Source: Brachionus manjavacas (taxonomy: Eukaryota; Rotifera; Eurotatoria; Ploima; Brachionidae). From it: a stretch of 64,000 nt of DNA. Below the pieces are notes generated by a model. That model searched no databases. It saw only the letters and a program-made list of their open reading frames with translations, and was not told where the DNA came from. Both the position numbers and the translations under genes were made by a program. The stretch is from NCBI GenBank assembly GCA_019054805.1, contig JAHQIY010000003.1, forward strand, positions 558,001 to 622,000, read 5' to 3'. Positions 1-64,000 of this stretch are shown here, piece after piece. Each line of letters opens with the position of its first letter. Position 1 is the stretch's first letter.

Positions 1-669
1 AAAAAAAGAAGAAATAGTAAGGTAGCAATTACACAACGGAGTTGGGTATTCAATATATCTTGATTCAAAGTTTAAATGAAAATCTTACTTATAGGATTAA
101 ATTCTACATTTCTATTGGATATTAAAATACTCATTTACTGAAATAACTTCACATTGTATCTATTGTATCAATATGAAAAGCTTTGCGGAGACATCAATGC
201 AATTTAGAGGGATTAAACAAATTAAAAGATCATATGACAAATTATTATTTAAAAGCGACAGGCTAAAGATAAAAGACAATGGAACAAATAATACTAAGAA
301 AATTGAGGATTGATCAATTAATTAACAACTTAACCCTTTTTTTTTGTTTACTTTCAAAAAGTTTTAATTAAGGAGTTTAGAAGATCCTTTCTATTTACAT
401 CGCGATTCCTTATCATTGAGAAGCATGTTTTGATCGAGACATTCATTCAATTTTTTTTTTCTATCTTCTTATATTACAAATCCTCAGAGCAATGTCAATC
501 AAATGAACACGAATAGTTGTTAGAAGATAATTTTCCCATAAAAGTAAATAAACAATGTTTTTGTGAAGAATGTACAAATAGGTCGTTTCCTATCAAATTT
601 TTGTGTTATCAACAGATTAAATTTTTTTTAAGTGTATTTTCTATTTTTGAATAAAATAATTTTTTTATG
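1..669. other. AT-rich DNA without a gene
   Basis: No open reading frame of note, no repeat arms and no RNA gene could be recognised. The sequence has many T runs (for example near 340 and 450). Confidence 0.6.
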
Positions 670-683
670 TATTGCTCACATTA

Positions 684-988
684 GAGCCCGTTTAGCCGAA
701 TGGTTTGCGTGTTATTCATGTAAGCAGAGGATCGAGGTTTCAAAACCTGATCAGTGTGAAAAAATCTTCAAAATATCTCTGCAATACGGGGCGAATGTTT
801 AAACCTCTTTCATCATAAAAATAGAAGAACCAGTTTCGACTGGGTAATAATTGCGGTGTAGATCATCAACTCGATGCAATAGCCTCTGTGTCAGATCGGA
901 GCCGTTGCTCAAAAAGGTACTTGCAAAGGAGATGAGCGCCTCCCCATTATCCACTAGGATAGAATAGGGACAATTATTATATTATTAT
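684..988 (+). mobile_element. tRNA-derived SINE
   Basis: About 305 bp. The head resembles a tRNA gene: an A-box-like TTAGCCGAATGG near 690-701 and a B-box-like GGTTTCAAAACC near 736-747, which would form an internal RNA polymerase III promoter. A body without tRNA similarity follows, ending in a short (ATT)n tail at about 972-988. The element lies between two perfect copies of a 14-bp sequence, TATTGCTCACATTA, at 670-683 and 989-1002. This is a target site duplication of the length expected from LINE-assisted retrotransposition. The element does not encode protein. The perfect duplication suggests a fairly recent insertion. The partner LINE is not proven; the Jockey/CR1-like LINEs in this window end in different A-rich tails. 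Confidence 0.85.
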
Positions 989-1002
989 TATTGCTCACAT
1001 TA

Positions 1003-1985
1003 TTTATGTTTATTAATCTCTTTTCATATTTAGTTAATCTCCAAACCATTAGCATAGAAAAAAACACAGAAAAAAGAAAAATTTGATTTATATTTTTACT
1101 CGCAAATTTTTACTTTTTCAATTTTTTTTTCGGCTTAATTTAGAGAAAGTTTTATCTTAAAAAAACCTAAACTTATTTTGGTCTAATTTGAATCATCGTT
1201 CTTTAAGACTACCAGAAAAACTTACAAAGTGTTCAATAGCTTTAAAAATTACTTAAAAATATATAAATAAAGGTTTTTAATAGTGATGTTGTTTTGGCTT
1301 GGTCTTATGGCTAGCTAATTTTGGTTAGCCAAAAATTGGTTATCAATCTCTCTATTAAAATTTTATTATGAAGCTTCTTAAACTTTATTATAATCCCCTT
1401 GTTTAACAACAACAAAATTTTTTTTATTTATATTTGTATTTTTTTCTTTTGAATTTTATAAATTTAAAAAAATTAATTAAAACAATTTATTAGATTTTTT
1501 AAAAAATTTAATTCTAAAAGAATACCTTTCAATTAACCACTTAAAATGAATCATTTTTCCAAATATGAATTAATTTCAATTACTTGAACCGAAACTTGCT
1601 AACCAGATTTTTGGTTAATCAATTTTTGGCTAAAGGACATTGGTTGACAAAATTTAAAGGGTGCCCAATAATGCTTATCCTGAACTTCAATTAGAAAAAA
1701 AATCATATTGAGTCTAATGTACAATATAATATATAATTCTTAATAGTTGTTCAAGGTTTTGATCAAAAATAAATATTAATTTTCTTTAAAACCAATTGGG
1801 AGATTTGGAATCAAATATAAAAATATTACAATTACAACTATACACAACTACAACAAAAACTTAAACAATCGCAGTTTAATAACAATGACGCAAAATCTAA
1901 AACGTTCCAAACCATCCACTTAAACTCAGACACTATTGAATGTAAAGAAAATCCATCTAAAATAAAGTAATCAAAAATAAGATTT
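1003..1985. other. AT-rich DNA without a gene
   Basis: No gene seen. Around 1323-1345 and 1612-1636 there is a weak inverted match (ggttagccaaaaattg versus its complement) that may be the remains of a small element, but the arms are too diverged to define ends. Confidence 0.45.
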
Positions 1986-2775
1986 TAGAATTAGTAACAA
2001 GTGCACAGCCGCTTCACTCATGGATCCTAAACCATCAACAATTACAAATCATAAAATTGACTTAATTAACCCACAAAAAGAACCAAAACGTCATATAGAG
2101 TCACAATCAGCAAACGAGTTGAATTTAGCAAAATGATAGATGAAAGGCTTTCGGAAAAGTTAATACAAACAACCAATTCATCCTGGTCCTTATAATTAAA
2201 AATGGGTTTGTTATCATTTTTTAGATGACATTTTAATACATTCTTATGATAAATCTAAGCACTTAATACATTTAAGAAAAGTTGTAGAAATTTTAAAAAG
2301 CACGTCTTTCAAGTTAAACTGAAAAAGTGTGAAATCATTAAAAAATTAGTCGCATTTTTGGTTCTTGTAATAGGATTTGGCTACATTAAACCTGATCCGG
2401 CTAAAATTGAAGCTCTTTTTCACTATTCTAGACCTTATACACTAAAACAATTACAAAGTTTCTCAGGATTAGCTCATTATTATAGAAAATTTATGGAGCA
2501 TTATTTTCCATTTTTCCTATTTGGTCGAGAATTGGACTGCTTTGTTGACCATCACCATGTATCATGGTTACTCACTTGTTAAAAACCTGATTCACGTTTA
2601 GCCAGATGATTAATTAAAATCAACAATTACACCTTCAAAATCCATTATAAAGTTTGTAAAACTCATAAAAATGCACTTTCGAGATGGCCTTTGCCAATTA
2701 ACGATGTAAGAGTACAAGCTCAACAATTACACCACGTAGCTAATGAAACAGAACCAAAATTTGAGACTAATTTAA
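1986..2775 (+). pseudogene. Ty3/gypsy pol remnant (RT and RNase H pieces)
   Basis: Broken reading frames in order resemble reverse transcriptase and RNase H of a Ty3/gypsy element. A start-of-RT-like stretch at about 2115-2200 (MIDERLSEKLIQTTNSSWS) is followed by an FLDD active-site box near 2218-2232. Next comes the RT thumb/connection (YIKPDPAKIEALFHYSRP, then the SFSGLAHYYRKF box, 2382-2495), an RNase H piece (DHHHVSWL) near 2547-2573, and a linker with SRWPLPIND near 2677-2710. Stops and frame changes separate the blocks, and no LTRs, protease or integrase are visible. It is a dead fragment. Confidence 0.7.
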
Positions 2776-2799
2776 TAGACTAATAGACTTCGGTCTTAT

Positions 2800-4463
2800 A
2801 AAGATTTTAAACCACCAAGTCTTAAAAGGCAAACAAAAAAATCAAAAAAAAATAGCCATTGCAGTCGAGCAACTTGAACAAATTGTGAATAATATGTGCA
2901 GTGACTCTTTTACTAAATCTTTTGATTTTCCCCACAATAACTATTTCTTAAACAGCATGCTGATTGACTTGGATGAAAATCATGCTTCTGAAAACTGGAT
3001 AGAACATTCAAATCTAGTATCTTCTATCTCAATCGAACTACTAGTACGCGAATTGAACTCTCTTGTTGTCGACTTTGATTTGACGCAACAAATTAAGGAT
3101 TTGTTTACAACTCAAAAAAAAGGTTATGAACCTTTTTCACTCGCTTTTACCTATACAATTGACAAGCCTAAGCTGGCCGAAGTTGATACCGGGACCAAAA
3201 TCTGTTGGAAGTGTAATACCACCGAGTGTAAGGCACGTGATATTTCAAACGGTCTAAATCCCCCATTCACATTAACCAAGATTTATAACTATCTAATGAA
3301 TCCAGCTAAAAAAGATTTTTTACATTCCTAAAAAGAAATTAAACAATTAGCTGAAAACTCGAACGATCATTCGCAGGCTATTATAACGAAAGCGCATTTA
3401 TTAATGTCTAAATGACTTATTAGAGTTTTCAAAAAAGAAGCTATTCGCCAAGTTATCCAAAGAAGTTGGAAGAAACATCCAGGAGGTTTCAACGCTAAAT
3501 ATTTATCAGAGTTAGTCAAAAACTATGAACGTAGCATAACTTTTAACAATAAGCAGTTTTGTTTCTTTGATAGTGGTACTAATTTAAAATAAAGAATTTT
3601 TATATTTACTACTGTGGAAAACTTAAAACTGTTAAGAAAATATAATAATTGGTATTGTGATGGCACTTTCGATATTAGCCCTACTTTGTTTAAGCAAGTT
3701 TGTTCAATACACATTAAGATATCGGACTCGGCTTTGCCTATGGTCTATTGTTTATTGCCAAATAAAAAAATTGTAACTTACAAAAAAATGTTTAATTTTA
3801 TCAAGAGTAAAATAAACAAAATGCATGACTTAATGAACATGGATTTTGAATTAACAGCATTAAATGCAGCTATAGCAGTATTTAAGTTCAATAATTATGG
3901 TTGCTATTTTCATTTGAGTCAGTCAATTTGGAGGAGAATTCAAAATACTTAAACAATGGTATGTTGAAAACTTTAGCCTTTGTTTTATGAGATTGCAGGC
4001 ATTGGCATTTGTTCCTCCTAAAGATGTCATAATTGGTTTTAAATATATTCAATCTAATGCAGCTTCATCAATTTTACCAATTTTTACTTATTATGAACGT
4101 AATTATATTGGCTCCGTTAGAATGGGAGTCGGAGCAAAGCCTAGATTTTCAGGCGAATATTGGAATTTTTTAGACCGCGTTTCTGAAAATCTACCGCGCA
4201 CCAATAATGACGTTGAATCGTGGCACTCACGACTAAAGCCTGATGCGAGGCAGAATTTGACTTAAGACTTGTTTTAGCAAGAGCAGAGTTAAATGAAGTC
4301 AAATTTAGTTAGCATTTTTCAAGGCGAAAGTATAAAGCGAACAAAAAAAAGCTTGTTGATAAAAACGAAAAAATCAAAAGAGTTGTTTCTTCAAATGACA
4401 CTTTAACAATTAATTTACATATTGATGGCTTGGCTAAAATATTGAAAGATTGTATAATTGAAT
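2800..4463 (+). pseudogene. MULE-type transposase (FLYWCH-MULE) pseudogene
   Basis: Three frame-broken blocks form the outline of a Mutator-like (MULE) transposase. Block 1 (2885-3331) ends in a FLYWCH-like zinc motif, CWKCNTTECKAR. Block 2 (3614-3952) holds the MULE core: YCDGTFDISPTLFKQ (first acidic residue), PMVYCLLPNK, MDFELTALNAA (second acidic residue) and GCYFHLSQSIWRRI. Block 3 (3987-4265) ends in NNDVESWHSRLK, where the E is the expected third catalytic residue. The three acidic positions are still present although stops separate the blocks, so the copy is inactive. No terminal inverted repeats were found. The FLYWCH-type exon at 45219-45690 belongs to a related gene type but is not the same sequence. 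Confidence 0.75.
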
Positions 4464-5195
4464 AATTTAATTAACATTTTTTTCTATATTTAAAGATTGG
4501 ATATATTTTTTTATTCTACGTTTAATAAAATTATATACTTTTTTCAATATTTTTTATTGTATTTACATTTTTTTTATCCCCCCTTGTTTTTTTACGTGAT
4601 AGATTCCAATTTATTTCAAATAAAGATTATCCTTAAAAAGTTGTTTCTTTTATTGTTTGGTCTCTCAACCACAGCAAAGCGGGAGTTATTAAATTAATGC
4701 TCGTCTTTGCACAGAAAGATAATATACAAAAACCACGTTTATTACAGTTTTTTTGATTGCATCAAAAATCAAAAAATGCTCTAAATCATAATTAAATTTA
4801 CCTTTTTCATAAGTTTAATTAAATATCTATTGTTAAATAAAAATTTCTTTAATAAAATAAATTTTCATTTGAATTAATAAAAAAAAATAATTTAAAAATT
4901 GAATAGTTGAAAATTTCAATAAATTAAAAAAAAAGAAAAATTGAAAATTTGAATAATCGAATAAATGAAATGTAAAATAAATTTAAAGCTTTTAAAAATT
5001 TGAAAAACTGAAAGGTTGAATAGTTGAATTATTTTTTAAAAAAATGATTGAAAAAATGAATAAAAGAATAATTGAAATATTGAATTTTTGAATAGTTGAA
5101 TTAGTTTCAAAAAAGAATGATTGAAAAGCTGAAAAATTGAAAAGTTGAATAGAAGACATTTAAGTTGTATAGTAAATCATTGTCCATGAATGATT
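4464..5195. repeat. Low-complexity AT-rich stretch with GAA/TTGAA motif
   Basis: No gene. From about 4890 to 5160 a degenerate word of the type TTGAAWAxTTGAA recurs irregularly. It looks like a decayed short tandem repeat. Confidence 0.5.
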
Positions 5196-5600
5196 AAGTG
5201 TCCCTAAAAAGCAATCAAATACCAAATTCTGAAACAATTGAATATGGAAATTATCAAGAAGACGACCCTAAGCAAATTATTTCAAAAGCAGAATTTTTGG
5301 AAAAGTTACAGAAACGAAAAGATTTTTTGCTAGCAGATGATAATGATAATCGTTTTTTATTGAAAAAGCTCGTCGAATGAGAAAAGGAAATTGACAATAG
5401 AGTATAACTTAAGCAATCAATAATTCTACTTTTTTAAAATTCAATTTATTTTTGTTTCATTTTTAATAAATATTTTTCCCATTCATTCATAATGGAAACC
5501 TCTAAATAACGAAGCTCGTTACAACGAACACGTTTTTTTGGAACGGAGCGATTCCAAAAAAAACGAATCTTTATTGAATGGAGTCAACTATAACACCTGA
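5196..5600 (+). pseudogene. Possible pogo/Tigger-type transposon 3' remnant
   Basis: A 60-residue acidic/lysine-rich open stretch (5198-5380) resembles the tail of a pogo/Tigger (CENP-B-like) transposase in composition only. It is followed at 5490-5585 by DNA of the style seen at ends of such elements: aaacctctaaataacgaa, then gttacaacgaacacg and a repeat of the acgaa word. No catalytic motifs survive. The family call rests on general resemblance. Confidence 0.35.
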
Positions 5601-5750
5601 ACGGTAAATTATATTGGCTTGAAAATAGGACATTCTTAATACAGAACAGGCAAGCTTAAATTTAAATAAAATGTGTATAAATACTGAGGTTAAACATAAA
5701 AAGTAGTACAAATCGTTCTTTACATTAATTTTAACAGGAAACAAAAAAAT

Positions 5751-6417
5751 TTACACTGTGTAATTTGAGCATGAACACTTTCCACCATCACATTTAGTAT
5801 TTTCAGTTATTGTTTGACACTGATAGTCATGAGAACAAAGCTGGTTGTAGGTGACTGCAGGAACACAGTATGACGTATTCCAGTATTCCTCATTACTTTG
5901 AGTTCGACTACAATTGCAGATGTCCATTATGCATTTTAAATTTTGATCCGAATTGCAGGGATTAGTAGCTGAACAAAACATTTTTTCATAAGTGAGGAGA
6001 CAATTGGCTTCGCTTTTTGACCAAATTTTGTCCGAAGAAGCGCAAACACAAATATTTCCTGAACAGACTAAATCCAAGTCTTGTCTACATTGTAAATTGT
6101 TGTCACAATGCTCATTGTACACTTTCTGCTCTACACATAATAAACTCTGGGTATCATAAAATCTATTTCCTGCACATTTGCAATGAGTACCGTTGCACTC
6201 CATGTCTCCAAGGCACATATCGTTAAAATTGCATGCATCCAACTCGCTTAATCGCGCTAGGCATTTTAAATCTGCCAAATCAAAGTACTGTGTCTGATTG
6301 CAAACACATTGTGTGGTATTACAAAATGTAAATTCAGAATCCAAACATTGACTATTTGAATTGCATGAATCCATAAACTTTTTTTTAGAAACGCATTCTG
6401 ATCCATCAAAAAATTGC
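5751..6417 (-). CDS. Exon 5 (last) of the cysteine-rich membrane protein gene
   Basis: Follows a 46-nt intron (6418-6463). It encodes 221 residues, a third copy of the repeat unit, ending in CSCSNYTV and a TAA stop where other units continue. A minus-strand AATAAA lies about 175 bp downstream (near 5571-5576) and could serve polyadenylation. Confidence 0.8.
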
Positions 6418-9400
6418 CTTAATAAAAAAATTAAAAAATAACAAATTTAAATCTAAAATATACATTGATAGATCTGCACAATCACAAATTCCCAAGCCTT
6501 GGACACAAATTGTTTTTTGAGTCAAAGTCTGACAATGAAAGTCTTGACTACAATTATGTCCATATGAGCTCGCTAATGTACATCTTTGACCATTCCAATA
6601 TTTCTCATCGCCAACAGTGCGAACACAATCGCACATTCCTTGCACAGAAAGCATTGGACAAGAACAGTTGTGGGCACTGCATATTAAATCTTGATCGTCA
6701 TTGCATTCTAAATTGCTACTGCATTTTTGATAACCATATGTTAAAAAGCAGTTGTCACTAATTGAAGACCATATCTTCCCTGCTTCACTACAGATGCACT
6801 CATTGTTCTTGCAAGTTAAGCCAAGATCAAAGCGACATTGCCAATCTTTGTCACAATACACTCCATTTTTGTATTTGGGCACACAGCTAAAAGTTGAATT
6901 ATCAAAAAACTCATCAATAGCACAAGAGCAATTGTTTGAAACACAAGTCATCGGAGAATGGCACATGTTATCATTAGAACAACTTTCTAATTCATCATGT
7001 CTTTCTGTACATTGGCTTCCATTAAAATATTGTCTTGTTGTACAAACACCTAAATTAATTTTTAGAAAATTTCTTGAACAATTATGTCTCAAACAGTGTT
7101 TTACAAAAATATGGATTTTATACTGCAGATTTTTTTGTAAGTTTTAAAAGGTGAAAAAAACAATTATTCATTTAGGGTCCTACTAAAATACTGACCCTCA
7201 ATTTTTAAAAATTTTCTGACCCCCATTTATTTTGCAAAGCAAAAATATTTTTAAAAGTTTTAATTTATCATTTAGTTTGAATTTTTCTCTATTTTTTGAA
7301 AATTAAACTAGTTTGTCTCCAAAATTTTTATTTTTTGTGAAAATCGAATATTTTTATACTTTTAAAAACCTGACCACCTACTGACCCTCAATTTTTTACG
7401 ACTGACCCCCAACTGACCCCCATTTTTCTTGAAGAGAATTTAGCAAGCTTTCCAAAAATTTGCCTAGTTTTACTCCAGGATGTATAGTTTTTGAGAATTT
7501 CAAAAGATTTCATAATAATTGAGAAAAATCAATTTATAATTGTAATATTTGATATTTTTTGTTTTATTAATTTAGTTTTTATAATTTTTAAATAAAAGTT
7601 ACAATTAATTTTAATAACAATTAATTTAATATAAAAAAAAAATTCTTTGTCTTAAATTTTTAACCATGTAAAAATAAAAATTTAAACTTAAATGAGGCGA
7701 AATTTTTTATTTTTTCTATTGCAATCTTTTGCCTGATTTATTGAAACAGTCTTAAAATACTCAAGTACCTCTGAAATTGAGTTTGTTTTCAATTTTATTA
7801 ACTCAGTTTTAATTTTGTTGTTAAAACTTTCTATGTCATTTGTATTTAAATACCTTTAGAAATTTAAACTTGGTTTTATAACAAAATCAAAAATTTTTTG
7901 TACTAAAGAGGTACTTTTTTTGTACTTAATTTTTTAACGCCTTTACGAAAATCAGAAAAAAGAGGCAAAAGATTGCAATAGAAAAAATAAAAAATTTCGC
8001 CTCATTTAAGTTTAAATTTTTATTTTTACATGGTTAAAAATTTAAGACAAAGACTTTTTTTTTATATTAAATTAATTGTTATTAAAATTAATTGTAACTT
8101 TTATTAAAAAATTATAAAAACTAAATTAATAAAACAAAAAATATCAAATATTACAATTATAAATTGATTTTTCTCAATTATTATGAAATATTTTGAAATT
8201 CTCAAAAACTATACATCCTGGAGAAAAACTAGGCACATTTTTGGAAAGCTTGCTAAATTCTCTTCAAGAAAAATGGGGGTCAGTTTGGGGTCAGTCGTAT
8301 AAAATTGGGAGTCAGGTTTCTTTAAAAGTAGATTATAGTTTTTTCGCCAAAAATAAAATTGAATTTAAGAAAACAAACATAAAAATCAAAAAGCTTAGAA
8401 AATTCTTGATCTAATGGTATATTGTATTAAAAATTTTAAAATCCGATTTCAGAATAACTAAGGTCTTTTATTATAATCAAAATATCTCAAAAACTATACA
8501 TTCTGGAGAAAAACTAGGCACATTTTTGGAAAGCTTGCTAAATTCTCTTCAAGAAAAATGGGGGTCAGTTGGGGGTCAGTCGTAAAAAATTGAGGGTCAG
8601 TAGGTGGTCAGGTTTTTAAAAGTATAAAAATATTCGATTTTCACAAAAAATAAAAATTTTGGAGACAAACTAGTTTAATTTTCAAAAAATAGAGAAAAAT
8701 TCAAACTAAATGATAAATTAAAACTTTTAAAAATATTTTTGCTTTGCAAAATAAATGGGGGTCAGAAAATTTTAAAAAATTGAGGGTCAGTATTTTAGTA
8801 GGACCCTTCATTTAACAGTCTAGTTTAAAGAAAAAAAAATAAGTAAATATCTGTCACATGTAAATTTGGATTTGAAAAATAAAATGTTAACAATTAAAAC
8901 TAAATACATTGAAAGCGATTATTGTGCAAAACAATTTACAAAAGCCATGAAAAAAACTAAATGTTCTAAATTTGAATCTAATTTTTTTTGAAAAATAAAG
9001 TATACATTTAGCTAATTTAGTTTTTTAAGGTTAGTAATTACATTTAGACATTTGTGAATGACTTTTGAAATTCTGAAAAAGCTTGTTCTTCTTCTAATAA
9101 AAGTTTTAGGTTTCAAAAATCCTTTTAGTTCGTTCCAAAAAAAATTAAATTTTCTTCTATGATTGAACATTTATTTATTTTATTTATTTGTTTTTTTTCC
9201 GAGCTAGGGCTCCCTCAGGACAAATTTAAGAAAAAAAAATTAATAAAATCGAAATAAAAATAAAAAATCAATTTAAAGTAAATAAGCTTAAAAAAATGAA
9301 AATAAAGCAAACATATATTGAAATAGATTGCTACATGTTACACACATGCGTTGAAAACTTCAAACATTACTATAATTCAAAAAAAGGCCTCTACTTTACA

Positions 9401-12400
9401 AGATCCTTTAAATTATTGACCAATTAATGTAACGAGTTGTTAAGGAAAGTTACTGGAAAGAATAGTATACTCAAGATTATACAATTTTTTGGAACAAAAT
9501 TCACTCCTTATCTAGGAGCAGTCTGGATTTAGGAAACACCGGCGAACATCAGATAATCTATTCTTTTTAATTCAAAAAATTGTGGAATCATTTAATAGAA
9601 AAAAAAGAGTTTGTGACCTTTTTTTTGATATTTCTAAAGCCTTTGATAGGGTTTGACATGAAGGCTTACTTTTTAAATTGATTAAAATGAATCCACCTTA
9701 TTACTTGACTAACTGGATTAGATCCTTTTTAGACAGTAGGACATTTAAGGTAAATGTGAATGACCACTTGAGCGACAATTATCAAATAACTGCAGGTGTT
9801 CCTAAAGGCTCAGTAATTAGACCTCTTTTATTTAGTATATATATTAATGACATCCCCAAAAGAAACAAAACAAATAATGAATTCTCTATGCTTTTTGCAG
9901 ATGACCTAGCTAAATTCTACATTTAAAGCAAAAAAGGGAAAACTAGAGAATAAGATAAATAAATACACCAACGAACTAGAGCTTATTAAATTAAAAATGA
10001 AGATATTAGTTGAAAAGTCGTGTTCAGCAGTCTTTTCTAAGTAAGTATCTTAACTTAAAAATTTATGGAAGCAGAATAGTTAGCTAAAAAGAAATCAAGA
10101 TCCTTGGTATAAAATTTGAATCTAAGTTAAATTTTAACATACCTAACCCAATATATTGAATATCCAACTCCATTGTGTAATTGCTACCTTACTATTTCCT
10201 CTATGTTAAAATTTATGATTTATTTAGTTCCCTCAGAATAAATCATAAATTTTTTTTTATGATTTATTTAGTTCCCTCAGAATAAATCATAAATTTTTTT
10301 TTATGATTTATTCTAAGGGGGCTCAAGTTCGGTAAAAAAAAAAAAATAAATAAATGTACCAATATTATGCACCAAGAGGCCTTTTAATAAACTTAATCTA
10401 CTTACAGCCTCAAATCGACTTTTTGAGTTGTGTGAGAGATATGCCAGGTAAGGTTTGAGTCATTCTATTCCATTGGTGGAAAAATGAAGAGAAGGTTTTG
10501 AATCAAGTTTTTTCGAATATCCAATTCTATTGTGTAATTACTACCTTACCTTACCTGAACTTTCAAATATTTAAGCATGTATAACCTCTAGCTATTTCAA
10601 ATTAACGTTTTTATTTTTTTTTTCATTAATTAATCTTTTTTTTTTATTTTTTCTTATTTAACTTTATTTACAAATAAATAAATAAAACTGAATTAACTTC
10701 TTTGTAAAAAAAATTATTTTCTAAGAGAAAATAACTTAAAATTAAAAAACTAACAAAATGAGCAAAAGTGAGACATTGACTACTTCAATTCTAGCTCTAA
10801 TTTAAAAAAAGTGTGGCAGGCTTCCAAAAAATAAACAGTTAATTGACATGGTTCCGTCTAAACGGCAAAAAACAAATGAAAATTAGCATTAATTAGTCCA
10901 GCCTTACTAAAACTCGACCGAATCGATTAGATCGGCCGATTTCATATTACCTTTTTAGATAAATAAAAGTATTCGAACCATCTGACTTAAGTCTTCACAT
11001 TTTTTTTATCCATCCAACTAACAACCCTGAACTAAACCATAAAGGATAGAATATCTGGCGACGAGGAATTAAAAAAAAAAAAAAATCAAAAAAAATCACT
11101 CGTATGAGTGACACGCTGAGCCAACAAGACGACTCAGTATTTGACCAAACGTCAATAAGCCAAAGCAACAGCAAGCAACCAAACGAGCCAGAAAGCGCTC
11201 AACTAGACTAAGTAGACCCGAATCAAAGTCCAGAGGAACACCGAAACACGATGTCAGCGACAAACTTCGACGATCTGCCAACGTTTGACCGAGGCAGGGA
11301 TCAAGCAGCAATCGCCAGCAAATGGTCAAAATGGTTGGAGGTTTGGTACCTGTACCTAGCCAGCAGAGAGCTAGATACCAAAGAGAACATGGAAGCAGAC
11401 ACCGATTACCAGAAAGCTAAAACCTTAAAGCCACTGTTCCTGCTAAAGATAGGAGACGACGCGAGGGAAATATACAATAGCAAGAAGAAGGCGGACAACT
11501 CGGACAAACTAATAGAGGTAATCAAGTTTATGAGTGAGCACTACGCACCTAGGCGATCGAAGTTCGCATATGTCAGTATCTTTTGCCGGGCGAGAAGAAA
11601 CGAGGGTGAAGCTGTCAATGACTTTATGGTAAGGCTTCGTAAATTAGCAAAGCCATGCGACTTTGGCGACCAACTGGACAAGGAGCTTTTGCGAGCTTTT
11701 GTGTTCGGCTGCGGAATCGAAAGAGTGGAGGAAATGATGTGCATCGATGATAAGAAGACGCTAGACGATGCCATCGAATTTGGGCTTAAAAATGAGCACA
11801 AACTCGAAGATCTGAAGCAAATCCGAGTAGCACACACACATGACCAAGTATCCGACGGTGTAACAATTAACCACACCTCTTTTCGCAGACCAGAAGCGGC
11901 ACTGAAGCAATCAATAGCCTGTGCGTGGTGTGGTGGTAAACCACACGCCAGAGCAAATTGCCCTGCAAAGGACAAGGAATGCAGCAACTGCCTCAAAATA
12001 GGTCACTTCGCATGTGCATGCCGAAGCACTAGAGTCCAAAAAAACACGAATACACGAAACAGTAATCATCGGAACAGCTCAGAGGGCAGAAGCAACCATG
12101 GCACTACCAGAGGTGATTATAGTCCCGGACGAAGCACCACAACTGGATCGGAAAAACAAAAAGAAACCTACCGAGCTAATCAGAGCGCCAGTAGGCGTCA
12201 AACAAGCTCAAGAGGAATACATGCAGTGACAAGCAGCCAAAGTCCTGCCATTCCTGACATAAACATTATGCTATCAGCAGCAGAGAATGACGAGTACCTG
12301 CGAGCCAAGAACTATTTGGAAGCGAGTGAATGGAGCGACCAGCAAGCAGTAGTAATTCCAATGGAAGCAGGTGACACTAACGTGCACACGATGGTAACGG

Positions 12401-15400
12401 TGGACGGCTGTAAAATAAGGGTGTTGGTAGACACTGGAGCGGCAGTAAATGTGTTGGACGAGCCAACGTACCACCAGCTAAGCAGCAGACCAGCTCTTGA
12501 GAATCTAAACAAGCCATACTATGTGTTCGGAAGTCCAGATAAGCCACTCGAGGTATTAGGCTTCTTCGTAGCAACGGTTTCTTGGCAAGAAAAGAACGGA
12601 CGAGCGCCCTTTATCGTGGTGAAAGGCAAGCATCAAAACCTTATATGCAAGAAGACCGCGATACCCTTTAAGATGGTATCATTGCACCTCGATGACGATA
12701 CAGAGAGTAGCCTAGCTGTCAGCCAAATAGACGTGAAGGAGCACTTAAGCAAACAAGTGTTGGCCGAGATGTTTCCCGAACTATTCAGTGGAAAACTGGG
12801 CTGCGTCAAAGGAATCGAAGTCAAGCTTGAAATCGACGATTCCGTCAGGCCAGTAAAGCAACCATTGCGAGCAACACCGTTTCATTACAGAGCTGCAGTT
12901 GAGAGAGAGCTGGACAAGCAGGAGGCCGACGGCATCATAGAGAAAATCAGCTCAATGGCGACGTCAATCGAATGAATATCCAATTTAGTTGTCGTGCCGA
13001 AGGACCATCATCCAAGCAAAAGTAGGTTACCACATCGACATAACTCAGATCAGCAAGGTAAACACGCAGTAAGAATCACGTGCGATTCAAGACAGCTGAA
13101 TAAGGCCCTAAAGCGTGTCAGATTTGCAATGAGAACTGTCGAGGACTTAGTGGTCATTGTGAACGGAGCAACTATATTCTCGAAGTTGGATCTCAACAAG
13201 GCTTTTCATCAAATGACTCTGGCTGAAGAATCGCGCAATCTAACCACGATCACAACACACAAAGGTCTATATCGCTACAACGCCTTCACATGGGCATTTC
13301 AAGTGCATCTGAGATATTTACGGAGACGATGTGATATAGCGACATCTTTGTCGATATCACTGGAAAGTTGATTAACTTAACCATGAGCGTTTAAGTTAAC
13401 AAGGAGCATAAATAGCTGCTCCAATACGTCTTACGAGGAGATCCGATAGACGGGCCCAAGGGTACTAATGTAAACATTACAGGCAGGCTTCCAAAAAATA
13501 AACAGTCAATTGACACGGTTCCGTCTAAACGGCAAAAAACAAATGAAAATTAACCAAATCAGTTTGTTTCAGTAATTTTTGACACTTTTTATTTTCCAGA
13601 TACCAGAATCATTTATTTAAATACTAAATTAATTTGTAGTCATATATATATAATCTAATTATAAATATATATGTTATATATTTGATTAGATTGCTAGCAA
13701 TGTTCTCTACCTTAGCTCTTTAGTCTAGTTATTAGACAATAAAGAAATTCTAAAGTTATTTGTTAAAACTTTTAAATTCGTTCTACTGAGAATAATGTGA
13801 ATTGGTGTCCTTCTAAAATCGAAAGTGGAGTAAAGTTATTAATTCTAATTGTAAAAGTTTAATTAACTGATATAAAGATAAAAAAATAAAAATAAAATTT
13901 TAGTTGTTTGAATTCTAGTTGTTTCTTAATTAATCTATATTAGACTTTTTTTTATTTTGTTGCTAAAAAATTTCCTAATTATCTATAATTTTAAAATTTC
14001 TCTAATATTTTTGCTTTAATTTTTTATTGCTCCAAACTTCACCGCCGCCAAAATTTACTATTTTTAATTCTTATATCTGATAAAATCACGTAATTTCACG
14101 ACAATTATGATAGAAACAAAAAATCGTGGCATTGGAGAGTTTTCTACTGTAAAAGTGAATACTTACAGCGTGATCCATTGCAAAATGTAAGTTGTGAATC
14201 TAAACACTGAATTGAATTTGAACAGACGTTACCAAACTGCCTCTTTGGGTGACATCTCCAATTTTGCCAAAAAAAAAGCTTATAGTCCGAGCAGGCACAT
14301 AATTTGCTTGCATTACAAATTGTTTTCTGGCCCACGTATTTGCATTCATATGTGCTTGAGCAAGAGGATCCATAGTTTTTTGCCAGCAAACATATTGTTC
14401 CATTCCAGTAATTTTCATTATTGCTTATTCGTTGACAATCACACATCCCACTAGCAGACGTGGCTGGACAATTACATAAGCCAGTTGATCGACATATTAG
14501 ATTTTCTGAATCGTTACACTCAAGATCAGAAGTGCAGGTTTTTTTGGCATAAGTCAATTTACATTTGTATGAATCAGGTGACCAAGTGTAGTCTGAAGTC
14601 GAGCATGAGCACTTGTTGTTTTGGCATGTCAAAGCTAAATCCTCTCTGCATTGATGATCCTTATCACATCTTTCATTCAATGTATATTGCTTAGTGCAAG
14701 TTGATGTTACATTTTCATAAAAATAATATTTAGGACAACGACATCCGAATCTAATGGAGCAAAACATTGGTTTTAAACACGCACCATCAAATGAACATGT
14801 CTCGAGTTCGTTTAGTCTAGGAACACATTTTGCCTCTGATTGTTTAAAATACTCATCGTTTTTGCATAAACCTAGTAAATTTTTTTCAAACAAATATAGT
14901 CAAAAAACAGATTTGAACTAAAATTTTACATTTTGTGCTTAGACATAGGGTTTTTTCTGAATCCAGGCATTCTTTTGAAATACCACAAGATTGATTAAAG
15001 TTTTTTTTTGACAAACACAAGGATCCTTCCCAATATTGACTAAAATAGAATTATAGAAATGAACACCAATAATTGGAAAGGATTTTTTAATACTTCTAAC
15101 TTTATTAAATTTACTAGAACTTAAAAATAATCCATAGATCTAAAATTCATAAAGTACTTTATGTCTAAAACAAACAATTTCAAATATTTGAACTAATTGA
15201 AATAATTTTTTTAGTCAAATTTGTTTTTTTTTTGTTTCTCTAATATATAGTTAAAAAGGCATCAAATTTCCCTCAAATCAAATGACTTATGGGTTTAGGG
15301 AAATATGTTATGGGTTCGATTGCATATTTTTTAAAAAAATGTAAATTGCAGTATCAGAGGCCTTTAAAGCTTCGTCATATAAGTTGGGGTTGTGAAGTTC

Positions 15401-18400
15401 GTTTCAATTCGATCATTTCAATTCAGAAAAACTTGAATAACTTTTTTACTAAAAGAGATAATTTAGTTCTGTAAAATGCTTAATGGTTAAGCAACTTTGC
15501 TTAATCCAAAAATATATGTCTGTAAAAACTCTGCAATGTAATTGCACACTTGATTGGAATACTTTTTAATGGGCTGCAAAATGCAGAAAATTGCAGAGTA
15601 TTTTGCAGACTTTTTTTACAGCATTAAGCAAATTTGCTTATAATTAAGCATTTTACAGAACTGAATTATCTCTTTTAGTAAAAAAGTTATTCAAGTTTTT
15701 CTGAATTGAAATGATCGAATTGAAACGAACTTCACAACCCCATATAAGTTAATCTTACAAAAACTTTGAAATTCAATCCGACAAAAAGAATCCTGAAATT
15801 TAAATAAAAAAACCAAAACGTTTGAAAGTTTTGACCAAAATTTAGACTATAAGTGTTTTGTCTAGTCATATTATGTTATTTTTTTTGGATTTTTTGTTAA
15901 AAAATAACACCAAGATTCAAATATTTCTATTGATTTTAATATATTTTGTATTATTGTTATTCAATAAAAGTCAAGATCTTTAAATCATTGATCGTAGTCC
16001 TCTCTGAGCATCAGCTTGTTTTTGAGTTGATAATTATTTAAATTTAAAATTTTCTCAATAATTCACACACACACAGTCACTTATTCATCTCTCTTTTGCA
16101 AAATTCTAAGAAAATTTCTAGAGCGTTTTCTTTAGAAGTTTTGAAACGCAATCCATTAGCCTATTTCTAATAATCCCTTAGTTCCTCGCCTCTATTTCTA
16201 CTAGGATTATCCATGCATTTACTTTATCGTTTCCATGTTATTTTCCATTTTATTATTTTTCCATATTATTTTTGTAAAGAAAATAATATCAGACACGAAA
16301 GATCTGATGATTTAGGCGACCTCTAAACCTAAATCATCGGCTTTAAATTTTATAATTCGTGTTTCCCTAAGTCCGAATTCTAGGTTTCCTTCTAAAACAT
16401 CCTCATGATTAAAGTTTTCTTATTTTGCAGAAATGACAAAAAGGACAAAAATGTATTTTTTCTGGTTTAAATCGTATCTCCCCCGAGAGATCAATATTTT
16501 TTTTTTTTTTAAATCTAGACAAAATTCTGAACAATTCTATGGTTTTACTTTTTTATTTTATTGCTTTATTTTTCTTAAAAAATCTCTTCAAATCATGTGA
16601 TAATTAACAAATTTGTATATTAATATTCTATTGATATTTTTTTCTAAATTTTACTAAAAACTTATCTAAGTATAAATAAAATTTAGTGAAAAATGCCTAA
16701 AAAATGAAAATATAATCAATCTCGAGTTAGTAACCTTGGAGTTTTCGGCCAAAAAAAATTTAATGAAGAGGAAGAAATAAAGATGATCATATGGAAATAG
16801 ACGTTGAACCCGATATAAATAATAATTAACAAGATTTTTTTACTTCATCCGAATCTGAAGAATCCAAAAGAAGGTCTTTGGTGTTATTTAAAACAGCATA
16901 TTAGAGCAAGAACAAATCAGACATTTCCAAGAATGATGGAGCTTTAAGCCGAAGCAAAAGAAAAGTATTTGGGTTCTGAGCTTTCAAAAAAATTAATCGA
17001 CGATTTTGGCGGTGTTTAGTAGGTTATAATAGAGGTGCGACATACGGTCAAGTCCTAAAAGCATATTTTTCAGGAAAATCGAAAAAAACAGTTGTTGAGC
17101 ACCTAAAAATATCGATTTCTTTAGTTTAATTAAAAAATTTTAATAAAATAATTCAAATTTGACAAATTTGTTAATTATCACATGATTTGAAGAGATTTTT
17201 TAAGAAAAATAAAGCAATAAAATAAAAAAGTAAAACCATAGAATTGCTCAGAATTTTGTCTAGATTTAAAAAAAAAAAAAAAATAACGGGTCATAATTGA
17301 TCTCTCGGGGGAGATACGATTTAAACCAGAAAAATACGTTTTTGTCCTTTTTTTAGCCAACAAAAACCGCCACACTCTTTTTTTTTTTCTAAATTACATT
17401 AGCATGTAGAGAATTTTATGCTCTTTCAGAATATATATATTTTTTTAGTATATTTAAGTTTTATCTTTGAGATTTTGAGTCTTAAAGAACAACAACTTTT
17501 TTAAAGGGTTTGCTATTTTTGGAACCCTGGGTGTAAAAATTTTTTTTTTGCCCCCTTCAAAAAAAATTTATTTTTCGGGGTTTTTGAGGGCGTAGATTAC
17601 GAATTTTGAGTCAAAAATGTGAAATTCAGATAGCACTAAAGTTTTGAATTTCGTGAACTTTTCCTTTAGCACGTGTCAAGAACACAAGTTTGTAATTAAG
17701 TCAAGATGTGAGTTTAGTGCTTAATAAATTGTCAGCATTAAGAAGCTTTTAACTTCTGAGATACTTAACAAGTAAATTTATTTTTTTGTATTAGTTGACA
17801 AGCTGATGAACAAATGATTATTCAGGGTAACAAATTTCAAATAATATCGAAAAGATAGATGAGTTCAAATTGATCTGGTTTTTTCTTAAAATATATATTT
17901 TAGATGATGATTTTAGCTTTTCTAGATGATGAATGTAGAAAAGCTAGATGATGCATTCCGCCATGCAAGAGTTTTTACAAAAGGATTGAGCAATTTTAGC
18001 GAACCTAAGATGGTCAACTATTCGAGACAAAAAATTTTAATTTTTTTATGTGTTTTTGAGAAATGAATTTTTAGAAACCGTCCTTTATAAATTTTATTTC
18101 ATTTATACAATTAATTTTTATGTTTTTGTTTAAACTTTCTTATTTTTTAACTTTCTTTTAAATTTATTTAACTCTTTTTTTTATCTTATTTTAAAACATT
18201 TTTTTTTTTTTTATTACCCTAAAAGAGCAAAATCTCGTTACAGATATACGAATAAATAATAATAAAAATTAAATTCATTTTGAACGTATTTAATTAACAT
18301 CCCTTTTTCTTGGTATGTTGTACACAAAATTTTGACTTTTGAATGTAGTAACAACCTTGATTAGTTAGAATACCTTTTTTTTTTGTTGAAATTCTCTAAT

Positions 18401-19402
18401 TAACATTTAGAGTTGATAATTATAAATGTTAATTAGAGATAACACCTCTACTATACGCTTCGCTAATTCGATTTCGAGTTTTTGCATATTTGATTGAGAG
18501 TTATTTTTTAAGTTCACTGGTTTTCAAAAAAGATTTATACTTTTGGTTTAAAATAGATAATTCAATGATTAAACTTACATTTTTTATTTAATTTTAACTT
18601 TTTTAAAAGAAAATGTTAAAAAAATCTTAAAATCGATATTAACTTTGAGCTAATATATTTTTTATAAAAGTTCGATCTTCAAATTTTTGATTTTTTTAGA
18701 CTCAGCTTGTCAAACTCTTTAAGAAAATATCCTATTTGATTTAAATTACACTATTTGATTTAAATTACACTATTTTATATTACACTATTTGATTTGGTAG
18801 ACATTTTTATTTAAAGAAAGTGACTTAAGAATTAAGAAGATTAATATCAAAATATGAAAGTATAATTACATTGAATTGTTCATACACGTACATAAACCAG
18901 AATTGCAGATTAGATCGATGTCTTCTTTACAGTCATTTCCACTACAGACTTCATTATATGTTTTTCTTTTGACACATCTTTTTCTCTCGCTATGCCAAAA
19001 ATTTTCGGAACTACATTCACACTTTGATGTTAGTCCACAGATCAAATTTTCCTCATCTTTACAGTGATTTTTTTGACGACAAGGCTCATTAAATGTAGAC
19101 AAATCGCGACAACTGTCAAGATAGAATTTATCTTCTGGACAGAGGCATACTTTATTGATACATTTTAGCCCTAGAAACTTTTCACAAGACCGGCTTGTAC
19201 AATCCTCATTGTAAAGTCCATTAGGATTTTTGTCAACAGACAGTATGATTGAAGTGGCAAAAACAGCCACTAACCCCGTCATCACAATACCTCCACAAAT
19301 AACAATCCATTTTGGCATCAAAACCTGGCCGTTGTTCAATGCCTCTAGATTTTTGACAGCTTGACTCTTCTGAATGATGTATTTAGGTTTTAAATTTTCC
19401 AT
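5751..19402 (-). CDS. Five-exon gene: type II membrane protein with EB/EGF-like cysteine-rich repeats
   Basis: Five minus-strand exons join without a frame break: 19402-18870, 15039-14930, 14871-14167, 7049-6464 and 6417-5751. Every junction has GT and AG ends and matching phase, giving a predicted 866 residues and a TAA stop. Residues 1-30 are basic and polar, and a hydrophobic segment (WIVICGGIVMTGLVAVFATS) follows. The rest is a chain of short cysteine-rich modules (CxCxxxxxYW/F, ExC, CxxDxxC) with many N-glycosylation motifs, like EB or EGF-like domains. I infer a signal-anchored surface protein facing outward. The exon 1-2, 2-3 and 3-4 junctions all fall in the same place in the module, so the protein grew by exon duplication. 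The function is not known. The exon 3-4 intron is 7.1 kb and full of transposons; the exon 4-5 intron is only 46 nt. No signal peptide is seen. Confidence 0.8.
6464..7049 (-). CDS. Exon 4 of the cysteine-rich membrane protein gene
   Basis: Acceptor TTTAG|GTGTTTG at 7050, donor CAAT|GTATAT at 6463. The split codon shared with exon 3 recreates the C of an RC-VC motif matching QCVCNQTQYF in exon 5, which supports a splice across 7.1 kb. The unit repeats that of exon 3 module by module. The ATG at 7092 lies before the acceptor and is not the start. Confidence 0.8.
7175..8806. mobile_element. Foldback non-autonomous DNA transposon, 8-bp TSD
   Basis: The 1632-bp element begins GGGTCCTACTAAAATACTGA and ends with its complement. 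It is flanked by perfect copies of TTCATTTA (7167-7174 and 8807-8814). Almost the whole element is two inverted arms meeting near 7730-7960. The right arm carries an extra partial copy of one arm block (8190-8300 and 8470-8600). Words such as gggggtcag and its complement recur. No protein is encoded. An 8-bp duplication fits hAT, P or Merlin-like transposases; the parent element is not in the window. It sits inside intron 3 of the cysteine-rich protein gene. Confidence 0.8.
9168..9300 (-). mobile_element. Solo 3' tail of a Jockey/CR1-like LINE
   Basis: It matches the 3' end of the minus-strand LINE at 46130-46260: an (AAATA)n-like tail, the ggagc...gctc box and the conserved aataagct word. 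Only the extreme 3' end is present, as expected for a strongly 5'-truncated insertion. Confidence 0.6.
9400..10545 (+). pseudogene. LINE reverse transcriptase pseudogene (Jockey/CR1-like)
   Basis: Broken pieces of an RT domain in order: GKLLERIVYSRLYNFLEQNS, LFFDISKAFDRV, the 82-residue block at 9678-9926 (NWIRSFLDSRTFKVNVN, then AGVPKGSVIRPLLFSIYIND) and the FADD active-site box. It is homologous to the copies at 20588-22330 and 46130-47195 and carries stops in several places. After 10140 the 3' part is interrupted by a hairpin repeat and resumes at about 10370-10450. The word gaatatccaa(c/t)tc(c/t)attgtgtaatt occurs at both 10157 and 10511. It is a dead copy within intron 3. Confidence 0.75.
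10201..10345. repeat. Tandem hairpin unit followed by LINE-type 3' terminus
   Basis: The unit atgatttatttagttccctc...aataaatcat occurs twice and partly a third time. Each copy folds into a hairpin with stem ATGATTTATT. The array ends in ctaagggggctcaagttcgg plus an A-rich aataaata tail, the same end type as the LINE copies here. Confidence 0.6.
10815..11067 (+). repeat. 5' LTR and primer binding site of the broken gypsy element
   Basis: The LTR runs from about 10815 to about 11053, followed by TGGCGACGAGGA at 11056-11067, a tRNA-complementary-type primer site commonly seen in this group of gypsy elements. The exact LTR ends are uncertain because the 3' LTR is truncated. Confidence 0.5.
11251..12975 (+). 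CDS. Gag-protease-RT N-terminus of a Ty3/gypsy element
   Basis: 574 codons from the ATG at 11251. Residues 1-200 are a Gag capsid-like region (KWSKWLEVWYLYLASRELD near residue 25). Two CCHC zinc knuckles follow (CAWCGGKPHARANC and CSNCLKIGHFACAC, about residues 224-253), then a basic linker. The aspartic protease motif VLVDTGAAVNVLD is at about 391-403. The start of RT (KLEIDDSVRPVKQPLRATPF) follows at about 527. The frame ends at a TGA (12973-12975) where RT homology continues in the same frame. Retrotransposon polyprotein; inactive here because the rest of pol is missing. Confidence 0.8.
   Translation: MSATNFDDLPTFDRGRDQAAIASKWSKWLEVWYLYLASRELDTKENMEADTDYQKAKTLKPLFLLKIGDDAREIYNSKKKADNSDKLIEVIKFMSEHYAPRRSKFAYVSIFCRARRNEGEAVNDFMVRLRKLAKPCDFGDQLDKELLRAFVFGCGIERVEEMMCIDDKKTLDDAIEFGLKNEHKLEDLKQIRVAHTHDQVSDGVTINHTSFRRPEAALKQSIACAWCGGKPHARANCPAKDKECSNCLKIGHFACACRSTRVQKNTNTRNSNHRNSSEGRSNHGTTRGDYSPGRSTTTGSEKQKETYRANQSASRRQTSSRGIHAVTSSQSPAIPDINIMLSAAENDEYLRAKNYLEASEWSDQQAVVIPMEAGDTNVHTMVTVDGCKIRVLVDTGAAVNVLDEPTYHQLSSRPALENLNKPYYVFGSPDKPLEVLGFFVATVSWQEKNGRAPFIVVKGKHQNLICKKTAIPFKMVSLHLDDDTESSLAVSQIDVKEHLSKQVLAEMFPELFSGKLGCVKGIEVKLEIDDSVRPVKQPLRATPFHYRAAVERELDKQEADGIIEKISSMATSIE
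12976..13371 (+). pseudogene. RT fragment continuing the gypsy pol
   Basis: In the same frame as the preceding ORF, after its in-frame stop: LVVVPKDHHPSKS, then RITCDSRQLNKALKR and FSKLDLNKAFHQMTL (the first RT aspartate, in LDLNKAF). At about 13290 the expected RT sequence moves to another frame, and by 13375 similarity is lost. The YxDD region and everything downstream are gone. Confidence 0.7.
13553..14143. other. AT-rich intron DNA
   Basis: The remainder of intron 3. It contains an AT dinucleotide-rich palindromic patch at about 13640-13695 and no gene. Confidence 0.5.
14167..14871 (-). CDS. Exon 3 of the cysteine-rich membrane protein gene
   Basis: A 705-nt exon, 234 codons plus split codons at both ends, with acceptor ACTAG and donor CGCT|GTAAGT. 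It encodes a full repeat unit: a CxC-type module, a CDKDHQCREDLALTC module, an ECNDSENLIC module and an ENYWNGTIC module. Confidence 0.8.
14930..15039 (-). CDS. Exon 2 of the cysteine-rich membrane protein gene
   Basis: A 110-nt exon flanked by TTTTAG and GTAAAA. It encodes 36 full codons (QYWEGSLCLSKKNFNQSC and onward). It corresponds in position to the start of exon 5 (QFFDGSEC), which supports both splice calls. Confidence 0.75.
15386..15741. mobile_element. MITE with ~105-bp terminal inverted repeats
   Basis: The 356-bp element starts GGGGTTGTGAAGTTCGTTTC and ends with its complement. The arms match for about 105 bp. It is flanked by the 9-bp repeat ATATAAGTT (15377-15385 and 15742-15750). 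The centre contains gcagagt/actctgc words shared with the element at 62381-62664. It is non-coding and lies in intron 1 of the cysteine-rich protein gene. Confidence 0.8.
16436..17353 (+). mobile_element. Tc1/mariner-like relic with long inverted ends
   Basis: Ends of about 180 bp are inverted copies (ggacaaaaatg, then tctcccccgagagatcaat and aaatcatgtgataattaac, with complements at 17163-17345). Between them lies a decayed transposase tail on the plus strand: GLWCYLKQHIRARTNQTFPR near 16875-16935, then RRFWRCLVGYNRGATYGQV near 17000-17060, in shifted frames. These resemble the C-terminal part of Tc1/mariner transposases. No intact catalytic domain is present. Confidence 0.6.
17354..18865. 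other. AT-rich intron 1 DNA without genes
   Basis: No gene seen. A 16-bp-arm palindrome built on ctctaattaacattta lies at about 18402-18445, and a short tandem repeat of actatttgatttaaattac at about 18740-18795. The stretch 17600-17690 resembles 22260-22340 near the LINE, so it may be an old repeat fragment. Confidence 0.45.
18870..19402 (-). CDS. Exon 1 of the cysteine-rich membrane protein gene
   Basis: Starts at the ATG at 19402. It encodes 177 residues plus two bases: a cytoplasmic-type N-terminus, the membrane anchor at about residues 32-56, and the first cysteine modules (NEDCTSRSCEKFLGLKC and onward). The donor is AAT|GTAATT at 18869. Confidence 0.8.
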
Positions 19403-20410
19403 TTTGTTTGAGTAGAATTTTACTTAAAGGTTTATAAATAATAAAGAAATATTTAAATTTTTTTTAATTTAAAATTCAAATAAAATGGATACTTTAAAGT
19501 TAAACAAAAAGGTTGATAGATGTTCTTTTTTCTTTTTTCTTTGTTCTTTTTTAAATTTATTTATATTTAGAATAAGACCTGCAAAAAATTGAATTAAATT
19601 TTTTATCCAGTTACAACATTAATAAAGAATTTTTTTTCAATTTATTTATTTTATTAAAAAAAAAAACGCAGTTAGAAAACTTCAGACAAAAACAGAAATT
19701 AAAACTTTAAATTTAAAGTTTGAGCCACATTATACTTGATTATTGGTAAATTAATTTTAGAATGAAATGATTTGAAAATTTGTAAAACATATTATACAGT
19801 GTTTTTATTGAACAAATGGCTCTTGTAATAAAAACTATTTTACAAAATTATTATTTTTATTTGGGATCGAAAATTATTCTAAATAATAATGCTCTTATTT
19901 TTTAATAAAAATAATAATTAAAATTATAATTTTACTTTTTCGAAATTGAATCATGACCACGAATGTACATGGTCGGGATTGCTATGTCTTACTTTTTAAA
20001 AAAGTTTAAAAAAAATCTGTTAGCTTTCTAACGGTTTTTGCAAATAGAAAACTTAATTTTGGATATTTCCTTCAATGCATATACCAATTTTTAGGGTCAA
20101 ATTTAAAAGAGAACTGTGAAAAGACATAAATTCAATATGAGATTTTCGTAATTGCTTTCTTTTATTTATGAAAATTAACTTTAACATTTAGCACCTTTAT
20201 GTAAATTTTTTTTTCAATTTATTTTACTTTTACATTTTTGATTTGTAATTTTTAATCTCTTTGATGTACAGATATCTCAAACGGTACATCAAAGAGATAT
20301 TAAAATATTAGTATCAATAAAAAGCACTATTATTATGTAATAAAATTAAAATTCCTAAATTATTTTAAATTGTACTGAGCTAAGGCTCCTTTATATTAGA
20401 AAAAATATTT
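19403..20410. other. AT-rich 5' flank of the cysteine-rich protein gene
   Basis: Must contain the promoter and 5' leader of the minus-strand gene, but no motif can be named with confidence. A hairpin tctctttgatgtac/gtacatcaaagaga lies at about 20257-20300. No other gene seen. Confidence 0.45.
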
Positions 20411-20580
20411 AGCACGCATTTTACTTTATTTTACATTTTGGTTTTCACGCTATATTTAATGTTATTTTTAGATGTTTGCAACAAAGTAACACTTGTAGGT
20501 TTGGCAAGTTGTTTGTAAAACACAACAACTTGAAGCATGTTGGCGTGAAAGCAAGTGGAAATTTAAACGAAATAACAAAC
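20411..20580 (+). repeat. 170-bp repeat, copy 1 of 3
   Basis: Begins ttagcacgcattttacttta and ends gaaataacaaac. Near-identical copies lie at 22341-22513 and 24399-24571. Copies 1 and 2 bracket the LINE at 20588-22330. Confidence 0.8.
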
Positions 20581-20587
20581 CTGGTTT

Positions 20588-22330
20588 GAATCTCTTTAAA
20601 AAAATTTTGGAACAAAAATTGGTCTGATTATACCGATAAAATGGGCAAGAATCCCTTATCCAGCAGACCTTTCTGGAAAAAAATAAATATATTCAGATCA
20701 AAAAATAGTTCAAAACTAATCCCAACCTTACTGGCAAATAATCAAGAACTAAGCACTGATAGTGAAAAAGGAAAATTCTTTGGAGAATTTCTATCCTTAA
20801 CTTTTAGTCCCAATTCTGATTTAATTAATAATAAAACAGACAGTGAGGTAACTGATTTTAACTCGAATTTTTTTAAAAGCCACAAATCATTCATAATCAA
20901 TGAACCTATAAGCCTTAAAGAGATCAATGTAGCTATCAAAAAATTAAAAGGAGAAGGGACACCAGGACCTGAAAAAATTCAAAATATTATGCTAAAAAAT
21001 TTACCACGAACTTGTCTTCTTGATATTAAGGAACTCTTCAACCGAAGTTCTCTTCAGGATAAAATTCCCAAAGAGTGGAAAACAGCTTTCATAACCATGA
21101 TTCCTAAAAATCATCACCATTAAATGACCCAACTAACTATAGACCAATAAGCATGACAAGCTGTCTTGGTAAGCTCCTAGAGCGGATTATCTACATTAAA
21201 ATATATAGTCACCTAAGAAAGAATTCATTGTTAATCCAAGAGCAATCACGCTTCAGAAAATATTGACGAACCGCCGATAATCTTATTTTCATAATTCAAA
21301 AAATTTCTAAATCATTCAATAGAAAGAAAAAAGTCAATGCCTTATTTTTTGACATCTCAAAAGCTTTTGATAGGGTGTGGCATGACGGATTAATTTATAA
21401 ACTAATTAAAATGAACTTGCCTGACTATCTTTACCACTGGATAAAATCATTTCTTGATTCCAGGTCATTCAAAGTAAACGTAAATGGTCAAATAAGTGAT
21501 GAATATTTAATAACTGCAGATGTCCCCCAAGGTTCAGTAATTAGTCCTCTTCTGTTCAGTATATTCATCAATGATATCCCAAAGAGAAATAAAACTAATA
21601 GTGAATACTCTCTCTTATTTGCCGATGATCTAGTGACTTTTTTTATTTATAAAAAAAAGGGTAATCTAGAAAATAAGATAAACAAATATCTAAAAGAACT
21701 AGAAAGAAGGCTCTGCTAGTGGAAAATGAAAATATCACTAGAAAAGTCTTGCTTTATGGTATTTTCTAAGTATAGTAGGGAAAATTCAAATCTAAACTTA
21801 GAGATATATGGGAACAAACTCGAACGTTAAAAAAATGTAAAATTTCTAGGCATTAAGTTTGACCCAAAATTAACCTTCAACTCTATGGTTGAGGATATAA
21901 AAAAACGCTGCAACTCAAGATTAAATTTAATTAAAATTTTGCCAAACAAAAAATGGGGCTTAAATACTTAGACTTAGGTAATCTCAACAAATCATTAATA
22001 GGCTCGATTTTAGAATATTCATTTCCCTGTCTAATTTTTTTTCAGAATAAAGCATTAAAATAATTCAGGCTTTTCAAAACTCAGCAGTTCGATTTATTCT
22101 TAAACTAAAATATGATACACCCTTCAACATACTACATAATGAGGCCTTCGATAAACAAAAGGAATTAAAAGTCTCTAATCAACTTTTGAGTTGTCTGAGA
22201 GATATATTGGAGTAGGACTGAGACATTATGTTCCATTTGTAACCAGTTCCATTTTAAAGTCAAAAATTAGAAATTCAGATAAAACTTAAGTTTTGAATCT
22301 CGTGTGATATCGTTACATCGCTTGTTCAAG
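20588..22330 (+). pseudogene. LINE ORF2 pseudogene (Jockey/CR1-like)
   Basis: The longest LINE copy in the window. A block at 20641-21123 covers the region before and at the start of RT (FWKKINIFRSKNSSKLIPTL, then INVAIKKLKGEGTPGPEKIQ). The frame then changes and DPTNYRPISMTSCLGKLLER follows. Next are LFFDISKAFDRVWHDGL, PQGSVISPLLFSIFINDIP and LLFADDLVTFF (the RT active site) in 21340-21719. After that come thumb and connection pieces broken by stops. No endonuclease domain is seen, so the copy is 5'-truncated. The 3' part (from 21566) is duplicated at 23628. Confidence 0.8.
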
Positions 22331-22340
22331 AAACACATTA

Positions 22341-22513
22341 TTTAGCACGCATTTTACTTTATTTTACATTTTGGTTTTCACGCTATATTTAATGTTATTT
22401 TTAGATGTTTGCAATAAAGTTACACTTGTAGGTTTGGCAAGTTGTTTGTAAAACACAACAACTTGAAGCATGTTGGCGTGAAAGCAAGTGGAAATTTAAA
22501 CGAAATAACAAAC
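22341..22513 (+). repeat. 170-bp repeat, copy 2 of 3
   Basis: See 20411. This copy follows the LINE and leads directly into the Helitron helicase remnant. Confidence 0.8.
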
Positions 22514-22559
22514 AACTAAAAAGAGATGGATTTTCTAGTATCTTCATTTTTTTAGAACT

Positions 22560-22790
22560 TAGTTTTCATAGTTTTCTTTCGCTTTTCTTTACAACAAGTC
22601 CCAAGGTTAAACTCTTTAAAAAAGTTAGTATTTACTTTAAAACACTCTGTATTTACACACGGTCAACTTTATGTCGCACTTTCACGTGTTTCGGATTTTG
22701 ACGATATAATAAATTTTACAGAAGGTACCAAGTTTGCTCGAAATTTTGTTTACCATGACGTAAATAATTTTTTATTTATGTTTTTATAAA
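22560..22790 (+). pseudogene. Helitron (Pif1-type helicase) C-terminal remnant
   Basis: An open stretch reads VFTHGQLYVALSRVSDFDDI followed by NFTEGTKFARNFVYHD. HGQLYVALSRV is the motif VI signature of the Pif1-family helicase that forms the end of Helitron Rep/helicase proteins. Upstream a KSQGQTLKK-like region is partly recognisable (QQVPRLNSLKKL). Only the last ~60 residues are present. A second copy lies at 24620-24850. Confidence 0.75.
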
Positions 22791-23429
22791 ATTTAGATTT
22801 TTTTTTTTTTATTTTAATATTATTAAAATTAAAATTAGATTAAAAAATGAAGTTAAAGATAAATTTTGTTATCTTTCAAATCGTTTACAATTAAGAGGGT
22901 TTCTTGTTCTAATTAAATTAACATTTTTTTAAATTGCAAAAATTTTAAAAATATTTTACTTACGATGTGGAATTTTTTGAAGAGTTTTAGTGAATTTTAT
23001 ACATGTTTAAACAAAAAATATCATTGTTTTTTCTAGTTTTAAAAAATTAGCCCAAAAGCCAATATGTAACTTTTGACTTTTTTATAAAATTTTACTTGAT
23101 AGTTAGCCTTAATCATTTAGGTTTTGAGTTCGCTTCAATTCAGCTTAGAGGAACAAGCTTTTTTCCTAATATTCTTTGCAAAAAAATAAAGCAAATTTGC
23201 TTAATTCAAACTTTTAATATTTTTTTTTAATTTGTCTTTCAGGTATTATTTTACTGAAAAAAAATTAAATTTTAAAGACAAAAATTTAATCAAATCCAGA
23301 AATTCTTGCAAAATAAATTAAATCATTTTTTATATAACTACAAAATTCAAATAATTTAAATTTTTTTATTAAGCTAGAAAGAACATTTACGAAAAAAATC
23401 TGGGAAGAGTTTTGTAAAAAGGCCAAAAA

Positions 23430-23566
23430 ATATGCAATGAACCAGAGTATGCGCTCCGCTCTCGGCAATTAGTAACAACAGCCACAAAGATAGCAAATGC
23501 ACTTGTTGAAGAGACAACAGACTTTGCTGCTAATTTGTCGCATCCACATAGGCAGCAAATTCAATA
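23430..23566 (+). other. Coding-like fragment between the SD1 copies (possible captured exon)
   Basis: Between the two SD1 copies the frame reads EYALRSRQLVTTATKIANAL, then VEETTDFAANLSHPHRQQIQ and a stop. The balanced composition, lack of stops and amphipathic helical look differ from the AT-rich DNA around it. A CAG precedes the stretch and a GTAAAT follows it. It may be an exon piece of a host helical-bundle protein carried in by a Helitron or rearrangement. I do not recognise the parent gene. Confidence 0.4.
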
Positions 23567-24398
23567 AGGTAAATGATGAGTAGGGGAAATATTTTTTTGG
23601 AGCGTTTGGTCCGATCAGGGCCAAACGCATCAATGATATCCCAAAGAGAAATAAAACTAATAGTGAATACTCTCTCTTATTTGCCGATGATCTAGTGACT
23701 TTTTTTATTTATAAAAAAAAGGGTAATCTAGAAAATAAGATAAACAAATATCTAAAAGAACTAGAAAGAAGGCTCTGCTAGTGGAAAATGAAAATATCAC
23801 TAGAAAAGTCTTGCTTTATGGTATTTTCTAAGTATAGTAGGGAAAAATCAAATCTAAACTTAGAGATATATGGGAACAAACTCGAACGTTAAAAAAATGT
23901 AAAATTTCTAGGCATTAAGTTTGACCCAAAATTAACCTTCAACTCTATGGTTGAGGATATAAAAAAACGCTGCAACTCAAGATTAAATTTAATTAAAATT
24001 TTGCCAAACAAAAAATGGGGCTTAAATACTTAGACTTAGGTAATCTCAACAAATCATTAATAGGCTCGATTTTAGAATATTCATTTCCCTGTCTAATTTT
24101 TTCAGAATAAAGCATTAAAATAATTCAGGCTTTTCAAAACTCAGCAGTTCGATTTATTCTTAAACTAAAATATGATACACCCTTCAACATACTACATAAT
24201 GAGGCCTTCGATAAACAAAAGGTATTAAAAGTCTCTAATCAACTTTTGAGTTGTCTGAGAGATATATTGGAGTAGGACTGAGACATTATGTTCCATTTGT
24301 AACCAGTTCCATTTTAAAGTCAAAAATTAGAAATTCAGATAAAACTTAAGTTTTGAATCTCGTGTGATATCGTTACATCGCTTGTTCAAGAAACACAT

Positions 24399-24571
24399 TA
24401 TTTAGCACGCATTTTACTTTATTTTACATTTTGGTTTTCACGCTATATTTAATGTTATTTTTAGATGTTTGCAATAAAGTTACACTTGTAGGTTTGGCAA
24501 GTTGTTTGTAAAACACAACAACTTGAAGCATGTTGGCGTGAAAGCAAGTGGAAATTTAAACGAAATAACAA
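24399..24571 (+). repeat. 170-bp repeat, copy 3 of 3
   Basis: Lies inside SD1 copy 2 and is the duplicate of the copy at 22341-22513. Confidence 0.8.
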
Positions 24572-24619
24572 ACAACTAAAAAGAGATGGATTTTCTAGTA
24601 TCTTCATTTTTTTAGAACT

Positions 24620-24850
24620 TAGTTTTCATAGTTTTCTTTCGCTTTTCTTTACAACAAGTCCCAAGGTTAAACTCTTTAAAAAAGTTAGTATTTACTTTAA
24701 AACACTCTGTATTTACACACGGTCAACTTTATGTCGCACTTTCACGTGTTTCGGATTTTGACGATATAATAAATTTTACAGAAGGTACCAAGTTTGCTCG
24801 AAATTTTGTTTACCATGACGTAAATAATTTTTTATTTATGTTTTTATAAA
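24620..24850 (+). pseudogene. Helitron helicase remnant, duplicate copy
   Basis: Copy of 22560-22790 inside SD1 copy 2, with the same THGQLYVALSRV signature. Confidence 0.75.
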
Positions 24851-25984
24851 ATTTAGATTTTTTTTTTTTTATTTTAATATTATTAAAATTAAAATTAGAT
24901 TAAAAAATGAAGTTAAAGATAAATTTTGTTATCTTTCAAATCGTTTACAATTAAGAGGGTTTCTTGTTCTAATTAAATTAACATTTTTTTAAATTGCAAA
25001 AATTTTAAAAATATTTTACTTACGATGTGGAATTTTTTGAAGAGTTTTAGTGAATTTTATACATGTTTAAACAAAAAATATCATTGTTTTTTCTAGTTTT
25101 AAAAAAAATTAGCCCAAAAGCCAATATGTAACTTTTGACTTTTTTATAAAATTTTACTTGATAGTTAGCCTTAATCATTTAGGTTTTGAGTTCGCTTCAA
25201 TTCAGCTTAGAGGAACAAGCTTTTTTCCTAATATTCTTTGCAAAAAAATAAAGCAAATTTGCTTAATTCAAACTTTTTAATATTTTTTTTAATTTGTCTT
25301 TCAGGTATTATTTTACTGAAAAAAAATTAAATTTTAAAGACAAAAATTTAATCAAATCCAGAAATTCTTGCAAAATAAATTAAATCATTTTTTATATAAC
25401 TACAAAATTCGAAACCCCGAGGTCGCAAATGAACGGAGCTCTGCTAGGAGGTCAAAGTCAGCCGGTCAATCAACATGCCTTTGGCTTAGCCCATCATTGA
25501 CCATATGACCATCACTTAAACTATGTGGGCACTTTTATCCTGAATTGAGCGAGCAAAACGTGCATAATGTCAAAGCTTGATACAAAAATTTGGTCTTTAA
25601 AAGAAAAAAATAACACTTTTAAAAAAACCTAAATGAAATTAATGTATTGTCTTTGGAATTTTTTGGAATTCACATTTTTTAATGCGTGTTTAAAGGAGAC
25701 TTTCAATAATTTATTATTAATAATCATAATTTCTATTCTAAATTTTGTTAATATTTTTTATGATAGTCATTTATTCAAACTCATCATTATCAAATCGCTA
25801 ATTTAAATTTTATTGAGCAGTATTTTTGATATTATTTTGTTTTTTGCTTTTAAAACATTTTAATATTTTTTTATTGCACGTCATTGCAAAAATTGATGGT
25901 TTTCTTCTCTAAGTGACCGAAAAATTAAAACACGTTCCGCATCTTTTTTTTTCACATGGATTGACAATGAACTTTTAAATAAAA

Positions 25985-26560
25985 ATTAATATGCAAAAAA
26001 ATTGTCCTTTTGTGTACTTTTGTTATGAAAACTATTTACCCTAGCAAAAAAAGTGTCCTTTTGTGTACTTTTGTTATGAAAACAATTTTCATTAGCAAAA
26101 AAAGTGTCCTTTTGTGTCCTTTTGTGTACTTTTGTTATGAAAACAATTTTCATTAGCAAAAAAAGTGTCCTTTTGTGTCCTTTTGTGTACTTTTGTTATG
26201 AAAACTATTTACCCTAGCAAAAAAAGTGTCCTTTTGTGTACTTTTGTTATGAAAACAATTTTCATTAGCAAAAAAAGTGTCCTTTTGTGTCCTTTTGTGT
26301 ACTTTTGTTATGAAAACTATTTACCCTAGCAAAAAAAGTGTCCTTTTGTGTCCTTTTGTGTACTTTTGTTATGAATCCTTTTTTTCCCTAGCAAAAAAAG
26401 TGTCCTTTTGTGTACTTTTGTGTACTTTTGTTATGAAAACAATTTTCATTAGCAAAAAAAGTGTCCTTTTGTGTCCTTTTGTGTACTTTTGTTATGAAAA
26501 CTATTTACCCTAGCAAAAAAAGTGTCCTTTTGTGTACTTTTGTTTACTATTTGTTATAAA
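25985..26560 (+). repeat. Left subterminal tandem repeat array of the KDZ-like element
   Basis: About nine units of the type aaaaaaagtgtccttttgtg, then tacttttgttatgaaaac and a variable ttaccctagc or ttcattagc piece. The gtccttttgt word is present once or twice per unit. The right array at 34870-35540 is the inverted form. Confidence 0.9.
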
Positions 26561-26567
26561 TCCTCTC

Positions 26568-26811
26568 TGGTTCCACCATTTAATGTGGAACCTTTGTGGT
26601 TCCACCATTTAATGTGGAACCTTTGTGGTTCCACCATTTAATGTGGAACCTTTGTGGTTCCACCATTTAATGTGGAACCTTTGTGGTTCCACCATTTAAT
26701 GTGGAACCTTTGTGGTTCCACCATTTTATGTGCAACTTTTGTGGTTCCAACATTTAATGTGGAACCTTTGTGGTTCCATTATTAAATGTTGGAACTTTTG
26801 TGACTCAACCA
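26568..26811 (+). repeat. 29-bp hairpin minisatellite
   Basis: About eight copies of a 29-bp unit, ggttccaccatttaatgtgg then aacctttgt. Each unit is a hairpin (GGTTCCAC with GTGGAACC). The last copies are diverged. It is internal to the KDZ-like element, next to the left array. Confidence 0.9.
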
Positions 26812-26967
26812 GACTTGTGCGTAAGTCAGTAAGTCAAAGTCAAAGTTAAGTCAAGTCATTTGACTTGACTTGACTTTAAAAAAAAATTTCTTAAGTCAAG
26901 TCAAATCTTTGACTTCACCAAAAAATGACTTAAAAATGACTTAAGTTTTTGACTTACGCACAAGTCT
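26811..26967. mobile_element. Small foldback MITE nested in the KDZ-like element
   Basis: The ~157-bp inverted repeat begins AGACTTGTGCGTAAGTC and ends GACTTACGCACAAGTCT. Its interior is rich in aagtcaagtca/tgacttgactt words. It interrupts the 29-bp minisatellite: ctcaacca lies before it and ttcaacca shortly after it, an imperfect 8-bp duplication. The style is like hAT MITEs. Confidence 0.7.
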
Positions 26968-27246
26968 TGATTCAACCATTTAATGTGGAACCCTTTCGCT
27001 TTAAAATAAATCAAGAAACATTGCTGGCATTGCAATTAATGATTTTTCATGAATTTGATTTTTTTAAACAACCCATTTTAGTTATTTTTGTAATTCAACA
27101 TTTAAATCTTGGCATTTTAATCTAGTTACATACATATATATATGTTCTTTTAATATTTTTCTTTTTATATTATCTGTATCAAAAATTAAATAATTAATTT
27201 ATTATAATATTATGACTAATTAAAAGCAAAACTGAATTTTTAATAA

Positions 27247-29092
27247 TTATTTATTGTGTGTTAATTTTTCAATAATTTTGAATGATAAATTTGCTTTATT
27301 AAATTCATTACAAATTAAAAATATAAAAAACTTAAATCGCTCCTTATTCATATGTTTTAATGCATATTTGTAACCTGAGAACCAAAAATTTACTTGTTCT
27401 ACAATTGATGTATTAGCATCCTTTATCTCAACATAATTGTTTGGGTTACATTTTGTTTTGCAGTATTCATTGGCCTTTTTGTGCCCTTTATAATGGAATC
27501 GATCAATAATAATAATTTTTTTTCTTAATTCAACTAATCTTGCTGTTTCTAGTTTAATCTTTTCGCTTGAGTCAATAAATTTTTTTAGATGACAACCGTC
27601 ATCATATCCGATATAAAGAGGTTTCTGTTCAATATTTTCGTAAACATCCATTAAAAAACATGTAGATTGAACAAGTGTTTCTGAGCCAAAAATTTCCCTA
27701 AATCCACATATAATTCCACAGTTGTACACGGCTAAAAACTCACCTACAGTTCTTGATTTTTTTTCACACGGCAAGGCAAATGTTTTTAGTGTTTTGCATG
27801 AATTGTTATATGTATGGACATCTCTTAAAAATGATGTTAAAATCGAATTTGGTATCTGTTTTTCGGTTGCCCAGAAAGGAGATTTATCAGAATAATCTAC
27901 CAAATACATAACTTGATCATTTTTGCTAAGAAAACTATCATATATATTTAAATTTTCTTTGGAAAGTTTTCCTCTACTTGGCTTTATTTGACTTAAACTA
28001 CATTCAAATGTTGTATTTCCGTACTTGAATTTAACTAGCGGATCAATATGTTGATGATCTTCACAAAAATAGCTTTTTCTTTTAGGTGAATTTGGACATC
28101 CAATATCAACATCACCTAATATAATCATTGATTAGAATTTATTAACAATTAAAATTTAAATTTGCTACCGAATTCTAAGTTTTTCATTTTCACTAAAGGA
28201 AACATACATTTTAATCGATTAATCTTATAATTTCCATCGATACTAATTACTTGAGAGCAATTTTGAAACTGACAAGCATTTCTATGAATTGGTCCACCCC
28301 AAATATTACTAAATAAGGAGAATACTGATCTATTGAACTCTTTTAAATTTAAATCCAATTGATTTATATAAAATGCATCAATGTCACTTAAGTTTTCTAA
28401 TTCTATTTTTGATTTCAATAAATTATAATAAAGATAGCATTCGGTTATTCTTTTTTCTTGTAAGAAGATAAAATCTTTATTGTTAGATTTTGACATTGTG
28501 AAAAAAAAAAATTATAGGAATTTGTAAAAGATTTAAATGAAGAATGCTTAAATAAAATATCCGAAGTCAAACTAAGCAAAATTTTTTCATCAAAAATAAT
28601 TTCATTCGAAAAAGAATAATAATTTGATTTCAGAACATCCGAGTAAAAAGTTCGTTTACCGCATTTATCAGTGTAAAAATTTAAATAGTATTTTTTGCCG
28701 CATCTCAGACAAATTTTTATTGTATAGTTGACCTTGCTAGCTCCAAAATCAAAGCTATATAAGACTACATCAAAATAATTAAATACATCCAGATGCTCGA
28801 TGGGACAAAATAGGCAATATTTTAGATCTACTGAAAAATTGTTTAATTTGAATCTGTCTATCACCATATCTAACTCGTTTATATTTTCGAAAAAATTTAA
28901 TGGATAGATTTGAGAACCAAATTTAACCTTTTTTAAATAACTTTCGATGCTTGTTTTTTCAAAATTCTTGCCTGTGAAAATATTTAATATATTAATAATG
29001 ACTGAAATATCCGAACTTTTTAATTTAGATAGAATTCGATGGAACACTAAAAGATCATCAATGCAACAAAATGGTTCCAAAAATGTATCCAT
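27247..29092 (-). CDS. KDZ-type transposase (Kyakuja-Dileera-Zisupton family)
   Basis: Exon 29092-28169, a 53-nt intron (28116-28168, GTAGCA...TTATATTAG) and exon 28115-27247, about 597 codons. The ATG at 28128 lies within the intron and is not a start. The N-terminal part has paired cysteines (KYCLFCPIEH and KICLRCGKKYYLNFY) and the conserved LLSLTSDILFKHSSFKSF stretch. The middle has a CxC-like zinc cluster (RNACQFQNCSQVISIDGNYK, then DIGCPNSPKRKSYFCEDHQ). The C-terminal half has YIGYDDGCHLKKF, DRFHYKGHKKANEYCKTKC and NTSIVEQVNFWFSGY, the acidic and cysteine-histidine motifs of KDZ transposases. One frame break lies at the A run 28501-28510. Upstream exons may be missing. The transposase role is inferred from family motifs. 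Confidence 0.75.
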
Positions 29093-29683
29093 AGTCGATA
29101 TTTTAATAAAGATATTTTCTTAAAAAAAATATGTTAAAATTTTATAATTTTTATTGATATTGAAACAAATTTTCATTTAAAGATTATATGAAAAGTTTTT
29201 ACTTGTCTGCAAAATAATTTTTTTATAAATTTTATTAAATAAAAATAAATAAATATTTAAAAAGCTAAGCTACCAGCTTTTGGACCATGTATCATGGCGA
29301 ATTTATACATTTTTAACATTTTTTATTGATGATTTTATTTGCATGTCTTAATTGTAGTTCAGCATTTAAGTTCTAATGACCATAATTAAAAAAAATTATA
29401 AAATATTTTATAGTTTATTATTTCAAATTTTGTACAAAATCTCGAACATAAGAAATTTTTATCGAAAAAAGTATTGAGGTTTTGATAATTGACTTTTACT
29501 TCGCTTGCAGATTAAATTCTTTTCTTGTAATTTATAATGAAAAATTTAATTTTATGTTCAAATATAGATAAAGTTACATATTAAGATTTTAATTTTCGTC
29601 AATTTAGTTTAATTTACAAATATTTAGATATTAAAAATAATAAAGAAATTACGAACAAAATTAAAAAATAAAGTTTTAAAATT

Positions 29684-32600
29684 TCACAACTCTTTCGGAT
29701 CGATAATTAAGTACTCATCGCTTTTTGATTCCATTGATTTTAATTTTAATTTGGATTTTTTTTTGGTCTTTGTATCAATATTGGAATCTTGATTTGAATT
29801 ATCTTCAGTTATTTTTTTTTTTACTTTTTTTGAATTATTTTCCAAGAAATTTTGAAAGCGATTGATATCTGTTCTTTTGAAAGGGGTTTTTGTGTTGCAG
29901 CTTAGATCTGAATTTTCTTTTGTTTGATCCTTTTATATAAGAATCTTTTTTAATATTAATCTTAAAGAAATGCATGCAAAAGAAGTTTTATAAATTTATT
30001 TGAGAATTTTTAATTCTCTAAAGGTCTTATTCAGTTTGAATTAGACTTTCTATTCAAATCGCATGAACAGACTTCATATTATTTTTTAAATTGAATAGAG
30101 ATTAAAATAAAGGTTATTTAATTAAAATCTTAAAATTTCCATGGATAGTCAATTTTATTTAACTATAAAATAAAAATTTGCTGTTTTTCCTTTTTCAGAA
30201 TTTGATTTTATTTGATCCTGCACCATTATGTACTTGATCAATATTTTTTTTTATTTTCCATGTTCCTATGTTCTTTTTAGTTTTTTTAATCATAAATAAA
30301 AAACTAAACGGGGTCCGGGGCGGAGCCCTGGTTTAGGGATTCGGGTATATTGAAGATTAGAGAAGTATTTGTTTAAAAATTAAACGGGGTCCGTGGCGGA
30401 GCACTGATTAAGGGATTTGTCTATGTTAAAGATTAGAAAAGTTTTTGTTATAATTCAAATTAATTATTTAACTAATAATAAAATGAAATCTTTATATAGT
30501 TATTTAAAAGTCCAGAAAGTTCAAGACATAAATCAGGGTCAAACGATTCTAAAATTAATACAATGTACAAACAGTATAGGGAGGATATTTACTTTTTAAA
30601 TTTTCATTGTATTTCCTAAAATTTATTGATCATCACTAATTTAAGTTTAATTTAATTTAGTTAAAATGTTTAAGTTTTAAGTGTTTATATATTAGAGAAG
30701 AATTACTATAGCTTCAGATACATTTGTCAAAATTTCAAAGTCAAGTCATGGCATTTTTTATCTGTTTTTTTTTTCAAATTAATTGATTTTTTAAAAATAA
30801 TTTTTTTAAAAAAAAATCTTATTTTTAAGTCTTAAAAAAATAATGTTTTGTAAATTAAATGCATATCTTTCTTTTAGTTATTATTATGATTTGATTATTA
30901 TGTTTTTTTTTTTTATTAATAAATTTCTGTAACAAATTTTAGTCAAAACACTTGGTTCTATTTTACGATCCTTTAATTTCACTTTTTTAACTTAGTTGTA
31001 AATTTTAATTTAATTATATTATTAATTTTAATATTTACTAGAAAATCCTTTATGTTTTTAGTGCTTGACATGTTTTTTTTTTATTGCTTGAATCCATTTC
31101 AACATTTTGAGCTAAATTGGTGGTTTTATTTGTCTTTTGTGGAGTTGAAAATAAAATATTTTGTCTATGTTCATTAGCTTTAATTTCATTCCTATCAACA
31201 AAACTTATCTCATTGATAAGCTCTTTTGAGATTTCATGTTCAAAGTTTCCTATTTATTAGTAAATAAAATTTAATATTCAAAAGATTATACTTTTAAAAT
31301 CATTACTATTTGAATTAATCTCTTTTTGAGTTGAGAAGTCTAGAAATTCTTCTGGGATATCAACTCTATCATCAAATTGTTTCTCTGTATTTTTCTTATT
31401 CTTTAAATATGAAAAAGGGTCATCAAAAGTCATTTTTCCTTTAAAAAAATTATTCAAAAATTCCGAAAATAAATTAAAAAACTTTTAGGCGTCGATAAGT
31501 CATTTTCATCGGACATATTGGTTTTTTTGGTCTCGATGCTGGCTTTGTTTACTCCTTTTTAATTTATAGATTTTGATAGTAAAAAATGTGAATATTAACA
31601 AAATCATACTTTGAAAATCATTACCATTTGAATTAATCTCTTTTTGAGTTGAGAAGTCTAGAAATTCTCCTGGGATATCAACTCTATCATCAAATTGTTT
31701 CTCTGTATTTTTCTTATTCTTTAAATATGAAAAAGGGTCATCAAAAGTCATTTTTCCTTTAAAAAAATTATTTCAAAAATTCAGAAAATAAATTAAATAA
31801 CTTTTAGGCGTCGATAAGTCATGTTCTTTGGACATATTTGTTTTTTTGGTCTCGATGCTGGCTTTGTTTACTCCTTTTTAAATTATAGATTTTGATAGTA
31901 AAAAATGTGAATATTTACAAAATCATACTTTGAAAATCATTATTACTTGAATTACTCTCTTTTTGAGTCGAGAAGTCTAGAAATTCTTCTGGGATATCTA
32001 CAATATCATCAAATTGATTCTTTGTATTTTTCTTATTATTTAAAGATATTAATGAGTCATTAAAAGTCGCTTTGTACACTCCTCATAGAATTTAAAAATT
32101 TAGTGTTGTAAAAAATCGATTTAATTAATTTACTAGACATAAAATCAGCAGGGCTTATTCCAATTTTTGCAAGATTCGATATTGCTTGATTATTTTTATT
32201 TAGCTCATGTTGATTTATCTTTGTAAAATACTTATTTGGCTTTGAAAAATTAATATTTTTATTTATTAAGTTCAAAATATAAATAAATTAATTAAAATAT
32301 TTTGATATTATTATTATTATTTTAGGCTCATTTATAAAAATAATATAAAAAATTCAATATAATTTACTTTTTTTAAAATTCCATTTAACTTTTCGTCAGT
32401 CAAAGTGCCAAGTCCCAAATTTTCCAATTCAATTGCCACGGTACAAATGTCGTCTTTTTTATAAGTTTTAGACAAACTTTGATTCAGATCGTTAATTTTG
32501 AAAGTAAGAGACTCATCTGTTGGAAAAAATAAAATTTTTTTTGATAATTCATTAAATTTAATATTATAATTTTTAATGTTCTCAGGCAAAATTATTTTTT

Positions 32601-34598
32601 TCGCCATTCTATCCATTATTTGAAATAAATCAAGGGTATAATCGATATTTTCATATTCAGCAAAGCATAATTTATTTTTATTAAAATAATTAACCAAATT
32701 TACAGCTTTTTTTAGACTTTCTTCACTTATTATATTGAATTTATTATTTTGCTTAGTTATCGATATAATAGCAGATTCCAGTCTTGGATTTATCTTCTGG
32801 ATATTTAAATTCAATTGTTCTATGGCTTCCAATTGTTTTAAAATTGAGTAAGATTTTTTGAAAATATGGATAAACATCGCAATTCTTAATATTTGTGAAG
32901 CAGATTTTCCACACATTGCGCTTTCAATCAAAACTCATTTTAAAAAATCAAATTTTATAATAAGCTTACGCCATAAATAGATCGTAGTTATTTCCAAACT
33001 TTTCAGCGAAGATTTTAAAAGAATCATATATTTTATAGAAATAATGAGTAGCTTTTTCTTCTAGAATATATTGAATAGGAATTTCATTTAGTTTGCTTAT
33101 GATGTACAACAGAACTGTTAAACAATATTTTTCAGGAGGTATTTTAACCATATCCTCTGTCTTGAAATAAATGGGTCTTGGAGCACAAATATGGAAACGT
33201 TGAATTAATCCATCATCTCGTGAATTTTTTCTTGTCGCACAAAATTAATATAATCACTCATGTGTCCTAATTTTTAATTGTTGAATTAATAAAAATTCTA
33301 AAATTTAAATAAATTGAATTTTCCTATAAGAAATTTTAAAATTTATAGTGCACAAAATTTGGAAAAAATAAATCTTTGGTTTGAAAGATGATGGGTTCTT
33401 TAGGTATATAGGTATTATTTTCCGATTTATGTATTATGTTCATTAAATGCTCTTCTTAAATCTTTGGTTTAAAACATAAGTAATAAAATTTAAAAAAAAA
33501 TTTATAATCACCCTTCAAGTACTTTGGGGAACATAAATTCATTAATTTCCAGTTTTGTCTACTCCTTTATTTTCATTTTTTTATTAATATTTTCTTAATT
33601 TTTTTTTAAATTACATTTAGTTTTTTATTCTAAATAGATGAAAAAATATAAAAAAGGTGAAAATAATGGAAAAATAAAAAATACTAAGTTTTTCATGCTT
33701 GCAACAGTAATTTAAAATTATTTTTTATTTTAAAACATCATTTTTTATTTTGAATATGCACTATTTCAATGTTATTTCAACATTGGATACATTAAGCATA
33801 CACTGAATCTCGGTCGATCTATATAAAAGCGATTACTTGTCAGTGTTCTGTCGTAACCATCTGGGCCGGTATACAATTCTAAGTAAACACTTCGGTCATA
33901 TTTACCGTCTCCACCTTTATATAAACCAAACGAACTCATAAAGGTTGAGGACTCGTCAAAAAAGCTGACCATGCAAGGATTTGTTTCCAAGTTTGTTAAT
34001 AAAGCTTCAACTGTACCAGCTAAAAATTTTTATACATCTTATTTCAAATATATTCATTTTAAATTTTACCATTAATTAGATTTGATTTTTTTCTAGGAAT
34101 CTTCTTGTATTCTTCGATTTGATTTAGGCTTTTTTTAATTAGAGACATTGCAGTACTTTTGCCAGTAGAAGGATTTGCTACCAAACATGAATAAAAAACG
34201 CTCTTCTCGCTCAAAGTTGTTAAGGTGGAAACATAAGAATGTTGCATTAAATGTGCAATACCAGTAAAAAGTGGACAAATTAAAAATTCTTTGCATACAG
34301 AATGTCTTGCTCTTTAAAAATAATTATCTTAAATTTTAATTAAGATTTTTAATTTAAAATATTAATGCTAATTCAAAAATCATTCATGAAATATATATAG
34401 AAAATTAAAAATTTAGCTAAGCTTAATTAAAATAATGAATTTTATATTAGATGAAATTGTTTACCCAATTCCATGTAGGTAACTTCCGATTTCTCCATCA
34501 AAAACTGGTTCGAATGGAATTTTATAAAGTTTTTCCTGAACGCGACTGATTTCCAAATTCTTGCAAAAATTTTCAAGGACCAAGTTTTTTTTCGCCAT
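29684..34598 (-). CDS. Multi-exon P-loop ATPase gene (DUF3987-like) of the KDZ-like element
   Basis: Exons on the minus strand chain with matching phase: 34598-34465, 34311-34070, 34019-33791, 33230-32970, 32920-32368 and 32239-32134, then repeated short exons, and a last exon 29929-29684 ending in TGA. A small extra exon near 33505-33564 is possible. The protein has a Walker A motif (VANPSTGKSTAM) in exon 2, a Walker B-like MVSFFDES and DRSVYLELYTGPDGYDR in exon 3, and RDDGLIQRFHICAPRP in exon 4. A helical C-terminal domain (AMCGKSASQILRIAMF) follows. The order resembles DUF3987-type primase/helicase-like ATPases. The tail is polar and ends lysine-rich with a nuclear-signal look (TKTKKKSKLKLKS). 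I infer a DNA-handling partner of the transposase. Exon calls after 32134 are less certain. Confidence 0.6.
30306..30440. repeat. Tandem pair with GC-rich core
   Basis: Two ~77-bp copies of a unit starting aaacggggtccg(g/t)ggcggagc. The GC-rich core is a near palindrome and stands out in very AT-rich DNA. It lies inside a probable intron of the ATPase gene. A related word, gatccgaggccgagccttgg, occurs at about 50248. Confidence 0.7.
31290..32083 (-). repeat. ~310-bp tandem duplication carrying exons of the ATPase gene
   Basis: Two and a half copies with starts near 31293, 31606 and 31916. Each full copy holds a mini-exon (SIETKKTNMSxExDLSTPK) and a second exon (MTFDDPFSYLKNKKNTEK, ending in ...NDF) with conserved GT-AG borders and phase 1. 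The protein tail therefore gains a repeated acidic/polar unit per copy. The third copy is the most diverged. Confidence 0.75.
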
Positions 34599-34869
34599 TT
34601 CTAAACTATTTTAATTACATAAAAAGGTATTAATGCAGTATTTAAAATTATAAAAATTCTATATTTGAAATCTTCAATTTATTCTCGTCATGATTTAATT
34701 TCTGTATTTTTTAAAAATTTTTAATTTTTATAGAAAAATTATGTTTAAAAATTTTGAACAATATTTTAAAAAATTTAAATAAAGTTAACAAAACACACCT
34801 TTAACTAAAGAAAAATGATTATGTAACAAATGACTCCAAAAGAGAACAATTTTTTTATTTAGTTAATGC

Positions 34870-35540
34870 GGATTTATAACAAAAGTACACAAAAGTACAC
34901 AAAAGGACACTTTTTTTGCTAGGGAAAATAGTTTTCATAACAAAAGTACACAAAAGGACAAAAAAGGACACAAAAGGACACTTTTTTTGCTAATGAAAAT
35001 TGTTTTCATAACAAAAGTACACAAAAGGACACAAAAGGACAATTTTTTTGCTAGGGAAAAAAAGATTCATAACAAAAGTACACAAAAGGACACAAAAGGA
35101 CATTTTTTTTGCTAGGGTAAATAGTTTTCATAACAAAAGTACACAAAAGGACACAAAAGGACACTTTTTTTGCTGGGGAAAAAAAGATTCATAACAAAAT
35201 TACACAAAAGTACACAAAAGGACACAAAAGGACACTTTTTTTGCTAGGGAAAAAAGATTCATAACAAAAGTACACAAAAGGACACAAAAGGACACTTTTT
35301 TTGCTAATGAAAATTGTTTTCATAACAAAAGTACACAAAAGGACACAAAAGGACAATTTTTTTGCTAGGGAAAAAAAGATTCATAACAAAAGTACACAAA
35401 AGGACACAAAAGGACATTTTTTTTGCTAGGGTAAATAGTTTTCATAACAAAAGTACACAAAAGGACACAAAAGTACACTTTTATTGCTAGGGAAAAAAAG
35501 ATTCATAACAAAAGTACACAAAAGGACACTTTTTATTCAA
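34870..35540 (-). repeat. Right subterminal tandem repeat array of the KDZ-like element
   Basis: About eleven units of the inverted form of the left array (aacaaaagtacacaaaaggacac with variable tails). Together with 25985-26560 it gives the element long inverted repetitive shoulders. Confidence 0.9.
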
Positions 35541-37133
35541 GTGAATAGTATGGTAAAATAAGTTCATTGTCTATTGCTCTTTTTTCATTATCAAAATTAT
35601 CAATCATCAAAATTACAATATATAATTATTTTGTTTCAAATTCTTACGTTTTATGAAATAATTGTAATTGTAATATTTTATTTAAATTAAAAGGAGTTCA
35701 GCATTTTCTCAAATCTCGATTTAAAAAAACATTTTGAAAAACCTTATATAACCCTAAATAAAAAATTCAAGGTTAATAATTTTTTTGTATATTTTAACTT
35801 CTTTTAGCCTTCTAAAATTGTATTCTAAAACCACGCAATTTAAAAAAAATATCCACGTGAGATATTTAGAAAAATATGCTTTTTAATCAAAGAATCGAAA
35901 TTTTTTTGATTCCTTATTCGAAATTAGAAAATGGAATCAAAAAAGGCAAAGAAATTATTTTACGAGTCTTAAAGGAATAAATATATTAATAATTAATAAA
36001 TTATTGTTAATTATCGATATAAATTATCAATACATTTCGAAAGTAAATTCAAGAAAAGGTTTCATAATCAACTTTCATTGTCATTAGAAAGAAAATATCA
36101 CCTCAATATTGGTATCAATTAAGCGATCTTGGTTAAAGGATGTAAAACGAGAAATTAGTTTAAAGAAAAAACAAAAAAACTATTTTATTCGAATATTTAA
36201 AAACCTTCTGATTATATTATATTAATCCAAATATCAGGCAGCTTGAACAAGAAGTATGGAATTTACAGATAATTGTGATTTAAAAAGACAGCAACATTAA
36301 AAGTTTATAAAATCAAATTTTTAACCAATAACATGTAATTATTTTAAATTATAAATAAATTTTTTTGTTTTTTCAACATTATTAGTTAAAACTAAAACGT
36401 GTTTAAATCATGTTAAAAATAATTCAAAAGTGAAGAATGTAATTTTAGTTTTTTGAGTGCGCACAAATAATTTTAAAGTCATTATAAATTTTAAAAAAAT
36501 TTTAACTTTCTTTAAAAATGAATTAACTATTTCTCGATTTAAGTGCAACGATGAATTTTTATGATTGTGATGATTATTACTTAAAAGCATATTTGTTATA
36601 AAATAAAGAAATCTTGTTTAAAATGCTAAATGTAAGTGTAATGTGTAGAGGTTTAGGAAAAAAATAGGCAATTAAAATTATTGATGAAGAAAAAATTTTG
36701 CTGTTAAAAATTATGGCACATCTAAGATCTAAAACACATGTACTAGTTATGTAAAAGTTGAAGGAAATGACTTATTTGTTTTTAAATTTTAAATTATACC
36801 AAATTTTTCTGTTATTTTAGCAAATTTGTCCAGTAAAAAAATCATTTTATTGACAATGGTTTAATTTTATAGCCACTTTTCTAGTCTTTTTTTATCTGGG
36901 AGGAAATTGGTTTTCCCTCAACTACTTACAAATGTGTGAAATAAATATATTCTATTTAAATTCAGTAATTGTTAACATTGGAGAATTGACAAAGAAAATA
37001 AAAAAAAAATTCAAAAAAAAAAGTTATTTTCTTAAATTATTAAATGGGAAATACAATCAGCACAAATCTTGTTCTCGGGTTTAGTTAACACTTAATATTT
37101 TGAACATTTTCTAGATTAGATGAACGTTTTTTA

Positions 37134-37375
37134 AATGTAAGTGTAATGTGTAGAGGTTTAGGAAAAAAATAGGCAATTAAAATTATTGATGAAGAAGGCG
37201 TTTGCGTTTGGCCCTGATCGGACCAAACGCTCCAAAAAAATATTTCCAATAAATTTCCAAAAATTATTTCCAAAAAATATTTCCAAAAAATATTTCCAAA
37301 AAAATATTTCCAAAAAAATATTTCATGACATGGTCATGGAAAGCGGCCACTAATAAGAGATTTGCCTTCATTAAG
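37134..37375. other. Junction between SD2 copies
   Basis: Starts with a 65-bp local copy of 36625-36690 (aatgtaagtgtaatgtgtag and onward). Next is a 44-bp stretch that is the inverted copy of 23585-23628 (gcgtttggccctgatcggac and onward), then several tattccaaaaaa-type repeats. No gene. Confidence 0.7.
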
Positions 37376-38959
37376 TTCGAAACCCCGAGGTCGCAAATGA
37401 ACGGAGCTCTGCTAGGAGGTCAAAGTCAGCCGGTCAATCAACATGCCTTTGGCTTAGCCCATCATTGACCATATGACCATCACTTAAACTATGTGGGCAC
37501 TTTTATCCTGAATTGAGCGAGCAAAACGTGCATAATGTCAAAGCTTGATACAAAAATTTGGTCTTTAAAAGAAAAAAATAACACTTTTAAAAAAACCTAA
37601 ATGAAATTAATGTATTGTCTTTGGAATTTTTTGGAATTCACATTTTTTAATGCGTGTTTAAAGGAGACTTTCAATAATTTATTATTAATAATCATAATTT
37701 CTATTCTAAATTTTGTTAATATTTTTTATGATAGTCATTTATTCAAACTCATCATTATCAAATCGCTAATTTAAATTTTATTGAGCAGTATTTTTGATAT
37801 TATTTTGTTTTTTGCTTTTAAAACATTTTAATATTTTTTTATTGCACGTCATTGCAAAAATTGATGGTTTTCTTCTCTAAGTGACCGAAAAATTAAAACA
37901 CGTTCCGCATCTTTTTTTTTCATTATCAAAATTATCAATCATCAAAATTACAATATATAATTATTTTGTTTCAAATTCTTACGTTTTATGAAATAATTGT
38001 AATTGTAATATTTTATTTAAATTAAAAGGAGTTCAGCATTTTCTCAAATCTCGATTTAAAAAAACATTTTGAAAAACCTTATATAACCCTAAATAAAAAA
38101 TTCAAGGTTAATAATTTTTTTGTATATTTTAACTTCTTTTAGCCTTCTAAAATTGTATTCTAAAACCACGCAATTTAAAAAAAATATCCACGTGAGATAT
38201 TTAGAAAAATTTGCTTTTTAATCAAAGAATCGAAATTTTTTTGATTCCTTATTCGAAATTAGAAAATGGAATACAAAAAGGCAAAGAAATTATTTAACGA
38301 GTCTTAAAGGAATAAATATATTAATAATTAATAAATTATTGTTAATTATCGATATAAATTATCAATACATTTCGAAAGTAAATTCAAGAAAAGGATTCAT
38401 AATCAAATTTCATTGTCATTAGAAAGAAAATATCACCTCAATATTGGTATCAATTAAGCGATCTTGGTTAAAGGATGTAAAACGAGAAATTAGTTTAAAG
38501 AAAAAACAAAAAAACTATTTTATTCGAATATTTAAAAACCTTCTGATTATATTATATTAATCCAAATATCAGGCAGCTTGAACAAGAAGTATGGAATTTA
38601 CAGATAATTGTGATTTAAAAAGACAGCAACATTAAAAGTTTATAAAATCAAATTTTTAACCAATAACATGTAATTATTTTAAATTATAAATAAATTTTTT
38701 TGTTTTTTCAACATTATTAGTTAAAACTAAAACGTGTTTAAATCATGTTAAAAATAATTCAAAAGTGAAGAATGTAATTTTAGTTTTTTGAGTGCGCACA
38801 AATAATTTTAAAGTCATTATAAATTTTAAAAAAATTTTAACTTTCTTTAAAAATGAATTAACTATTTCTCGATTTAAGTGCAACGATGAATTTTTATGAT
38901 TGTGATGATTATTACTTAAAAGCATATTTGTTATTAGTGTTGGTGTCCGTGCAAGCGGA

Positions 38960-40689
38960 CAGTAAACGGGCCAAAAATTTTAAAAACCGTGACCGTGACC
39001 GTATTAACCGTTCCAATTTTGGCGGGCGGACTCTGGCCCGTTTATTTTGGCGGGCTAATTTTTGGCCCGTTTAATAAACGTTTAAAAATAAACGGGCGGT
39101 CCAAGAAACCGTTCCAATTTTGGCGGGCGGACTCTGGCCCGTTTATTTTGACGGGCTAAATTTTGACCCGTTTAATAAACGTTTAAAAATAAACGGGCGG
39201 TCCAAGAAACCGTTCCAATTTTGGCGGGCGGACTCTGGCCCGTTTATTTTGGCGGGCTAAATTATGGCCCGTTTAATAACCGTTTAAAAATAAACGGGCG
39301 GTCCATGAAACCGTTCCAATTTTGGCGGACGGACTCTGGCCCGTTTATTTTGGCGGGCTAAATTTTGGCCCGTTTAATAACCGTTTAAAAATAAACGGGC
39401 GGTCCATGAAACCGTTCCAATTTTGGCGGACGGACTCTGGCCCGTTTATTTTGGCGGGCTAAATTTTGGCCCGTTTAATAACCGTTTAAAAATAAACGGG
39501 CGGTCCATGAAACCGTTCCAATTTTGGCGGACGGACTCTGGCCCGTTTATTTTGGCCCGTTTAATAAACGTTTAAAAATAAACGGGCGGTCCAAGAAACC
39601 GTTCCAATTTTGGCGGGCGGACTCTGGCCCGTTTATTTTGACGGGCTAAATTTTGACCCGTTTAATAAACGTTTAAAAATAAACGGGCGGTCCAAGAAAC
39701 CGTTCCAATTTTGGCGGGCGGACTCTGGCCCGTTTATTTTGGCGGGCTAAATTATGGCCCGTTTAATAACCGTTTAAAAATAAACGGGCGGTCCATGAAA
39801 CCGTTCCAATTTTGGCGGACGGACTCTGGCCCGTTTATTTTGGCGGGCTAAATTTTGGCCCGTTTAATAACCGTTTAAAAATAAACGGGCGGTCCATGAA
39901 ACCGTTCCAATTTTGGCGGACGGACTCTGGCCCGTTTATTTTGGCGGGCTAAATTTTGGCCCGTTTAATAACCGTTTAAAAATAAACGGGCGGTCCATGA
40001 AACCGTTCCAATTTTGGCGGACGGACTCTGGCCCGTTTATTTTGGCGGGCTAAATTTTGGCCCGTTTAATAACCGTTTAAAAATAAACGGGCGGTCCATG
40101 AAACCGTTCCAATTTTGGCGGGCGGACTCTGGCCCGTTTATTTTGACGGGCTAAATTTTGACCCGTTTAATAAACGTTTAAAAATAAACGGGCGGTCCAA
40201 GAAACCGTTCCAATTTTGGCGGGCGGACTCTGGCCCGTTTATTTTGGCGGGCTAAATTATGGCCCGTTTAATAACCGTTTAAAAATAAACGGGCGGTCCA
40301 TGAAACCGTTCCAATTTTGGCGGACGGACTCTGGCCCGTTTATTTTGGCGGGCTAAATTTTGGCCCGTTTAATAACCGTTTAAAAATAAACGGGCGGTCC
40401 ATGAAACCGTTCCAATTTTGGCGGACGGACTCTGGCCCGTTTATTTTGGCGGGCTAAATTTTGGCCCGTTTAATAACCGTTTAAAAATAAACGGGCGGTC
40501 CATGAAACCGTTCCAATTTTGGCGGACGGACTCTGGCCCGTTTATTTTGGCGGGCTAAATTTTGGCCCGTTTAATAACCGTTTAAAAATAAACGGGCGGT
40601 CCATGAAACCGTTCCAATTTTGGCGGACGGACTCTGGCCCGTTTATTTTGGCGGGCTAAATTTTGGCCCGTTTAATAACCGTTTAAAAA
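38960..40689 (+). repeat. Left 101-bp tandem array of the foldback element
   Basis: About 17 units, each with aaccgttccaattttggcgg and ggcccgtttattttggcggg. Two variants (cgggcggac with aagaaacc; cggacggac with atgaaacc) alternate in blocks. The block order recurs at about 39100, 39590 and 40120, so the array itself grew by duplication of blocks of several units. Confidence 0.9.
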
Positions 40690-40924
40690 TATTTTTTATT
40701 TTTTAAATAAAATTTTTATTTTTTTTTTTTTTTTTTTTTTTAAGATTTTTATTTTTTATTAATTTTTAAATAAAATTTTTTTCGTAGATTTTTTTTATTT
40801 TTTTTCTAATTAAAAAATAACTTTTTTTTTAAAAAATAAATATATTAAGATAGCTTAATTTTTTATTTATTTCCTGTTTTTTGTCAAAATTAAGACCGCC
40901 AAGTTGACCGGCAAAATTAACGCT

Positions 40925-41645
40925 CGCCAAAAATCTGGCCGGTTATTTGACCGCCCGTTTATTTTTAAACGGTTATTAAACGGGCCAAAAATTAGCCCGC
41001 CAAAATAAACGGGCCAGAGTCCGTCCGCCAAAATTGGAACGGTTTCATGGACCGCCCGTTTATTTTTAAACGGTTATTAAACGGGCCAAAATTTAGCCCG
41101 CCAAAATAAACGGGCCAGAGTCCGTCCGCCAAAATTGGAACGGTTTCATGGACCGCCCGTTTATTTTTAAACGGTTATTAAACGGGCCAAAATTTAGCCC
41201 GCCAAAATAAACGGGCCAGAGTCCGTCCGCCAAAATTGGAACGGTTTCATGGACCGCCCGTTTATTTTTAAACGGTTATTAAACGGGCCATAATTTAGCC
41301 CGCCAAAATAAACGGGCCAGAGTCCGCCCGCCAAAATTGGAACGGTTTCTTGGACCGCCCGTTTATTTTTAAACGTTTATTAAACGGGTCAAAATTTAGC
41401 CCGTCAAAATAAACGGGCCAGAGTCCGCCCGCCAAAATTGGAACGGTTTCTTGGACCGCTCGTTTATTTTTAAACGTTTATTAAACGGGCCAAAAATTAG
41501 CCCGCCAAAATAAACGGGCCAGAGTCCGCCCGCCAAAATTGGAACGGTTTCTTGGACCGCCCGTTTATTTTTAAACGTTTATTAAACGGGTCAAAATTTA
41601 GCCCGCCAAAATAAACGGGCCAACAACCGCGATGAACCGCCCGTT
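40925..41645 (-). repeat. Right 101-bp tandem array of the foldback element
   Basis: About seven inverted units showing the same two variants. Confidence 0.9.
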
Positions 41646-42221
41646 TCTGGACCGGTTAGCTCTGTCCGCGTCCAACACTATTTGTTATAAAATAAAGAAA
41701 TCTTGTTTAAAATGCTAAATGTAAGTGTAATGTGTAGAGGTTTAGGAAAAAAATAGGCAATTAAAATTATTGATGAAGAAAAAATTTTGCTGTTAAAAAT
41801 TATGGCACATCTAAGATCTAAAACACATGTACTAGTTATGTAAAAGTTGAAGGAAATGACTTATTTGTTTTTAAATTTTAAATTATACCAAATTTTTCTG
41901 TTATTTTAGCAAATTTGTCCAGTAAAAAAATCATTTTATTGACAATGGTTTAATTTTATAGCCACTTTTCTAGTCTTTTTTTATCTGGGAGGAAATTGGT
42001 TTTCCCTCAACTACTTACAAATGTGTGAAATAAATATATTCTATTTAAATTCAGTAATTGTTAACATTGGAGAATTGACAAAGAAAATAAAAAAAAATTC
42101 AAAAAAAAAAGTTATTTTTTTAAATTATTAAATGGGAAATACAATCAGCACAAATCTTGTTCTCGGGTTTAGTTAACACTTAATATTTTGAACATTTTCT
42201 AGATTAGATGAACGTTTTTTA

Positions 42222-44905
42222 GGAGTGACTCAAGCTGAAATGATCTATTATAAAAGCTAAACAGGCCTCAAACTTATGATTTGAATCTTCTCACAAAGTT
42301 GTTTAAAAAGTTTAGACGTAAACTGAGTACCCTGATCTGTTAAGACTTTAGATGGACATCTATGTATGGTTATGATTTTCTTATAAAATTTTACGGCAAC
42401 CTCTTAAGCTCAAAGAGTTTTCAAAGGACACGCTTCCACCCAATAAGTTAAATCAATGAAATTAAGTATGAATTTGTTTCCCCTCTTTGTTGTTTTTAAG
42501 TGACCAAGAATATCTGTCCCCACAATTTCAAAAGGATATGAGGTTTTGATTGGGTTTAACAATCCGTGCTGTGTAGGTTTAGAGTACAAGTTATACATGC
42601 TTGTACCCACCTAAGGATACCTTTATAAATTCCAGTCCAGTAAAATTTTTTTCTTAAATTTTGGAACTTCTTATCCCTACCCACATTAGATAAAGAACTT
42701 GAATGATAATAGTCAAGAAGAGTAGTCACAAGTTGTTGTGGTATAACTACTACCTGTTTCTCATAGCCCCTTAAAGCAGAGAATTCTACCCTCTTTGCAG
42801 AAACTGTTGCTATATTCAGTGCCAGTATTTATTTTCAAAGTATTGTAAATGGTAAATAAAAAGGTCTATTGTAAATTATTGTTAAATGATTTTAATGTCA
42901 AAAATTTTAACGTCAAAATAATTTAATGTCAAAAATGAAATAAGGATTTTAATGTGAAATATTTTAATGTCAAAAATGAAATAAGGATTTTAATGTTAAA
43001 ATTTTCTGATGTTAAAAGCTATAGTCAATAAAGATAATTAAAAATTTGTATTTTTTGTAATTTTTATTAAGCAAGGACAAAAAAAAAAAAAAAAAATTAA
43101 TTAAATAATTAATTAATTAATTAATTAAATGGTTGAACGCCATGTTTTTCCAAAAATTCGGATGCTAATTGAATTTTAACTTTTTCTTTTATTTGACTCT
43201 TCCATTTCGTATATTTGCTTTAAATTTGTTTTTTATTGTTTAAAAAAGTTAATTTTGTTCAATTTTTAAGAAAATTTTGGACTACTCAATATTTTAAAGG
43301 GTAAAAATTTAATTTTTATCAAAAGAATGCTGATTTCAAAACAATTTCGGACTTCAATTAATTCAAAGCTTTTTTTTAAGGAAGCGGTCAATTAGTCTTT
43401 TTTAATTAGGCAAATTAAAATAGAATAGCATTATTTTTAAACATTAGATTATTAATTAAGATTTAGCAATACTTTCCTTATTTAGCAAATAACATTTAAT
43501 TCCTTATTTAAGATTTAGCAATAATTTCCTTATTTAGCAAATAAAATTTAATTCCTTATTTAATTTTTAACATTAGATTCCTTAATTAAGATTTAACATT
43601 AAACTCACTGACATTAATTTTTTGAAATTAAAAAATTTAACATTAATTTACAGTAAATCATATAAAAATGGGTCATTCTTTTTTTCATTCGCTAGGTCTT
43701 TACTTGCTAACAGATCAGTCGACGAGCCTGTAATCGACTGATTAAGTGCTAATAGAAAAGGCTCTAGTGGAAATAACTCATCTACTTTGGCATCCTTAGT
43801 CACACTTGTTAACCTGGACAACCGGTCTGTGTTCGCATTAGCAATTTCCTTTTTTTACCGCACGTCAAAGTCAAACTCCGAGAGTCTGAGGGCCCATCTA
43901 ATCTGGCTGGTGTGTTAGCTTCCATTAACCATTTTAATGATTCGTGATCCGTCTCTATAACAAACCTATTTCCAATTACGAACGGACGAAATTGTTAAAA
44001 TGCCCAGAGTATAGCAAGATCTTCTTTTTCCCTTACTGTCCACTTTCGTTCCGCTGGTTGTAATGACCTAGTAGAATACTCGATAACAAATTCGACACCA
44101 TCAATAACCTAACATAATACGGCCTCTAAGCCTTAATCGCATGCATCACATTGCACTATAAATGGGTAGTTAAATTTGGATGCTTCAGATGCCGGTGCTG
44201 AGGTGAAAAACTTTTTAAGTTCGTCATTGGGACTGTTGATTCGATGTCCATTCGAAGAGAGAGTTTTCATGTGTTATATGAAAGAGATCTGACGATATTC
44301 TTGCAAAATTTTTAACAAATTTGCGATAATATCCACAAAGACCAAAGAAACTTCTTTATTCGGATTTATTACTTGATGGCCCTATGTTATTGATTGCTTT
44401 AATTTTGTTTGGATCAGGACTGAGACCTTCCGCAGTTACTTGATGTCCTAAATAGATTAGTTCCTTGTAGAAAAACGAGCATTTTGAGCCCTTCATTCTC
44501 AAATTCGCAGCTCGCATTCGATCAAAAACAAGCCTTAAATGACTAATGTGCAACTCGAATGTCTAAGAAAAAAGGATTTAGCATCCAGATAAACAAGACA
44601 ACATATCCATTTAAGACCAGCAATGGCAACATCCATATATCGCTGAAAAATTGCTGGGGCATTGCACAAACCGAATGGCATAACTAGAAATTCGTAGAGG
44701 CCATAATGACTTAAAAGCCCCTGTCTATTATATTTCCTTGTCTTCTTGAGCCATTGGTATTTGCCAGTATCCTGAAGTAAGATCTTACTAGGAGAAAAAT
44801 TTAGCTTTTCCTAGTGAATTGAGGCTGTCGTCAATACGAGGAATAAGATATACATCCCATTTTGTAGCTTTGTTTATCTTTTTGTAATCGTAATATAACA
44901 TATTT
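42222..44905 (-). pseudogene. Ty3/gypsy pol pseudogene (RT, RNase H, integrase pieces)
   Basis: Read on the minus strand: an RT start (DLTSGYWQIPM near 44740), RT palm/thumb (ISHLRLVFDRMRAANLRMKG at 44356-44553), an RNase H region (IVQCDACD at about 44145; TDHESLKWLMEANTPARL at about 43910-43965), then integrase pieces. The integrase has a zinc-domain tail (KKFYWTGIYKG and CITCT near 42600) and PFEIVGTDILGHLKTTKRGN (42470-42540). Stops and frame changes are many. A non-homologous AT-rich insert separates RNase H from integrase at about 42830-43670. No LTRs were recognised. Confidence 0.75.
42825..43680. other. AT-rich insert inside the gypsy pseudogene
   Basis: Contains repeats of taatgtcaaaaat (42890-43010), an A run and a TTAA microsatellite (43081-43137), and repeats of cttatttagcaaataa (43460-43560). 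No gene. Confidence 0.5.
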
Positions 44906-44929
44906 TTTGTTTTTTTTAAGGATATATTA

Positions 44930-45145
44930 TTATAGTCAAATTTTTCAAAAGAATGTCAAATTTAAAAAAACTATTTTGTCAAATTTTATTCGATCATTCG
45001 TCAAATGTCAAATTAAGAAAAAGAACGTCAAATATTATGTTTTTTGTCAAATTTACTAAAGAAATGTCAAATTAGAAAGTATCAAATTTTTTGATAACAG
45101 TCAAAATTTCGTAAAAAAAAGTCAAATATTCACCAAAAAAAATAG
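44930..45145. repeat. Irregular GTCAAAT repeat cluster
   Basis: The word gtcaaat occurs roughly ten times at uneven spacing of 10-30 bases. It looks like a decayed minisatellite. No coding potential. Confidence 0.6.
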
Positions 45146-45218
45146 AAAAATATACATAAAAAAAGTAAAAATATTTGACGTTCTTTTTTTTAATTTAAAT
45201 GTAAAAGGTAAAACTTAC

Positions 45219-45690
45219 TATGTCAATACTTTAGCCATTTTTCTGTGTCTCCCAGCACTTGCAAATTTCGACTCGGGATGTTCGTGTTCGTTCACTGAAA
45301 TAACGATGTCAACTTTCATCGAAGCGGGATCTAGACGAATTTTTAACCTAACTGGGCAAACTAACTTACCGGCAATACTACAATAGTAATTTCTAATTGT
45401 CATACCGTCACAAGTACTGTTAGTTAGTTTGGCCCACAAACACTCTTGAATAAAGTCTCGATCAATTGCTACAAAAGCTTGTCTAAGATTTTCGTAGGTT
45501 GCGTAACTATTGTAAAACAAATGGCTTTTCTTAGCTTTAGCTTTAGCAGGTTCCGAAACAACACAAATATCTTCAGCGTCATTTTCAATTTCTTGACCCT
45601 GATCTTCATTGTTACGTTGAGCCGGATTTCTAGCATGAGCTGAGATATTCGACTGTGTGAGATCAAGATCATCGAGGTTTGGTAAATTAC
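45219..45690 (-). CDS. Isolated FLYWCH-type exon of a MULE-like transposase gene
   Basis: One open exon without stops from about 45690 down to a canonical donor (ACATA|GTAAGT at 45218). The first part is acidic and low-complexity (DLDLTQSNISAHARN, then EPAKAKAKKSH). The second part is a FLYWCH-like zinc motif in order: NLRQAFVAIDRDFIQECLW, NYYCSIAGKLVCPVRLKI, SVNEHEH. Such domains precede MULE transposase cores or stand alone in DNA-binding proteins. No following exon could be found; downstream is the gypsy relic. The upstream side ends in an (ATT)n run at 45697-45720, a likely insertion junction. Probably a broken gene. Confidence 0.55.
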
Positions 45691-45699
45691 TCGTTTTTT

Positions 45700-46129
45700 T
45701 TATTATTATTATTTATTAAAATATGGAAAAAACCTAGGCAGTTTGTAATTGAGCTTAGTCCTTCCTTTCAGCCCAATGAGAAAAGATAGATTTGTTAATT
45801 TAAAAAAAACGAAAAAAAAAAACTAGATTTGAGTCACATTATTCATGCAGTTCTGTTTGTTAAGATATGTGAAAAATAAAATAAAAAGCATAATACAATC
45901 TTTTTTTTGGATAATTTAAAAAGAAAAGTTTGTTGGATGAATTGATTGAGGTTTATGTGCGTTGGATTTCTTCTATTGCTTTCTGGAAGAGGTCAAAAGG
46001 AGTTACAAATCATTTTTTTTAAAAGTCAAAAGAAAGGTATTATGATTTGGTTGCATAGAAAATATTTGACAATACAATTTGGCAGTTTCTTTTCTTAAAT
46101 TTGACCCTTATATATTATTTATTTTTTAT
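45700..46129. other. AT-rich DNA between FLYWCH exon and LINE
   Basis: Begins with an (ATT)n tract, then unremarkable AT-rich sequence. No gene seen. Confidence 0.5.
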
Positions 46130-47195
46130 TTATTTGTTTTCTGTACCGAGCAAAAGCTCCTTCATAATAAGTTTAAAATAAAATAAAAATAAAATTAAAG
46201 TATATATAATTAGATAAAAAAAAAGAATCAAAAAACAGTAAATAAGCTAAAAAAATTTGCGACTGTTAGTAGTTTAAGTTTATTATATGACTCATGATGC
46301 ATTATGTTTGAAGGGAGTTTCATATTTTAGTTTCAAGATGGATCTAACTGCTGAATTTTGAACTTGTATTTTTTTAATGTTGGTTTCTGTGAGTGAATTT
46401 AAACAAGGAAAAGAAAAATCGAGAATTGATCCTATTAAGGATTTGTATAGATACCCTAATGTTTTGGGTTTAAGGCCCCATTTTTTATTCGAAAGATATT
46501 TAATATTTAGTCTTGAATTACAGCGCTCTTTTATCTCATCCACCATTAAACTAAATGTAAGTTTTGAGTCTAATGTAATTCCTAAGAACTTAACTTTTTT
46601 GTTTATATTTAAACTGTTTTCATATGATTTAAGGTCAAGATTAGATTTTTTTCTAGAGTTTATTCAAAGATCGTGTAGAATTTTTCATTTTCCATTTGAA
46701 AAACCATTTTTCAATTTCTTAGTTCTTATTAATTTAACTCTCGAGATTTCCTTTCTTTTTAAAATTATAAAAAGGTAGCTAAGTCATCTGCAAAAAGAAG
46801 AGAGTATTGGCTATTGGTCTTATTTCTTTTAGGTATGTCATTAATGAAAATTCTGAAAAGAAGCGGACTAATTAATGATCCTTGTGGAACGCCTGCTTTA
46901 ATTAAGTATTGGTCACTCAAACGTCCGTTTACTTTTATTATAAAAGATCGGGACATTACCTTGTTCCAAACTCATGTTAAAAAGATGATTTAATTCAACT
47001 AAAGACTCATTAAGGAGATTTTTTAACATTAAATTGTGCATGCCATCTTTACCTGATCCTGACACTTCTTTTAACTTTTTTAAAGAGGATGTAATTTCTG
47101 AAACATTAATTGGTTCAATCAGATTATTTAACGGGTGAGCCAAAATGGTTGACAATAATTTTGTAATTGAAAAAGAATATGTTCTAGTCAAAGGA
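46130..47195 (-). pseudogene. LINE RT pseudogene (Jockey/CR1-like), minus strand
   Basis: Read on the minus strand: SSLKKLKEVSGSGKDGMHN (start-of-RT region, 46913-47191), then a deletion, then VNGRLSDQYLIKAGVPQGSL and YSLLFADDLATF (RT active site) at 46765-46956. The thumb/connection follows (VDEIKERCNSRLNIKYLSNK at 46487-46546). The 3' end at about 46135 has the ggagctttt/gctcggtac box and an (AAATA)n tail shared with the other LINE copies. The catalytic part is internally deleted. Confidence 0.75.
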
Positions 47196-47204
47196 GAACG
47201 ATGA

Positions 47205-49838
47205 AATTTTACACCATGGTAGGCCTAGACCTTATGATAGTAGAATTTTAGTCAGACTGCTCTGACTTTGATTATACCGGTTTTTACACCCAAAAGTCTA
47301 CACATTCCCCTGTATCTTAATACTCCCCGACCATAACTTATTATTTTTGTAAAAAAACCAACTAGTCTTGTGCGAAATGGTCTCAAAATTCTGGAACTAT
47401 TTTCAAATTTATTTTGTGACTTTTCGTTCAAAAGTTATGGTCATTTTACCTTCAAAATTGACCTAATTTTCCAAAATTTGAAATTTGAGAGATTTCAAGT
47501 TTTTTAAGTATAAATTTTTGTTGGAATGCAATATCCGGCTAAAATTTAGCATGTATGTTAAATTTATATAGACAAATGTTTGTGTAAAATATCAACCCGG
47601 AAAATTATTCCTGTGACAAGGAATATCCAAAAATTGATGTTTTAAAGTATATTTTGGTTTAGGCCCAATATCTTGATGTTCAATATAAAAATTTTATTAA
47701 ATTTTTGAATAAAATCATAGCTAAAGAGTTTATCTTCAAAATGAATTCATTTTTATATCAGTTGCATGATTGTTTTTGGTTTATTTCAAAAAAAGTTAAT
47801 TTTAAACCTATTTTTATTGATTAAAGAATCACTTATTAGGATAACCTCCTTTGGCTTTTTCAATTTCTGAAACTCTCGTTGAGAATGAAAAAATTGCCTT
47901 TTTAATCTTTTCTAAACTCACTATTTTAGTTGCTTTTTTTATCTCTTCAATAAAATCTTCTCTGTTAGTAAATTGACAAGGATTCATTAAACTCACAACT
48001 TCATTCCAATAGAAATAATCTAGAGGATTTAAATCTGGAGAATTAGCGTGCCATTTATTTTTCTCTTAACATTAATGTAAGTTTTTCTGACACCACTTTT
48101 GGGAATACTGCGGTATGAGCCTTAGCAGCGTCTTGTTGAAAAACCCATTTATTGCTTCCAAAAAGCCAACCCTGACTTTTTGCGTAACTTAAAATTTTTC
48201 TATAATAATAATTTGAGTAGACTTTTTTTTCTTAAAAAAAGTATAAAGAATAACTTTATTTGAATTTGAAAATTTGATACGAAGCGAAAACATTTAGAAA
48301 AAAAGGCTTTAACAACTTTTTTAGTGTCCGTCTAATTCTAATAAAGCTTATTTTAAAAAATGCTTTTGATTTTGTATCAAAAATTTACTAAGCGATTTAA
48401 AAGCACATGTGAATGCCTTCTTCAATAAAAAAAGGTTCAGTCACCCCATTTGGTGTTAGTCCCACCTAAACCATTACTTTTAAAGGGAATTTTGCCAATC
48501 ACAAAATACCTTTTAAAAAAAAAAATATTGTTGAAATTTTGATATTCAACCTCCTTTGTTATCTGCTTCTTCTCTTGAAAGTGCATACACTCTTTGATTT
48601 TGGGAATTCAACCCACCATTAATAGTGAATATTTTCTCATCCGAGAACATAAAAGGAAGTTTTTTAAACAATTTCTTGTGATTTTTCCGCCACCAAATTA
48701 AAAATTTTAAACGATCTTGAATATGTTTTTTAGTACTGTGTTTATGAATATGTTTATGTTTTTAAGCCTAATGTTAAATTGATTTTAAAAATTTTAAATG
48801 ATAACAATATTTAAGAAATAAATCTGAAACCTTCAGTCCAATATGATTGCAAGTTCAACGAACAGAAGACTGAGAGATTTTCATCTTCCTACTTATCGCT
48901 CGGTCTGTCTGGTTTTTTAACATTCGTTTAACTATTATTCTGTTTGAATGGGTGTTCACAGTTGTTCTTCGACCTGTTGATTTAGCTGCTGTGGTTTTTC
49001 CAAATTTTTTAAATTCATCAATCCAGCGAAAAACCGTTCGATAACTGAGGCTTCCATCTAATGTGGAAAAAATTTCTTTTGCAGTCTTTCCCTTTTCGTG
49101 GTGAGATAAACAAGGTCTCGTAAAACGATTGACTTAGGAGCAGGCATTTTAAGTAAATAAAATTTGAAGAAAGCTAAAATTTTTTTAAACTTATTCAACT
49201 TGATATTTATGTATTGAGCAAAATCACCAAAAAAAAAAATAAGGATTAAGCAAAACTTAAATAACATTTTTAAACGTGCAACTGATATAAAAATGAATTC
49301 ATTTTGAAGATAAACTCTTTAGCTATGATTTTATTCAAAAATTTAATAAAATTTTTATATTGAACATCAAGATATTGGGCCTAAACCAAAATATACTTTA
49401 AAACATCAATTTTTGGATATTCCTTGTCACAGGAATAATTTTCCGGGTTGATATTTTACACAAACATTTGTCTATATAAATTTAACATACATGCTAAATT
49501 TTAGCCGGATATTGCATTCCAACAAAAATTTATACTTAAAAAACTTGAAATCTCTCAAATTTCAAATTTTGGAAAATTAGGTCAATTTTGAAGGTAAAAT
49601 GACCATAACTTTTGAACGAAAAGTCACAAAATAAATTTGAAAATAGTTCCAGAATTTTGAGACCATTTCGCACAAGACTAGTTGGTTTTTTTACAAAAAT
49701 AATAAGTTATGGTCGGGGAGTATTAAGATACAGGGGAATGTGTAGACTTTTGGGTGTAAAAACCGGTATAATCAAAGTCAGAGCAGTCTGACTAAAATTC
49801 TACTATCATAAGGTCTAGGCCTACCATGGTGTAAAATT
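47205..49838 (-). mobile_element. IS630/Tc1/mariner-type transposon with 562-bp inverted repeats
   Basis: The 2634-bp element begins AATTTTACACCATGGTAGGC and ends with the complement. The inverted repeats are 562 bp (47205-47766 and 49277-49838) and look nearly identical along their length. Between them is one degenerate transposase gene. Long, well-matched inverted repeats with a broken transposase suggest that the ends were homogenised or that the insertion is fairly recent. The expected TA target duplication cannot be separated from the terminal AATT. Confidence 0.85.
47829..49147 (-). pseudogene. Mariner-type transposase pseudogene
   Basis: Starts at the ATG at 49147 (MPAPKSIVLRDL). Helix-turn-helix parts follow: LSYRTVFRWIDEFKKFGKTT, then ISRKMKISQSSVR. 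The catalytic core comes next: MFSDEKIFTINGG (first D), then VGLTPNGVTEPFFIEEGIH, then WVFQQDAAKAHTAVFPK (second D), then NSPDLNPLDYFYW (third acidic residue, a D about 36-37 positions later). The ending is KAIFSFSTRVSEIEKAKGG. This pattern fits a DDxD subgroup of IS630/Tc1/mariner. Stops and frame changes interrupt it, one a TAG in the MVW box, and an extra stretch may be a small intron near 48500-48540. Confidence 0.75.
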
Positions 49839-49989
49839 AGTTTGGCCCACAAACACTCTTGAATAAACTCTCGATCAATTGCTACAAAAGCTTGTCTAAG
49901 ATTTTCGTAGGTTGCGTAACTATTGTAAAACAAATGGCTTTTCTTTGCTTTAGCTTTAGCAGGTTCCGAAACACTCTTGAATAAAGTCT
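49839..49989 (-). repeat. Partial copy of the FLYWCH exon next to the mariner element
   Basis: A nearly identical copy of 45423-45555 starts right at the end of the mariner element (tttggcccacaaacactc and onward). It is followed by another short piece of the same region (aacactcttgaataaagtct). The FLYWCH sequence is thus present on both sides of the LINE plus mariner block. Confidence 0.85.
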
Positions 49990-50474
49990 CGTTTAAATAT
50001 TACCTTAAAAAGAAATAATTAATTCAAATAATTTAAAAAAAAATTACTTTTTTCTATGCATGGCTATTTATTTATAATTTTGAGATCTCAAAAAAAAAGA
50101 AAGTAGATTCAGTTATTGTAAAATGGTAATTTTTTACTATTTTTGCTTTTTTTTATTTGCTTTTAATTTACTTCGAAAAAATAAAAAATTTTAAAAATTA
50201 ATTATCTTTGCCGTGATCCGTTTATTAAATTAACTTGATCCGAGGCCGAGCCTTGGTATGCTGGAGGTAACTCAAATTTACTCAAATTCACAAAACCGAT
50301 ATTTTACAGGTTTTGTATTTGCTAAACCTTATGTTATTTATTTAATCTCGTTTAAAAATATCATTTGTATACAATAATAAAATTATCTTGGAAAAACAAA
50401 ACAAAAAATTTTCAAAAAGGCAAAAAATAATTCTAAACACCAAATTGAAAATAATAATTTTTATTTAAAAAAAT
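49990..50474. other. AT-rich 3' flank of the UCKL1-like gene
   Basis: No gene. Contains ccgaggccgagccttgg at about 50252, similar to the GC-rich core at 30306. The stretch just before the stop codon (about 50370-50470) must hold the 3' UTR of the minus-strand gene. Confidence 0.5.
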
Positions 50475-51929
50475 TTAACTTTTTTCAGTTCCAAAATATC
50501 TGTCTCCAAAATTTCCGAATCCAGGTATCATGTAACCATTCTCGTCCAATTGAGCATCAACAGCAGTGGTCACAATTCTGACTTTGGGGAAAGCATACGC
50601 CACATTTCGAATGCCTTGTTCGGCCATCAAAATCGAAACTAAAATAATATTTTCCTCTTCGACTGAATGATCTAGCAGCACCCTAATAGCCATCATGGCC
50701 GCTGCACCAGTCGCCAAAGTCGCATCCATTAGCAAAACAATCATGTTTTTTATGTCACTAGGCAGCCTCAAATAGTGCAGCTCTGGCTCGCCAGTTAGCT
50801 CATTAGTCTGTATGAGAATTTTTCCAATCACTGCATTTTTGAACACTTCACACAACGCCGGCTCCAAGCACTCACCAGCTCTTATGATCGACACACCGCA
50901 CACTCTTTCATTCGCATGCCTCTTTCCCTCGTACTTTTGATTGCCAGTCGTAGTTATGACTACTTGTTCGAATGGCAGCAGCGACAACGCATGCTCAAAC
51001 AACACTCTCATTAGTCTATTGGAGTAAAATACTAGCTCGTCTTTGGCCGTGTCCCTGTTTCTGATAATTGTGTGCATAAAACGAATTTGCTTAGTCTGCT
51101 CAATTTGGTGAAGAGAATGAGGCAGCGGCTCGCCGGCTTTGTGATAAGCCTTGGACGCCAGATCTAATCTGAGTCTGCCTCCTCGAATATTTAGCTCTCT
51201 ATGCACATGCTTTACAATTAAATCCAAAGCTATGGAGTTGTCTCCGCCTCTGGGCACAATAATGTCCGCATAGGCCATTGTTGGCGCAATGTAGTATTCA
51301 AATGAGGGCTTAACAAATTTGTTGTACTGGGCAATCACTGAGTTGATGTTTCTGCCTCGTTCAGTAATGTCTCTTTTTAATCTTCGCGCCAGTCTTATAT
51401 CAGCATCTGTGTCAACAAAAATTTTGATGTCGATTAGGTCGCGCAGATTTTTGTTTGTAAAAGCCATGATTCCTTCGAATATGACCACATTGGCTCCGTA
51501 CACAGTTTTGGTCGTGGGCTCTCTGGAGTGAGTGTTAAAATTATAAACGGGTATGTGCACTTGTTTGCCGCTTTTGAGCTCTTTCAAGGTTTGGATCAGC
51601 AGTTCGAAGTCATACGCGTCCGGATGATCAAAGTCGTACTGGCCTTTGTGAGCTTTTTCTATTTCATCTTCGGTGAGCTCTTTGTAGAAAGAGTCCATGC
51701 TGAGCAAAGAGACCCATTGAACATTTAGATCTTCGATGATTCGTTTGGCCACTGTTGTCTTGCCAGACGCGCTTCCTCCACACATACCGATCACAAGAGC
51801 TTCTTTCATTTGACCGGTCGAGTCATACCATGGTGGCCGTCCTGCAGTATAAATAGTCTTTGTGCCTTTTATATGAATGTCAACTTCTTTTTCTGAAGTG
51901 GTCCGGGTCTGACTCCTGATCCGTTTGGT
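50475..51929 (-). CDS. UCKL1: Uridine-cytidine kinase-like 1 (uridine kinase + UPRT-type domain)
   Basis: About 484 codons without introns, clearly homologous to animal UCKL1. The N-terminal kinase domain has the P-loop [17 protein letters not shown], the substrate region [11 protein letters not shown] and [14 protein letters not shown] [23 protein letters not shown], and [12 protein letters not shown]. The C-terminal uracil phosphoribosyltransferase-like domain has [34 protein letters not shown], the PRPP-loop-like [17 protein letters not shown] and [15 protein letters not shown] at the end. The protein would phosphorylate uridine and cytidine in pyrimidine salvage, in the cytosol. No ATG opens the frame; the codon at 51941 is TTG. 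A TTTCAG acceptor at 51930 marks the real 5' end of this exon, so the first exon lies upstream and was not found. The only clear housekeeping gene here. Confidence 0.92.
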
Positions 51930-51944
51930 CTGAAATGTCAAGCC

Positions 51945-53728
51945 TTTTAATTCATCATCACTTGGATAAAAACATCATTATTATTCAATTTTGGAATCTA
52001 TTGTGCTAGATTACCTTTCAGAGCAACTAGAATTTAAGCGAAACATTCTTTATTTTTTTTAACTTTCTTTGAAATAAATAAAAAAAAAAGATGGTCTTTT
52101 TGGATTTCATATTTTATCTTAATTAAAAGCACAAGTTTTTTGCTTGATTTTGTGATAATTCAAAATGAATCGCTTTTGATTAATTTAAAAAATACAAGAA
52201 TTTTAGTTCAGATTGTGATTAGATTCAATGATAAAATAAATATGTTAATTTTGACCAAAAAAATAAAAACCTCAATTTATAAACAACTGCAAAGCATCGA
52301 CAAAAAGACACAAATTAACGCTCATGGTTTCACCTCATTACCTAGAGTAAGATAAGTACTTTGCCATCCATAACTTCACTAAGACTTTTTAACAGCCAAA
52401 TATTTTTAATCTTACTGTAAACACTCGATAGTTTTACCATGGAACAATTCTAAAATTTTATACATGTCTCATGGAATAGTTTCATTTTTGTACCAATTTT
52501 AGGGGGTTAATTAGACCAGTGTAATTTACCGGTAGCAATTTTAATATTAGATCCGTTCAGTTTTAAACTTGTCCCGGAATTTTTCGCTAAGATTAGAAAA
52601 AAAAAATCACAAAAAGAAATTTATTTAAAACTAAAATGCTAAATTGTTAAGACCTGAGTTTTGAAATCTTTCACTCTTTCTCTCGGGTCCTCATTCAAGA
52701 ATCATTTAAGAATTTTAAGTCTTAACTGCAGGCAGCGCAAGCTAACAACTAACTACTATATAAACCACTACTTTATAATTATTTTCTTTTGGATTCCATT
52801 AAATAGACTTTTCGATTTATTTTTTTCTCGGCATAAATCCCTTAAGTTCAAATCCGAGACTTTACAAAATTCTCGAACAAAAAAAACTAAATAAACTAAA
52901 AAAAATATAAATATTATTTGAAAAATAATCAATTTAAAATATTCCAAAGTAAAAAAAAGTTAATTTACCGGATTTTACCAGAATTTACGTAAAATTACCG
53001 GATATTGCGTAAATTTTTGTAAAAAATAAAAATTTCAAAAAATATTCAAGTTTCAAAGAACCATTGATAAAAACTGCTGACTTCTTAAAAAAAAAAACAA
53101 TTTAAATTTAATGTAAACTATTAAATTAACAAATTTTTGAATTTAAAAAATTTTAGAAAACAATATTATTTATCTCTGAATTATTCAACTTAATTTAAAA
53201 TATTGTTTATAGATTTTTTTGCTTAAAGTGCATAATCTTTTTGGGCGTTTGGGAGAAAAATAAATTTGGTCTTCATTATCGTCATCTTCGCCATCTAGAA
53301 TTTTGGTTATTTTAAGTAAAAACAAAAATGCCATTTTAAACATTTTTCAGTGAATTGAACAAATAAAAAATAATTGAGAAAAAAAATCTACGTAAAAAAC
53401 GAATTGAGAAACGATAAAATTCAGTAAAATTTAAAATTTTGGTAAAAATACTTTTTAAAAAAAATTAAAAAGTTCAATGAGATGTTTTTAATGCTTTATT
53501 TTAAATAATTGGTTTTCAACCATACTCACGAATTAAAAAATTAACTAAGAGAAATTCCTGGATAGTTTAAATGAGACCATGACTTTTTACCGCAAAAAAG
53601 ATTTTGAAAAATACTTGAAAATTTTTTGGTGCTTAAGGTTTTGTTCTTTTTAAATGTTCTTTGAAAAACACGAGTATTAATTGTATTTTTACTTATGCTT
53701 TTAAAAATATTCCTTTTAAAATTTTTAG
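51945..53728. other. AT-rich DNA upstream of the UCKL1-like exon
   Basis: Should contain the first exon and promoter of the minus-strand gene, but I cannot identify them. A cluster of ttacgtaa/ttaccgg words lies at 52968-53030, similar to 63055-63200. No other gene. Confidence 0.5.
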
Positions 53729-53732
53729 ATTG

Positions 53733-54068
53733 TTTTAAAGTTCAAGTACGGCTTAACTTGTCTTTAAATCAGATTGGGATAAAGACCTAAGGGAAGGGAC
53801 AATTAAATGAAAGTATAATATCTTTTATAAACTTTATTAATTACTGTGGCCGCTTCTAGCCTTTACAAATTATAAAGAAAAGAGAAAAGAGAAAACAAAT
53901 AAAGAGAAATAATAATTGAGATCTCTTCTGATCGCACATGTCTAATATTTTACACAGTGTTAAATACTATTACTTGCTAAGCGCATGAGATCATAGTATT
54001 GCACTGTGAAACTATAGACATGTAAGTTGAATAGAGTCGGTGTTGTAGTTATTGAGAGAACTACAACA
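53733..54068 (-). repeat. 3' LTR of the Ty3/gypsy element
   Basis: 336 bp. On the element strand it begins TGTTGTAGTTCTCTCAATAA and ends CTTGAACTTTAAAA. A polypurine tract (AGGGGGAAGGTA) directly precedes it at 54069-54080. Confidence 0.95.
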
Positions 54069-54157
54069 TACCTTCCCCCTAGAAGAAGAAAGATAAACAA
54101 AAACAAAAAACACATAACAGCAAAAAAATTTTAAAAATAAAAATAACAAACAGAATT

Positions 54158-54751
54158 CTATCCGGATGGCTCATAGACTTCTAACACTTCCTGTAGGCTC
54201 TTCACAGTGTCCTCCAGTTGACGGATGGTCTCCTTAGCATTGTTGAGCTCATCCTCTGCTTGTCTTAGGCGAGCTTCGGCATTCCTTCTGCCTTCCTGCT
54301 CCTCTCGGAATCGGCGCTCAACGTGGACAATAAGGCGTTCTTGCGTTTCCATTGTGTGGTTGGTCCTCTCGAGGTATTTAGCTTTCTCGGCATGGTACCA
54401 GATCGGCCTACCATCTTGGTCCACAACTGTCTTCTTCGACCACTGTGCAGCCCCTGACTCTATATCGTTCATCTTAGCCAGGAGCTTCCGGCCTTCGAAT
54501 GTCATCTTGTTCATGACTTCGACAGCCTCACCATGTCGGTCAGGTCTCTCCATCCGACAGAACGCGATGTACGTTGTCCCGTCCCTGCACATCTCTGGGA
54601 CTTTCAAATTATCGATGAGTCCCAGTCTGTTGTCCAAACCTTGCCGGATGATTTCCTTGTTTATGAAAACCTCCAAGGTTTCCGCTGTCTTTCTCCGGTC
54701 CCCTCCAAGAACTGTAATGTTCCGGATATAAATGTCGAAAATTTTATCCAT
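54158..54751 (-). CDS. Accessory ORF3 of the retrotransposon: RRM-like domain plus coiled coil
   Basis: 197 residues in the position where env or accessory genes lie in retroelements. Residues 5-95 have an RRM-like outline: IYIRNI (7-12, RNP2-like), RDGTTYIAFCRM (56-67, RNP1-like), and EAVEVMNKMTFEGRKLLAKM (75-94), the usual final helix and strand. Residues 123-192 are a long charged coiled coil (RFREEQEGRRNAEARLRQAE and onward). No signal peptide or membrane segment, so it is not an envelope protein. The DNA is about half G+C (32 of 60 in line 54241), far above the rest of the element. I infer capture of a host-type RNA-binding coding region, with a role in RNA packaging, transport or translation. 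The RRM call is from motif outline only. Confidence 0.6.
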   Translation of the reverse strand: MDKIFDIYIRNITVLGGDRRKTAETLEVFINKEIIRQGLDNRLGLIDNLKVPEMCRDGTTYIAFCRMERPDRHGEAVEVMNKMTFEGRKLLAKMNDIESGAAQWSKKTVVDQDGRPIWYHAEKAKYLERTNHTMETQERLIVHVERRFREEQEGRRNAEARLRQAEDELNNAKETIRQLEDTVKSLQEVLEVYEPSG

Positions 54752-54759
54752 TTTTGTTT

Positions 54760-54980
54760 TTCTTTTTTTTTTTTTTTTTTTATATTTTTAAAATTAAAAA
54801 TTTTTTTTTTTTTTTTTTTTTTTAATTTCGAATTTTAAAATTTTATAATTTATGTTTAAATTAAAATTTTTAAACTTTGTTATTATCGACAACCATTTTG
54901 TCTGATAATTAAAACTTTAAATAAGGTTCTTCTGGAAATATCCTCCTTACCACGAGGTTCTTCTGAGTTTCCTCTCCTCA

Positions 54981-55018
<38 letters not shown>
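54760..55018 (-). promoter_or_regulatory. Leader between integrase and ORF3 with three long A-runs
   Basis: On the element strand, runs of about 31, 22 and 19 A lie between the integrase stop and the ORF3 ATG. A small direct repeat (ggttcttctg, twice) lies between the first two. Such A-rich leaders could allow internal initiation or mark where the ORF was inserted; neither is shown. Confidence 0.4.
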
Positions 55019-55022
<4 letters not shown>

Positions 55023-55029
55023 AACAAGT

Positions 55030-56423
55030 TTAAAATACTAGTCGGTCAGGTGGCTTTGATTGACGAGTCGACCTTCTTAGTTCACTGTTAGATTTCAGGA
55101 TGCGGTTTTTTTTTAAGACTTTTCTTTTTTTAGTACTTTTTATTTGAGACCCATTTGAACTAGAATCACTGTGATTGCTTAGTCTCTTGGAATTTGTTTG
55201 TATCTCTTCGTTCTCAGTTAGACTAGCGGAACTTGATTCAGTTGAGCTACATGATTCAGCATCAGAGCTATTCACTGTGATTCGAGGATTCGTACTGGAT
55301 TTTGTCCAACGCGGATTATTGGGGTCTTTTCTGTACTTTCTTTTGTGTGATTGAACATGCTCATCTTCATGTTCTTCTTTAATCGTTTCCAATGATGGAC
55401 CAGTGTGAAAATAAAATTTCAGACGATTCTTGTGTATTTGTTTAATTTTTGCCCTTGGACTCGAAGCTAAGCGAATAAAATAATCAATTTTATTTTCGTT
55501 GATACCGACAATAACAAACGGTCCATAATACTTGTGTGCTAACCCATGAGAATGTCCTTTTTTTAATTTTGGATGATCGGTTAGAACGTAATCACCTACT
55601 TTGTATTCAAATTTACGAATTTTTCTGTCGTGCTCCAATTTCGCCTTGTCCATTCGACAATTTCGGTTCGTTCTTACAGCTTCATAACAAATCTCAAGCT
55701 TTGTTTTTAAATCATTCAGATAATTGTGAGCTACAATTGGCACATTTTGTTCAATTTTTTGTTCTATGTCTTCCAACACTGTGACTACACCTAAATCGTT
55801 TATTACCTGATATTCTTGTAGAATAGGGGTACGATCCACTTGGTCGAGAGTTGGAATTACTAAGTCGATTGGCAGTCTTGGTCTTCGGCCGAACATCATT
55901 TCGAAAGGAGTCTGTTTCGTAACACTGTGAACAGCAGTGTTATATGCAAATGCTAATTTTTCTAAATTTAAATCCCAATCAGTTTGATCGGCATCAACAT
56001 ACGCTCTAATCATCGATTTTAGAGTCCTGATTGTTCTTTCACTTTGACCATCGCATTGAGGATGAAATGGCGTTGTTTTTAACTTTCTAATATCCAAATG
56101 ATCATACACTAATTCCAACAACTTTGATTGATATTGCTTCCTCCGTCCGACAGAATTGCTCCAGGAATACCATATTTGCAACACCAACCGTTAACTGCAT
56201 TATTCGCAACAGGTGGTGCTTTTATGTTCTTGAGAGCAAAGAATGCGACAAACTTGGAAAAGTGATCGACAATCACCTGAATATGTTTGTTTCCTCGAAT
56301 TGTGAGTTTAAACGGACCTGAAAGATCAGTTGTGATAAGCTCATTTGGATTTGTTGGAGTGAGGTACATCAATTCAGCGAGACGTTTTGGTTGTGTGATC
56401 TTGGTTTTTGACAAACATCGCAA
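55030..56423 (-). CDS. Integrase of the Ty3/gypsy element
   Basis: Two overlapping open blocks (56423-56109 and 56187-55030) form the core and C-terminus of integrase. The catalytic D, D and E are seen in TTDLSGPFKLTIRGN, AILSDGGSN and FHPQCDGQSERTIRTLKSMI. A GPY/F-type module follows (GLAHKYYGPFVIVGINENK). A long serine- and lysine-rich tail ends in LRRSTRQSKPPDRLVF. Frame changes lie at about 56403-56410 and 56131-56138. No chromodomain is apparent. It would insert element cDNA into host DNA. Confidence 0.85.
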
Positions 56424-57565
56424 TGTTTAATGAAATTTTTAATTTCATCTTTTAAGAACGGTCTATAAAAACGCTCGATGATTTTGTGAGTTGTCTTTGA
56501 CTTACCCAAATGACCATTGTAAATCGATGAATGAACTTGTTTAATTATCATCACAGTGATTTGTTTTGGCAAAACAAATTGAGTGATTTTGTATCCATTA
56601 CGATCTTCACTATTTCTATATAAAATACCTTCAACGATCATTAAATTGTCGTATTGTTTGAAGAGTATTCGACGAGTTACATTTTCGAATATCGAAAGTT
56701 TTGGTTTGGTTTCACCGTGGGTTTGAATTAAATTCTTGATCCACTGAATATCTTTGTCTTTTAACTGTTCTTCGTTTAAACTTTGGAATTCGTTTATATT
56801 GACTGAACTTGGATTGTTGGCAATTGTGATGGCGTTTTCGTCTTGGTCTGAAGCGCTCGATTCAATTTCATCTTCATCATCCTGTGTTTCTTCTTCGTCA
56901 AACATTTGACTTACAACAGCGACTACGTTATCCAAATAATCATTCTCATCGATTTGATCAGTTGGTGGTCTTGACAACCAATCTGGAACGACATTTTCTC
57001 TACCCGGCTTGTATTCAATAACGAAATTATAAATACACAGTCTAAGGAACCATCGTTCTAGACGAGATTGTATATTTTTCTTGTTGGGGAGCCATGTCAA
57101 CGGAAGATGATCCGTTTTCACAGTGAATAAAATCCCATATAAACATTGATGGAAGTATTCTATTCCCATTACCAAAGCCAACATTTCTTTTTCGGATGTA
57201 CTATACTTCTTTTGAGTTGGTGTGTAGTTTTTCGAAAAGTACGCGATTGGTCTTAATTGCCCATCGATAAATTGTTCCAATACCGCTCCATAACCGTCTT
57301 CACTAGCATCCGTACTAAGAATGAATGGTTTACTAAAATCTGGCAAAGCAAGAACTAAGTCACTACACAACGTTTCTTTTAGTTTTACAAAACTCTCTTC
57401 AGCTTCAGGGTTCCAATTTAGTAAAACTTTTTTACCGTTGACTGCACCATTCTTTTTACGAAGATTTTTGGTACGTCTTTTAAACACAATAGATCGTAAA
57501 GAGGTTTCGCTAATTCTGCGTACATTGGAATAAACTTCCTGTACTGATTTGAAGCGCCTAACCAT
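56369..57565 (-). CDS. RNase H and integrase zinc domain of the Ty3/gypsy element
   Basis: In order: the connection LLNWNPEAEESFVKLKETL, RNase H-type FILSTDASEDGYGAVLEQF, SEKEMLALVMGIEYFHQCLY and TDHLPLTWL. A linker with an acidic stretch (MFDEEETQDDEDEIESS) follows, then the HHCC zinc domain of integrase (HSSIYNGHLGKSKTTHKII, then HCDVCQ). The first ~30 residues up to the frame change at about 57480 are in the wrong frame relative to the homology. Confidence 0.85.
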   Translation of the reverse strand: MVRRFKSVQEVYSNVRRISETSLRSIVFKRRTKNLRKKNGAVNGKKVLLNWNPEAEESFVKLKETLCSDLVLALPDFSKPFILSTDASEDGYGAVLEQFIDGQLRPIAYFSKNYTPTQKKYSTSEKEMLALVMGIEYFHQCLYGILFTVKTDHLPLTWLPNKKNIQSRLERWFLRLCIYNFVIEYKPGRENVVPDWLSRPPTDQIDENDYLDNVVAVVSQMFDEEETQDDEDEIESSASDQDENAITIANNPSSVNINEFQSLNEEQLKDKDIQWIKNLIQTHGETKPKLSIFENVTRRILFKQYDNLMIVEGILYRNSEDRNGYKITQFVLPKQITVMIIKQVHSSIYNGHLGKSKTTHKIIERFYRPFLKDEIKNFIKHCDVCQKPRSHNQNVSLN

Positions 57566-57789
57566 GATTGTAAATCGTTCACTGTGATCGGTTTTGGTCT
57601 TTGTTCAACACACTGTGATCGGTCTGGATCTGGTTTAATTTGATGATCCGAAATCATGTGACCTAATAATTTAATTTCGTTCGAGAGTGTGACACTCTTT
57701 TCGTACGATATTTTTAGTCTTCGGTTTTCTAAAGTATTCAACACATCCATCACTGTGTCCACGTGAAATTTGAGACCGTTCTTTTTGAA
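57418..57789 (-). CDS. RT thumb/connection block of the Ty3/gypsy element
   Basis: Holds NRRLKISYEKSVTL, IKLLGHMISDHQIKPDPDR and SWLGASNQYRKFIPMYAELA, the usual region after the RT active site. It is entered by a frame change at 57781-57787 and left by another at about 57480. Confidence 0.8.
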   Translation of the reverse strand, partial: FKKNGLKFHVDTVMDVLNTLENRRLKISYEKSVTLSNEIKLLGHMISDHQIKPDPDRSQCVEQRPKPITVNDLQSWLGASNQYRKFIPMYAELAKPLYDLLCLKDVPKIFVKRMVQSTVKKFY

Positions 57790-59757
57790 TTCGAATGAAT
57801 AATAGTATCATCGAAAAAAACACCAAGTGTTCCATTATCAATAAATTTTTTAAGTGTCTTCTCAATAAAACGTTGAAAACACGCTGGAGCTGTTTTGATA
57901 CCCATTGGCATTGAAACATATTCAAACACTCCATATTCACAAATAAAAGATGTGAATTCGATTGAGTCTTTGTGAACTGGAATTTGATGGAATGCTGACT
58001 TCAAATCGGCTTTTGTAAATGTATCGGATTCATTGATCTTATTATACATGTCACTGATCGAAGGAATTGGATAATTGTCATCTTTTATGACCTTGTTGAG
58101 CTCTTTGTAGTCTACTGTGAGCCTTATCGAACCATCTGGTTTGTCGACTACTCTTATCGGTGAACACCATTCGCTCTTGCTCTCTCGGATGATTCCCGCT
58201 TTGAGGAGCTTATCAATCTCGAGTCGAACTTTTTCTTTTAGATTGTATGGTAGAGGACGACTTTTACATCGGATCGGTCGTTGATTAGCCTCTTTAAAAT
58301 CGATTTTGAACGCACAGTCGTAATTTACTTCAGGCTTCAAATCGGTAACGGAATGAGCGGAAATTTTTTTAAATTCAGATTCGATAGCTTGTTTGGCTTG
58401 TTCAAATTCCATCTCAACTTCATTCACCATTTCAATTGAATTAATATGAATCGAATCGTCGTTTATAAATGATACCTTCTTTTCGACCACTTTTTCATCT
58501 TGGACTGCTGAAGCATTTTTAATTTGGATTTCATCAGTACACTGTGAAACTGTCGGTACCACTTCGACATTGGACGAAACCACATTAATTGAGGATTTAT
58601 CTTCAGTTTGGTTTTGTTTAACATTCAACAATTCTATCGATTCATCAGATTTTTCACTGTGAATATTTAGTTTGTTACTCGCTCTTCGAATATTGGCTCT
58701 AAATTTGCGTTCTTCCATTTCACTCTTGAATATCTTCATGACGACCGAAGAATATTCTTTTAGTATCGTGTGGATTCCATCAAACTTTTGTTTTAGGGCT
58801 GGAATACGCTTGATAATGTCTCGACCAAGTAAACACTGATAACCAGAGACATTTTCCGTAACCAATATCTTTGTGTTCCTCAAATCCAATTCTGGTACAA
58901 TTAAACATCGTTTTAATCTCAATGTTCCCAAAACTTTGATTTCACCACTCACAGAAGTCAATTTGTTCTCGCTTCTTTCTAACACAGTGTCTGGATCGTG
59001 GCGTTTTATCAACAAAAAGGTTTTTTCGTCGATTATTGACAAATCCGCGCCACTATCGCACATATAGTTGACGAGTGTATTATTAAATAAGGCTTGACCT
59101 CCGATTGGTTTATTTGGCTCAGAAATTCTTCCGAACACTCGTTTAACCGACATAATTTTTTCTTGTTGTTGTGTCTGTAGTTGCGATTGCTTTGGAGTTG
59201 GTTGAACACTTGTATTCAAATTGTTTTGTTGAAAACCATTGTTGGATGGTTTAACGTAGTTTTTGTTGTAACCCATATTCGGTTTGTAATTCTGGTTCGT
59301 TTGTGTTTGAAACTGAAGTTTCTTCGGTTGAGCAAAATTGTCACTCTCACTCGATACAAAATGACCATCACTTTGACTCGATGTTTCATAGCTCGAATTT
59401 TTGCATTCGGCATAATCGATCAAATCGTGTAATTTGAATGACTCGTCCTTCTTAATTTTTCTCATTTTTAACATCTTTGAACGAACGGTTTCACGTAATC
59501 TTTGATTCAAAAGACCAGCTGCGAATCTTTCTTGCATTACCCTATCAATGTCTTCCGAGTCACTAACATTTGGAAAGATTTTTTTGACTATTCGACTAAC
59601 TGACTCTCCAAATGATACAATTGATTCTTTAGGCGATTGTCTACAATGTGTCAACATCTCAAAATTCATCTCCGATTCTTTTTGTTTCACTGTGAAAGCT
59701 TCGACTAAAATCGATTTGAATTCATCAAATGAAACTTTTTTGAATGAGATCGTTTAA
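57750..59757 (-). CDS. Gag C-terminal part, protease and RT of the Ty3/gypsy element
   Basis: Starts after the frame change at 59735-59741. The Gag capsid-like region continues (FGESVSRIVKKIFPNVSD), then a glutamine/asparagine-rich linker without a zinc knuckle. The aspartic protease box is NYMCDSGADLSIIDEK. RT follows, with SEWCSPIRVVDKPDGSIRL, TVDYKELNKVIKDDNYPIP, FTKADLKSAFHQIPVHKDS, YVSMPMGIKTAPACFQRFIE and the active-site FFDD in GVFFDDTIIHS. The missing zinc knuckle is unusual for Gag, although several metazoan gypsy lineages lack it. Confidence 0.85.
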
Positions 59758-60408
59758 ATTACGAACTCTTCTAAGAACTTTGCTCTCGATATAGCTAATT
59801 GCAATATCGACCCATTCAGACTTGTCAAAACATCTTAGAAAAATTTCTAGTTGTATCAACCATGAGTTAAGGTCCATGCCTTCTCTGAACATGTCTGGAA
59901 CCTTGATTGATTTGTTTACCATGTTGCTTCCACTTGTATCTTGCACGGTCGAATTGTTCCGTGATGAATCAAGTTGCATGGTATTATAAACGTTAAAGTT
60001 GTGGGAGTTGGAGTTCGGCGTGGAGTGCCTCCCTTTTTTGAATAATTTGAACACTAATATCAGCACTGTGATAATGCCAATCAAACAGGCTGTTTCTTTT
60101 GGTATGCTAGCGACAACGGCATAACCATAATACAAAAGATACATGACTGAACGGTGTATAATTGAAACAACACGCTCAGTAAATGTTTGTTGATTGAGGC
60201 CAAGAATCGCCAAAACGCTCGATGGGACAATCGACGTAAAAAACATCATTGCCAACACGGTGATTCTATCGATAGGACCATTTACCATTTTTGAAAGAAA
60301 AGGAAAAAGAACTTTACAAAAATTGATAAGGAAAGATATGATTAAATAGGATATATCGATAAGATAATCCTGTAATGTAATTAATTTTTTCACGTTTTTA
60401 AACTTCAA
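59725..60408 (-). CDS. Gag N-terminal part with membrane domain
   Basis: 227 codons from the ATG at 60408. Residues 1-125 contain at least three hydrophobic segments: YLIISFLINFCKVLFPFL (about 21-38), ITVLAMMFFTSIVPSSVLAI (about 49-68), and a third from about 103 (ETACLIGIITVLILVFKLF). The last is followed by a basic stop (KKGRH). Residues 165-215 begin the Gag capsid-like domain (DMFREGMDLNSWLIQLEIFL). The frame leaves Gag homology at 59735-59741 and ends at a stop. Membrane segments in front of Gag are unusual; I infer direct membrane anchoring of particles or the polyprotein. Confidence 0.7.
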   Translation of the reverse strand: MKFKNVKKLITLQDYLIDISYLIISFLINFCKVLFPFLSKMVNGPIDRITVLAMMFFTSIVPSSVLAILGLNQQTFTERVVSIIHRSVMYLLYYGYAVVASIPKETACLIGIITVLILVFKLFKKGRHSTPNSNSHNFNVYNTMQLDSSRNNSTVQDTSGSNMVNKSIKVPDMFREGMDLNSWLIQLEIFLRCFDKSEWVDIAISYIESKVLRRVRNLNDLIQKSFI

Positions 60409-60479
60409 TGTAAATTAAAGTGTGACTTAAAGCACGTGATTTTGTGGGGGTGAAAAAGAAAATTTTAGAAAAATTTTAC

Positions 60480-60493
60480 ACCTAGGGACGCCA
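60480..60493 (-). promoter_or_regulatory. Primer binding site
   Basis: On the element strand TGGCGTCCCTAGGT follows the 5' LTR after one base. The TGGCG start is typical for tRNA-primed gypsy elements; the tRNA was not determined. Confidence 0.65.
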
Positions 60494-60494
60494 C

Positions 60495-60830
60495 TTTTAA
60501 AGTTCAAGTACGGCTTAACTTGTCTTTAAATCAGATTGGGATAAAGACCTAAGGGAAGGGACAATTAAATGAAAGTATAATATCTTTTATAAACTTTATT
60601 AATTACTGTGGCCGCTTCTAGCCTTTACAAATTATAAAGAAAAGAGAAAAGAGAAAACAAATAAAGAGAAATAATAATTGAGATCTCTTCTGATCGCACA
60701 TGTCTAATATTTTACACAGTGTTAAATACTATTACTTGCTAAGCGCATGAGATCATAGTATTGCACTGTGAAACTATAGACATGTAAGTTGAATAGAGTC
60801 GGTGTTGTAGTTATTGAGAGAACTACAACA
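60495..60830 (-). repeat. 5' LTR of the Ty3/gypsy element
   Basis: 336 bp, apparently identical to the LTR at 53733-54068. It contains two of the CACTGTG/CACAGTG words. Confidence 0.95.
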
Positions 60831-60834
60831 ATTG

Positions 60835-61670
60835 TTAATAAGTTTTTTTTTTAATTTTTTTGTATTTAAATAGTTAAAATGTTAAAAAATGAGCCTATAT
60901 CAGGTATATTCACAAATGTTTGAAATTTTTAAGCAAAATTTAAATCATTTTACCAATGCTAAAAAAAAATTTAAAATAATGCCACCAGAACGCATGTTAA
61001 GACCGATGCGGAACATTTTGCCAGATATTAATGCTAGTGTAATTTTGATTCTTGCTTATTTGTTGATAAAACTAACGTAGGCGATTTCTGTATGTTAAAA
61101 TGCGGTATTTATCAATAACTAAAATGAAATAAATGAAAATTGAAATTTTTAAATAAAATATAAAATTTCTTGTTATTTATTGCTTTTTAATAAAAATAAA
61201 TGTCATATTCCGTTGTAATAAAATTATGTTTTTTAATAATATATTTGATCCAGCAGTTAAATTGAAAACGAAAAATAATTAACAAAATTATTTTATTATT
61301 TGGTATAATAATTAATATAATTATTTGGTTTTTGGCAAAAGTTTCAAACTCTAATGATGCATTAAACAAAAAAAACTTGATTTTAATACTGTCTTAAGAC
61401 TTTAAAAAATCTTTCTATGTGGAATAAATAAGGAATTATTTAACATGCCAGATGGTGTTGCATGGCCAAAGTTTTGTTTGGGTTAATAAAACTCCAAAAT
61501 CTTACAAGGGAACGGATAAAAAAAATTCTTAACTTTAAAAATTAGTTATCAATCTTGTCTTGAAACAGCGGTTGGATTTAAGATTGGAAGATGTACTTTT
61601 TGTTCAAAATAAGTAAAAATTAATTTTTTAGTTAAAAAAACAAAAACAAAAGGTTTTTGTAAAATAGATA
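60835..61670. other. AT-rich DNA between LTR element and MITE
   Basis: A 63-codon ORF at 60889-61080 (MSLYQVYSQMFEIFKQ and onward) has no recognisable feature except a hydrophobic end and is probably chance. Nothing else seen. Confidence 0.5.
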
Positions 61671-62356
61671 CCGTAACCTCGGTTTTATAGACGCAGCATC
61701 TACTTCGAGAACGATATATAAACGCGACGAGGTTACTCCGTAAAGACCATACTAAAAAAAAAAAAAAAAATCAAATTTAAATTTTTCGCGTTTATGGCAG
61801 GGTTAGGTATTACATGCATGGTAAAGCCGGAACTTGACCGTATAACAGCATGCAATTTTTAAAATAAACGAGACCAAAAAAAATAAATTAAAAATTAAAT
61901 GCGTCAATAGGTAAAATTTATTTCACTTATTTTGGTATAAGCGCATGCAGCTAATTTAAAATTTTAAAATTGTATGAAAAATTTATTCTAAGTTATATAA
62001 TTACAAGCAAAATATACTCAAATTCGTCTCTGTTGACGGACTAGATTCAGAATCATTTGCTGATTCGGAAACAGATTTTTCAAGAATCAACATTTTTTAA
62101 AGCCAACAAAAAAATTCACTCACTACTCTTTTTTAACTTTAGAAGCATGAACAAACAAAGAAATTGTGACCGTTTTGAAATAAATTCAAAAATTTCAAAA
62201 TTTAAGTATATTTTGCTTGAGATTAGAATAAACTTAGAATAAAATAATTTTTTTATACAATTTTAAAATCGCAATATTTTTTTAAACGGAGTAACCGCGT
62301 CGCGTTTATATATCGTTCTCGAAGTAGATGCTGCGTCTATAAAACCGAGATTACGG
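61671..62356. mobile_element. MITE with ~75-bp inverted repeats
   Basis: The 686-bp element starts ccgtaacctcggttttatag and ends with the complement of that region (ctataaaaccgagattacgg). The arms match for about 75 bp and include gacgcagcatctacttcgag and a cgcgacg core, GC-rich for this region. Within each arm ccgtaacctcg and cgaggttactccg form a second, nested palindrome. The interior has a purine-rich run and no gene. No clear target duplication. Confidence 0.75.
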
Positions 62357-62380
62357 AACATTGTGCATTTTGAAGCAAAA

Positions 62381-62664
62381 AACAAAAACAAAAATTTTAT
62401 AATGAAATAACTTTTTGAACAAAAATCTAAAAATAGCTATGCAAAATGTATCAGCTGGCATAAACTTTTTACCACCCAATTTAGTTTCTGCAATAACTCT
62501 GCAATTTAATTTTAATGATTTTCTAATACTTTTAGTGCTTTGCAGAGTTTTTGCAGAGTCTTAATTTTGGTGGTACAAAGTTTGTACCAGCTGATACATT
62601 TTGCAGAACTTTTTATATACTTTTAGTAAAAAAGTTATTTCATTATAAAATTTTTGTTTTTGTT
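62381..62664. mobile_element. MITE related in its core to the one at 15386
   Basis: The 284-bp inverted repeat has outer arms aacaaaaacaaaaattttat with its complement, and inner arms tgcaaaatgtatcagctg with cagctgatacattttgca. The core (actctgcaat, then aatacttttagtgctttgca) resembles the core of the MITE at 15386-15741, while the outer arms differ. Confidence 0.7.
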
Positions 62665-64000
62665 ATTTGAATTAACTTGAATTTAGTAAGAATCAAAGAT
62701 TAGGTATGCAATTAAGCTAATTAGAATCTATTTTAGCTAAATAATTAGTTTTACTTATTTAGCACCCTATAAACCATAGAATAAGACTTCGTATTTAAAA
62801 TTTATTTAAATATTTAAAAATATCTAATGGATCAAAAGTTTTAGTTTAAAACTCAATGATATTCTTAAATAGGAAAATATTTCCTTTTTTTTAAATACTG
62901 AAAATTCTAGGAGAAAAAGGTTCAAAAAACTATTTTTTTTGTTTTTATTGAATTTCAGAATTTTAATCTGTTGTTTCCAAATTAATTATGATGAAAATTT
63001 TTTGCCTTTTTTTCAAATTTAACTTTTATTTATGTTCTTTTACAGTGGTGATTTGATAACAGTATTTTACGAAAATTTACGTAAATACCGTAAATTAACC
63101 AAATTTTACCACATTTTACGTAAATTAACGTAAAATTCGAAAAGTGAAAAAGAGTTTTTTTACGAAAAATTACGTTAATTTTCAGGATTTTACGATAATT
63201 TTGGGAAAATTCAAAACGGCCAAAAATTTTGGAAAAAATGTTTTTTTTTTGCCATAAATCGAAAATTTAAAATTTTTCTTTTTTTTTTTTAATTTTTTTT
63301 AAACGATTTTAAAAATAACTATTTTTAACCAAAGATTACGTTAATTTTGGTTATATTTTGTAAAATATTGGTAAAAAAAAGTAAAATTTAGAAAAAATTT
63401 ATTTATTTACACAAAACTAATTAAATGGAAAATAGAATACACATTTAATTTTAACAAATAATGTTTTTTATAAAAAGCTTTTGAATTTAAGTTAAATTAT
63501 GAAAATTAAATCAATTCTTTCTTTTGTTTCCTTTGAGACTATTTGCAGCTTTATCCTAATATTCTTTAAAATTTGAACCTTTTGGAACAAATTTAACCAA
63601 TTGGTCTTAAAGGACATTCAAGTAAAATACTATTTTTTTTTATTGTAAAAAAGATTACTTTTAATTTCAAACAATTCACTCGGATAATTTTTTACATAAT
63701 CCCAGTGTTTGATTTGGGTCTTTTTCATTATAAGCCCCCTCAAAAGCATTACGAAGATAATTCGTGAATTGTTTGTTGTTAACTTAAATTAATTTTTTAA
63801 ACATTATTCTTTGCTTAAAAAAATTCAAATTTTTCATTTTTAGCGTAAAAAAATAAAGACATAAAATAATATTTAAATATAATTACTAATTGCATTATTT
63901 TTTCCTTGCTCAACAAAAAAATCAGGTGTGATTGAATCTTAACTTGTCTGACCAATTTCTTTGATATTAGACATTTGAGTTGTAGAATGATAATTCCAGT
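62665..64000. other. AT-rich DNA without genes
   Basis: A cluster of ttacgtaa words and related ttacgtta at 63055-63200, otherwise featureless AT-rich sequence with many T runs. Confidence 0.5.

Follow-up and report, generated by a model that had tools for sequence, protein, structure and literature searches.

KDZ transposons include Zisupton and Dileera elements, which have 8-bp target-site duplications. Kyakuja elements are described with 7-bp duplications and 5'-CA..TG-3' termini in the available part of one report (PMC12730594), and the available part of another gives lengths of 9.2-11 kb for the Cryptococcus elements KDZ1-3 (PMC12810828). DUF3987 proteins of phages and plasmids are predicted helicases, according to the accessible portion of their description (PMC5862659). 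No published description of a KDZ element accompanied by an AAA+ protein came up in a literature search. Here we describe an element from the rotifer Brachionus manjavacas, located in a 64,000-nucleotide stretch of contig JAHQIY010000003.1 (positions 558,001 to 622,000; hereafter the window, with positions counted from its first letter), whose sequence marks it as a two-gene KDZ transposon, probably of the DDE type, and whose second gene most likely encodes a captured phage- or plasmid-type DUF3987 helicase.

The limits of the element were determined by comparing its flanks within the window. The left flank (25405-25954) matches 37373-37922 at 99.8% and the right flank (35580-36599) matches 37915-38934 at 99.4%, and because these two matches overlap by exactly 8 bp, they define the element, its target-site duplication and an empty site.

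25955-35579, no strand: whole element, copy E1, 9,625 bp (empty-site comparison); both ends in 7 genome copies
25947-25954, no strand: left copy of the target-site duplication, TTTTTTCA, perfect 8 bp (flank comparison)
35580-35587, no strand: right copy of the target-site duplication, perfect 8 bp (flank comparison)
37915-37922, no strand: empty site, within the duplicated host segment 37373-38934 (flank comparison)
25955-25974, plus strand: left terminus, CATGGATTGACAATGAACTT, with GACAATGAACTT common to the right terminus
35560-35579, minus strand: right terminus, reverse complement GAGCAATAGACAATGAACTT, an imperfect inverted repeat of the left terminus
26003-26557, plus strand: left subterminal array of 61-bp units built on the decamer GTGTMCTTTT
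34876-35529, minus strand: right subterminal array, inverted, with the same decamer
26568-26802, plus strand: 29-bp minisatellite, TGGTTCCACCATTTAATGTGGAACCTTTG, just internal to the left array (repeat analysis)

The decamer is present in 25 copies, all of one orientation, within the left 620 bp and in 28 oppositely oriented copies within the right 775 bp, and is absent from both strands of the element middle and the remaining window. An earlier note, made from the sequence alone, had described a minus-strand gene pair between inverted shoulders and an 8-bp duplication, and the flank, decamer and profile data bear this out; the empty site that it saw in the duplicate copy is also present, but spans 37915-37922 rather than 37914-37922. 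The termini read CA at the left and TC at the right, and with duplications of 8 bp the element departs from the Kyakuja pattern. A local duplication artefact was considered, given that the flanks are duplicated, but was rejected because copies at other loci carry different duplications.

Profile searches of the element reading frames identified a candidate transposase gene with a CxC5 zinc cluster (PF18718, 40 bits, curated cut-off 26.9) and a transposase domain (PF18758, 33.8 bits, curated cut-off 26.6).

28445-29092, minus strand: KDZ piece A, N-terminal region with the CxC5 zinc cluster; ATG at 29092
28169-28496, minus strand: KDZ piece B, DGNYK motif (28238), frame offset from piece A
27247-28115, minus strand: KDZ piece C, transposase domain with YDDGC (27606) and VEQ (27402); putative splice acceptor

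The KDZ-type motifs pointed out previously, YDDGCHLKKF, HYKGHK and NTSIVEQVN, are all found in the sequence. DGNYK, YDDGC and VEQ, candidate sites of the DDE catalytic residues, are present in this gene. The mutual offset of pieces A and B occurs in all seven family copies.

The second gene is a predicted spliced ATPase.

34465-34598, minus strand: ATPase exon 1, junction as in annotated protein P0001
34070-34311, minus strand: ATPase exon 2, Walker A ANPSTGKS (sequence and P0001 comparison)
33793-34019, minus strand: ATPase exon 3, Walker B MVSFFDES; 3' junction deleted relative to copy E2, end approximate
32970-33266, minus strand: ATPase exon 4, RDDGLIQRF box; 1-nt frameshift relative to copy E2
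32368-32920, minus strand: ATPase exon 5, end of the AAA+ domain and winged-helix domain (sequence and model)
29684-32239, minus strand: ATPase C-terminal tail, split into short exons, among them a tandemly repeated exon block of 319 bp (31258-32044)

The final open stretch of the tail (29684-29932), past the end of P0001, is probably part of the gene. Singly, four of the exons score from 12.6 to 34.5 bits against DUF3987 (PF13148), one of them above the curated cut-off of 27, while the spliced composite, which the earlier note had proposed to compare with DUF3987, scores 104.9 bits; the annotated proteins P0001 and P0003 score 76.5 and 75.3 bits. The spliced Walker A/B ATPase with an RDDGLIQRF box claimed in that note thus stands as to its motifs and DUF3987 membership, but the gene in the window carries the junction deletion and frameshift listed above. 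The Walker A lysine, the Walker B DE and the box arginine are each found in 58 of 58 aligned rows, although most of these rows had been recruited by patterns for the box and for the DE stretch, which leaves only the Walker A count unbiased. Given the damage to this copy and the offset transposase frame in all seven, any present-day activity is hypothetical.

The pairing of the two genes is recurrent. A search for copies with the same ends, as had been suggested, recovered four independent insertions in the same genome, each with both the ATPase and the KDZ gene; copies E4 and E5 were counted as a single insertion on account of their common flanks and duplication. The 8-bp duplications are perfect in 4/4 of these full-length insertions and in 2/2 copies that lack the ATPase, and match at 7 of 8 bases in the diverged lineage E7. 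Across the genome there are 30 ATPase clusters, and in 10 of them a KDZ gene follows shortly downstream in the same orientation, where 0.17 would be expected; this order is kept in pairs down to ~30-40% identity. The recurrence of order and strand in 10 pairs, together with the common ends, led us to reject nested or chance neighbours. These insertions and diverged lineages, along with a gene model in a second species that joins both parts, uphold the proposal of a two-gene KDZ lineage. The ATPase outside elements, which the earlier note would have counted against its proposal, is seen insofar as 19/30 clusters have no KDZ match within 10 kb; among four of these viewed with their flanks, C4 is followed by an apparent KDZ fragment, and the other three have reverse-transcriptase-, integrase- or gag-like frames nearby (both by eye). 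In the sequence examined, E6, E8 and E10 showed no clear terminal pair; E8 has short inverted subterminal repeats, and the left terminus of E9 was found. Agreement between the ATPase and KDZ matrices of pairwise identity is only moderate (r 0.82, with 12/720 permutations as high, and r 0.68, with 10/120 as high, in a second comparison), and in pair E7 the ATPase is 72% identical and the KDZ protein 45%.

A confident structure model of a relative of the ATPase has an MCM-type AAA+ fold and superposes on MCM from residue 34-35 at 10-14% identity. MCM helicases are defined in part by an N-terminal OB/zinc domain, for which the model leaves no room, since only ~35 residues precede the superposing part. 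The sequence relatives of the ATPase are DUF3987 proteins of phages and plasmids that come from replication-gene neighbourhoods or are so named, and we infer the direction of capture. Within the family, dN/dS is 0.60-0.70 for the ATPase and 0 to 1.2 for the KDZ pieces, and in comparisons with E1 ATPase differences outnumber KDZ differences. We tentatively ascribe this excess and the ATPase ratios to damaged frames, and dropped within-family dN/dS as a measure of selection because divergence is low and matches were read across such frames. Between lineages, the ATPase is under purifying selection, with synonymous sites saturated between E1 and E7.

The transposase, through its CxC5 zinc cluster and transposase domain, would recognise the short inverted ends and make 8-bp staggered insertions, a reading supported by the ends, the duplications and the family assignment; perhaps it also reads the oriented decamer arrays. 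The second gene encodes an ATPase with an MCM-like AAA+ core, a winged-helix domain behind it and a long tail, most likely a phage- or plasmid-type DUF3987 helicase that an ancestor of the lineage captured and that selection has kept. We propose that, as a ring on element or target DNA, it would use ATP to open or remodel that DNA, which would let the transposase cut or join, or allow the intermediate to be replicated. The pairing, retention and fold of the ATPase are supported, whereas its ring assembly, unwinding and point of action are what we infer. Given the MCM-like fold and the selection between lineages, a helping role of the ATPase in transposition, through unwinding or in another way, is plausible, and the specific case of a captured helicase acting as a ring motor has, in our judgement, about an even chance of being correct.

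It is possible, if unlikely, that the ATPase is a MuB-, TnsC- or IstB-like target selector or transposase activator, which does not unwind DNA but coats or bends the target and recruits or licenses the transposase. Bacterial transposases have AAA+ partners that act as such regulators, according to the accessible part of one source (PMC11208146), and the conserved Walker A, Walker B and arginine box, together with a predicted winged helix and tail that could bind DNA, would suit such a role. However, replicative helicases make up the fold matches listed as well as the family neighbours, and MuB, TnsC and IstB are absent among those matches, a ranking that does not exclude a relation. The six duplications (TTTTTTCA, GGAATTGG, AAATGAGC, CGTAATTT, TAAAATTT and CCTAAAAT) have no common motif, as judged by eye alone.

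Returning to the helicase motor, copies without the ATPase, also named beforehand as evidence against the pair, do exist, but they derive from members of the same family by internal deletion: among the 7 copies that have both ends, 2 are without the core exons of the ATPase, and these are inserted with perfect 8-bp duplications of their own. Since these copies moved, the ATPase is not needed in cis and is at most trans-acting. Small derivatives (316-387 bp) have perfect duplications in 3 of 5 cases and none in 2 of 5, and a 326-bp derivative with two left-type ends (C5:5224120) has no duplication. An internal motif is shared with derivatives of both kinds.

30306-30345, plus strand: internal GC-rich hairpin motif, AAACGGGGTCCGGGGCGGAGCCCTGGTTTAG..., with a diverged second copy at ~30382-30421

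This motif is oriented with the element ends, has a DNA hairpin z of -3.5 and 683 matches in the genome as against 0 for the reversed pattern, and is present in ATPase-less as well as small derivatives; along with the terminal motif (419 matches), it marks many small derivatives. Rfam matches in the region were all below gathering scores and were taken as chance matches on repeats. A bolder version of the motor model, which we consider doubtful, is that a eukaryotic DDE transposon lineage took a phage- or plasmid-type MCM-like replicative helicase as a dedicated trans-acting motor and keeps the oriented hairpin as the site where this motor loads or starts; a helicase-driven, possibly replicative step would then be part of transposition in the family and its many small derivatives.

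The same hairpin would serve as loading or start site if the ATPase replicates an excised or copied element, as an episome or through replicative transposition. The hairpin's presence in derivatives and the plasmid and phage relatives of the ATPase favor this, but derivative L214 lacks the hairpin and yet is flanked by a perfect 8-bp duplication, a scan of nine element reading frames detected no primase or polymerase family, and there is no evidence of circles, making this account quite unlikely. A profile search of the ATPase proteins likewise revealed no primase domain. Still less probable is that the ATPase is a passenger with another use, such as counter-silencing or host fitness, and no part in the transposition reaction. 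KDZ elements do carry accessory genes, a passenger role being proposed for TET/JBP genes in fungal ones in the available text (PMC12730594), and the ATPase-less derivatives moved; against this stand purifying selection between lineages and a constant gene order over deep divergence, and the helicase-type relatives suggest DNA work. Finally, that both reading units form one chimeric protein or transcript is very improbable, since the B. calyciflorus model P0006, which joins an ATPase-tail-like stretch to KDZ, is a prediction without a CxC5 match, B. plicatilis P0001 is annotated as the ATPase alone, and KDZ piece A and the B. calyciflorus model P0008 each have their own ATG.

The data suggest that an animal transposon recruited a DNA motor protein of its own. 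Should the ATPase have a part in transposition, eukaryotes would have their own counterpart to the AAA+ proteins that accompany bacterial transposases; it would also be an instance of a phage- or plasmid-type replication gene settled in animal transposons. The many derivative copies in Brachionus could then serve as reporters, making the question of why some transposons need motors directly testable. Like other KDZ transposons, the rotifer element has a PF18758 transposase, a CxC-type zinc cluster, 8-bp duplications and a length of ~10 kb, but it carries a DUF3987 ATPase and, in place of repeats of 139-241 bp as described for Cryptococcus KDZ1-3 in the available text (PMC12810828), a short inverted repeat with a GACAATGAACTT core and decamer arrays. 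It resembles the fungal TET/JBP elements, as far as their available description goes (PMC12730594), in having a second enzyme gene, but the gene codes for an AAA+ ATPase, the host is an animal and the order of the pair is kept over deep divergence. With phage and plasmid DUF3987 proteins the ATPase shares PF13148, the Walker motifs and the DDG..QRF box, whereas it is spliced, long-tailed and situated inside a transposon in an animal genome. The AAA+ core is common to MCM helicases and the modelled relative, which lacks the MCM N-terminal domain. Like the bacterial MuB, TnsC and IstB, which are not among the fold matches listed, the rotifer protein is a transposon-encoded ATPase beside a DDE transposase, and may resemble them in action.

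An uninterrupted copy of the sequence flanking the element lies 12 kb away within the window; the two flanks overlap on it by 8 bp, which represents the target-site duplication. The left terminus reads CATGGATTGACAATGAACTT and the right terminus, as its reverse complement, GAGCAATAGACAATGAACTT, with GACAATGAACTT common to both; inside both ends lie inverted arrays of 61-bp units containing 25 (left) and 28 (right) oriented decamers. Directly to the left is a 1.8-kb tandem duplication (21566-23351 and 23628-25413, 99.5% identity). Another insertion that resembles a transposon, 2,744 bp long (38935-41678), shows a 10-bp duplication (TATTTGTTAT) and inverted arrays made up of a 101-bp GC-rich repeat; its empty site is at 36590-36599 in the duplicated host segment. 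Between the ends of the element, the following genes were delineated, with domains of the transposase assigned by profile search:

34598 to ~29684, minus strand: DUF3987-type ATPase; exons for Walker A and Walker B, for the RDDGLIQRF box and for a winged helix, followed by a tail
28445..29092, minus strand: KDZ transposase piece A, with a CxC5 cluster
28169..28496, minus strand: KDZ transposase piece B
27247..28115, minus strand: KDZ transposase piece C, matching PF18758

The composite ATPase is 96% identical to the predicted B. plicatilis protein BpHYR1_031578 (P0001), whose junctions agree with those inferred here for most of the core and the tail, the latter composed of short exons, some within a 319-bp tandem repeat. 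P0001 omits the end of exon 3 and terminates ahead of the last open stretch of the window gene. The high identity to this protein makes a rotifer of the B. plicatilis complex the very probable source of the DNA. Two further relatives, P0002 and P0003, back the exon 3-4 junction by reading through it, as does locus C4, which is interrupted at the corresponding position. Compared with another genomic copy, E2, the window gene is missing the junction of exon 3, and its A-run in exon 4 is shorter. Protein searches beyond the source genome, by a method requiring shared 5-residue words, returned matches solely from Brachionus, apart from one or two proteins that are unnamed or of metagenomic origin.

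The 114-Mb eukaryotic genome was searched with both genes. The 75 ATPase matches formed 30 clusters and the 59 KDZ matches 34, yielding 12 ATPase-KDZ pairs within 10 kb; random placement gave a mean of 0.17 paired clusters and a maximum of 3 in 2000 trials. In 10 of the 12, the two genes share a strand, with the ATPase upstream by 1.6-5.5 kb, the remaining two being a cross-pairing between neighbouring copies and an antisense fragment. In the unpaired cluster at locus C4, a piece judged by eye to be the N-terminal part of KDZ follows the ATPase. At four places in G000:C1 ~8021955-8058425, spaced by ~12 kb, KDZ-like matches that are 27-44% identical to the transposase of the window suggest a tandem array.

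End patterns, allowing up to 3 mismatches, were found at 10 left and 9 right places, and both ends were present in seven copies. The earlier note had proposed testing whether both genes always lie between shared ends; they do in five of the seven, which represent four insertions, E4 and E5 being a single one whose flanks are duplicated. Each insertion has a perfect 8-bp duplication. The other two are 5.3-kb derivatives (C10:3118639-3123982 and C3:3665633-3670971, the latter at 3.67 Mb) that lack the ATPase core exons and have perfect 8-bp duplications differing from each other. In both, the sequence adjoining the left array looks like the inner edge of the right one, as though the ends had undergone a swap on one side. 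The E7 lineage has the same kind of ends with a duplication matching at 7 of 8 bases, and E9 shares the left terminus of the family. P0006, a predicted protein of B. calyciflorus, has an N-terminal stretch matching the tail of the ATPase (30% over 135 columns, with E 2e-8 in a single comparison) followed by KDZ. Its identity to the window transposase is 59% across 71% of the query, and its KDZ Pfam match reaches 22.9 bits, under the cut-off of 26.6. We are nearly certain that the two-gene KDZ/ATPase element is real and recurrent.

In the transposase gene, the reading frames of pieces A and B disagree in each of the six family copies that were measured and, from coordinates, in E3; in the E6 and E7 lineages, coordinates place them in frame. 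No copy with both genes intact was encountered in the course of these comparisons. The out-of-frame overlap (window 28445-28511) occurs in all seven family copies, one of which has an interrupted T-run. The offset may reflect a frameshift common to the copies, restarting at the piece B ATG, or programmed frameshifting.

Inside the family, dN/dS is uninformative. Against the E6 lineage, the ratios are rough because synonymous sites are near saturation. Between E1, the window copy, and E6, dN/dS was 0.083 for the ATPase (199 codons, pN 0.13, pS 0.68) and 0.30, 0.22 and 0.17 for KDZ pieces A, B and C, respectively, and E3 gave similar values. Identity matrices for the two proteins were moderately correlated (r 0.82, equalled or exceeded in 12 of 720 permutations; r 0.68, in 10 of 120). 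We infer that the ATPase probably serves transposition, and would give an even chance to its acting there as a motor that unwinds or remodels DNA.

The ends also occur in small derivatives. CATGGATNGACAATGA has 419 genomic occurrences at ≤1 mismatch (reversed pattern, 2) and the right-end motif TTCATTGTCTATNNCTC has 103 (reversed pattern, 0). Among the matches listed for contigs C1-C4 (85 left, 51 right), at least 23 properly oriented end pairs are spaced by 307-765 bp. Three of five small derivatives examined have a perfect 8-bp duplication, the others having 3 and 1 matching bases. A GC-rich motif at window 30306-30345 has 683 genomic matches at ≤2 mismatches (reversed pattern, 0), and among the C1-C4 matches listed at ≤1 mismatch, 38 of 53 are properly oriented relative to a listed end no more than 1 kb away and none is in the opposite orientation only; random placement gave a mean of 0.1 and a maximum of 2. 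Many of the listed matches are inside small derivatives. As DNA, the motif folds into a hairpin, with a z of -3.5 for the main window copy, and values of -1.7 for a diverged window copy and -2.1 and -1.9 for two small derivatives. The motif is not strictly required, since one small derivative, L214, has a perfect duplication without it, and its frequency could be explained by shared descent of the derivatives.

With respect to known systems, no KDZ and DUF3987 pair appeared in titles or the starts of abstracts among the literature matches listed; an earlier mention may exist in the two papers that founded the field, Bohne 2012 and Iyer 2014. The KDZ characters with which the element was compared are those described in portions of PMC12730594, PMC12810828, PMC9297572, PMC12062965 and PMC5718144.
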